From positions 13,766 to 52,758 of the forward strand of contig JAHEGI010000006.1 of the NCBI GenBank assembly GCA_024639785.1: a DNA stretch of 38,993 nt. The letters are read 5' to 3'. Of the stretch, positions 1 to 38,993 are shown in pieces. The notes beneath the pieces were generated by a model. It was given only the letters and a program-made list of their open reading frames with translations, was not told the DNA's origin and did not search any database. The DNA is from Cryomorphaceae bacterium. GTDB taxonomy: Bacteria > Bacteroidota > Bacteroidia > Flavobacteriales > Schleiferiaceae. Position 1 is the stretch's first letter, and the number at the start of each line of letters is the position of its first letter. Both the position numbers and the translations under genes were made by a program.

Positions 1-123
1 GGATTGGAAATTCTGGGTCAAATCAGGTCGGTGGACAAGCTCCACAAGGAGCAGCTACCGAAGTCGCTTAATGATGAAGAAGCACAGTTGCTCAGTGCCT
101 TGTTGGATAAAATGAGGGGCTGA
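1..123 (+). CDS. C-terminal end of a probable MarR-family transcriptional regulator (partial)
   Basis: The window opens inside a reading frame that runs from base 1 to a TGA at 121-123, giving 40 residues. The sequence is charged and helical and ends in LNDEEAQLLSALLDKMRG. That resembles the last helix of MarR-type winged-helix regulators, where an acidic 'L-(S/T/N)-(D/E)-E-E' turn precedes a Leu-rich dimerisation helix. The DNA-binding part lies outside the window, so target and ligand cannot be read. The gene converges on pgi, and the gap between them holds a repeat element. The family call rests on the tail only; any other helical C-terminus is possible. Confidence 0.5.
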   Translation, partial: GLEILGQIRSVDKLHKEQLPKSLNDEEAQLLSALLDKMRG

Positions 124-136
124 GATCGCTTCGCTC

Positions 137-320
137 CCGCTAGAGGGCGAGAGAGCACGCGCTTCGCGCTCGCTTAGTTTGTTGGCTAGGTTGGTCTGTC
201 GGGACATGCGAAGCGCCTTCACTTAACCGCTTAATCCCTTTTATCCTTCAACCTTGTGGTCGATCTTCGCTGCGCGCTGGGACTTTCCGTTGTTTTACCA
301 AGCGCAAGCCCTCGAGCCCT
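137..320. repeat. Dispersed intergenic repeat, copy 1
   Basis: A GC-rich hairpin-like stretch (about 152-176) is followed by the 13-mer gtttgttggctag (177-189) and then a block of about 93 bp (228-320) that ends on the pgi stop codon. The same 13-mer (7541-7553) and a clearly similar block (7591-7681) recur in the same order in the other convergent gap of the first 9 kb. Shared stretches include cgcttaat, cgcgctgggactt and agccct. No open frame looks real in it. Confidence 0.7.
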
Positions 321-1920
321 ATAGAAAGCTCCTTACGTGCTTCAACAGCGCTGTGGTCGAGGGGTCATGTGCGCCCAACTCGCCGTCGCCTTCTAATTCA
401 GGCAGGATGGCATTAGCCATTTCCTTGCCCAGCTCTACGCCCCATTGGTCGTAGGAGTAGACGTTCCAAATCACGCCCTGGAAGAAGATTTTGTGCTCAT
501 ACAGGGCAATCAAGGCACCCAAGGCAAAGGGATTCATGCGGTCAAATAACAACGTGCTGGTAGGGCGATTGCCTTCAAATACCTTGTACGCGGTGGCGGC
601 TTTTGGACGGCCAATAGCCAGAGCCTCAGTTTGCGCTAAGAAATTGCTCAGCAACTTGGCATGATGCGCATGTAAAGGATGCTCAGGCAAAACAGACGCA
701 ATAAAGTCAGCAGGAATCAACTCCGTGCCTTGGTGGATCAGTTGATAAAACGCGTGTTGGCCATTGGTGCCGGGCTCACCCCAAACCACCGGTCCAGTGG
801 CATAGGTGACGCGCTCGCCATTGCGATCCACATATTTTCCATTGCTTTCCATATCGGCTTGCTGCAAATAGGCAGCAAACCTGTGGAGGTATTGATCGTA
901 CGGAAGGACGGCATGACTTGCAGCCGACATGAAGTTTCGATACCATATGCCCAAAGCCGCCATGATTTGAGGGATGTTCTGACGGAAAGGCTGCTCCGCG
1001 GTATGGCGGTCCATTGCGTGGGCGCCATCGAGAAACTGCTGAAACTGTATCGAACCAATCGAAATACACACAGGCATGCCAATGGCGCTCCAAACGGAAT
1101 ATCGTCCACCGACCCAATCCCAAAAGCCAAACGTGTTTTTCTCACTAATTCCGAAGGCTTTGACTTTTTCTGAATTGGTGCTGAGGGCGACAAACTGCTT
1201 TTGAGTACAGGCGGTGGTGCCTAGTTTTTGAATCAACCATGTGCGCGCTGCCTCGGCATTGGCCATGGTTTCTTGGGTAGTGAACGTTTTGGAAGCCACG
1301 ATAAACAGGGTGCGCTCCGGATCCACCTTCATGAGGCATTCGTGGAGGTCGGAGCCGTCCACATTGGCCACAAAGTGCATTTGGAGGCTGCGGTCTGAAA
1401 AGGGCTTGAGTGCCTCGACTGCCATGCGAGGGCCGAGATCTGATCCGCCAATACCGATGTTTACGATGTGCGTGAATTTCTTGCCTGTGAAACTCTTTTT
1501 GCGCCCATCGCGGATAGCATCCGCAAAAGCGAACATACGCTCTCGCTCCCCGCGGGCCAGGGCTCGCACGTCTTCTCCTTGAACCTCAAACGATTCTGTG
1601 CTTGGATCGCGCAGTACACTGTGCAGAACGGCGCGACCTTCTGTTTGATTTATAGCCTCGCCACCCATTTGTGCTTGAAGCGCTTGAACAGCACCACATT
1701 CATGGAAAAGCTGTTCCAAAAGGTTCAAAGTCTCTTCACTCACGCGGTGCTTGGCATAGTCAAACAAGAGCAAATCCTCTACGCGGACATGCATGCGCTC
1801 AAAGCGATCCGCTTCTTTAGAGAGGAGGTCGCGAAGATGAACGTCTTTCGCTGTTTTTGCATGCACCTCCAAAGCTTTCCAAGCAGCGGTGGTCGTGGGA
1901 TTTACGGAAGGGAAGGACAT
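319..1920 (-). CDS. pgi: Glucose-6-phosphate isomerase
   Basis: This is the cytosolic glycolytic enzyme that interconverts glucose 6-phosphate and fructose 6-phosphate. The 533-residue product is close to the usual length of the long bacterial/eukaryotic-type enzyme. It contains the sugar-isomerase motif [16 protein letters not shown] near residue 157, the serine-rich phosphate-binding region ([15 protein letters not shown]), and the family signature around [19 protein letters not shown]. The C-terminal segment [11 protein letters not shown], typical of the last active-site helices, is present. The ATG at 1920 lies only 5 bases after the carbonic anhydrase stop codon, so the two are probably cotranscribed behind nfu. 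The stop codon abuts the intergenic repeat. No key region is missing. Confidence 0.97.
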
Positions 1921-1925
1921 AGAAC

Positions 1926-2459
1926 TTAAGGTTGGATGTTTGTATCCTCTTTAAACCAAGAGGAGTACATCACATAGTTTTTGGCAATACGCTCGACTTC
2001 GCCTTGAGTTAATTCAGGGCTAATGTCTTTAATTTTTTTTGCTGGGATGCCCGCAAAGATGCTTCCGCTGGGCACATGGGTCCCTGCCGTCAGCACGGCG
2101 CCCGCAGCAATGATGCTATTGGATTCGACCACACAGCCATCCATCACGATGGCACCCATGCCTACGAGAACGCGGTCGTGTAAGGTGCATCCATGGACGA
2201 TGGCGTTATGTCCAATGCTGACATCATGACCGATATGGGTAGGAAACTTTTGGTACGTGCAATGGACAACCGCATTGTCTTGCACGTTCACGCGGTCACC
2301 CATATGGATGTGGTGCACGTCCCCACGAACGACCGCATTGAACCAAATTGAGCAGGATTCGCCCATAGTCACCTCGCCAACCACAGTGGCCGTAGGGGCA
2401 AGGAAGCAGGATTCGGGAATCTGTGGCACATGGCCACGGACGGGCAGAACAGTGGGCAT
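1926..2459 (-). CDS. Gamma-carbonic-anhydrase-like left-handed beta-helix (hexapeptide repeat) protein
   Basis: This is a 177-residue protein of the gamma carbonic anhydrase/PaaY group. Imperfect hexapeptide repeats (for example [27 protein letters not shown]) build a trimeric left-handed beta-helix. The metal-site histidines appear in VVHCTY and [10 protein letters not shown], and the conserved RGD and NVQDNAVVH segments are intact. Members can hydrate CO2 or act as CoA-thioester-related enzymes, so the activity is not certain. The open frame extends upstream into nfu, but homology begins at [13 protein letters not shown], so ATG 2459 is chosen. That start lies 10 bases after the nfu stop. 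The gene sits in a nfu-CA-pgi operon with no obvious functional link. Confidence 0.88.
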
Positions 2460-2469
2460 GGCGTGAGAC

Positions 2470-3072
2470 TTATACCGGTACGACGTCCTCAACCAAGGTG
2501 GGGAGCATGCGTTGCAAAATATTTTTAATGCCTTGCTGCAAAGTGAGCGTCGAGCTTGGGCAGCCCGCACAGGCCCCTTGGAGCTGGACTTTGACAATTT
2601 TCTCTTCGTAGGCCACAAAGGCGATGTTACCGCCATCTTGTGCAACCGCGGGCTTGACAAATTCTTCCAAGATGTCAATGATTCGGAGTTCAATCTCTCC
2701 GAGGTCCTCCTCCTGATCGACCGAAACGACGCCATCGCTGGACTCATTGGCTGCCACGGTTGGGGTGCCGGTCAAAACTGGCTTACCCTCTTGGAGGTAC
2801 TCCAAAATGAACTGACGTATTTCTTGGGTGACCGTTTCCCATTCTACCACGTTGAACTTCTGAATGGCGATAAAGTTGCTCGACATAAAGACCTCCTTAA
2901 CGAATGGGAAATGAAATAATGCAGTCGCCAAAGGGGAGATGGATGCTTCCTCAATATTGTGGAACTCCACATGATCGAGGTCGACCACCATTTTATTGGC
3001 AACAAATTTCATGACCGCGGGATTCGGGGTCATTTCCGCATAAACACTGACGGGAACGCGTTGAATTTCCAT
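2470..3072 (-). CDS. NifU-like Fe-S cluster scaffold/carrier protein (Nfu type)
   Basis: This 200-residue protein has two domains. An N-terminal Nfu domain (about residues 1-95, containing MTPNPAVMKF and FPFVKEVFMSSNFIAI) is joined to a C-terminal NifU domain. The latter carries the cluster-binding CAGC pair at residues 168 and 171, followed by PSSTLTLQQGI. Proteins of this architecture accept a [4Fe-4S] cluster from the SUF system and deliver it to cytosolic apo-enzymes. It is the first gene of a three-gene minus-strand operon with the carbonic anhydrase-like gene and pgi. A TACCTTTG box ends 4 bases before the ATG, suggesting a very short or absent leader. Confidence 0.93.
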   Translation of the reverse strand: MEIQRVPVSVYAEMTPNPAVMKFVANKMVVDLDHVEFHNIEEASISPLATALFHFPFVKEVFMSSNFIAIQKFNVVEWETVTQEIRQFILEYLQEGKPVLTGTPTVAANESSDGVVSVDQEEDLGEIELRIIDILEEFVKPAVAQDGGNIAFVAYEEKIVKVQLQGACAGCPSSTLTLQQGIKNILQRMLPTLVEDVVPV

Positions 3073-3076
3073 TCTA

Positions 3077-3084
3077 CAAAGGTA
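3077..3084 (-). promoter_or_regulatory. Putative -7 promoter box (TACCTTTG) of the nfu operon
   Basis: On the minus strand TACCTTTG matches the Bacteroidota -7 consensus TAnnTTTG exactly and is separated from the nfu ATG by 4 bases. No TTG was found at the -33 spacing. If it works as in known Bacteroidota promoters, transcription would start at or next to the ATG. Confidence 0.5.
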
Positions 3085-3120
3085 CCGAATGCAATTGGCA
3101 TGTGCCGGCCATTCCGGCCT

Positions 3121-3128
3121 TATTTTTG
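3121..3128 (+). promoter_or_regulatory. Putative -7 promoter box (TATTTTTG) for lepB
   Basis: TATTTTTG matches TAnnTTTG, and a TTG lies 23 bases upstream (3095-3097), slightly wider than the usual spacing. A small GC hairpin (3104-3118) falls between the two boxes. The lepB ATG is 68 bases downstream, so this transcript would have a leader, unlike that of nfu on the other strand. Confidence 0.35.
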
Positions 3129-3196
3129 CTCATCTTGGTCCGGGCCATGGGTGAAGGGCATTTCCTTAAACTTCTGGCTCCCAAAAACATATCATT

Positions 3197-4810
3197 ATGC
3201 TCGATTTTTTAGTCTACTACCTGGTTATCAACCTGTACAGTTCGCTGATCACTTGGAAGTTTTTCATCGCGAATGGAAAGCCTGCCTGGGCAGCGTTCGT
3301 TCCGCTCTACCGAACGTGGGTGTTGACACAGATTGCCGATCGTCCGCGCTGGTGGACCTTCTTGTGCTACATCCCCGTGGTGGACAATGTCATGGCCATC
3401 ATTTTGAGCTACGAGCTATTGCACATGCATGATTACCGGGAGAACAAGCATATTATTTGGACAATTGCCACGCTCGGAGGTTACTTGGGCTATCTAAACT
3501 ATACGGCCAAATTGTCTCCCGGGTCGCGGGATAACGCAGAGATCCGACGCCGGATGCCGGCCACAATCAACCATATTTTATTCGCCGTGGTGGCTGCGGG
3601 CTCAATTCGAATGACCACCTTCGAGGCCTACAACATTCCCACGGGCTCCATGGAGAAGACCCTCATGGTGGGCGACTACCTCTTTGTGAGCAAAGTGCAT
3701 TATGGATTGCGTTTGCCGAATACGCCTTTGAGCATCCCCTTGATGCACAACCTCATTCCCTATACACAGACGGCCAGTTATTTAGATTGGATCGAAATGC
3801 CTTATGTGCGCATTCCCGGGTGGACTCAGCCCAAAAAGGGCGATGCTGTGGTCTTCAATTTCCCAGTCGACCCTGATCGTCCCGTCGACAAGAAGGAGAA
3901 CTACGTGAAGCAATGCGTGGGCACCCCGGGGGACACCTTGAAAATTGTGGACCGCCAAGTATACACCAACGGTCTGGCTCAGTCCTTTGGGGAGCGCAGC
4001 AATCCGCAGTGGAGCTACTACGTTCGGACCAACGGTCAGGGCTTTAATCCGTCCGCGCTCAAGCGCAATTTTGACATCAACTACTTGGACAACCGCTTGG
4101 TAAACAACCAAAATCTGTCGGATGTGATCCAAATCACGGAGACGGAATACTTCATTACCATCTCCCAAGACATGCTGGCCGCCTTCTCCGCGCAGCCCAA
4201 CATTGACACCATTGTCGTGATGAACAGCCCAGGGGACAACATTTTCCCAGAGGGTACGCCGCCGGCCATCGTGTGGTACAACGAAAATGCGGTGGCTCCC
4301 GGAGTCATGTTCCCGAACCCTGACGGCCACCAGGATAGCACGGTTTTCTCCTGGTCGCGTGACAACTACGGACCTATTTGGATTCCCGCGAAGGGCCAAT
4401 CGGTGGCCTTGAACTATCAAACGGCCCTCATCTATGGCCGCGCCATCCGCGAATACGAAGGCCATGACCTCGAACTACGCGACGGCACCTACTATGTGGA
4501 CGGCGAAGCGGCTTCGAGCTACACCTTCGAGATGGACTACTATTGGATGATGGGTGACAACCGCCACAATTCCTGGGACAGCCGCTACTGGGGCTTCGTG
4601 CCGGAGGATCACATCGTGGGCAAGCCGGTCTTTATCTTCTTCTCGAGCGATCAGTTCATTGAAGGCTTCCTTTCGTCCAAACGCTGGGAGCGCTTCTTCA
4701 CCGTTGTCCACGGGGAAGGACAGCCTACGAGCTACCTCTGGCCATTCTTGATCTTAGTGGCCCTCTACTACGGCTGGGAGTACTATAACAAGCGCAAAGC
4801 GGCTAAATGA
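3197..4810 (+). CDS. lepB: Signal peptidase I
   Basis: This membrane-bound serine protease removes signal peptides from exported preproteins. At 537 residues it is much longer than E. coli LepB, as is usual in Bacteroidota. Several hydrophobic segments precede the catalytic domain (about 1-20, 55-75, 85-100 and 122-137). The nucleophile Ser151 lies in PTGSMEKTL, and the general base is Lys238 in NYVKQCVGTPGD. The closing box MGDNRHNSWDSRYWGFV is near residue 451. Between Lys238 and that box is a large extra periplasmic region (about 250-440). A final membrane helix is seen at the C-terminus (LWPFLILVALYYGWEYY). The next gene starts inside the lepB stop (ATGA, 4807-4810), implying translational coupling. 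Confidence 0.96.
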   Translation: MLDFLVYYLVINLYSSLITWKFFIANGKPAWAAFVPLYRTWVLTQIADRPRWWTFLCYIPVVDNVMAIILSYELLHMHDYRENKHIIWTIATLGGYLGYLNYTAKLSPGSRDNAEIRRRMPATINHILFAVVAAGSIRMTTFEAYNIPTGSMEKTLMVGDYLFVSKVHYGLRLPNTPLSIPLMHNLIPYTQTASYLDWIEMPYVRIPGWTQPKKGDAVVFNFPVDPDRPVDKKENYVKQCVGTPGDTLKIVDRQVYTNGLAQSFGERSNPQWSYYVRTNGQGFNPSALKRNFDINYLDNRLVNNQNLSDVIQITETEYFITISQDMLAAFSAQPNIDTIVVMNSPGDNIFPEGTPPAIVWYNENAVAPGVMFPNPDGHQDSTVFSWSRDNYGPIWIPAKGQSVALNYQTALIYGRAIREYEGHDLELRDGTYYVDGEAASSYTFEMDYYWMMGDNRHNSWDSRYWGFVPEDHIVGKPVFIFFSSDQFIEGFLSSKRWERFFTVVHGEGQPTSYLWPFLILVALYYGWEYYNKRKAAK

Positions 4811-5877
4811 AGCTACTTCGGAGCTACCTCGTAATGCTTACCCTCCTGATGGCTTTCACGGCATTAGGGCAAGGGGAGGAGCTCCGCATGGATAGTTTGC
4901 CAGCGTGGCCCAATGTCATTGCAATTCCCGAATACCGGCATACTCCTTCGGTGGATACGGCGGCGATTTTAGCGGATAGCAAAGAGCGCTGGGATCAACT
5001 GAGCCAAAACCAACTCATTCGCCTACTCTGGGTGGCATGGAAGTACGAATGGCCCCGCGACAGCCTGGTGGCCGTGGTGCACCGACATCCGCAGGGCTAC
5101 TCCCGGGATTCGCTCATCGTTTGGCTCGAGGAAGGCGGAAAAGCAGGCGAAGAACGCTTTCGAATGGCCCAAATTAAAGCCCGCCGCTACCAAATTGCGA
5201 CCGAGGCCTTCAACTACACGGGCGATGTACGCCAGCTCGACTTGAGTTTGATGTGGTACGGTGTCCAGGCCAACGACGACGGCCATTGGAGTTTGGCCCA
5301 GGTCAAGCCCAAAGTTCTCCTGAGCCAATTCCAGAGCCAACCGGGCGCGCTCGAATTTGATATCCAAACCAACCGAGACCAAGGCTTCCACTTTCTGTTT
5401 GGGAGTCCCGTACCGCTCGATACGGTTCGGGCCTGGTACAACGGTGCGCTGTCCTACGTGAATGACATACCCACACTTTTCCCAGGCACAGCCGAAACAT
5501 TTGACCGCCCAAACGGATCTTGGATGTATGTGCTGCTAGCCACTGGCGCTGTGACGGGGCCGGGTAAATGCGGCGGCTTGAAGGATTATGAATTGCAGGT
5601 TCGGAACCAAAAATCGGATGCAGAAGTTGCCCTGAGCCAAAACATCGGTGCCCAATTGGTGGATAGCGTCTACCACTGTGTGCCCGAACTCTACTGGTCC
5701 GGCTACCTCATGGACGACCACATCCCCGATGCCGTAATGGTCCAGGAAATCCCCGGTGGATTGCGCATGGTCCTATTCTTATCTGATCCAGCTCCTGAAG
5801 GTCAAATTTGGATTAAATCAGCCGAATGGTTCCTCTACAATGAACCAACGGAAGGGGAAGATGCCCCATCTTCGTAG
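4807..5877 (+). CDS. Secreted protein of unknown function, coupled to lepB
   Basis: I do not recognise this 356-residue protein. It begins with a clear signal peptide (MKLLRSYLVMLTLLMAFTALGQG; likely cut near residue 22) and has no lipobox cysteine or later membrane helix. It therefore probably lives in the periplasm or at the outer membrane. A charged helical region (about 50-140) is followed by a more beta-like C-terminal half with a CGG (near residue 256) and a second Cys in YHCVPELYW. These could form a disulfide. The ATG overlaps the lepB TGA, and the carboxylase gene follows after 19 bases, so it belongs to the lepB transcript. The name of the neighbour does not prove a link to signal peptide processing. 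Confidence 0.85.
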   Translation: MKLLRSYLVMLTLLMAFTALGQGEELRMDSLPAWPNVIAIPEYRHTPSVDTAAILADSKERWDQLSQNQLIRLLWVAWKYEWPRDSLVAVVHRHPQGYSRDSLIVWLEEGGKAGEERFRMAQIKARRYQIATEAFNYTGDVRQLDLSLMWYGVQANDDGHWSLAQVKPKVLLSQFQSQPGALEFDIQTNRDQGFHFLFGSPVPLDTVRAWYNGALSYVNDIPTLFPGTAETFDRPNGSWMYVLLATGAVTGPGKCGGLKDYELQVRNQKSDAEVALSQNIGAQLVDSVYHCVPELYWSGYLMDDHIPDAVMVQEIPGGLRMVLFLSDPAPEGQIWIKSAEWFLYNEPTEGEDAPSS

Positions 5878-5896
5878 GGTTAAAGCCTCTACAACT

Positions 5897-7510
5897 ATGT
5901 CTCTCGCTCAAGAAAAAAATGCGGATACCCTAAAACTCCTCGTTGCGGAAACCCGCCGACGCTTAGGGGAAATCTCCTTGGGTGGGGGAAAAAAGCGCTT
6001 GGAAAAATTGGCACAACAGGGCAAATGGTCTGCGCGCGAACGCGTCCACGCTCTGCTTGACCCCAACACACCAAGTCTTGAAATTGGCGCCTTTGCCGCT
6101 GATGGGATGTACGAGGAACACGGAGGCGCCCCTGCCGCCGGGGTAGTCGTTGTGATGGGCCGTATACACAACCGACTTTGTATCGTCGTGGCCAATGATC
6201 CGACGGTCAAGGCGGGTGCGTGGTTTCCAATGACAGGCAAAAAGAACCTTCGCGCTCAGGAAATCGCCATGGAGAACAAGGTGCCCATCTTGTACTTGGT
6301 GGATTCGGCCGGAGTATATCTGCCCATGCAGGATGAAATTTTCCCCGACAAAGAGCACTTTGGACGGATCTTCCGCAACAACGCGGTCATGAGCAGCATG
6401 GGCATCCCGCAATTGGCCGCGGTTATGGGCTCTTGTGTCGCCGGAGGTGCGTACTTGCCCATCATGAGCGATGAAGCCATCATTGTGGAGGGAACGGGAA
6501 GCATCTTTTTGGCCGGCAGCTACCTCGTAAAGGCGGCCATCGGGGAGGATATTGACAACGAAACCTTAGGCGGTGCGGATACGCATACCTCGATCAGCGG
6601 AGTGGCCGACTACAAAGCCAAAGACGACGCGGAAGCGGTGAAGCTCATGCGCGGCCTAGTGGACAAGCTCGGCGAGCGCCCCCAAGCAGGCTTTGACCGG
6701 GGGGAATCCCTGGCGCCCGCCTTCCCTGCAGAGGAATTATACAAGCGCATGCCGGTAGATGCGAAGCCGTATGCAATGCGCGAACTTTTGGAATGCCTTG
6801 TGGATGCCGATTCCATGTTGGAGTACAAATCGGACTATGGCAAAACATTGATTACCACCTACGCACGTATCGACGGCTGGGCGGTAGGCATCGTCGCCAA
6901 TGAACGCCAGGTCATCAAGAATGCCAAGGGGGAAATGCAAATTGGCGGCGTGATTTATAGTGAAAGTGCGGACAAGGGCGCCCGCTTCATTGCGAATTGT
7001 AACCAGAAAAAAATCCCTTTAGTCTTTGTCCAAGACGTGACGGGTTTCATGGTCGGTTCTCGCGCAGAGCATGGAGGAATCATTAAGGATGGGGCCAAAC
7101 TGGTCAATGCCGTGGCCAATTCGGTGGTTCCTAAGTTTACGGTCATTGTAGGGCACTCTTTTGGCGCCGGCAACTATGCGATGTGCGGCAAGGCCTACGA
7201 CCCGCGCCTTATCATTGCCTGGCCGACAGCTAAGCTTGCGGTGATGGGCGGGGAACAAGCCGCCAAAGTGCTGGTTCAGATCGAGAAAGCCCGAGCGGGT
7301 GCCACCACCCCTGAGGCGGAGCAGGAACTCCTCGAACGCATCAAGGAACGGTACAATACGCAGATGAGTCCCTATTATGCGGCCTCGCGTCTATGGGTCG
7401 ACGCTATTGTAGACCCCGTGGACACGCGAACGTGGTTATCCATGGGTATCGAAGCAGCGAATCAGGCGCCTATTGAACGGCCCTACAATCCGGGGGTGCT
7501 GCAGACGTAA
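5897..7510 (+). CDS. Biotin-dependent acyl-CoA carboxylase, beta (carboxyltransferase) subunit; methylcrotonyl-CoA carboxylase-like
   Basis: This is the carboxyltransferase subunit that moves CO2 from carboxybiotin to an acyl-CoA. Two crotonase-like halves are visible. The N-half carries GKKNLRAQEIAMENKVPILYLVDSAG and the oxyanion-type GSCVAGGAYLPIMSDE. The C-half carries DVTGFMVGSRAEHGGIIKDGAKLVNAV and GHSFGAGNYAMCGKAYDPR. At 537 residues it fits the methylcrotonyl-CoA carboxylase beta group (leucine breakdown) better than the shorter propionyl-CoA enzymes, but substrate cannot be fixed from sequence alone. No biotin-carboxylase/BCCP alpha subunit lies in this window. The open frame extends upstream, but family homology begins after ATG 5897, 19 bases past the previous stop. 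Confidence 0.92.
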   Translation: MSLAQEKNADTLKLLVAETRRRLGEISLGGGKKRLEKLAQQGKWSARERVHALLDPNTPSLEIGAFAADGMYEEHGGAPAAGVVVVMGRIHNRLCIVVANDPTVKAGAWFPMTGKKNLRAQEIAMENKVPILYLVDSAGVYLPMQDEIFPDKEHFGRIFRNNAVMSSMGIPQLAAVMGSCVAGGAYLPIMSDEAIIVEGTGSIFLAGSYLVKAAIGEDIDNETLGGADTHTSISGVADYKAKDDAEAVKLMRGLVDKLGERPQAGFDRGESLAPAFPAEELYKRMPVDAKPYAMRELLECLVDADSMLEYKSDYGKTLITTYARIDGWAVGIVANERQVIKNAKGEMQIGGVIYSESADKGARFIANCNQKKIPLVFVQDVTGFMVGSRAEHGGIIKDGAKLVNAVANSVVPKFTVIVGHSFGAGNYAMCGKAYDPRLIIAWPTAKLAVMGGEQAAKVLVQIEKARAGATTPEAEQELLERIKERYNTQMSPYYAASRLWVDAIVDPVDTRTWLSMGIEAANQAPIERPYNPGVLQT

Positions 7511-7511
7511 T

Positions 7512-7535
7512 CGCGCGCAAAGCGCGCGCTTCGTT
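7512..7535 (+). terminator. GC hairpin directly after the carboxylase stop; possible terminator
   Basis: CGCGCGC (7512-7518) pairs with GCGCGCG (7522-7528) around an AAA loop, starting 2 bases after the TAA. The run after it (cttcgtttgttcgttt) is T-rich but broken, so intrinsic termination would be imperfect. The hairpin is also the outer edge of repeat copy 2. Confidence 0.45.
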
Positions 7536-7742
7536 TGTTCGTTTGTTGGCTAGTAGGTTTGCTAGGTATGGCGGCGGGCCTCCCCTCAAGCGCTTAATCT
7601 CTTTTACCCTTAAACTGTGTGGTGGACCTTCGCCGCGCGCTGGGACTTCCCGTTGCTTTGCCAAGCTCTAGCCCTCTAGCCAACAAACCAACAAACCAAC
7701 AAACCAACAAACCAACAAACAGGCAAACAGCGCGTAGCGCCT
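7533..7742. repeat. Dispersed intergenic repeat, copy 2, bounded by an imperfect inverted repeat
   Basis: Bases 7533-7553 and 7676-7696 are inverted copies of each other (21 positions, one mismatch). The inner 13 bp gtttgttggctag / ctagccaacaaac (7541-7553 and 7676-7688) are perfect. Between them lies the block 7591-7681 that resembles 228-320 in copy 1. The unit sits between convergent genes and could fold into a long-stemmed cruciform, or be a small non-autonomous mobile element. No coding capacity is evident. Confidence 0.7.
7680..7727. repeat. 8-bp tandem repeat, (CCAACAAA)5 plus a degenerate sixth unit
   Basis: Five exact head-to-tail copies of CCAACAAA occupy 7680-7719, and a decayed unit CAGGCAAA follows at 7720-7727. 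The first copies form the right arm of the inverted repeat, so the array probably grew from that arm by slippage. Copy number is likely to vary between strains. Confidence 0.9.
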
Positions 7743-9028
7743 TAAAGCCTCGCATCCACCACCTCGCGCGGCAAGACCCCTTTGACATCGTAAATCACAG
7801 CGCCTTTTTGGGCTTTCAGTTCAGGCATATCCAGGGCGAGGAATTGTTCGTGGGCCACGGCCAAGATGATCGCATCGTAGCCGGCGGGATCCAAGGCGTT
7901 GACTAGGCTGAAACCGTATTCGTGCTCCACCTCTTGGGAGCTGGCCCAAGGATCGTACGTGTCGACTTGCAAGCCGTATTGAAGGAGTTCGTGGCGGATA
8001 TCCACGACTTTGGTGTTGCGTATATCCGGGCAGTTTTCCTTGAAAGTGATCCCCAAAACGAGGGCCTTGCTTTCTTTTACCGTTTTGCCTTCCGCGATGA
8101 GGAGTTTCACCACTTTACTGGCAATGAAGAGGCCCATGGAGTCGTTTACTCGGCGCCCACTTAAGATGACGGCTGGGTGGTATCCGAGGCTTTCGGCTTT
8201 ATGGGCCAAATAATAGGGGTCCACAGAAATACAGTGCCCACCTACTAGGCCTGGACTGTACTTTAGAAAATTCCACTTTGTTCCTGCGGCTTCCAAGACA
8301 TCGCGGGTGTCGATGCCCACACGGTCAAAGATGAGGGAGAGTTCGTTCACGAACGAGATGTTCACGTCGCGTTGGGCGTTTTCAATCGCTTTGGAAGCTT
8401 CGGCCACCTTCATGTTGGGGGCCAAGTGCGTTCCCGCCGAAATGATGCGACGGTATAGTCCATCGACAAATTCAGCCGCGGCAGGAGTGCTGCCCGATGT
8501 GACTTTCTTGATGGAGGTCAAAGTGTTGATCTTGTCTCCTGGGTTGATGCGTTCGGGACTGTATCCGCAATAGAAATCCTGGTTGAATTTCAAGCGACTA
8601 TGTGCTTCTAGGACGGGCACACAATCCTCTTCCGTGCAGCCAGGATACGTGGTGGATTCGTAAATGACGACGTCGCCCACCTTAAGATTTTCGCTAATGG
8701 TTTGAGATGCCTTGAGCAAAGGACCTAAGTCAGGCGCGTTAAAGGAATTGATCGGGGTAGGGACGGTGACAATGTAGACATTGGCTTTTGCCAAGTCTGC
8801 GATGTTACAGCTGAATACAATACCGCGCTCTAAGGCCGATTGAATGGCTGCAGGTTCTGCTTCCTTTGTGGAATCCTCGCTTCGATTGAGTTCGTCGACA
8901 CGCGTACATTTTATATCAAAGCCAATGACTGGATAATGCTTCGAGAATTCGAGAGCGAGGGGCATACCCACATAGCCTAAGCCAATGACTGCAATGTGAG
9001 GATTCGTAGGCAGTTCCGCAGGATTCAT
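7742..9028 (-). CDS. Nucleotide-sugar 6-dehydrogenase (UDP-HexNAc dehydrogenase, TviB/WbpO-like)
   Basis: This NAD-dependent enzyme oxidises the C6 hydroxyl of a UDP-sugar to a uronate for surface polysaccharide. The Rossmann motif GLGYVG is at residues 16-21, followed by VPTPI and YESTTYPGCTEE in the nucleotide-binding region. The catalytic Cys266 lies in GGHCISVDPYYL. The C-terminal UDP-binding domain includes GITFKENCPDIRNTKV. The 428-residue length and the GGHCI motif fit the UDP-N-acetylhexosamine dehydrogenases of Vi antigen and related pathways better than UDP-glucose dehydrogenase; substrate is inferred. ATG 9028 is preferred over an upstream alternative at 9046 because homology begins at once and a promoter-like box lies just before it. 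No other polysaccharide genes are adjacent. Confidence 0.9.
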   Translation of the reverse strand: MNPAELPTNPHIAVIGLGYVGMPLALEFSKHYPVIGFDIKCTRVDELNRSEDSTKEAEPAAIQSALERGIVFSCNIADLAKANVYIVTVPTPINSFNAPDLGPLLKASQTISENLKVGDVVIYESTTYPGCTEEDCVPVLEAHSRLKFNQDFYCGYSPERINPGDKINTLTSIKKVTSGSTPAAAEFVDGLYRRIISAGTHLAPNMKVAEASKAIENAQRDVNISFVNELSLIFDRVGIDTRDVLEAAGTKWNFLKYSPGLVGGHCISVDPYYLAHKAESLGYHPAVILSGRRVNDSMGLFIASKVVKLLIAEGKTVKESKALVLGITFKENCPDIRNTKVVDIRHELLQYGLQVDTYDPWASSQEVEHEYGFSLVNALDPAGYDAIILAVAHEQFLALDMPELKAQKGAVIYDVKGVLPREVVDARL

Positions 9029-9033
9029 ACGGG

Positions 9034-9059
9034 TAAAGGTACGCACCGCCGTACCTTTA
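9034..9059. promoter_or_regulatory. Perfect 10-bp palindrome carrying back-to-back -7-like boxes
   Basis: taaaggtacg (9034-9043) and cgtaccttta (9050-9059) are perfect inverted copies around a 6-base spacer in the 35-bp divergent gap. Each arm reads TACCTTTA outward, one base from TAnnTTTG. The boxes end 5 bases before the dehydrogenase ATG and 4 bases before the ABC transporter ATG. The site could be a symmetric divergent promoter, a regulator operator, or both. Confidence 0.5.
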
Positions 9060-9063
9060 TACC

Positions 9064-10842
9064 ATGAAAGCCCTTTGGACGCTCAACCCCTATTTCTGGC
9101 GATACAAATGGTTGCTCTTGAGTGGGATCGTTTTTGTGTTGCTTTCGGCCGCGTTTTCCGTCTTTCCAGCGGTCTATATTCGTGAGGCTTTTGATGAAGT
9201 GGCGGGTGCCATTTCGGGCCAAGGTGCCGCCGATAGCGAGCGCAGTTTAGCCCTTCGGAATGCCCTCATCCTGTATTCCGCGCTCATTTTGGGCTTGAGT
9301 GTGCTCAAAGGGGTCTTCACATTTTTGATGCGGCAGACGTTGATTGTCATGTCTCGGCACATTGAGTTTGATCTCAAAAATGACATCTATACCCACTACC
9401 AGAAGTTGGATATGGGTTTTTATCGCCGGAATAGTACGGGGGATTTGATGAACCGAATTAGTGAAGATGTAGGCCGAACCCGCATGTACATTGGACCGGC
9501 ACTGATGTATACCATCAACACAGCGTTTGCCACCGGTCTGACGCTCTTTTTCATGTTCCGAGTAGATGTGCGCCTCAGCTTGCTCACTTTGGCGCCGATG
9601 CCTTTGCTCGTTTGGTGTATTTACCGGGTGTCCACCTTGATTAATCAGCGCAGCCATGCGGTGCAGTCACAGCAGTCGGCCATCAGCACCTTGGCACAAG
9701 AAACATTTTCAGGACTGAGGGTACTTAAGGCATTTGGCTTAGAATCGGAGCAGACCGAGCGTTATGCCGAAAGTGCTAGCCGTTCTTTTGCCCAAAATGA
9801 GCGTCTCTATCGGGTCAACGCACTCTTCATGCCTCTCATGCTGCTCCTCGTTGGAAGTAGCACCTTGATTGCAGTTTGGATCGGGGGTCAGGGGGTTATT
9901 GAAGGACGACTCAGTCCAGGGGTCATCGCAGAATTTGTCTATTATGTGAACCTCTTGACTTGGCCAATTGCGAGTATTGGTTGGGTGATGAGTATGGTAC
10001 AACGGGCCGAAGCATCGATGCAGCGCATCAATGACTTCCTTCAGATTGAGCCAGCAATTCACAGTCCAGAACAGGCGCATGCCCCGACGGAATTCAAAGG
10101 GGACATTGTTTTCGATGGGGTCAGTTATACCTATCCGGACAGTGGCATAGTCGCGCTGAAAAACTTTTCTGCGCACATTGCACCCGGAGAGACGATTGTC
10201 GTCGTGGGCAAAACGGGTTCTGGGAAGAGCACGTTGGGCTTGCTGCTCAATCGCGTGATGGATCCAAATGAAGGCCGGATTTTGGTTGATGGGGTCGACA
10301 TCCGTGCCTGGGATGTGCAGGCTTTGCGTCGGGCGATTGGAACAGTTCCTCAGGATGCCTTCTTGTTTAGTGACAGCATAGCTGAAAATATTGCCTTTGG
10401 AACGACGGATAGCAGCCGCGCATCCATCGAAGAATACGCTGCTTTGGCCGATGTAGCGGATGACATTCAAGGCTTCCCCAAGGGGTATGATACGATTGTG
10501 GGAGAACGGGGGGTAACGCTCAGTGGGGGGCAAAAACAACGCGTCAGCATAGCGCGTGCGCTTATTAAAAAACCGCCAATGTTGGTTTTGGACGATGCAT
10601 TGTCCGCAGTGGATACCGAGACGGAAGTCAATATTTTGACCGGACTGCGGGAAAAATTACACGGTGTGACGGCGATGCTCATCACCCAGCGATTGAGTTG
10701 TGTTCATTTGGCGGATCGTATCTACGTCCTAGAGGATGGTCGATTAACCCAAGAAGGCACCCATAGTCAATTAGTCCAAGTGGAGGGTATTTATTCCGAA
10801 CTCTACGCCCTACAAAACCCAGATACCTGGTCAGCCGCATGA
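9064..10842 (+). CDS. ABC exporter half-transporter (membrane domain fused to ATPase), degenerate-site type
   Basis: This 592-residue protein has an N-terminal six-helix exporter domain (about 1-325) and a C-terminal ATPase, as in MsbA/MdlAB-type exporters of lipids, peptides or drugs. Walker A GKTGSGKST is at 382-390 and the signature LSGGQ at 486-490. Two catalytic positions differ from consensus. The residue after the Walker B Asp510 is Asp511 instead of Glu, and the H-loop residue is Gln542 (ITQRLS) instead of His. This pattern is known from the degenerate subunit of heterodimeric exporters, so a partner half-transporter is expected elsewhere in the genome. Its stop overlaps the start of the RNA methyltransferase gene by 4 bases. 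The substrate is unknown. Confidence 0.93.
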   Translation: MKALWTLNPYFWRYKWLLLSGIVFVLLSAAFSVFPAVYIREAFDEVAGAISGQGAADSERSLALRNALILYSALILGLSVLKGVFTFLMRQTLIVMSRHIEFDLKNDIYTHYQKLDMGFYRRNSTGDLMNRISEDVGRTRMYIGPALMYTINTAFATGLTLFFMFRVDVRLSLLTLAPMPLLVWCIYRVSTLINQRSHAVQSQQSAISTLAQETFSGLRVLKAFGLESEQTERYAESASRSFAQNERLYRVNALFMPLMLLLVGSSTLIAVWIGGQGVIEGRLSPGVIAEFVYYVNLLTWPIASIGWVMSMVQRAEASMQRINDFLQIEPAIHSPEQAHAPTEFKGDIVFDGVSYTYPDSGIVALKNFSAHIAPGETIVVVGKTGSGKSTLGLLLNRVMDPNEGRILVDGVDIRAWDVQALRRAIGTVPQDAFLFSDSIAENIAFGTTDSSRASIEEYAALADVADDIQGFPKGYDTIVGERGVTLSGGQKQRVSIARALIKKPPMLVLDDALSAVDTETEVNILTGLREKLHGVTAMLITQRLSCVHLADRIYVLEDGRLTQEGTHSQLVQVEGIYSELYALQNPDTWSAA

Positions 10843-11996
10843 AGCTCTATCCCAATTTAGTTGCCGGAGTGCTGGAAGTCTTAGAATGGTCTTTCGGCAA
10901 GGGATGGTATGCGGATCGTGTGGTAGACAAAGTGCTTCGCGCCAATAAAAAGTGGGGCGCTCGGGATCGTGCCTTTGTAGCTCAGCACAGTTACGAAATG
11001 GTGCGTTGGTGGCGCTTGCTGTGGGCGCTAAAGGGAGAAGAGCCCAGCTTAAAGCGAAAAAAACTCAAAGAACTTTTCGAACTGTATTGGGCGTGGAAAG
11101 TCGAAGGATTGTTGACTTTGCCTGAGGATTTGCCTCTGGGGGTAGCCGAGAGCTACCCAGCATGGTTTGATGACCGAGCCCATGAAAGTTTAGGGGCCCA
11201 ATGGCCCATCCTAGCGAGAGCTATGAATCAACCTGCGCAGGTTATTCTGCGCACGAACACGCTTCGTGCCACCCGCGACGAGCTCCTAGAGCGCCTAGCT
11301 AGCGAAGGCATCGAAGCGGAGGCCTCGGACCTCCGTCCGGAGGCAATTGTGCTGAGCAAGCGCCCGCGCTTGCAGCATTTGACCTCTTTTCAGGATGGTT
11401 GGTACGAAGTACAAGACGGGGGTAGTCAGTGCATAGCCCCCTTCCTGGATCCACAACCTGGTGATCGCATTATCGACGCCTGCTCGGGAGCCGGAGGCAA
11501 GGCCTTGCATATGGCGGCCATGATGAAAAATCATGGTGAGGTTCTCTGCATGGATGTGGAAGAATACAAGTTAGGTGAAGCCACAAAGCGAGCGCAGCGA
11601 GCGGGCGCTTCGGTCATAAGCACCCGACACATTGTCCACACGGCAGACGTCTTGGAGCGCGGTGCCTGGGCGGATAAAATGCTTTTGGATGTGCCCTGCA
11701 GCGGGACAGGGGTTATTCGCCGCGATGTCGATAGCAAATGGAAACTCCAACCGGAACACCTCGAGCGAACGTTGGAAGTTCAGGCGAGAATTTTAAGTCG
11801 CTATCCAGGCGCCTTGAAAGTTGGTGGTCGCTTGGTATACGCAACATGCAGTATTTTACCCGAAGAAAATGAAGCCCAAGTGGAAGCATTTGTAAAGAAT
11901 CAACCCGACTTCAGTGTGGAGTCCATGCATCGAATTTCTCCGGAGCATGCGCATTCCGATGGATACTTCGTTGCGGTACTCACGAAAAACGCTTAA
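10839..11996 (+). CDS. RsmB/NOP2-family SAM-dependent RNA (cytosine-C5) methyltransferase
   Basis: The 385-residue protein belongs to the rRNA m5C methyltransferases. An N-terminal NusB-like/RNA-binding part (about 1-140) precedes the Rossmann methyltransferase domain. The SAM-binding motif is DACSGAGGKALHMAA, and the two family cysteines are both present: Cys287 in DVPCSGTG and Cys337 in ATCSILPEENE. One attacks C6 of the target cytosine and the other aids release of the product. It probably methylates rRNA, but the position is not readable. The start ATG overlaps the ABC transporter stop (ATGA), so translation is likely coupled although no functional link is apparent. Confidence 0.92.
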   Translation: MKLYPNLVAGVLEVLEWSFGKGWYADRVVDKVLRANKKWGARDRAFVAQHSYEMVRWWRLLWALKGEEPSLKRKKLKELFELYWAWKVEGLLTLPEDLPLGVAESYPAWFDDRAHESLGAQWPILARAMNQPAQVILRTNTLRATRDELLERLASEGIEAEASDLRPEAIVLSKRPRLQHLTSFQDGWYEVQDGGSQCIAPFLDPQPGDRIIDACSGAGGKALHMAAMMKNHGEVLCMDVEEYKLGEATKRAQRAGASVISTRHIVHTADVLERGAWADKMLLDVPCSGTGVIRRDVDSKWKLQPEHLERTLEVQARILSRYPGALKVGGRLVYATCSILPEENEAQVEAFVKNQPDFSVESMHRISPEHAHSDGYFVAVLTKNA

Positions 11997-12018
11997 AACG
12001 CATTAAAAACGCTTCTAC

Positions 12019-12837
12019 ATGGCGCTGATCACTGAATCTGAATCCCTCCATGACGGCTTAGAGTTTTTATCAAGCGGAGAGATCCTACGTGGAATAAACC
12101 AAGAAGATCACAAGGTCGCTGTAGCAACGGAAGCGGCCATCCCCGCCTTGGAGGTGCTGGTGGAGTCTATTCTGCCTCGCATGAAAGCTGGAGGTCGCCT
12201 ATTTTACATTGGGGCGGGAACCTCCGGCCGTTTGGGCATCGTGGATGCGTCCGAATGCCCACCTACTTTCGGCGTTGAGCATGGTAAAGTCATTGGACTT
12301 ATTGCAGGAGGGGATGGAGCGATCCGCAAGGCAGTGGAATTTGCGGAAGATGATGAACATCAAGCCATTTTGGATCTTCAGGCCCATGGTCTCACCTCCA
12401 ATGATTCCGTCGTTGGAATTGCAGCCAGCGGTCGCACCCCCTATGTGATTGGAGGGCTAAAGGCGGCGCGGAAATTGGGCTGTATTACCGGGGCCATTGT
12501 GTGCAACACGCGGAGTTTGGTCGCAGCAGAGGCTGAGTTTCCGGTGGAGGTACTCGTTGGCCCTGAATATATCACCGGGTCGACGCGGATGAAATCTGGG
12601 AGTGCCCAAAAGCTCATATTAAATATGCTTTCCACTGCCTTAATGATTCAATTGGGGCATGTGCAGGGGAATCGGATGGTGGATATGCAATTGAGCAATA
12701 TCAAACTGGTTGAACGCGGTACGCGGATGGTTGCCGAACAAACGGGTTTGGAGCCAAACAAAGCCCGTGAACTCTTGTTGAATCAAGGAAGCGTTCGCAA
12801 GGCCGTTGAAGCATGGAAGAATCAAAAAAACCAGTAG
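12019..12837 (+). CDS. murQ: N-acetylmuramic acid 6-phosphate etherase
   Basis: This cytosolic SIS-domain lyase splits the D-lactyl ether of MurNAc 6-phosphate to give GlcNAc 6-phosphate, a step of murein recycling. The 272-residue protein shows the SIS phosphosugar-binding motifs GAGTSGRLGIVDASECPPTFG and AASGRTPYVIGGL. The family segment TGSTRMKSGSAQKLILNM and the C-terminal HVQGNRMVDMQLSN region are also present. It starts 22 bases after the methyltransferase stop, and its last 25 bases overlap the start of the desaturase gene. A MurNAc kinase or phosphotransferase uptake gene is not in the window, so the source of MurNAc 6-phosphate is unclear. The LD-carboxypeptidase at 28341-29243 could serve the same recycling pathway. 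Confidence 0.95.
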   Translation: MALITESESLHDGLEFLSSGEILRGINQEDHKVAVATEAAIPALEVLVESILPRMKAGGRLFYIGAGTSGRLGIVDASECPPTFGVEHGKVIGLIAGGDGAIRKAVEFAEDDEHQAILDLQAHGLTSNDSVVGIAASGRTPYVIGGLKAARKLGCITGAIVCNTRSLVAAEAEFPVEVLVGPEYITGSTRMKSGSAQKLILNMLSTALMIQLGHVQGNRMVDMQLSNIKLVERGTRMVAEQTGLEPNKARELLLNQGSVRKAVEAWKNQKNQ

Positions 12838-14297
12838 CCCGAATTATCGGATCCGGCATTGCCGGCATTGCAAGTGCCATCCGTTTGGCGCAGAAGGGCT
12901 ATGAAGTGCATATTCATGAAGCCAACGACTATCCAGGGGGCAAATTGAGTGAATTTCGACTGGGTGATTATCGTTTCGATGCGGGGCCAAGTCTTTTCAC
13001 CTTGCCGCAGCACGTAGAAGATTTATTTCGACTTTGTGGAGAGAACCCTGAGGAGCACTTCCCCTATTTCAAAAAAGATGAGTCGTGCCGGTATTTCTGG
13101 GAAGATGGCAAACGGCTTATTGCGCACAGCGATCCGCAGAAATTCGCGGAAGAAGCGGAATCCGCCCTTGGAGAGCCCGTCCAAAATACCTTGGACCATT
13201 TGGCCTTGGCAAAAAAGCAGTATCATGCCACCGCCGGGTTTTTCCTAGAACGATCACTTCACCGACTGCGTACATATCTGCGCCCGGCTATTTTTAAAAC
13301 GCTAGCGGCCTTGCCGTCATTAGGGCTTACCCAAACGATGGATCGCATTCATCGCCGCCGGTTTGAAACGACTCATATGGTGCAGTTGTTTAATCGCTAC
13401 GCCACGTTTAATGGGTCGAGTCCGTATCGGGCGCCGGGCACCTTGTGCATGATACCCCACTTGGAATTTGGTGTTGGCACCTTTCTCCCTAAGCGTGGAA
13501 TGGTGGATATTACCCATAGCCTTGTGGCCTTGGCCCTCCGCCAAGGAGTTCAGCTTCACCTTTCCCAACCGGTACAGCGTATCCATTATGAAGGAAAGCG
13601 GGCTACCGGCATTGCCTTACACTCGGGAGCCCTATTTGCTGCGGATCTCGTCGTCTGCAACATGGATGTAACGCCTACTTATCGTCGACTTCTTCCAGGA
13701 TTATCGGCACCAGAAGCCACTTTGAGCGCAGAGCGCTCTTCGTCGGCATGCATTTTTTATTGGGGAATGGACCGGAGTTTCCCCGAACTGGATTTACATA
13801 ACATCCTTTTCAGCGCGCATTATGCCCAGGAATTTGAGGCCCTCTTCGAATCGAAGACCCTCATAGATGATCCTACCGTATACATTAACATTACGTCCAA
13901 AGATGTTCCCGATGATGCTCCGAAGGGCGGTGAGAATTGGTTCGTCATGATCAATGCCCCTGCAGATGCTGGCCAAGACTGGGAAGCACTTAGAGCTCAA
14001 GGTCGTGCCGCGATTCTTGCCAAAATTCAGCGGGTCTTAGGTGTGGATGTGGCCGCGCATATTGTAGAGGAAGACTACCTTGATCCGCGGCGCATTGAGT
14101 CGCGCACGAGTAGTGACCGAGGAGCGCTCTATGGTTCCAGTAGCAACACGGCCATGGCAGCCTTTTTGCGTCATCCGAATCATGGGCCACTGAAAAACCT
14201 CTATTTCTGCGGAGGCTCCGCACATCCAGGTGGTGGAATTCCCTTGTGCTTGCTTAGCGCCCGAATCGTGGGCGAGATGGTGCCTGCGGTCGACTAG
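12813..14297 (+). CDS. Carotenoid desaturase, CrtI/CrtD family (probably 1-hydroxycarotenoid 3,4-desaturase)
   Basis: This FAD-dependent enzyme introduces double bases of conjugation into carotenoids at the membrane. The 494-residue protein starts with the dinucleotide-binding motif GSGIAGIASAIRLAQKGYEV and then PGGKLSEF. The C-terminal FAD motif is near YFCGGSAHPGGGIPL. The segments FDAGPSLFTLP and YRAPGTLCMIPHLEFG resemble the flavobacterial CrtD enzymes that act on hydroxylated carotenoids (myxol/saproxanthin type) more than phytoene desaturase CrtI; this sub-assignment is from memory of the family. No other carotenoid gene (crtB, crtI, crtY, crtZ, cruF) is present. Its start lies inside murQ (25-base overlap), and it ends 9 bases from the murI stop on the opposite strand. 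Confidence 0.85.
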   Translation: MEESKKPVARIIGSGIAGIASAIRLAQKGYEVHIHEANDYPGGKLSEFRLGDYRFDAGPSLFTLPQHVEDLFRLCGENPEEHFPYFKKDESCRYFWEDGKRLIAHSDPQKFAEEAESALGEPVQNTLDHLALAKKQYHATAGFFLERSLHRLRTYLRPAIFKTLAALPSLGLTQTMDRIHRRRFETTHMVQLFNRYATFNGSSPYRAPGTLCMIPHLEFGVGTFLPKRGMVDITHSLVALALRQGVQLHLSQPVQRIHYEGKRATGIALHSGALFAADLVVCNMDVTPTYRRLLPGLSAPEATLSAERSSSACIFYWGMDRSFPELDLHNILFSAHYAQEFEALFESKTLIDDPTVYINITSKDVPDDAPKGGENWFVMINAPADAGQDWEALRAQGRAAILAKIQRVLGVDVAAHIVEEDYLDPRRIESRTSSDRGALYGSSSNTAMAAFLRHPNHGPLKNLYFCGGSAHPGGGIPLCLLSARIVGEMVPAVD

Positions 14298-14306
14298 GAT
14301 ACCCGT

Positions 14307-15110
14307 TCAGATCCAAATATTCTCCTCTTGGAGATGAATCCCTTTGCCGAAGAAAATGCGCGAAATCTTCTCAAAGCTCTCCGTGTAGTCCGAGACGGCA
14401 AAGTGATGACTCTCTGTGGCAGGGCGATCGCGCAATAAGTGACCCTCCTCGAGTTGTTTTGCCACAAAGTTGGCAACGATCGTCGGGATGCGCAGCAAAT
14501 GGACTTTCTCTTCCAGCTGCTTAGCAATTTGAGAAGCGATCAAAGGATAATGGGTACAAGCGAGGACCAGGTGCTCCACTCCATGCATTCGAGCGTCGTT
14601 CAAGTATAGCTGGACCACGGCATCCGTTACTTGGCCTTTAAGCAGGTTCTCTTCAATGACTGGGACAAGTAAAGGAGTGGCCATGGGGCGCACTTCTGAC
14701 TTAGGTAGTACTTCCGTCAGTTTCCGCGGGTAGATTCCCGAAGCAACCGTAGCACGCGTTCCCCAGATGCCGATATTCTTGGCATGCTTCCGTTGGAGGT
14801 AGTGAACCACGGGGTCAATCACATTATAAACCGGGATGTCAAGCTCTTCTTTGAGTACGTCCAAAGCCACTGCAGAAGCCGAATTACAGGCTACGACAAT
14901 GGCTTTGGCGCCTTGGTCCATTAAGTGCTTTGAAATGCCTAGAGCATACGTGCGAATGGCTTCAGGAGACTTCTCTCCATAGGGCAAGTGAGCGGTGTCC
15001 CCAAAATAAAGTAGGCGTTCATTGGGTAGCTTACGAGCCAAAGCTCGGGCGACCGTCAAACCACCGACTCCAGAATCAAACAGCCCAATGGGGCCGTCTG
15101 AAGGCTTCAT
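14307..15110 (-). CDS. murI: Glutamate racemase
   Basis: The enzyme makes D-glutamate for peptidoglycan by a two-cysteine mechanism in the cytosol. The 267-residue protein shows the N-terminal GLFDSGVGGLTVARAL, Cys75 in VVACNSAS and Cys185 in LACTHYPL. YFGDTAHLPYGEKS is also typical. ATG 15110 overlaps the upstream ompH TGA (TGATG), with an alternative GTG at 15113. It is the last gene of the envelope cluster starting at nadK or earlier, which places cell-wall precursor supply beside outer-membrane assembly. It converges on the desaturase gene with only a 9-base gap and no obvious terminator. Confidence 0.96.
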   Translation of the reverse strand: MKPSDGPIGLFDSGVGGLTVARALARKLPNERLLYFGDTAHLPYGEKSPEAIRTYALGISKHLMDQGAKAIVVACNSASAVALDVLKEELDIPVYNVIDPVVHYLQRKHAKNIGIWGTRATVASGIYPRKLTEVLPKSEVRPMATPLLVPVIEENLLKGQVTDAVVQLYLNDARMHGVEHLVLACTHYPLIASQIAKQLEEKVHLLRIPTIVANFVAKQLEEGHLLRDRPATESHHFAVSDYTESFEKISRIFFGKGIHLQEENIWI

Positions 15111-15616
15111 CACATGCCCAATTTTGCCTTGACCGCAGACATGAGGTTCATGCCGCCTTTGGCATAGATCACCATGCCTTTGCTCTGCGAAGCGTCCAAT
15201 ACGTAGGCTACGCTTTTTTCTGCAGCCACTTCGTCAATGGCGGTTTGCAACTTCTCCAAAACGGGAGTGATCAAAGCAATTTCCATGCTCTGCAACTCTT
15301 GCTGAGCGCTTTGCATGTATTGCTGGATATTGTTGTACATCTCTTGCAGACGCTGCTGCTCCTGACGTTGGCGCAGCTCAGTCCACGTTCCAGCATTGGC
15401 TTGAAGCGTTTGAGCGCCTTTTTCCAATTCAGCGTTCATTTCTTTCGCTTCATTTTCAAATTTGGCTTGCTCCATTTGAAGGCCTTCCATGACTTTCTTG
15501 TAGTCAGGCATTTCAACCAAGAGGCTGTCCACATTGATGTGGCCAACAACAGATTGGCCAAGGGCCGGGGCAGCGGTCATTGCGACCAGGGCGAGAACTT
15601 TCAGTGCGTTTTTCAT
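15110..15616 (-). CDS. OmpH/Skp-family periplasmic chaperone (second copy)
   Basis: This is a 168-residue Skp-like protein. It has a signal peptide (MKNALKVLALVAMTAAPALGQS) and a short beta strand (VVGHINVDSLL). A long Gln/Glu-rich coiled coil follows, about residues 40-120, forming the tentacle of the trimer. The terminal part AYVLDASQSKGMVIYAKGGMNLM is the usual closing strand of the body domain. Such chaperones hold unfolded outer-membrane proteins and pass them to BamA. An upstream ATG at 15640 is possible, but the signal peptide fits ATG 15616. Paralogue of the next gene, 20 bases upstream; duplicate ompH genes after bamA are normal in Bacteroidota. Confidence 0.9.
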   Translation of the reverse strand: MKNALKVLALVAMTAAPALGQSVVGHINVDSLLVEMPDYKKVMEGLQMEQAKFENEAKEMNAELEKGAQTLQANAGTWTELRQRQEQQRLQEMYNNIQQYMQSAQQELQSMEIALITPVLEKLQTAIDEVAAEKSVAYVLDASQSKGMVIYAKGGMNLMSAVKAKLGM

Positions 15617-15636
15617 AGGGGTCAAAAATAGTGATT

Positions 15637-16146
15637 TCAATAACCAAGTTGTTGGAGTACGTCAGAGGTAATATCATTGGACTCGTTGGCGTACACCACA
15701 CTGACAGACGAGCCTTTATCAAAAACAAAATCGAGCTTCTTTTTTCGCGCAACTTCCTTGATGGCGCCGGCCACAAGTGCTTGGACAGGGGCGACTAATT
15801 CCTCTCTTTTTTTGAAGAGTTCTCCGTCTGGGCTGAAATAGCGCATTTGACGAGCACGCGCCGTATCCCGAGTATTTTGAATGTTGGCATTGCGCTCAGC
15901 GATCATCTCCGCAGTGAGCAAGACGGATTCCGCCTCTAATTGTGCCTGGAGGGCGGAAGCATCCTCAAATAGACTCGCTACTTCGCCTTCCCAGCGCGTG
16001 GATAGGCGTTCCACTTCTGCCTGGGCTTGCTTGTATTCTGGAATCGCGTTCAAGATCGCCTGGGTATCTACGTAGCCAAGGCGTTGAGCCAATCCCGAAA
16101 AGGTCATGCTCACCAGCGCAAGGAGGAAATAGATTCGTCGCATCAT
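15637..16146 (-). CDS. OmpH/Skp-family periplasmic chaperone (first copy)
   Basis: This 169-residue Skp-like protein directly follows bamA, with 1 base between the bamA stop and the first of two consecutive ATGs (16146 or 16143). The signal peptide is MRRIYFLLALVSMTFSGLAQ, followed by RLGYVDTQAILNAIPEY. That motif is highly typical of Bacteroidota OmpH proteins. A charged coiled coil spans about residues 45-125, and the closing strand is DFVFDKGSSVSVVYAN. It probably escorts nascent outer-membrane proteins through the periplasm to BamA. Hydrophobicity and homology exclude the longer upstream extension, which lies within bamA. Confidence 0.92.
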   Translation of the reverse strand: MMRRIYFLLALVSMTFSGLAQRLGYVDTQAILNAIPEYKQAQAEVERLSTRWEGEVASLFEDASALQAQLEAESVLLTAEMIAERNANIQNTRDTARARQMRYFSPDGELFKKREELVAPVQALVAGAIKEVARKKKLDFVFDKGSSVSVVYANESNDITSDVLQQLGY

Positions 16147-16147
16147 T

Positions 16148-18621
16148 TTAGAACTGTTGGCCCAAGACAAAGTGAGTTTGCCATCCGGAGGCGCCATTTT
16201 GACCAGGCATATTGTCAAAACCATAGGCTAAATCCACGCCAAGTAATCCAAACATGGGCATGAAGATGCGCAGTCCAACTCCAGAAGAACGCTTCAATTC
16301 AAAGGGTCGATAGTCGGCAAAATTGTCATAGTTGTTCCCTGCCTCAGCAAAAGCCAGGACAAAGATCTGGGCATTTGGATTGGGTGAAAGCAAGTAGCGC
16401 AATTCTGTTGTGAACTTGTTATACAGGGCGCCTCCTCCGTCAGGAGTCAGACTGTAGTTGGTATATCCGCGCAGTCCAATGATTTCGCGACCGTCCAAGA
16501 CAAAGTTCTGAAGACCATCACCTCCTAGGTAGTAGCGTTCAAATGGCGGCAATCCATAGTCCTTGTTGTACGAGCCCAAGAAGCCGAATTCTGAGTAGGA
16601 ACGAACCACAAAATTTTTCATGATCTGGGCGTAATAATCACCCGAGAATTTCCACTTGTGGTATTCGATGAATTTGAACTTGTCTTCGGTGCTCAACTTA
16701 CTGTAGTCCCGTCCATCCAGCAATGAAACTGGAGGGGTGGCCTCCATGGTAAAGGCAATGCTCGATCCACGCGTTGGGAAGATCGGGAGGTCGCGGTTAT
16801 CCCGGCGTAAAGAGAGGGTGTAGGCTACGGAATTGGCGATGCCTGTGGTGAAGTTTCCGCCAACAAATGGATAATTGTTGATGTCAAAGCGACGGTACTC
16901 CAAAGCGTGATACAATGTAAAGTAGTCATCAGGCCACTTAAGGCGTTGCCCTTGACCCAAGGTCACCCCGGTAATCGCAATTTTCTGCGCGGTACTGTCC
17001 GTACGGCCGTTATAGTTCATGGTGTTGTGGTAGGCCGAGAACGTGACCGAATTCGGCTTTTTCCCTCCCCACCAGGGCTCTGTGAAGCTAAAATTGTAGG
17101 AACTATAATACGTGCCGTTCGTTTGCGCCCGAATGGTGATCGTCTGACCATCACCCGCAGGCAGTGGCTGCCAGGCTTTTTTGTTGAACAGATTACGGGA
17201 CGAGAAATTGTTAAAATTCAAACCCAAAGTGCCGACGACCGTATAGGCGCCCCACCCTCCTTGGAGTTCTAATTGGCTGGTCGATTGTTCAACCACCGAG
17301 TATTCTAGGTCTACGGTTCCTGTGACAGGATCGGGGATTGGTACGGGCGTAATTTGACGTGGATCGAAGTATCCCAATTGGCCTAATTCACGCACCGTTC
17401 GCATGATGTCTGCTTTCGAGAATAAGTCGCCTGGACGGGTCCGGATTTCGCGGTAAACTACGTGGTCATTCGTCCGTTCGTTTCCGTTGACGATGACTTT
17501 CCGCACGGTGGCTTGACGGCCTTCTCGGATGCGAATTTCCATATCGATGGAGTCGTTCTCCACCTTCACTTCGACCGGAATCACATTGGCAAATAAGTAC
17601 CCGTTGTTCAAGTAAAGGGAAGAAATATCATTGCTGTTAGGATCTCCGTTGATGCGTGTATTCAGGGCTTTCGCATCATATCGATCGCCAGGCTGAATCT
17701 TTAGAATCGACTCCAATACTTCCGTGGGATACTTGGAGTTGCCATAGAAGCTTATACTGCGGAAGTAGTAGGGACGACCTTCTTCGATCGTAATTTCTAC
17801 TTTGAGCATGTCTTCCACGCGGTACACGGTATCCTTGAGGATGCGCATGTCGCGATAGCCGGCCTCATTATAGGCTTCCACCAAAAGGGCCTTATCTGCC
17901 TCTAACTTGTCTCTAAGGAGTTTGGAAGTGGTAAAAATATTCCACCAGCGGTAGCGGTGGGTATCGTCCATGACGCGGCGAAGTTTGCCCGAAGTCAACG
18001 CGGTATTCCCGAAGAACTCAATGTCATCGATGCGTAATCGTGGTCCTGGAACCACATCAATGCGAAGTACGACGGCGTCCAAAAGGAGGCTATCGGATTC
18101 GGTAGAAATTTTTGCGGTGGCGTCGGGGAAGCCTTTCTCTTTGAAGTGCTTGAGAATGGCGTTTTTAGCCGTGATCTTCAAGTTTTCGGAGACGACCATA
18201 CCCCGATTGAGCTCGAGTAATTCTCTCAGCGCATCTTGCTTGCCCTTTTTGATTCCAGTAAAGTAATACTTGCTCAACTTGGGAAGGGTAGTCAGTCGGA
18301 ATTCTAGGTAAACGGTGCGATTGACCTTTTGGACCACAAAAAGTTGCACATCGGAGAAAAGTTCTTGATCCCACAAGTTGCGAATGGCTTGACCAATGCG
18401 CTCGGATGGGAATTGTACTTTATCGCCCACATTGAGACCCGAAAGAAGCCCAACCATGGTCGGATCAAGTTGATCTGCTCCGGAAACTGTAATTCCGCCG
18501 ATTTCATAATCCACCTCAGGCTTGATGTCAATCGCCTGACCCAGTTGAATTTGGGCGAAGCTCGCCATAGAGGTAAGAACCAGTAAAGCCACTGTGCTCA
18601 GGCGCTGTAATCGTCGTTTCA

Positions 18622-18622
<1 letters not shown>
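16148..18622 (-). CDS. bamA: Outer-membrane protein assembly factor BamA
   Basis: BamA inserts beta-barrel proteins into the outer membrane. The 824-residue product has a signal peptide (cut near residue 23, after SMASFA) and then several POTRA domains, for example EYEIGGITVSGADQL-like starts and VRKVIVNGNERTNDHVVYREI. A C-terminal 16-strand barrel begins near residue 460. The conserved VVEQSTSQLELQGGWG segment leads into the barrel, and the protein ends in an aromatic residue (LGQQF), as expected for a barrel signal. It lies between uppS and two ompH genes, the standard order in this phylum. Its ATG overlaps the uppS stop at 18622. No truncation is seen. Confidence 0.95.
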
Positions 18623-19346
<724 letters not shown>

Positions 19347-19350
<4 letters not shown>

Positions 19351-20171
19351 CGGTGTAGGAAGCTTGAACATTTTTCCATAAAGGCCTCCAGGTGGATTCC
19401 CATGCCAAGCCGCAAGATAAAATAGGCGTCGCGGGTTTGCGCATTTCCGCGGGCCATGCCCAGGGGCAGATTTAATCCAGAAGGATCAGCAAAATAGGCT
19501 GCCGCTTCTCCATAATTTTCTTGGATGACCGAGATGTCCGAATAGGTGCCATGCACATCGTCCAGGTAGTCGCTCGTTGTTTGGGTCCAGGTGGCTTCGA
19601 GATTGACTACCCACAAAGAATTGACTTGCACGCGCCATCCCAAACCAAAAGGCACGGTGCGTGCGCGGGTTGAATAGCGGGCCTCTGGATTGACGGAGGT
19701 GCCCTGTCCCTCTGTACCTAGCGGTTGTAAAGGGATCCACTCGCCTTGATAGTACCCGCGCGGCTCAAAGGTCATGAGGCCCATTCCCGCAAAGAGATAG
19801 GGGCTATGCTGAAAGTTAAAAGATGGAATGCGCTGCGAGAAGAAATCCACTTCCATTCGAGCTTGAACTGAACGGAAGGGCGTTTGCACGTGGAAATTCC
19901 TTTGCTGGCGCTCCGGCCAAGCACTTTGGGCATCATTGGCTTCGAGTCCGCCTTCACTATAGCCTAGGTGAAAAGCGTAGTGTGGATGCGCTTGAATTCG
20001 GTAGTCTAAATCCCAACTTCCACCCTGTGGCAAGGTGAGTCCAGCGGGTCCTACATCGCCCATCAAACGGGTGCCTCCCCAGCTCAGCGTAAGTTCTTGA
20101 GAACGCTGTGCCCAGGCCCCCGCAGAAACGGTGACCAAAGTGAGGAAAGTAAGAAGACGTAATGTGCCCAT
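19347..20171 (-). CDS. DUF6089-type outer-membrane beta-barrel protein
   Basis: This 274-residue protein has a signal peptide (MGTLRLLTFLTLVTVSAGAWAQ) and alternating polar/hydrophobic strands rich in Tyr, Gly and Trp. It contains SPYLFAGMGLMTFEPRGYY and PFGLGWRVQVNSLWVVNLEATW, as expected of a small outer-membrane barrel. A protein of this type is found between nadK and uppS in many Bacteroidota and is annotated DUF6089; its function is not known to me. The readable frame extends upstream to a TTG at 20192, but that stretch is the TATCTTTG promoter-like box, and the signal peptide starts at ATG 20171. It may help envelope assembly, judged only by its neighbours bamA and ompH. Confidence 0.85.
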
Positions 20172-20181
20172 AATTAGCCCG

Positions 20182-20189
20182 CAAAGATA
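20182..20189 (-). promoter_or_regulatory. Putative -7 promoter box (TATCTTTG) inside the envelope cluster
   Basis: TATCTTTG on the minus strand matches TAnnTTTG and ends 10 bases before the ATG at 20171, in the 35-base gap after nadK. It suggests that the DUF6089-uppS-bamA-ompH-murI part can be transcribed on its own, apart from nadK. Confidence 0.45.
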
Positions 20190-20206
20190 CAATTTGCCGG
20201 GGGAGC

Positions 20207-21091
20207 TCAGTTCCTGCGATCCAGTCCCCAGAGCAGTTTATTGCGCAAGGTGGAAGCGAAATCGGTATAGGCGGTGCGAACAAGTTTGAATCGGAAATCG
20301 GCTCGCCGTAAAGTGAGCTCAGTTTCGCAGTCCAAAGTGAACACCCGCGAGTCCAATGACGCCAGGAAATTACCCTCCCGGGCCTCCACCTTGATGCTAA
20401 TGGTGTCGGCATTAGGTATAACGAGGGGACGCACCGTCAAATTGTGCGGAGCGATAGGGGTAAGGATAAAATTATTTGACCCCGGCAGTAGAATAGGCCC
20501 TCCGCAACTCAGATTATAGCCCGTAGATCCCGTTGGCGTGGATATCAAGAGGCCATCTGCCCAGTAGGTATTTAGGAATTCTCCATTGAGCGAAACATGG
20601 ATGGAAATCATACTGGTTGTGCCTTTGCGGCTCACGGCAATTTCGTTGAGGGCAAAATTGGGTTGAATGATATCATCCGAAGCGGTGTGCGCTTCCAAAG
20701 CATTTCGTTCGTCCAAACTATAGTCACCGGCCAAAATTGCTTTGAGCGCCATAGGGGCCTCATCACGTGTGATATTCGCTAGGAATCCAAGGCGTCCCGT
20801 GTTCAGTCCAATAATCGGAATGCCGGAACGCTCCACTAAGGTGCTGGCATCCAAAATGGTTCCATCGCCTCCGATGACCAAGAGAAAATCAGGGGCACAG
20901 GCCTGTAGCTCTGCGGCATTCTTGAATTCGGGAAACTCCCAGCCTACGGCCCACTGTTCATTGATTCGATGCTGGAATCCACGGTACATGATTAATTCAC
21001 AGCCCTCTTGGAGCAGGGAGTTAATCGTTCGCTCGACAAAAGTTTGGACCTCGTCGGGAATGCGCTTTCCGAAAATTGCCATTCGTGCCAT
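20207..21091 (-). CDS. nadK: NAD kinase
   Basis: The enzyme phosphorylates NAD to NADP in the cytosol. The 294-residue protein has the catalytic GGDGTILDAS motif and the NE-type segment FALNEIAVSRKGTTSMISIHVSLNGEF. The glycine-rich WADGLLISTPTGSTGYNLSCGGPIL is followed by the closing TPIAPHNLTVRPLVIP. All are family hallmarks. ATG 21091 follows the CBS protein stop by 2 bases; a second in-frame ATG at 21082 is possible. It lies in the conserved Bacteroidota order CBS - nadK - DUF6089 - uppS. Confidence 0.96.
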   Translation of the reverse strand: MARMAIFGKRIPDEVQTFVERTINSLLQEGCELIMYRGFQHRINEQWAVGWEFPEFKNAAELQACAPDFLLVIGGDGTILDASTLVERSGIPIIGLNTGRLGFLANITRDEAPMALKAILAGDYSLDERNALEAHTASDDIIQPNFALNEIAVSRKGTTSMISIHVSLNGEFLNTYWADGLLISTPTGSTGYNLSCGGPILLPGSNNFILTPIAPHNLTVRPLVIPNADTISIKVEAREGNFLASLDSRVFTLDCETELTLRRADFRFKLVRTAYTDFASTLRNKLLWGLDRRN

Positions 21092-21093
21092 AC

Positions 21094-21711
21094 TCAAAGG
21101 TCCAAATAATGAAGTAAGTGATCCAGATTATCTTCCACTTCTTCAGCGCGATACCCCTTTGGGTAATAGCCCAAAATGGTGCAGCCGAATCGTTCAAGTG
21201 TCGCTAATGCCGCCGTGGGGTCGATTTGATCCAAGCGGGCAAAGGATCGAAAAACGTTTCTTTCAGGTACTAAATCCGTGGAAAAAGCGACCACGCGCAC
21301 CCCTTCGGCCTCAATGCCACGGATCCACTCCCCACCAAAATGTTGAGAAATGGGGTGTTCAAACCAAATGGTGGATCCGGGAAGTTGAAATGCCCACTGG
21401 CTGCCAATCCGTTCTGCAATGTCTTGACTTTTATAACTGCCTTGGAACGTCTCTTTTTCACATACGGCGACACAATCTACCTCCCATGCGCTGGCTATGG
21501 CGAGGGCATCTACGGGATGTTGTGCAACCTGAATGGCGGGTACGGAGAGAACATGCCCATCAGGCCCCATGAGCCCAGAATACAATCCTTCTTCGACCAC
21601 GGGCCAAAAGCGTGTTCGGCTTTCCTGTGTTCGGAGCTCGTAGTCCTCCTCAGAACAACTTTCTTGAAGTGGTCTAGGATGGGTCAAAAGCAAGTCATTC
21701 CAATCCAACAT
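21094..21711 (-). CDS. CBS-domain-like protein upstream of nadK
   Basis: This 205-residue soluble protein resembles the CBS-domain proteins that lie between pdxJ and nadK in many Bacteroidota. A CBS-like half is visible around [30 protein letters not shown] later part ([49 protein letters not shown]) has an ACT- or CBS-like alternation of strands and helices. The nucleotide ligand, if any, is not readable. It is separated from pdxJ by a 48-base divergent gap and from nadK by 2 bases. It may sense adenine nucleotides for nadK, but that is only inference from position. Confidence 0.7.
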
Positions 21712-21715
21712 AGGA

Positions 21716-21723
21716 CGAAGTTA
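21716..21723 (-). promoter_or_regulatory. Putative -7-like box (TAACTTCG) before the CBS-nadK operon
   Basis: TAACTTCG differs from TAnnTTTG at one position and ends 4 bases before the ATG of the CBS gene, the same spacing as at nfu. A TTG reads on the minus strand 23 bases further upstream (21747-21749). Confidence 0.35.
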
Positions 21724-21759
21724 GCCCGGATGCCCGAACTTTGGGCCAAATTCTCATCT

Positions 21760-22488
21760 ATGGCCATGGAACCTGCCCATTTAAGTGTCAATATCAACAA
21801 AATAGCTACCCTTCGCAATGCCCGCGGCGGGGAGCAACCCAATGTGCTCGAGGCGGCCCGACGCATACAGGACTTTGGTGCTCAGGGAATCACTATTCAC
21901 CCGCGTCCAGATGAACGGCACATTCGATATGCGGACGCCCGTGCGCTGCGCGCGGTGGTGCATCAAGAATTCAATATCGAAGGGTATCCAGACCGTCGAT
22001 TCATGGATCTCGTGCTGGAATGCAAGCCAGAGCAGGTCACCTTGGTTCCTGATGGCCCCGATGTGTTGACGAGCAACGCGGGGTGGGATACGTTGGAGCA
22101 TGGGGCATTTCTGGCAGAAGTCCTGAAGGAATTCAAGCAAGCAGGTATACGCAGCTCATTGTTTATTGAATGCGATGCGAAGCGGATTGAAGCCGCAGCG
22201 GCACTTGGAGCAGATCGTATCGAGCTGTATACGGAGGCCTATGCAAAAGGATATGGCCAAGATCGCGCTGGTGCGATTGCACCGTATATAGAAGCAGCGG
22301 CCTTTGCAAAGTCTATCGGACTCGGAGTAAATGCGGGCCATGATTTAAGCGCTGAAAATTTGGCTTACTTCGCCCAAAACATGCCTTACCTCGATGAGGT
22401 GAGCATTGGGCATGCGCTCATTTCTGAGGCCTTGTACTTGGGTCTAGAAAACACCGTTCAGCGCTACCGACATTTGATGCAACGCTAA
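21760..22488 (+). CDS. pdxJ: Pyridoxine 5'-phosphate synthase
   Basis: This enzyme closes the ring of vitamin B6, condensing 3-amino-2-oxopropyl phosphate with deoxyxylulose 5-phosphate. The 242-residue TIM barrel begins [22 protein letters not shown] and contains [15 protein letters not shown] with the active-site histidine and arginines. It ends with [15 protein letters not shown] and [13 protein letters not shown], the phosphate-binding loops. ATG 21760 is chosen because conserved sequence begins at once; the frame upstream overlaps the divergent CBS gene. The stop TAA overlaps the ATG of the next gene by one base. Confidence 0.97.
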
Positions 22489-23273
22489 TGGCTGTTTTGC
22501 CTCTCGCAAGTAAAATCATGGGTAACGGGGGTGAACCGTTACTTGTGCTGCATGGATTATTCGGCATGGGGGACAACTGGGCGTCTCATGCACGAATTTG
22601 GGGGGAACAGGGAATGGATGTGCACCTCCTTGATTTGCGCAATCATGGGCGTTCGCCACACGCGGCGTCTCATACGTATGCTGACATGGTGGAAGATGTG
22701 AAAGCCTATGCACTGGAGCATTTTGGCGAGCGTCCCGTGCGTTGGCTGGGCCACAGTATGGGAGGGAAGACGGTCATGGCCTTAGCTGTCCGCTACCCAT
22801 CCCTAGTAGATCGGTTGGCCGTCATTGATATCGGCCCGAAGGCCTATCCGCCACACCATCAATCGGTGGTGGATGCGATGCACCAGTTGGATTTTGGACA
22901 ACTAAAAAGCCGAACAGAAGCGGATCGGGCCTTAGAGCCTTGGATGCCGGATTGGGGCATGCGACAATTCTTGCTGAAAAACCTGGAATGGAAGGAGCAG
23001 GGGCAACTGGGCTGGAAATTCAATTTACCCGTTTTGGAAGGTCAAATGGGTCGCATTGGTCAGGCCTTGCAACCGGAAGATCGATACATCGGTTCCACCT
23101 TATTTGTCCGAGGGGAGAAGAGTGGCTACATCCTGGATGAAGATTGGTCAGGGATTATGGATCATTTCCCCTTGGCTCGTTTGGAGTCTGTTCCTGAAGC
23201 TGGACATTGGGTGCACGCGGAGAAGCCGGACGAATTTCAATCGGCTGTCTTGCCATTTTTACTCGAAGGGTAG
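22488..23273 (+). CDS. Alpha/beta-fold hydrolase (YbfF-like esterase)
   Basis: The 261-residue protein has the alpha/beta hydrolase pattern: an oxyanion-type HGLFGMGDNWASHARIW, LLDLRNHGRSPHA, and the nucleophile elbow GHSMGGKTVMAL with Ser90. The late histidine is in VPEAGHWVHAEKP. These features match YbfF-type thioesterase/esterases, which cleave short acyl or malonyl esters in vitro, so the physiological substrate is unknown. Its ATG overlaps the pdxJ TAA (TAATG), so it is coupled to vitamin B6 synthesis. No signal peptide is present, which makes it cytosolic. Confidence 0.88.
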   Translation: MAVLPLASKIMGNGGEPLLVLHGLFGMGDNWASHARIWGEQGMDVHLLDLRNHGRSPHAASHTYADMVEDVKAYALEHFGERPVRWLGHSMGGKTVMALAVRYPSLVDRLAVIDIGPKAYPPHHQSVVDAMHQLDFGQLKSRTEADRALEPWMPDWGMRQFLLKNLEWKEQGQLGWKFNLPVLEGQMGRIGQALQPEDRYIGSTLFVRGEKSGYILDEDWSGIMDHFPLARLESVPEAGHWVHAEKPDEFQSAVLPFLLEG

Positions 23274-23361
23274 GGAATTCGAGCTTTGCATTCAGGTTTG
23301 CACGCTCGTGTTCCGAGGAGCCACGAGAAGTCTAAACCTTTAAATGGTTTTCACGCCTGGA

Positions 23362-23799
23362 TCAGCCCCCAAAATGGTACTGCAACTTCACTGGAATGAC
23401 ACGGCCGTCATGGGTGAATCGTTGATTAGCGACATCGGGCCGGGAGAACATACTTCGTGCACCGTTCGAAAAGGCATAGGGCTCCGTTGGCTGTCCAAAA
23501 ATCCCTTTATCTAACTCGTTGTTGCCATTGAGGTCTAGGTAGTAGGAGGCGGTGTAAATTCCTACTTTTTTAGGGCCAATGGTGACACGTTGCTTTAGGG
23601 AGGTGGCAGCGAAAGGAAATTGTTCAATCAGGGTCCCGTTGGCGTCGTGAAGAGAAACCATCCATTGGGCACTTTTTGGAAGGGTCTCCACCTCGGGGGC
23701 GGACAGGTCAAAGACCATTTGGCCCGATTGCCCGAGGAGGCCGATGGACCAGAGAAAAAGGAGGCTAGTGAACAAAGCACGCATACGGGGAAAACGCAT
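23362..23799 (-). CDS. DUF2141-domain secreted protein
   Basis: This 145-residue protein has a signal peptide (ending near GLLGQS, about residue 24) and a DUF2141 domain. The domain shows YTASYYLDLNGNNELDKGIFGQPTEPYAFSNGARSMF, the hallmark 'D-N-G-N-N-x-L-D ... G-x-P-x-E-P-Y-x-F-S-N-x-A' pattern. The Asp/Asn-rich loop may bind calcium. Function is unknown; the family is common in periplasm or outer membrane of Bacteroidota. A second in-frame ATG at 23784 would give a shorter signal sequence. The gene lies 30 bases downstream of a strong terminator, so it needs its own promoter. Confidence 0.8.
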   Translation of the reverse strand: MRFPRMRALFTSLLFLWSIGLLGQSGQMVFDLSAPEVETLPKSAQWMVSLHDANGTLIEQFPFAATSLKQRVTIGPKKVGIYTASYYLDLNGNNELDKGIFGQPTEPYAFSNGARSMFSRPDVANQRFTHDGRVIPVKLQYHFGG

Positions 23800-23829
23800 G
23801 GGAGGGTGAAAAGTTCCGGAAGAACAGGC

Positions 23830-23857
23830 AAAAAAAAACCGGAGACTAATGCTCCGG
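23830..23857 (-). terminator. Intrinsic terminator after the T9SS sorting-domain gene
   Basis: On the minus strand CCGGAG (23857-23852) pairs with CTCCGG (23844-23839) around a 7-base loop, followed by a run of nine T. It lies 22 bases after the stop at 23880 and separates that gene from the DUF2141 gene. Confidence 0.9.
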
Positions 23858-23879
23858 ATATAGAAAACGTTTTAAGCGA

Positions 23880-24260
23880 TTAGCGCATCAAGACTACGCT
23901 GCCTTTTTCTTCGAGGCGGGTAGTTTCTTGGCCACTTGGGACCGTGTAGAGCGCTAAAAGGTGCCAGAGGTACACGCCCTCCTTCAATTGACGCCCGTTG
24001 TAGGAGCCATCCCAAGATTCTGTTGGGTTAATGCTCTCGAAGACCAAACGGCCGTATCGATCAAAAACGCGTAAACGATACTCCAAGGGCTCACAGGCCT
24101 CCGTGACCAACACGCGAAATTCATCATTCGTATTGTCGCGGTTAGGAGTAAAGGCATTTGGGGCAAACACACCACACTCATTGTTGGGGTTTGGATTGGT
24201 CTGAGCCTGTCCAGAGAGGCCCAACGCCATGAATGCCAATGCAAATAGAATACGTCGCAT
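23880..24260 (-). CDS. Stand-alone T9SS type-B sorting domain protein (CHU_C / gliding-motility C-terminal domain)
   Basis: The 126-residue product is a signal peptide (MRRILFALAFMALGLSGQAQ) followed almost at once by a complete T9SS type-B C-terminal domain. The domain starts APNAFTPNRDNTNDEFRVL, continues LRVFDRYGRLVFESINPTESWDGSYNGRQLKEGVYLWHLLAL and ends KGSVVLMR. Such domains normally sit at the end of large adhesins or enzymes and direct them through the type IX system to the surface. Here no cargo is attached. A full promoter (TTG, 20 bases, TACATTTG) and a strong terminator frame it as its own transcript. It may be a very short surface protein, a decoy, or the leftover of a longer gene, but no frameshifted cargo is seen upstream. 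Confidence 0.88.
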   Translation of the reverse strand: MRRILFALAFMALGLSGQAQTNPNPNNECGVFAPNAFTPNRDNTNDEFRVLVTEACEPLEYRLRVFDRYGRLVFESINPTESWDGSYNGRQLKEGVYLWHLLALYTVPSGQETTRLEEKGSVVLMR

Positions 24261-24264
24261 GTTT

Positions 24265-24295
24265 CAAATGTAGCAGAAAAATCAGAGGAAATCAA
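24265..24295 (-). promoter_or_regulatory. Bacteroidota-type promoter (TTG - N20 - TACATTTG) of the sorting-domain gene
   Basis: On the minus strand TTG (24295-24293) is followed after 20 bases by TACATTTG (24272-24265), an exact -33/-7 match with normal spacing. The ATG at 24260 follows after 4 bases, so the transcript is probably leaderless or nearly so. This is the best-formed promoter seen in the window. Confidence 0.65.
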
Positions 24296-24311
24296 GCCTT
24301 TGATGGAAGCC

Positions 24312-26825
24312 TCATGAGCGGCTGAACGAACGAACTATTTCGCTGAACGAACGATTTGTATCGGGCTCTTCTTCCCACTCAAATTGGTATTTCTTTTCGG
24401 GAATTACAGGCCGCTCAACGGGCTTCTGAAATATATTTCGGAGGTCTTGACCTTGCTTTTTCCAGTCCTCTTGAACTGAGGATTTGATGTCCTGACTGAG
24501 GGCTTTTCGATCTAAACTAAATTTCAATTGGTCTGCAGGACCGACAATGTGGATTGGAATCCAAACGGGACCTCGGGCTGACTCTTCAGCGATAAATGCG
24601 TCTAGATCTTTGGACCGCGCAGGTTTTTTGCCTCCCACAAGGTCACGTAGCTGCATTTGCAAGGTGAAGTCCATCACATTGTCAAAACGATGTTGGCCCG
24701 CGACCTTGAGCACTAAAGCGTTGTTTTCCAGGGTCATTTCTGGGATGTAAACGATTTCATTTGCGATGCGCAGTTGATTTTGGACGGTGCCAAAACGCAC
24801 GTCCTTCAGGTCTTCCACTTCGGCAAATCGCGACAATTCCAACAGGGGATCAAATTGGGTGATTCGACCTTTTGAGACTTGAAAATCCACCGTTGCCAAC
24901 AAGGCGGAACTTTGAAGATTAAAGTCAGCGTCAAATGGCGCCGAAAGCCGTAAAGTGGCATCCAATATCCCACTTAGGTTTTTATCTGTGAGTTGGTTCT
25001 GGCCAAAATTGTCCATGGATTGCATGAGCGACTTGAGGTCAACCTGCTGAATTCGGCCATCTAAAAGGAGTTGCCCACGGTCCTCTGGGAGCGGAACCCA
25101 TTCAATGCGACCCGCCAGACTTCCGCCCGAATGCCTCAAAAACACATTGTCGGATTCGATGTGAAGGCCCTGTCCGGAAAAACGTCCAGATGCATCTGTG
25201 GCAACAAACTTCCCATAACGCAAGCGATCCACTGCGAGACTTAGATCATAACTATCGGTAAAATCTTCGCCATCATCCGGTTCGCCCGTGAAATTGGCAT
25301 TCCAAATTTCCCAGCCTGTGATGTCCTCGATGAACCACTCTCTTCCAGTGATTCGGAGGGTATAGTGATAGGCATTGTCCGATAATACATTCGCTACCGT
25401 ACCAGAAATGCGCGCCGAAGTCTTGCCCGTTTGAAGTTGCGCTTCTTCGATGCCGATATCTTGGCCCAAAAGGTTCAGTTTGGCTAGAGGGATTTGCGTG
25501 TTTTGCTTAGCTCCCTCAATCTGAAGCAGGGCATCGCGTACCGTGAGGTTTCCCGACCAGAGGCCACCCCAAAGGCCTTCCTCTGCGAGAGCTTCGAGCG
25601 AAGAAAAATTCTGCTTCCAACCAATAGACCCTTCGATGTTTCCTTGGCTCCCTGACCATGTGGAATATTCCAGCCAATGGATTAGGTCCATGAGGTTGTC
25701 ACGGCCATTGATTTTAAGACGCGCTTGCGCTCTTGGCTGAGCCAAATTGTCCATTCTAAAGCTGCCGCTCAACTCCGAATTGCGGGATCGAAAGGCAAAG
25801 GATGAAATATCTAATGTGGCTGTTTCTAAGCGTGCTTGCGAACCGTTGTCAAAAATCACATGGGCGCGAACGTCATCTCCTACAATCCAACCAGAGCTTG
25901 CATTGAGGCGCCCATTTTTCCAATCGCCTTCTGCTTTGATGCGTGAACCAGCAGGGGTGGTGCTTGCCACGACGCGAAGATCCAATGTGCCATCGGCAAC
26001 AATTGTACTTGGATCAGGAATCAGTGCTTTTGGCAGTAGGGCCATCACATCCGTCATATCCAAATTTTCTGCCGAGGCAGTCCACTGGCCCAGGCCATTC
26101 TGAATGCTCCCATTCAAGTCGAGTTCCCAATCATTGATGGTCACTTGGCCGTTGTCGACTAATAGTTGATCTACCTCGCTGTTGCTGTAGACCTCCATAG
26201 CGCCTTGGACTCGAACCGCTTGATCGTTCCAATTGGGGAAGAGCAATTCCCACTGAACCTTGGCGTCCATTTGGGCTGCGTCAAGAATACCTGCCAATTT
26301 GATGCGCTCGGCGATGAATCCGACCTCCCATGGGGTGTCTCCATAGCCTTCGAGATGGATTCGTGAATTGAGCAAGCTGAAGCCTTTCAGGTCCAGGTAT
26401 GAATCCGTTTGACTGCTGTCTGCTTTAAGGATGCTAAAATTGTTCTCATCCTCCTCCCAGCGAAGTTTCAGCAGCCCATTTTGGGCGGTAACTCGCCGAA
26501 GCACGGTCTCCCCCCGAAGAACGCTGAAGAGCCCAAATTGAGCATAGACTTCCTGGAAGTAAAGGAGGGTGTCCCCGCTCCCAATTCGCAGCGGATCTTC
26601 GATAAAAACCTCGTCCAATCGGAGCGAAATGTCGGGAAATTGCCCGAGGATATCGAGGTCCAAACCGCTCGCCTGCACAGGGACAGAGAGCTGTTCATTC
26701 ACGACCGTCAGTAGGCGTGAACGCAGCGCGTCCGAATCCGATTGTATATAGGCTATGAGTCCTCCTAGCCCAAGGGTCACCAGGCCGAGAGTGATGGCGA
26801 GGGCAAGGAGGATTTTGCGAATCAC
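24312..26825 (-). CDS. AsmA-family envelope protein
   Basis: This 837-residue protein has one N-terminal membrane helix (MIRKILLALAITLGLVTLGLGGLIAYI) and a long beta-rich periplasmic body. It begins with SRLLTVVNEQLSVPVQASGLDLDILGQFPDISLRLDEV, the typical AsmA opening. The C-terminal AsmA part includes LEDVRFGTVQNQLRIANEIVYIPEMTLENNALVLKVAGQHRF-like sequence and a charged tail. AsmA-like proteins form lipid-groove bridges between inner and outer membrane and influence phospholipid transport and outer-membrane protein assembly. The start overlaps the pseudouridine synthase stop (26822-26825). The family is clear, while the exact role is inferred from relatives. Confidence 0.85.
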   Translation of the reverse strand: MIRKILLALAITLGLVTLGLGGLIAYIQSDSDALRSRLLTVVNEQLSVPVQASGLDLDILGQFPDISLRLDEVFIEDPLRIGSGDTLLYFQEVYAQFGLFSVLRGETVLRRVTAQNGLLKLRWEEDENNFSILKADSSQTDSYLDLKGFSLLNSRIHLEGYGDTPWEVGFIAERIKLAGILDAAQMDAKVQWELLFPNWNDQAVRVQGAMEVYSNSEVDQLLVDNGQVTINDWELDLNGSIQNGLGQWTASAENLDMTDVMALLPKALIPDPSTIVADGTLDLRVVASTTPAGSRIKAEGDWKNGRLNASSGWIVGDDVRAHVIFDNGSQARLETATLDISSFAFRSRNSELSGSFRMDNLAQPRAQARLKINGRDNLMDLIHWLEYSTWSGSQGNIEGSIGWKQNFSSLEALAEEGLWGGLWSGNLTVRDALLQIEGAKQNTQIPLAKLNLLGQDIGIEEAQLQTGKTSARISGTVANVLSDNAYHYTLRITGREWFIEDITGWEIWNANFTGEPDDGEDFTDSYDLSLAVDRLRYGKFVATDASGRFSGQGLHIESDNVFLRHSGGSLAGRIEWVPLPEDRGQLLLDGRIQQVDLKSLMQSMDNFGQNQLTDKNLSGILDATLRLSAPFDADFNLQSSALLATVDFQVSKGRITQFDPLLELSRFAEVEDLKDVRFGTVQNQLRIANEIVYIPEMTLENNALVLKVAGQHRFDNVMDFTLQMQLRDLVGGKKPARSKDLDAFIAEESARGPVWIPIHIVGPADQLKFSLDRKALSQDIKSSVQEDWKKQGQDLRNIFQKPVERPVIPEKKYQFEWEEEPDTNRSFSEIVRSFSRS

Positions 26826-27940
26826 AGCATTTGCAAGAATGAAATTTCCTTGGAATTCAATAGACGATAATGGCCACGTTCCAAGCTCTTTTTAGTGAGG
26901 CCGGCAAACGAGGTCCGATCCAATTTGATTACCTCATACCCGAGGTGTTCAAAAATTCGACGCACAATTCGATTTCGTCCCACATGCAATTCAACGCCCA
27001 AATTGAAGAAATCGTCTTTGGTGATAAATTCTGCCTTGTCCACCATTACGGGGCCGTCTTCGAGTACTAAGCCTTCTTTGAGCGCAATCATATCCGCAGG
27101 GGTGAAGGGCTTGTCCAGAGTGACTTGGTAAATCTTCTTAGCGCCATGACTTGGATGGGTTAATTTCTTCGCCATCGCGCCATCATTGGTTAAAAGCAAA
27201 ACGCCCGTTGTTCCACGATCAAGTCTACCTACGGGATAGATGCGTTCCTTGCATGCTTTTGCGACCAAATCCATCACGGTTTTGCGTGCCTTTTCGTCAT
27301 CTACAGTGGTGATAAACCCTTTTGGTTTATTCAAAAGCACATAGACTTTACGCTCTGACTTGAGGCGTTCTCCGGCGTAGCGAACGTCGTCGGCTGGGCC
27401 AACTTTGAACCCCATCTCGGTAATCACTTTGCCATTCACGGTAACCATCCCATCGGCAATGAGGCTATCAGCGTCACGGCGTGAGCAAATTCCTGCATGG
27501 GCCAAAAAGCGATTCAAGCGCATTTCGTCCGTAGAGGGAGCAAATTCCTCGGCGGTTTTGTATCGAGGCTTTCCGCGTTGTGCTTGCTTCTTCTCCCAGT
27601 ACTCTCGATCTCCCCGCTCCCCGCGTTGAGGTCCAGATCCAAAAGATTTTTGAGGGCGGTCGCCGTAGGGTTTCTGGCTGCGGTCGCCCCAAGCGGGCTT
27701 GTCGCCAAAGTTGCGTTGTGGACGATCGCCTGAGGGCCGGTCGCCATGAGGGCGGTCAGAACGGGGACGTTCGTCGCGGGATCCACCACTTTGAGGCATT
27801 GAAAATTTCCGTCGGCCATCAGGGCCGCGCTCCTCACTAAAGGAAGCTCTGGAAGGTCGACCGGCGTCGCCCTCACGGCGAGACGGTTTGTTGGTCGGAC
27901 GCGAAGGTTTTCCCCCACGCGATGGGCGCTGTTCTTTCAC
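26822..27940 (-). CDS. RluB/RsuA-family pseudouridine synthase with disordered basic N-terminus
   Basis: This enzyme isomerises a uridine in rRNA. An S4 RNA-binding domain (MRLNRFLAHAGICSRRDADSLI) is followed by the catalytic domain with Asp in GRLDRGTTGVLLLTND and the closing VGRNRIVRRIFEHLGYEV. It resembles RluB (large-subunit rRNA), but the target is not certain. The first 130 or so residues are a low-complexity Arg/Gly/Asp/Pro/Ser region with repeated GDRP units, common in Bacteroidota versions. No ATG lies near the front: the frame is open back to a TTG at 27970, but that stretch contains a TACCTTTG box. GTG 27940 is therefore preferred (372 residues). The start is uncertain. Confidence 0.87.
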   Translation of the reverse strand: MKEQRPSRGGKPSRPTNKPSRREGDAGRPSRASFSEERGPDGRRKFSMPQSGGSRDERPRSDRPHGDRPSGDRPQRNFGDKPAWGDRSQKPYGDRPQKSFGSGPQRGERGDREYWEKKQAQRGKPRYKTAEEFAPSTDEMRLNRFLAHAGICSRRDADSLIADGMVTVNGKVITEMGFKVGPADDVRYAGERLKSERKVYVLLNKPKGFITTVDDEKARKTVMDLVAKACKERIYPVGRLDRGTTGVLLLTNDGAMAKKLTHPSHGAKKIYQVTLDKPFTPADMIALKEGLVLEDGPVMVDKAEFITKDDFFNLGVELHVGRNRIVRRIFEHLGYEVIKLDRTSFAGLTKKSLERGHYRLLNSKEISFLQML

Positions 27941-27957
27941 AGGTTCAAATATTTCTG

Positions 27958-27965
27958 CAAAGGTA
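27958..27965 (-). promoter_or_regulatory. Putative -7 promoter box (TACCTTTG) of the pseudouridine synthase-AsmA operon
   Basis: TACCTTTG on the minus strand matches TAnnTTTG. It ends 17 bases before the proposed GTG start and lies within the upstream open frame, arguing against the TTG at 27970 as start. No TTG was found at the normal -33 spacing. Confidence 0.4.
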
Positions 27966-27988
27966 GGCAATTCCCGTGCCGTACTGCG

Positions 27989-28366
27989 TTAGTCCCAAGA
28001 CTCCCAAATGTTTGCAAATACTTGAATCTGTGGGGATTCCAAGTCGCCACTGAGTACGCAGAGGACAAATTCGGGTTCGTGTGTCCTCAGTGCGTCGGGG
28101 CGCAACTGCCTTGCGGCGCGATAAATCCGTCGGGCCTGCCTGGGATTCAAGGGCAATTGCTCCCAGTTCCTTGAACGGTATTTAACTTCCACAGCAAGCA
28201 ATCTTTGACTATCAGGATTCCAAAGCAGGAGATCTACTTCGGCTCGACCGACCCGTCCATTTTGGGAGATTAAATGATAGCCTTGCTGCTCAAAATGCAC
28301 GATTGCATGGGCTTCGGCTCGAAAGCCCGCCCAACGACGTTTAGAGGGGAGAAAGATGGCCACCAT
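27989..28366 (-). CDS. UPF0102 (YraN-like) nuclease-fold protein
   Basis: The 125-residue protein matches UPF0102/YraN: GFRAEAHAIVHFEQQGYHLISQNGRVGRAEVDLLLW, then LLAVEVKYRS. The Glu, Asp and Glu-x-Lys of this block (AEVDLL and VEVK) form the metal site of a PD-(D/E)XK-like endonuclease fold. The usual N-terminal GxxGE motif is changed to GFRAEA, which is a mild deviation. Biological role is unknown; YraN-like proteins have been linked by position to RNase HII and DNA-uptake genes. Its ATG overlaps the end of the LD-carboxypeptidase gene by 26 bases, so the two are cotranscribed. Confidence 0.8.
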   Translation of the reverse strand: MVAIFLPSKRRWAGFRAEAHAIVHFEQQGYHLISQNGRVGRAEVDLLLWNPDSQRLLAVEVKYRSRNWEQLPLNPRQARRIYRAARQLRPDALRTHEPEFVLCVLSGDLESPQIQVFANIWESWD

Positions 28367-29243
28367 TCAAATCTACATCGAGCTGGTAGGCATATCCGGT
28401 AATAAACGGTTCATTGTCTTCGAGGTGTCCGAAAGGAAGGTTGCACGCGAGCGGGAGGTCTTTTGGGAACGCTTCACGAATGATTTCAAGAGGCTCCTTT
28501 CCAAATGGAATCGCGTTGTCTTTCATATCTGAAAAGGCACCTAGCGCAACACCCTTGATTCCGTCTAACACACCCGCTCGGCGCAGCCCCCACATCATTC
28601 GATCCAAATGGTAGCGGTATTCGTCCAAATCTTCCAGGGCAAGGATGCAACCATTCAAATTTGGAAAACTGCTCGAGCCAAGCATACTGTAGAGGACGGA
28701 TAAATTCCCACCAACGAGTCGGCCCTTGACGCTGCCCATTTGATTTAATGGGTGATTTTCGGCCCGCAAGGCTTGGGGCTCACCGCGTAATAGAGCCGCT
28801 AGATGATGGGCAGAGGTCTCCGTGACCATGGGTCTTTGGATGGGCATCCAGCTGTGAATGGCACAGAGTTGATGTTGAAAGGCATGACCCAGAAGCAGGG
28901 TAAAGTCGCTGAAGCCGATTAGCCATTTAGGTTGAGATACTAGCGCGGACCAATTCACCCCATCGACCATTCGCACGGCTCCATAGCCGCCCCGAATGCT
29001 CCATATGGCCTTGACCTCAGGGTGCGCGATGGCCCAGTTGACGTCGGCCGCGCGGGTAGCGTCGTCGCCGCCAAACTGCTGGTCGCGGGCGCCCAAATTC
29101 GGCGCGCGAAAGGGGTTGAAGCCTTGGGCGCGGATCCAAGATTCGGCCTGATCAATCACAGAAGCCTCGCCAAAGCGGGAAACGGAGACCAATGCGATGC
29201 CATCGCCGGGCTTCAAAAATGGTGGAGAAACGCTTTGCATCAT
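28341..29243 (-). CDS. LD-carboxypeptidase (peptidase family S66)
   Basis: The cytosolic serine peptidase removes the terminal D-alanine from murein tetrapeptides during cell-wall recycling. The 300-residue protein carries the S66 triad: Ser112 in LIGFSDFT, Glu204 in LALEDLDEY and His273 in LPFGHLEDNEPF. The RGGYG turn (residues 84-88) is also family-typical. No signal peptide is present, consistent with recycling. There are two ATGs in a row (29243 and 29240). It is divergent from metG across 41 bases and followed by the overlapping UPF0102 gene. Together with murQ it indicates an active murein recycling pathway. Confidence 0.93.
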   Translation of the reverse strand: MMQSVSPPFLKPGDGIALVSVSRFGEASVIDQAESWIRAQGFNPFRAPNLGARDQQFGGDDATRAADVNWAIAHPEVKAIWSIRGGYGAVRMVDGVNWSALVSQPKWLIGFSDFTLLLGHAFQHQLCAIHSWMPIQRPMVTETSAHHLAALLRGEPQALRAENHPLNQMGSVKGRLVGGNLSVLYSMLGSSSFPNLNGCILALEDLDEYRYHLDRMMWGLRRAGVLDGIKGVALGAFSDMKDNAIPFGKEPLEIIREAFPKDLPLACNLPFGHLEDNEPFITGYAYQLDVDLNGGHLSPL

Positions 29244-29270
29244 AGTTCCAAACCAAGGTACTGCCCTTTG

Positions 29271-29278
29271 TACTTTTG
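29271..29278 (+). promoter_or_regulatory. Putative -7 promoter box (TACTTTTG) of metG
   Basis: TACTTTTG matches TAnnTTTG exactly and ends 6 bases before the metG ATG at 29285. No clear TTG is seen at the -33 spacing. The in-frame TTG at 29276 lies within the box and is unlikely to be the start. Confidence 0.5.
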
Positions 29279-29284
29279 TCCTAC

Positions 29285-31330
29285 ATGAAGTCTTACAAAC
29301 GATCTACTATCACGGCCGCCTTGCCCTATGCCAATGGGCCTATTCACATCGGGCACCTGGCTGGATGTTATCTGCCTGCAGACATCTATGTGCGCTATTT
29401 GCGCATGAGCGGCGAAGCGGTGGCTTTCGTTTGTGGATCAGATGAACACGGCATGGCGATAACCATGAAGGCGCGGAAAGAGGGCGTTACCCCCCGCGAA
29501 ATTGTGGACCGCTACCACGAGATGATGCGCGAAGCGCTGGCAGGCTTTGGCGTGCAGTTTGACATTTACTCGCGCACGTCGTCGCCCAAACATGCGGAAG
29601 TGGCGAGCAATTTCTTCCAAACCCTCTATGAAAAAGGGGTGTTTGAAGCCCGAGAAACGGATCAGTACTACGATCCCGAAGCAGAGCAATTTTTAGCGGA
29701 CCGCTACATCACCGGCACCTGCCCCAAGTGCCAAGCAGCTGGGGCCTATGGCGACCAGTGCGAGAAGTGCGGTTCCACGTTGAATCCCACGGAATTAATC
29801 AACCCGACGTCGACGCTTTCGGGCTCGGCCCCGGAAATGCGCAAGACGACCAATTGGTTCTTGCCTTTGGACAAGCTAGCGCCTGAACTGCGCACCTACA
29901 TCGAGTCCCACCCCGAATGGAAATCCAACGTTTTCGGCCAGTGCAAGTCCTGGTTGGATGCCGGCGATGGCCTGCAGCCCCGAAGCATGACCCGCGACCT
30001 CGATTGGGGCGTTCCCGTCCCTGTGGAAGGTGCGGATGGCAAGGTGCTCTACGTGTGGTTTGATGCGCCCTTAGGGTATATTACCGCTACGCAGGAGCTC
30101 TTTGGGGACGATTGGGAAAAATGGTGGAAGGATGAGGACACCCGCTTGGTACACTTCATCGGCAAGGACAATATTGTCTTTCACTGCCTGATTTTCCCAG
30201 CCATTCTGATGCAGCATGGCGGGTATATTTTGCCCCAGGACGTGCCTGCGAATGAGTTTTTGAACCTCGAGGGCGAGAAGCTTTCAACGTCCCGAAACTG
30301 GGCCGTTTGGCTGCACGAATACCTCGCCGATTTCCCTGGAAAGCAAGATTCGCTGCGTTACGCTTTGTGCGCCACCATGCCCGAAACGAAGGATAATGAC
30401 TTTACCTGGGCCGATTTCCAGCAGCGCAACAACTCGGAGCTGGTTGCCATCCTTGGCAACTTGGTCAACCGCGTGATGGTCCTCAATCACAAGTACTGCG
30501 CGGGCTTGGTGCCCGCCGCAGGCTCGGCCCCCGAGGACCTGGGGGCCATAGCAGCTATTGCCCAGCAATCGGCCAAAGTGTCGGCGGCCTTGGACGCCTA
30601 CCGCTTCCGCGAAGCCTTGACCGAAGCCATGAACCTCGCCCGTGTCGGCAACAAGTATTTGGCGGATGCCGAACCTTGGAAAGTGGTTAAAACGAATCCT
30701 GTGCGCGCCGCGGAGATTCTGGGTACAGCCACCCAAATCATGGCTGCGCTCGGCGTGGTCTTTGAGCCCTTCCTGCCCTTTAGCGCCGCGAAAATTCGCG
30801 CCATGCTGGGGATGGAGTTGGCAGATTGGTCGCTTTTGGCTGGGACGAGCTTGGTGCCGGCCGGACAACCTCTTGCGGAACCTGCCCTTTTGTTTGAAAA
30901 GATTGAAGACGAAGCCATGGACGCCCAGCGTGCCAAACTCGTCAAACCTGTTGAAACCCCTGTTAAGCCTGTGGAAACTCCTGCTATTCCCGCTATTGCG
31001 GCCAACATCGACTACGATCAATTTGCTGGATTGGACCTTCGTGTCGCTACCATTTTGGAAGCCACTAAGGTGCCCAAGGCCGACCGCTTGCTCCAATTGA
31101 CCCTAGACACCGGTGTCGATCGCCGCACGGTTTTATCGGGCATTGCAGAGCACTTCGCGCCCGAAGAGGTGATCGGTCGTCAGGTGGTGCTTTTGGCCAA
31201 TTTGGCGCCACGCACCATTCGCGGGGTGGAATCGCAAGGCATGATTCTCATGGCCGAAAACCCGGAAACGGGCAAGTTGGAATTCCTTCAGCCCGGCGCT
31301 GCATTGCCAGCAGGGGCGACGATTAGGTGA
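29285..31330 (+). CDS. metG: Methionyl-tRNA synthetase (with C-terminal tRNA-binding domain)
   Basis: The enzyme charges tRNA-Met. The 681-residue protein has the HIGH motif at residues 21-24 and a zinc knuckle [19 protein letters not shown]. The KMSKS loop is present as KLSTS (332-336), the usual form in this phylum. A C-terminal EMAP/Trbp111 tRNA-binding domain (about 580-681: [18 protein letters not shown] and [21 protein letters not shown]) follows a short linker with a repeated KPVETP unit. ATG 29285 is chosen over a TTG at 29276 because that triplet is part of a promoter-like TACTTTTG box. A tRNA-Arg gene begins 14 bases after the stop and may share the transcript. Confidence 0.97.
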
Positions 31331-31344
31331 TACCTCAGCCATTT

Positions 31345-31416
31345 GGCCCCGTAGTTCAACGGATAGAATAGACGTTTCCTAAACGTTTGATCCAGGTTCG
31401 ATTCCCGGCGGGGCTA
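31345..31416 (+). tRNA. tRNA-Arg (anticodon CCU)
   Basis: A 72-base cloverleaf can be drawn: acceptor GGCCCCG/CGGGGCT (first pair G-U), D arm GTTC/GAAT, anticodon stem GACGT/ACGTT around loop TTCCTAA, T loop TTCGATT, discriminator A. The anticodon CCU reads AGG arginine codons. CCA is not encoded. The T stem CCAGG/CCCGG has one A-C mismatch in its middle. The gene lies 14 bases after metG. Confidence 0.93.
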
Positions 31417-31431
31417 CAAGTCGAAAGAGTT

Positions 31432-31478
31432 TTTGCAGCTGGCGCTCCGCGATGCTGCAAAGACGCTTTCTCGTTTTT
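31432..31478 (+). terminator. Probable intrinsic terminator after tRNA-Arg(CCU)
   Basis: TTTGCAGC (31432-31439) pairs with GCTGCAAA (31454-31461) over 8 bases. An inner GCG/CGC pair lies in the loop, and further AAAG/CTTT pairing is possible outside. A run of five T (31474-31478) follows. It begins 16 bases past the tRNA end. The rest of the gap up to 31594 shows nothing clear except a TACATTTT box 30 bases before the next gene. Confidence 0.6.
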
Positions 31479-31594
31479 GGATGGTGCAGCTGGGGCTCAG
31501 AAGGCGGCACCGTGGGTGGTTGGGTTTATGAAATAACTCATAGCCGGCGTTACCTTCGGAAGTACATTTTACCTCATCCGTTCCGTTCAAAAAC

Positions 31595-31954
31595 ATGACT
31601 GACACCTCCCATCACGATGCCCGAATCGCACAGATGACCTTCGCATCGGTTTATCCTCACTATGTGACCAAAGTGGTCAAAAAGGGTCGAACAGAAGCCG
31701 AGCTCCGCAGTGTGATATCATGGTTGACGGGCTTTGAAGAGGCGACCCTAGACGCGCACTTAGCGTCAAAGACCACGTTCGAAGACTTCTTTGGTGCAGC
31801 CTCGTTGCCTGATAATGCTTCCCAGATCAAAGGGGTCATCTGTGGCTATCGCGTTGAGGAAATTACCAATGTCCTCACCCAACAAGTACGTTATATGGAC
31901 AAGTTGGTGGATGAATTGGCCAAAGGCAAAGCCTTGGAAAAGGTGATCCGTTGA
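31595..31954 (+). CDS. DUF2200-family protein
   Basis: This 119-residue soluble protein matches DUF2200 along its whole length: RIAQMTFASVYPHYVTKVVKKGRTEAEL, SWLTGFEEATL, TFEDFF, GVICGYRVEEI and the closing YMDKLVDELAKGKALEKVIR. The family is widespread, short and helical, and has no established function. It stands alone on the plus strand, downstream of the tRNA-Arg terminator. It converges on the DoxX gene with only 2 bases between the stop codons, which leaves no room for a terminator between them. Confidence 0.85.
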   Translation: MTDTSHHDARIAQMTFASVYPHYVTKVVKKGRTEAELRSVISWLTGFEEATLDAHLASKTTFEDFFGAASLPDNASQIKGVICGYRVEEITNVLTQQVRYMDKLVDELAKGKALEKVIR

Positions 31955-31956
31955 GG

Positions 31957-32355
31957 TTAAACTTTACGTCCTGCCCACCAAGAGTCGACGCTCCAACGAC
32001 CTGGACCTAGCAATAATACCGCCAAGAAGGCAATGGCGTAAAGCAAAGCGTGTTCTTTATCTGCTAATGGGTCCGAGCCATGTGCTACGAAGGCAGCTAC
32101 TAACATGGTGAAGGCCGCAGGAGCGGCCATCCAACGTGTTTTAAGGCCCGCCAAGATGAACGCCGGAGCAACGAGTTCACCAAAAATGGTGAGGATCAAA
32201 GAAAGGGTTGTTCCCAAACCCAAAAAGTCCATGAACTTCACGGGTTCCCCGGCTTCTAAAGCTTGGCTCAGGCGCTCGTATTTGGCCCAACCGTGTGGAA
32301 TCATCAAGAAGGAGGTTCCTGCGCGCAACAAGAATAGGCCCAATGCATGTGTCAT
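31957..32355 (-). CDS. DoxX-family membrane protein
   Basis: The 132-residue protein has four hydrophobic segments in the DoxX pattern. It starts MTHALGLFLLRAGTSFLMIPHGWAKYE, where the first helix and the HGWAK turn are family-typical. Then follow LSLILTIFGELVAPAFILAGL, AAPAAFTMLVAAFVAHG and ALLYAIAFLAVLLLGPG. DoxX-like proteins are inner-membrane proteins, some tied to quinone or redox stress chemistry; no precise role is readable here. ATG 32355 is favoured over an upstream start at 32403, which overlaps the previous gene. A TATATTCG box (32361-32368) ends 5 bases before the ATG, within the 3' end of the cytochrome-like gene. Confidence 0.85.
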   Translation of the reverse strand: MTHALGLFLLRAGTSFLMIPHGWAKYERLSQALEAGEPVKFMDFLGLGTTLSLILTIFGELVAPAFILAGLKTRWMAAPAAFTMLVAAFVAHGSDPLADKEHALLYAIAFLAVLLLGPGRWSVDSWWAGRKV

Positions 32356-32377
32356 GAGCACGAATATAGGCGATGCC

Positions 32378-33088
32378 CTAATTGTTCGGTGCGCCCGCGG
32401 CAATCCACTTTTCGAGTTGTAGAATCTGACAGTCCGTCAAACCACTACCACTTGGAGGCATGGCCACATAGCCGGATTGGTGCTTCACAGCGCCCATTAA
32501 GCGGTTATTCGTAGTGGCGGCAACGACCCCAGCATATTGATCCAATGCCACATACCCAGGGGTGCTGGTCGCGTTATGGCAGCCGACACAAAACGTCTGC
32601 ATCATAGGTTGAATGGTGCCGCTAAATGTAAAGGCCGTGGTGTCGCAGCCCGATTCACAAGAATTGTTCTTCGCACCTTGCTGAATCCAAGTCTTTATCA
32701 GCTGGATTTGGCTCGCTGTCAAACTTGCCGGAGGAGGAGGCATGATTTTATCCGGGTCATTCTCGACCAGAACCTCGTACAACTCACTGTTGTTAGGCTG
32801 GCCAGCCTTCACATTTCCAGTGTTCATGATTGACGTGTACGAGGTTAGAACCACACCGTCCTGCGCCGAAGCCGCATCATGGCATCCGCTCATAGCACAG
32901 CTAGAAACAATCAAAGGCAATACCTCTTGCTGGAAATACACCGTGTCTGGATCGCAATTACTCCCTGAATTTCCACCACCAGTGCTATCAATTGGATTTG
33001 GATCCACATGGATGGGATCGTGCTTGCAGCTCGTAAAAAAGACCCCCATGGCGAGGGTTAAAACAACGATAGAAAGGGAGTATTTCAT
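32378..33088 (-). CDS. Cytochrome-c-like lipoprotein with two heme-type motifs
   Basis: The 236-residue protein carries a lipoprotein signal (MKYSLSIVVLTLAMGVFFTSC, lipidated Cys21). A Gly/Asn/Pro-rich spacer precedes two repeats of a cytochrome-c-like domain. The first has Cys64, Cys69 and His70 in CAMSGCH (CX4CH). The second has the normal CVGCH at Cys167, Cys170 and His171. Each is followed by a MPPP- or MPPS-type Met, a plausible sixth heme ligand (IMPPPPASL and AMPPSGSGL), and by a closing IKTWI / LEKWI helix. This resembles the 'planctomycete-type' cytochrome domains common in Bacteroidota. It is probably an envelope electron carrier or sensor. A pair of extra cysteines (SCESGC) lies between the two repeats. 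Confidence 0.85.
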   Translation of the reverse strand: MKYSLSIVVLTLAMGVFFTSCKHDPIHVDPNPIDSTGGGNSGSNCDPDTVYFQQEVLPLIVSSCAMSGCHDAASAQDGVVLTSYTSIMNTGNVKAGQPNNSELYEVLVENDPDKIMPPPPASLTASQIQLIKTWIQQGAKNNSCESGCDTTAFTFSGTIQPMMQTFCVGCHNATSTPGYVALDQYAGVVAATTNNRLMGAVKHQSGYVAMPPSGSGLTDCQILQLEKWIAAGAPNN

Positions 33089-33141
33089 GCGCTAGGGTTT
33101 TGGATGTATCATCAAAAACGAGGCCGCAATGAAGTAAGGCC

Positions 33142-33672
33142 TCAGGGAACATCAATTTTCGTTGACCCTGTGTCTAACATCTCAATGTCATCCAACAGGC
33201 CATCAACGGCCTCATTAGGCACCGCAAATGACAGCGTGTAATGATCAATTTTCCACGAATTGCGCCCATGGTCAAAGATCAAGATGGCCGTGCCGCGACA
33301 GCGCCCCATGTGCTCGGAGTCTAATTTTTCATCCAGCCAAGCCACATCTCCAAGAGAGCGAATATGTCGCTCGCCCGGCACCGGGATAAAAGTCCATGCC
33401 GAGGCCCGTTGGAAATAACGACGACTCCAGGATTTGAACTCGCTAGTCGTCCAGCGCTCTGTTTCATCCGTGCCGATAAAAATGCTTTCTTCCGAAGCCA
33501 TTGTTCCGAAGTACGTTGTCGAGTCTGCCACACTGGCGGCGTGGTGCCAGGCGTCCATGACCATGTGAATGTCCGTGTGATTGGCGATGGATTCTGCTTC
33601 CTCGGTAGGCTGGCAGGCAGTAAGCAGACCAAGCATAGCTATGCTGAAAAGCAAAAGAGATTTCTGATTCAT
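33142..33672 (-). CDS. NTF2-like (SnoaL/DUF4440-type) lipoprotein
   Basis: The 176-residue protein starts with a lipoprotein signal (MNQKSLLLFSIAMLGLLTAC, lipid Cys20). An NTF2-like cone fold follows: a helix MVMDAWHHAASVADSTTYFGTMA, then ESIFIGTDETERWTTSEFKSW and a final strand WKIDHYTLSF. Many such proteins bind small ligands or act as accessory envelope proteins; no catalytic residue set is evident. ATG 33672 is chosen over an upstream in-frame start because the signal peptide begins there. It faces the tRNA-Arg(CCG) gene across a 36-base gap that seems to hold both promoters. Confidence 0.75.
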   Translation of the reverse strand: MNQKSLLLFSIAMLGLLTACQPTEEAESIANHTDIHMVMDAWHHAASVADSTTYFGTMASEESIFIGTDETERWTTSEFKSWSRRYFQRASAWTFIPVPGERHIRSLGDVAWLDEKLDSEHMGRCRGTAILIFDHGRNSWKIDHYTLSFAVPNEAVDGLLDDIEMLDTGSTKIDVP

Positions 33673-33676
33673 TTTC

Positions 33677-33697
33677 CTAAGGTAAGGACTACTTTTG
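33677..33697. promoter_or_regulatory. Overlapping divergent promoter boxes between the NTF2-like gene and tRNA-Arg(CCG)
   Basis: TACCTTAG on the minus strand (33684-33677) ends 4 bases before the lipoprotein ATG. TACTTTTG on the plus strand (33690-33697) ends 11 bases before the tRNA. Both resemble TAnnTTTG; the plus-strand copy is exact. Confidence 0.45.
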
Positions 33698-33708
33698 CAG
33701 CCTGGATT

Positions 33709-33780
33709 GGCTCCGTAGTACAATGGATAGTATGTGGGTTTCCGGAGCCTAAGATGCAGGTTCGATTCCTGCCGGGGCTA
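33709..33780 (+). tRNA. tRNA-Arg (anticodon CCG)
   Basis: A 72-base cloverleaf: acceptor GGCTCCG/CGGGGCT (G-U first pair and one further wobble), D arm GTAC/GTAT, anticodon stem TGGGT/GCCTA around loop TTCCGGA, T arm GCAGG/CCTGC with loop TTCGATT, discriminator A. The anticodon CCG reads CGG arginine codons. CCA is not encoded. It has its own TACTTTTG box and is followed by a terminator hairpin. Confidence 0.94.
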
Positions 33781-33812
33781 CAAATCAGGCGCCCAGGCGT
33801 CACTCCGGAATG

Positions 33813-33850
33813 ACCGCCCCGCAGGGAAACTTGTCGGGGTGGTTTTGTTT
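33813..33850 (+). terminator. Intrinsic terminator after tRNA-Arg(CCG)
   Basis: ACCGCCCCG (33813-33821) pairs with CGGGGTGGT (33835-33843; one G-U pair) around a 13-base loop, followed by TTTTGTTT. It lies 33 bases after the tRNA and closes its transcription unit. Confidence 0.75.
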
Positions 33851-33910
33851 CAGGGCTATTCCCACGGCTATGCGAAGTATTTTAGCCCTCTTGATATAGA
33901 ATTACAGGAA

Positions 33911-34042
33911 ATGACATTTTTATACATCGGACCCGGGATGGGCATCGGATCTCTCATTTTGGTGGGATTAATCGTGGGAATTGTTTTATTGGCTGTTGGT
34001 TACACGGTTTGGGCGCGAATCAAGCGGATATTTAAGAAGTAA
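33911..34042 (+). CDS. Small single-pass membrane protein with PGxG motif, upstream of sulfotransferases
   Basis: This 43-residue protein reads MTFLYIGPGMGIGSLILVGL, then a hydrophobic helix and a basic end (WARIKRIFKK). That gives one membrane span with a positive cytosolic tail. The opening Y-I-G-P-G-x-G resembles the 'Y-I-D-P-G-T-G' start of small membrane proteins that I recall near glycan-modifying enzymes in many bacteria; that link is from memory. Its stop is 4 bases before the GTG start of the sulfotransferase gene, so the two are surely cotranscribed. The frame extends upstream through the terminator and tRNA, which is not credible, so ATG 33911 is used. Confidence 0.65.
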   Translation: MTFLYIGPGMGIGSLILVGLIVGIVLLAVGYTVWARIKRIFKK

Positions 34043-34046
34043 CTGG

Positions 34047-35429
34047 GTGCCCGAAACGATCTCCTTCTTAGCAGCACTCCTTTCCGGATGGTTATTGGTT
34101 CGTCTGATCCTGTGGCGGTCCGAAGAGCTCAGCGCTCTTGCGCGCACGGCGGTAGGCGTCGTTGACGCTCTCCTAAGTTCTCTGCCCGAAGCAGAAAAAC
34201 TGCCACTTGTTGAACGTCAAAACCTTCAATTATTAAAGGCACTTGGCCGATTTTTCCTTCGCATTGGAATGGCCCTCGCTGCAGCCTGGGCAGCCGTTGA
34301 AGCGGGAGATTTATTGGGAGAGCCTCAAGGCCCATGGACGTCTTGGCATTGGGGGGTTTTCTCCTTGGGGGCTACACTTCCCTTCCTCCGACGTTCCAAG
34401 CCTCAAGGCCCATATAGTGCCATTCAGCAGCTCTTTCACCATTTGGTCTTGGACCATCCGAATATAGGCCGCAGGCTTTTCGAGCGAGAGGTCAGGCGCG
34501 TTCTCAAGGGGCAACCCCGCCCCGAACGGCCCTTTTTAATCGTTACGGGTCTGGCCCGTGCGGGCACCACCAGCCTGCTCAACCGCCTCAGTGAAACAGG
34601 ATTATTTGCCTCCTTAAACTACCGCCATATGCCATTTCTCATGGCCCCTGGAACTTGGGCGCGGTGGAACAAGCCAAAGCGGATCGAAGCCAAAGAACGC
34701 AGTCATGGCGACGGCATTGAAGTTAGTTTGGATTCTAACGAAGCTCTCGAGGAGTACTTTTTCTCTGCCTATGATGACAAGGTCCAAAAGGCGAGTTTAA
34801 TGGAATATTCCCTCTCAGAAGAGCGTGCAGTGGACTATGCAAATTATCGTGCCCTGGTGTCTGTGGAGCAGGGCGGACGCGTTTATTTGGCTAAGAATAA
34901 CAATGCACTCTTGCGCTACAGCTCTTTGTCAAAGCATTTTCCGACTATGCGGACGGTGGTTCTATTTCGGCAGCCCATTTTTCATGCAGCGAGCCTGATG
35001 GAGATGCATGAGCATTTCTCCGCGGAGCAGGAAAAAGACCCCTTCTTCCTAACCTACATGAACTGGTTAGGTCACTTTGAATTTGGTCAAAATTGCAAGG
35101 CCTTTTCTTTTGCCGATGGGAGCGGAATGCCAGATAAATTGCCCGTCACTTTGGATGATTGGCTCGAACGCTGGATGGCATATTATGAGCGGGTTCTGGC
35201 CCTCAAAGATGATCAAATGCTTCTGCTATCCTACGACCGCTACTGCAAACAACCTGGCGAGGCGGTGGAGGTGTTGCTGAATGCGGTGGAGCTGCCTAGC
35301 TCAGATTTAGCGCTCGGGGCGCACCAAAACGAACGCCCTGAACCGGAAGGCGCCTCCGAGGAGGTTCTCCGTCGCGCCCTCGCCCTCTACGACCGCTTAC
35401 TCATTCACGAAATGCCCTTAGGGGCTTGA
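34047..35429 (+). CDS. Membrane-anchored sulfotransferase
   Basis: The 460-residue protein contains the PAPS-dependent sulfotransferase core. The 5'-phosphosulfate loop GLARAGTTSLLNRLSETG begins at Gly168, and the 3'-phosphate segment is MRTVVLFRQPIFHAASLMEMH. A late LLSYDRYCKQPGEAVEVLL matches the family's 'Y-E-D-L' helix. Unusually, about 115 N-terminal residues carry two or three hydrophobic stretches (near 5-22, 67-87 and 98-113), so it seems anchored in the inner membrane. The start is GTG 34047, 4 bases after the small membrane gene; no ATG is suitably placed. The second sulfotransferase follows 16 bases later. The acceptor (glycan, lipid or small molecule) is unknown. Confidence 0.82.
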   Translation: MPETISFLAALLSGWLLVRLILWRSEELSALARTAVGVVDALLSSLPEAEKLPLVERQNLQLLKALGRFFLRIGMALAAAWAAVEAGDLLGEPQGPWTSWHWGVFSLGATLPFLRRSKPQGPYSAIQQLFHHLVLDHPNIGRRLFEREVRRVLKGQPRPERPFLIVTGLARAGTTSLLNRLSETGLFASLNYRHMPFLMAPGTWARWNKPKRIEAKERSHGDGIEVSLDSNEALEEYFFSAYDDKVQKASLMEYSLSEERAVDYANYRALVSVEQGGRVYLAKNNNALLRYSSLSKHFPTMRTVVLFRQPIFHAASLMEMHEHFSAEQEKDPFFLTYMNWLGHFEFGQNCKAFSFADGSGMPDKLPVTLDDWLERWMAYYERVLALKDDQMLLLSYDRYCKQPGEAVEVLLNAVELPSSDLALGAHQNERPEPEGASEEVLRRALALYDRLLIHEMPLGA

Positions 35430-35432
35430 CCC

Positions 35433-35440
35433 TATTTTCG
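35433..35440 (+). promoter_or_regulatory. Possible -7-like box (TATTTTCG) before the second sulfotransferase
   Basis: TATTTTCG is one base from TAnnTTTG and ends 5 bases before ATG 35446, the spacing seen at other genes here. No -33 element is placed correctly, so it may be chance. Confidence 0.25.
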
Positions 35441-35445
35441 TCCCT

Positions 35446-36420
35446 ATGCCGCATGCACCCATTTTCATCCTTGGCAGTCACAAGTCTGGTACCAGCTTGT
35501 TGCGCTCCCTTCTGGATGGGCATCCCGAACTCTTCGTCATTCCCTTTGAAACGCATTTTATGGCCTTGCTTGGGCGGTGGATTACCTATTCGTACCGAAA
35601 ACAAGCGCCCGTAGAGGATGCAAATTTTCTGGAGGGACTCGTGGAAATTTTAGAGTCTTATGCGCGTTCAGTGGATCGGCAAGCGGATGTGGTGCTGGGC
35701 GACCGTCTCGACATGGATGCCGTGCGGGCCTTTGTAGGGGAGATGGATGAAGCGGATGACCCAATTCAAGCCCTTACCATACTCAAAGAGCTTTTGCCTC
35801 AAGTGGTGGATGGATTGGAAACGGCGCTCGGAAAGCGTGCTGTTGAAAAATCGGTTGAACATTTAGAAGTCGCGGTTGAGCTGGCACAAGCGTTCCCTAA
35901 AGCCCAGTTTATTCATATTGTGCGGAATCCCTACGCCAACATGGTGGCCCTGCGCAAGTTTAAAGCAAAGGACCAGGGTTACCCGCTGATCAACAAGGTT
36001 TTCAAGTCACTTGAATCAGGATATTATTGGCTCCAGACCAACCAGAAGTTGATTCCTAATTATAAGGTGATTCGCTATGAAGATTTGGCACAGCAGCCGG
36101 AAGTCGAGATGAAGTCAATCGCGGAATTCTTACAGATATCTTTTGACGGCAGCCTTTTGGAGCCTACGCTCATGGGCGACCCTTGGGGAGGTAACAGTGC
36201 ATATGGCAAGTTTAAAGCCATTTCTTCTGAACACTTGAATCGTTGGAAGGAAGAAATCACCCCGTTGGAAGCCAATCTGGTTACCCAGCATTTTGGGCAT
36301 GTCCTGGCGGAACATGGGTATGAAAAAATGCCACTGTTTGCCCGCACTTGGAAGCGAGCCAAAGGGGAACGCCTCAAGCGATACTTTTATAATCGCTTTT
36401 ACCCACTATATCTCAAGTAA
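35446..36420 (+). CDS. Sulfotransferase (PAPS-dependent, soluble)
   Basis: The 324-residue protein is a typical Sulfotransfer-type enzyme. The P-loop IFILGSHKSGTSLLRSLLDG is at the N-terminus (about residues 6-25). The 3'-phosphate-binding AQFIHIVRNPYANMVALRKF is in the middle, and YKVIRYEDLAQQPEVEMKSI follows. It transfers sulfate from PAPS to an unknown acceptor. Unlike its neighbour it lacks membrane segments. The pair shares the family fold but little sequence, so they probably act on different positions or acceptors. No PAPS-synthesis or glycosyltransferase gene is adjacent. Confidence 0.9.
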   Translation: MPHAPIFILGSHKSGTSLLRSLLDGHPELFVIPFETHFMALLGRWITYSYRKQAPVEDANFLEGLVEILESYARSVDRQADVVLGDRLDMDAVRAFVGEMDEADDPIQALTILKELLPQVVDGLETALGKRAVEKSVEHLEVAVELAQAFPKAQFIHIVRNPYANMVALRKFKAKDQGYPLINKVFKSLESGYYWLQTNQKLIPNYKVIRYEDLAQQPEVEMKSIAEFLQISFDGSLLEPTLMGDPWGGNSAYGKFKAISSEHLNRWKEEITPLEANLVTQHFGHVLAEHGYEKMPLFARTWKRAKGERLKRYFYNRFYPLYLK

Positions 36421-36500
36421 AGCGGGCCGCGTTCTGGAAGCCTAGAGCGAACAGAAAAGCGCATGGGAATGAAATCTTTAGGGGTTCAATCCCCAGAAAC

Positions 36501-36860
36501 TTAGTCTTTGCTGTTCAATTTGGCGACTTCTGCTCGCAATGCTTCAATCTCTTTGTTTGCTGTGCTCAAATCAGCTTGCAACGTCAAATTGGCCTCTTGA
36601 AGTTCATCCGCACGACGGCGCTCTTTCTTGGCCATGCTTTGAAACTTTTCCGCTTCTTTTTCAGCGGAATAGATTTCTTTTTGGTCTTTGGACTGAACCA
36701 AAAAACTATAGACTGCGTACAAGGCGACCCCCGCGATGGCTGCGATGCGCAAGCTGCCATTGTAATCTTTCAATGGGCCGACAAAATAGGAGGCGGCAAA
36801 GCCGAGCAGTACGACGCTACCAAAGCCCAATAAAATGCGTTCAATCGTATTTGTGTTCAT
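36501..36860 (-). CDS. Small membrane protein with C-terminal coiled coil
   Basis: I do not recognise a family. The 119-residue protein has two membrane helices (about residues 8-28, ILLGFGSVVLLGFAASYFVG, and 36-55, RIAAIAGVALYAVYSFLV). A charged heptad-like coiled coil (about 60-117: EIYSAEKEAEKFQSMAKKERRRADELQEA... and IEALRAEVAKLNSKD) follows. The topology suggests both ends in the cytosol, with the coil free to oligomerise. It stands alone between the sulfotransferase operon and the sugar transporter. A TACCTTCA sequence lies upstream, but 27 bases from the ATG, so it is weak evidence for a promoter. Confidence 0.75.
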   Translation of the reverse strand: MNTNTIERILLGFGSVVLLGFAASYFVGPLKDYNGSLRIAAIAGVALYAVYSFLVQSKDQKEIYSAEKEAEKFQSMAKKERRRADELQEANLTLQADLSTANKEIEALRAEVAKLNSKD

Positions 36861-36943
36861 AAACTAGAGGAATATCTCCGTTGAAGGTAGTAAAATTGTA
36901 GATGCCGTCTTTGTAGCTTCCACTTCTTTAACATACTATCCCT

Positions 36944-38275
36944 ATGCGAAACGTACAAAAATGGTCCTGGGTGGTTGCCGTCGCAGGATTTCTGTTTGGA
37001 TTTGACACGGTAGTCATCTCAGGGGCCAACGAGCCCATCCGCGAACTCTGGAACACCTCCGCGTGGTTTCATGGCACCTTCATCATGTCCATGGCCCTTT
37101 GGGGTACGGTTTTAGGCTCGCTTTTTGGCGGCAAACCAACGGACATCCTGGGTCGAAAGCCGACGTTGATCTGGATTGGGGTACTTTTTTCGGTCTCTGC
37201 GGTTGGCTCCATGTTAGCTTGGGATCCGTATTCCTTTTCTTTCTTCCGCTTCATCGGTGGGGTGGGCGTCGGGGCTTCTTCGGTAGCGGCACCGGCCTAC
37301 ATTTCGGAGATTTCCAGCGCAGCTTCACGAGGTCGTTTAGTGGCTCTCTACCAATTTAACATTGTCTTCGGCATCCTGATTGCCTTCTTCTCCAACTTCC
37401 TCCTCAGCGGTGTTGGGGGCGAATGGGATTGGCGTTTGATGCTCGGGGTGGAAGCCATTCCCGCCATCGTGTACACGTTCATGGTCCTCACTGTGCCCGA
37501 AAGCCCCCGCTGGCTCGCCGTCAAGAAAGGCGATAGTGCCGCGGCCCAAAAAGTGCTGAACGAACTTTTTGATAATGAGACTGAAGCTGTGGAAACCCTC
37601 AAATCCATCCAAGCCGATGCTGCGGAAACCGCCTCCAAGCCTCGTGTACCTCTGTTCTCGCGCGACTTCCGCTTCCCGCTTCTGCTGGCCTTTTTGTTGG
37701 CGATGTTCAACCAATTGTCGGGCATCAACTTCATCCTCTACTACGCACCTTCCATTTTGGAAAATGCGGGCTTTGCCAGTAGCGAATCCTTGCTTTCCAG
37801 TGTCTCTCTGGGCGGCATCAATCTCCTCTTCACCTTTGTAGGCCTCTACTTCATTGACCGCTTAGGCCGAAAGCAACTGATGTACATCGGCTCCATTGGC
37901 TACATCATCTCGCTTTGTATGGTGGCCTATGCCTTCTACAGCGAAGCAGCTCCCATGTTCACGCTGACCTTCATCTTGATGTTCATCGCTTCGCATGCCA
38001 TGGGCCAAGGAGCGGTCATCTGGGTCTTCATTTCCGAAATCTTCCCCAACTCTGTGCGCGGCGCCGGCCAATCGTGGGGAACGGGAACGCACTGGGTCTT
38101 TGCGGCTCTCATCACCTTGCTAGGCCCTGTGGTCATGGAGGTCTTCCCGGAAGGATGGCCCATCTTTGCCTTCTTTGCGGCCTGCATGGTCCTTCAGTTG
38201 GTCTTCACTCATTGGATGATGCCGGAAACCAAAGGAAAATCTCTGGAAGAACTCCACCACGAGCTCCATAAATGA
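36944..38275 (+). CDS. Sugar-porter MFS transporter (XylE/GLUT-like)
   Basis: The 443-residue inner-membrane protein has twelve hydrophobic helices and the sugar-porter signatures. These are GFDTVVISGANEPIREL in helix 1, the loop 2-3 motif DILGRKP, PESPRWLAV after helix 6, QLSGINFILYYAPSI in helix 7, FIDRLGRKQLM in loop 8-9 and PETKGKSLEEL after helix 12. It probably brings in a monosaccharide or sucrose-type sugar with protons. The next gene is a PfkB sugar kinase that overlaps its stop (ATGA), suggesting uptake followed by phosphorylation. The exact sugar cannot be read; a fructose or related substrate is inferred from the kinase. Confidence 0.93.
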   Translation: MRNVQKWSWVVAVAGFLFGFDTVVISGANEPIRELWNTSAWFHGTFIMSMALWGTVLGSLFGGKPTDILGRKPTLIWIGVLFSVSAVGSMLAWDPYSFSFFRFIGGVGVGASSVAAPAYISEISSAASRGRLVALYQFNIVFGILIAFFSNFLLSGVGGEWDWRLMLGVEAIPAIVYTFMVLTVPESPRWLAVKKGDSAAAQKVLNELFDNETEAVETLKSIQADAAETASKPRVPLFSRDFRFPLLLAFLLAMFNQLSGINFILYYAPSILENAGFASSESLLSSVSLGGINLLFTFVGLYFIDRLGRKQLMYIGSIGYIISLCMVAYAFYSEAAPMFTLTFILMFIASHAMGQGAVIWVFISEIFPNSVRGAGQSWGTGTHWVFAALITLLGPVVMEVFPEGWPIFAFFAACMVLQLVFTHWMMPETKGKSLEELHHELHK

Positions 38276-38993
38276 GCGCATTTCTCTGTTTTGGGGAAGT
38301 TCTCTTTGACGGCCTGCCCACAGGTCCCGTCGTTGGAGGCGCGCCCCTCAATGTCGCCTTACACCTGCACCAGTGGGGCCAGCCCACGCATATCGCTTCA
38401 TGTTTGGGCCCTGACGCACACGCGGAAACGCTACGTGCCTTTTTAAACGAACGCAAGTTTCCATTGATTGGCCTGGCCCAACACGCGAGCTGGCGGACCG
38501 GCTGGGTTGATGTGACGTTGGATGCCAAGGGCAGCCCCTCCTATGACATTTGTGCGCCGGCCGCTTGGGACGGCATTCCTTATGACGCCGCGTTGGCTGG
38601 GCAGGCTGAAATCTTGGTGTTTGGCTCATTGGCGCTGCGGAATGCGGAATCGCGTTTGGCCCTTCATCGCTATCTCAGCGCCTTGCCGCGCCGCGTGATG
38701 GACATCAACCTTCGGGCGCCCTATGTGGACTGGAAGGTGATTGAGCCGCTCATGCGCCAGGTGGAGGTGATCAAGCTCAACCGCGACGAGCTGCACGAAT
38801 GGATGAACTTCCGCGAGCTGAGTGCCTCACAGGACGGCTGTGAAGACCTTGCGCTCTTTGCCGAGCACTTCACCCAGGCGGAACACATCCTCGTCACCGA
38901 CGGGGCTGCTGGGGCCTACCTTCTGGCGGGTGGTAACGTCTGGCACCACCCCATCTTCCCCGTGGACGTGGTCGACACGGTGGGCAGTGGAGA
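38272..38993 (+). CDS. PfkB-family carbohydrate kinase (fructokinase-like), cut by the window end
   Basis: The open frame starts with ATG 38272, overlapping the transporter stop, and runs to the window end (240 complete codons). It opens MSAFLCFGEVLFDGLPTGP and has the substrate-binding GGAPLNVALHLHQWG. It then shows IKLNRDELHEW and HILVTDGAAGAYLLAGG, all typical of PfkB sugar kinases. The last residues, DVVDTVGSG, are the start of the catalytic D-T-x-G-A/S-G-D motif, so the base Asp lies just beyond the window. It probably phosphorylates the sugar brought in by the transporter; fructose is the best guess from overall similarity to fructokinases. Confidence 0.88.
   Translation, partial: MSAFLCFGEVLFDGLPTGPVVGGAPLNVALHLHQWGQPTHIASCLGPDAHAETLRAFLNERKFPLIGLAQHASWRTGWVDVTLDAKGSPSYDICAPAAWDGIPYDAALAGQAEILVFGSLALRNAESRLALHRYLSALPRRVMDINLRAPYVDWKVIEPLMRQVEVIKLNRDELHEWMNFRELSASQDGCEDLALFAEHFTQAEHILVTDGAAGAYLLAGGNVWHHPIFPVDVVDTVGSG

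Follow-up and report, generated by a model that had tools for sequence, protein, structure and literature searches.

REPs are small, palindromic, extragenic sequences that differ from species to species; they are common in convergent gaps and uncommon in divergent ones (PMC1525189, PMC3733652). In BIMEs and REPINs, inverted units are combined into composites (PMC2817692, PMC3116915). In the parts of the sources drawn on here, a REP is a hairpin of 20 to 40 bp tagged with GTAG or CGTC, with the GTAG type tied to RAYT transposases (PMC3733652). The BOX elements of Streptococcus pneumoniae are described as modular, with a variable tandem middle module, and as enriched between convergent genes; the convergent bias of BOX, RUP, and SPRITE is interpreted in the same sections as a sign of parasitic mobility (PMC3049150).

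The window analyzed here is a stretch of 38,993 nt (G000:C17:13766-52758) from a draft genome of 1.8 Mb in 22 contigs, designated G000. A preliminary description of the window had reported two similar blocks of about 90 bp at 228-320 and 7591-7681. The blocks are real: positions 208-318 and 7571-7681 were 81% identical without gaps, and in genome-wide searches copy 1 retrieved copy 2 with an E value of 1.4e-26 and copy 2 retrieved copy 1 with 2.6e-27, far better than chance. The 13-mer GTTTGTTGGCTAG is shared at 177-189 and 7541-7553 exactly as claimed, and both gaps are convergent by the gene coordinates in the window. Two details needed adjustment, in that the conserved core begins a few bases earlier than the blocks, at 222 and 7585, and that the GC-rich hairpin said to follow each upstream stop is clean in copy 2 (7512-7528), with a more complex fold after the stop at 121-123 in copy 1. 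The features of the two copies and their flanking genes are as follows.

to 123: upstream gene of copy 1, stop at 121-123, 41 codons inside the window, putatively MarR-like by eye
124-221, + strand: block-A arm of copy 1, between upstream stop and core, with 13-mer GTTTGTTGGCTAG at 177-189; fold z -1.45
222-300, + strand: copy 1 core, block A 222-246 and block B 261-288 (C17:13987-14064, 73 bits)
301-318, + strand: block-B arm of copy 1, reduced to a short remnant that runs up to the stop of phosphoglucose isomerase; read directly
319-1920, - strand: phosphoglucose isomerase, downstream flank of copy 1
5756-7510, + strand: carboxyl transferase, upstream flank of copy 2
7512-7528, + strand: copy 2 hairpin directly behind the carboxyl transferase stop, 7 pairs and a loop of 3
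7530-7584, + strand: block-A arm of copy 2, rich in G and T, with the 13-mer at 7541-7553 and TTCGTTTG in tandem at 7530-7547
7585-7663, + strand: copy 2 core, block A 7585-7609 and block B 7624-7651 (C17:21350-21427, 81.3 bits)
7676-7728, + strand: block-B arm of copy 2, rich in C and A, with CCAACAAA octamers at 7680-7720 (5.1 units)
7729-7741, - strand: copy 2 short hairpin beside the dehydrogenase stop
7742-9046, - strand: UDP-sugar dehydrogenase, downstream flank of copy 2

The arms of copy 2 are clearly inverted, with 7676-7699 complementary to 7530-7553 over 24 nt at 92%, and this arrangement is nearly lost on one side of copy 1. Both gaps have a G+C content of 55-57%, and the window has 52%. 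The phosphoglucose isomerase is 89% identical to a protein of Schleiferiaceae bacterium FCJ.15 and 88% identical to one from a Cryomorphaceae MAG, which locates the genome in this section of the Flavobacteriales. Two tRNAs were the only Rfam matches in the window, with nothing up to an E value of 5 in 7480-7800, in agreement with the earlier statement that no named family could be recognized. The tRNAs are a tRNA-Arg pair (CCT and CCG anticodons) at 31345-31417 and 33709-33781, a direct repeat about 2.4 kb apart and 78% alike.

Relatives were searched with a sequence-only model of the core at an E value cut-off of 0.01. Matches were found in 7 of 22 genomes of the genus and none in the other 15. 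The counts were 35 in G014, 17 in G000, where the two window copies thus have further company, 17 in G003, 14 in G006, 13 in G021, and 11 in G004, with one weak match in G009; all core-bearing genomes are multi-contig drafts. The genus total was 108 model matches, from which 100 loci were fetched; left out were G006:C29:42, G004:C89, G021:C102, G021:C121:597, and G014:C288, and three were second matches in fetched loci. In an order-level sample of 395 genomes, searched with stricter filters, 14 matched, of which six belong to the genus (G014 is missing among the matches listed) and eight others had one match each at 16.5-20.2 bits, near chance. The array pattern (AAGGGTTD)2AAGGG occurred in 6 of 100 relatives (G000, G004, G006, G009, G014, and G021), and its reversed control in none. 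Taken with the core counts, octamer arrays therefore reach the nearly coreless G009, and G003 has the core with other octamers. Carriage by a phage or plasmid was not seen, as viral contigs had no match to one exact 22-base pattern and plasmids and phages had none in a distant blastn search with 116 bases; a more diverged carrier is conceivable.

Gap types were assigned for the 75 copies with both neighbors; the remaining 25 of the 100 loci lacked a called gene on one side. Convergent gaps held 57 copies, codirectional gaps 18, and divergent gaps 0, compared with 29, 108, and 30 among 167 gaps in a 239-kb sample of G000. The convergent excess by copy (Fisher p 3e-18) and the divergent deficit (p 9e-6) bear out the proposal of a dispersed element concentrated in convergent gaps, and the excess held by orthologous group (30 versus 14 among 44 classifiable of 53 groups, Fisher p 3e-10). 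Genes were called by ORF heuristics, which include several doubtful small ORFs, and the gene upstream of copy 1 was scored as ending at 115 for 123 with its gap type unchanged. Copies with a score below 20 were omitted from later analyses, and gaps outside 20-260 nt from the arm-side scan. Convergent gaps of G000 with a hairpin plus T-run and no repeat were seen at L361:5760-6004, L364:8928-9022, L366:16921-16992, and L369:16590-16664.

Nearly empty orthologous gaps, of the kind that the preliminary description proposed looking for, were found in the sister genome G009. The gap between carboxyl transferase and dehydrogenase is 4 bp in G009 and 231 bp with a core in G000; the same gap has a core in G003, octamers at a contig end in G004, and arms with no recognizable core in G006. 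Beside phosphoglucose isomerase, the gap is 10 bp in G009, 195 bp with a core in G000, and 223 bp with arms and no core in G006. In G014, a core adjoins phosphoglucose isomerase with a different neighbor gene, and in all 10 further congeners with a closed ORF the isomerase gene overlaps its neighbor. The near-empty G009 gaps and the overlapping congener genes together show that DNA was added within the clade. No target duplication was seen, and the empty G009 gaps (4 and 10 bp) are too short and too diverged for their edges to be read. Since arms occur where there is no recognizable core, arms and core need not form one mobile unit.

The core is 79 bp long and asymmetric. When 31 copies from six genomes were aligned, two blocks stood out as conserved, block A (CTTAAACGYTTAATCTCTTTTACCC) and block B (GGACCTTCGCYGCGCGCCGGGACTTTCC), and the spacer between them was freer. 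The fold of the consensus, another suggestion made earlier, yielded no common structure: RNAalifold placed 3 pairs at -0.35 kcal/mol on the aligned cores, and single cores folded no better than shuffles. Orientation was the same in 48 of 59 orthologous pairs and opposite in 11. In all 27 pairs compared, chosen by us from the 48 with the same orientation, core divergence was below the fourfold-site divergence of the flanking genes. The extreme pair, L219/L244, had 0 differences in 56 core positions versus 142 in 324 fourfold sites, and the rest of its gap is also conserved (0.90). Among the 14 pairs with gap alignments, the core was more alike than the remaining gap in 13, the exception being L235/L301 (0.80 in the core versus 0.83 in the rest). 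At L220/L241, a locus-specific core is 86% identical between arms of different types; L221/L304 has a similar appearance, but its orthology was unconfirmed by flanking genes. The core is thus probably constrained, with the reservations that cores converted to a consensus would give the same picture and that a search by similarity favors conserved copies.

Orthologous copies were slightly more alike than other copies (0.80 versus 0.75, 46 pairs), and the orthologue was the best match in its species in just 8 of 46. Among copies scoring at least 55, the nearest relatives of many G000 cores were G014 cores at other loci, as expected if they form one family with a common source. At the terC site, G000 and G006 have a common private core variant and the core of G004 is of consensus type, in line with such conversion to a consensus. 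Inversion of the core between the arms was considered as an account of the 11 flipped pairs, which had an identity of 0.70 versus a background of 0.69 (0.80 versus 0.75 for same-orientation pairs); being barely above background, they may equally stem from separate arrivals or replacement.

On 104 of 109 sides at gene 3' ends and on 17 of 18 sides at 5' ends, the arm was rich in G in the direction of the core, so that inverted arms are a property of the element and not of gene ends alone. In six species, the arms had an excess of bases identical to those 8 nt away (z 8 to 28, with shuffles within 20-nt blocks), with further excess at a lag of 16 and, for three of the species, of 24, and G000 arms also had lag-4 identity; 35 control gaps had no lag-8 excess. 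Tandem-repeat rows, which may overlap one another, were counted at up to 260 nt from the core: 54 had period 8, 24 had period 16 or 24, and 14 had other periods, 13 of the latter in G014 with hairpin-bearing units of 27, 35, or 43 nt. The remaining parts of these loci had 10 rows, of which three had period 8 and one had period 16. Read toward the core, the units are GGTTTGTT and AGCTGGTT in G000, AGAGGGCT in G003 and G004, AGAGAGCT and AGAGGGCT in G014, AAGGGTTG in G006, and AGGCTTGG and AAGGGTTT in G021. The order of hairpin, 13-mer, and core, held earlier to be kept, is found in G000 but not elsewhere, other species having other octamers and GC-only hairpins occurring in 53 of 119 arms and in 0 of 16 arms from G006. 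In G014, 36 hairpin units following CTAGARAGC were found, with GTGG in 11, GAAG in 8, GTAG in 5, and others. On this comparison of sequences, the arms turn over to species-specific octamers while the core changes slowly, and several gaps have kept the core between arms that differ in octamer type.

Some G014 contigs (L276, L274, and L281) end inside pure octamer arrays adjoining the core; arrays thus break the assembly, and array lengths are minimum values only. In G000:C1, two tandem copies of the entire block-B arm, hairpin included, lie on that side of the core, at about 50 nt each (L208 and L020). Away from core matches, 22 array runs were found in 20 fetched stretches, 19 of them behind a same-strand stop, 13 of these in convergent gaps; two of the other three lay behind an opposite-strand gene (heuristic calls) and one had no left gene. 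At G009:C24:12348-12424 (L419, L378), about 9.5 GGGTT(A/G)AA octamers directly follow a stop codon and precede a TerC-family gene, and no core is present. An origin of the element upstream of terC was considered and rejected, since sister G009 has the octamer array there and no core. A TerC-family gene with one in-frame TAG was noted in the draft genome G011 (G011:C175:1192-1890, L383).

The positions of the copies raise the question of whether they are kept for an effect on the genes that meet there. If they form a selected gene boundary, the arms and hairpins would end transcripts arriving from both directions, or would offer a stop codon in every frame, and the core would be the meeting point. 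This is consistent with the convergent bias. A stop triplet is often part of the octamer. A second stop triplet lies 8 nt past the gene's stop in 16% of 119 arms and in 7% of controls, with a mean of 4.7% of arms at distances not divisible by 8. All-frame stops within 40 nt were found in 21 of 94 arms, whereas shuffled arms gave 6.2 and the controls 6 of 68, and the 19 of 22 array runs behind same-strand stops point the same way. As a general function, all-frame stops were nevertheless rejected, because despite their enrichment they occur in just those 21 arms; the effect involves a minority of arms and is weak in G000, and codirectional copies carry the same inverted arms. For the earlier suggestion of a composite bidirectional terminator, the signs are mixed. 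A looser scan calls the left hairpin of copy 2 terminator-like (3 overlapping calls, 0.7 in shuffles), on the + strand only and with no match on the - strand. A strict scan for a hairpin plus T-run matched 7 of 97 arms versus 6 of 41 control gene ends, so canonical terminators as a class are not enriched in the arms, and ordinary convergent gaps of G000 often have the usual hairpin-plus-T terminators instead. With terminators unenriched and a stop effect that is real but partial, a tolerated dispersed element is preferred over a dedicated boundary device, and we consider the latter unlikely. A structured RNA encoded in the gap is very improbable. The copy 2 gap does fold well beyond shuffles (z -5.8 on the + strand and -3.4 on the - strand), as its arms are inverted repeats, but the copy 1 gap has a z of +0.8, and the fold of the core alignment, the folds of single cores, and the Rfam search of 7480-7800 all spoke against this candidate.

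The main functional rival, put forward from sequence conservation, is a protein-bound core. The core would be a candidate binding site of a chromosomal protein, kept at gene ends for chromosome organization or supercoiling, and the arms would be by-products. Two conserved blocks around a freer spacer, the lack of a common RNA structure, and the low divergence of orthologous cores, extreme in L219/L244, all suit such a site, as does a locus-specific core kept where the arms differ (L220/L241). Against it stand the 15 of 22 congeners that have none and the total of only 11-35 matches per core-bearing genome; homogenization would also give a similar picture. We hold this to be distinctly unlikely. 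More doubtful still is an active process that would write 8-nt G-rich tandem repeats behind stops in a species-specific dialect, with the core as a fixed docking site between the arms; on this reading, each locus would retain a private core variant through the rewriting of the arms between octamer types. If true, it would mean a DNA-writing or homogenizing system at bacterial gene ends, and to our knowledge such a system is known nowhere else.

The explanation that we favor, and regard as somewhat probable, is that the copies belong to a new family of intergenic elements, composite in build, non-coding, and non-autonomous, which would work like BIMEs or BOX and be spread by a factor in trans. 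That factor would copy the element into gene-end gaps by insertion or recombination, and the lack of promoters in these gaps may be the reason why the element is tolerated. Its arms would then grow and be homogenized by slippage or unequal exchange, and the core would be kept if its two blocks are recognized, perhaps by a DNA-binding protein or by the mobilizing factor itself. Neither a mobilizing gene nor an insertion edge was found in the genomes analyzed. The weak likeness of orthologues, the 11 flipped pairs among 59, the L235/L301 exception, and the coreless arms count against this explanation. The birthplace of the element is clear, being one clade within one genus with near-empty orthologous gaps in a sister genome and no RAYT found, and its parts evolve at two tempos, slowly in the core and fast in the 8-nt arms, which differ by species. 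It thereby offers a natural case of how short repeats spread and are homogenized without a recognizable transposase, and raises the question of whether the element has come to serve a function at convergent gene ends.

No description of the element was found in searches of open-licence literature on intergenic repeats at convergent genes in Flavobacteriales and Schleiferiaceae, on octanucleotide repeats in Bacteroidetes (where a virus review was the sole match), on MITEs and REPs in Flavobacteria (where a Porphyromonas study was the sole match), and on cyanobacterial heptanucleotide repeats; for tandem repeats with stop codons, no description of it was found among the matches listed. The preliminary description had called it REP-like. 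It does resemble REPs and BIMEs in being extragenic and enriched at convergent ends (57 of 75 copies, with 0 divergent, versus 29 and 30 of 167 gaps), but, unlike REPs, it has octamer arms and a core, about 80 bp long, in which no structure is conserved. The RAYT transposase domain (Y1_Tnp, PF01797) was found in none of the 22 genus genomes, drafts of 63-98% completeness in which single losses are possible, and the positive control gave matches in 5 of 14 known genomes. Membership of a RAYT-driven REP or REPIN family is thus unsupported by the PF01797 searches, and the missing RAYT, the unstructured core, and the octamer arms set the element apart from REPs and REPINs. Like MITEs such as RUP and Correia, it is short, non-coding, and non-autonomous; unlike them, it is not AT-rich (55-57% G+C in the gaps). 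Its inverted flanks, clear in well-kept copies, vary by species and are almost gone on one side of copy 1, and target duplication was not seen at the short G009 gaps. The TAACTGA direct repeats of marine Beggiatoaceae are likewise short intergenic tandem units with stop triplets, but as presented in the sections used here they have a 7-nt unit of one sequence and no core between inverted arms (PMC4679880). BOX has the opposite build, by the partial descriptions compared: boxB is repeated inside boxA and boxC, whereas the present element has a single core inside and variable octamers outside.
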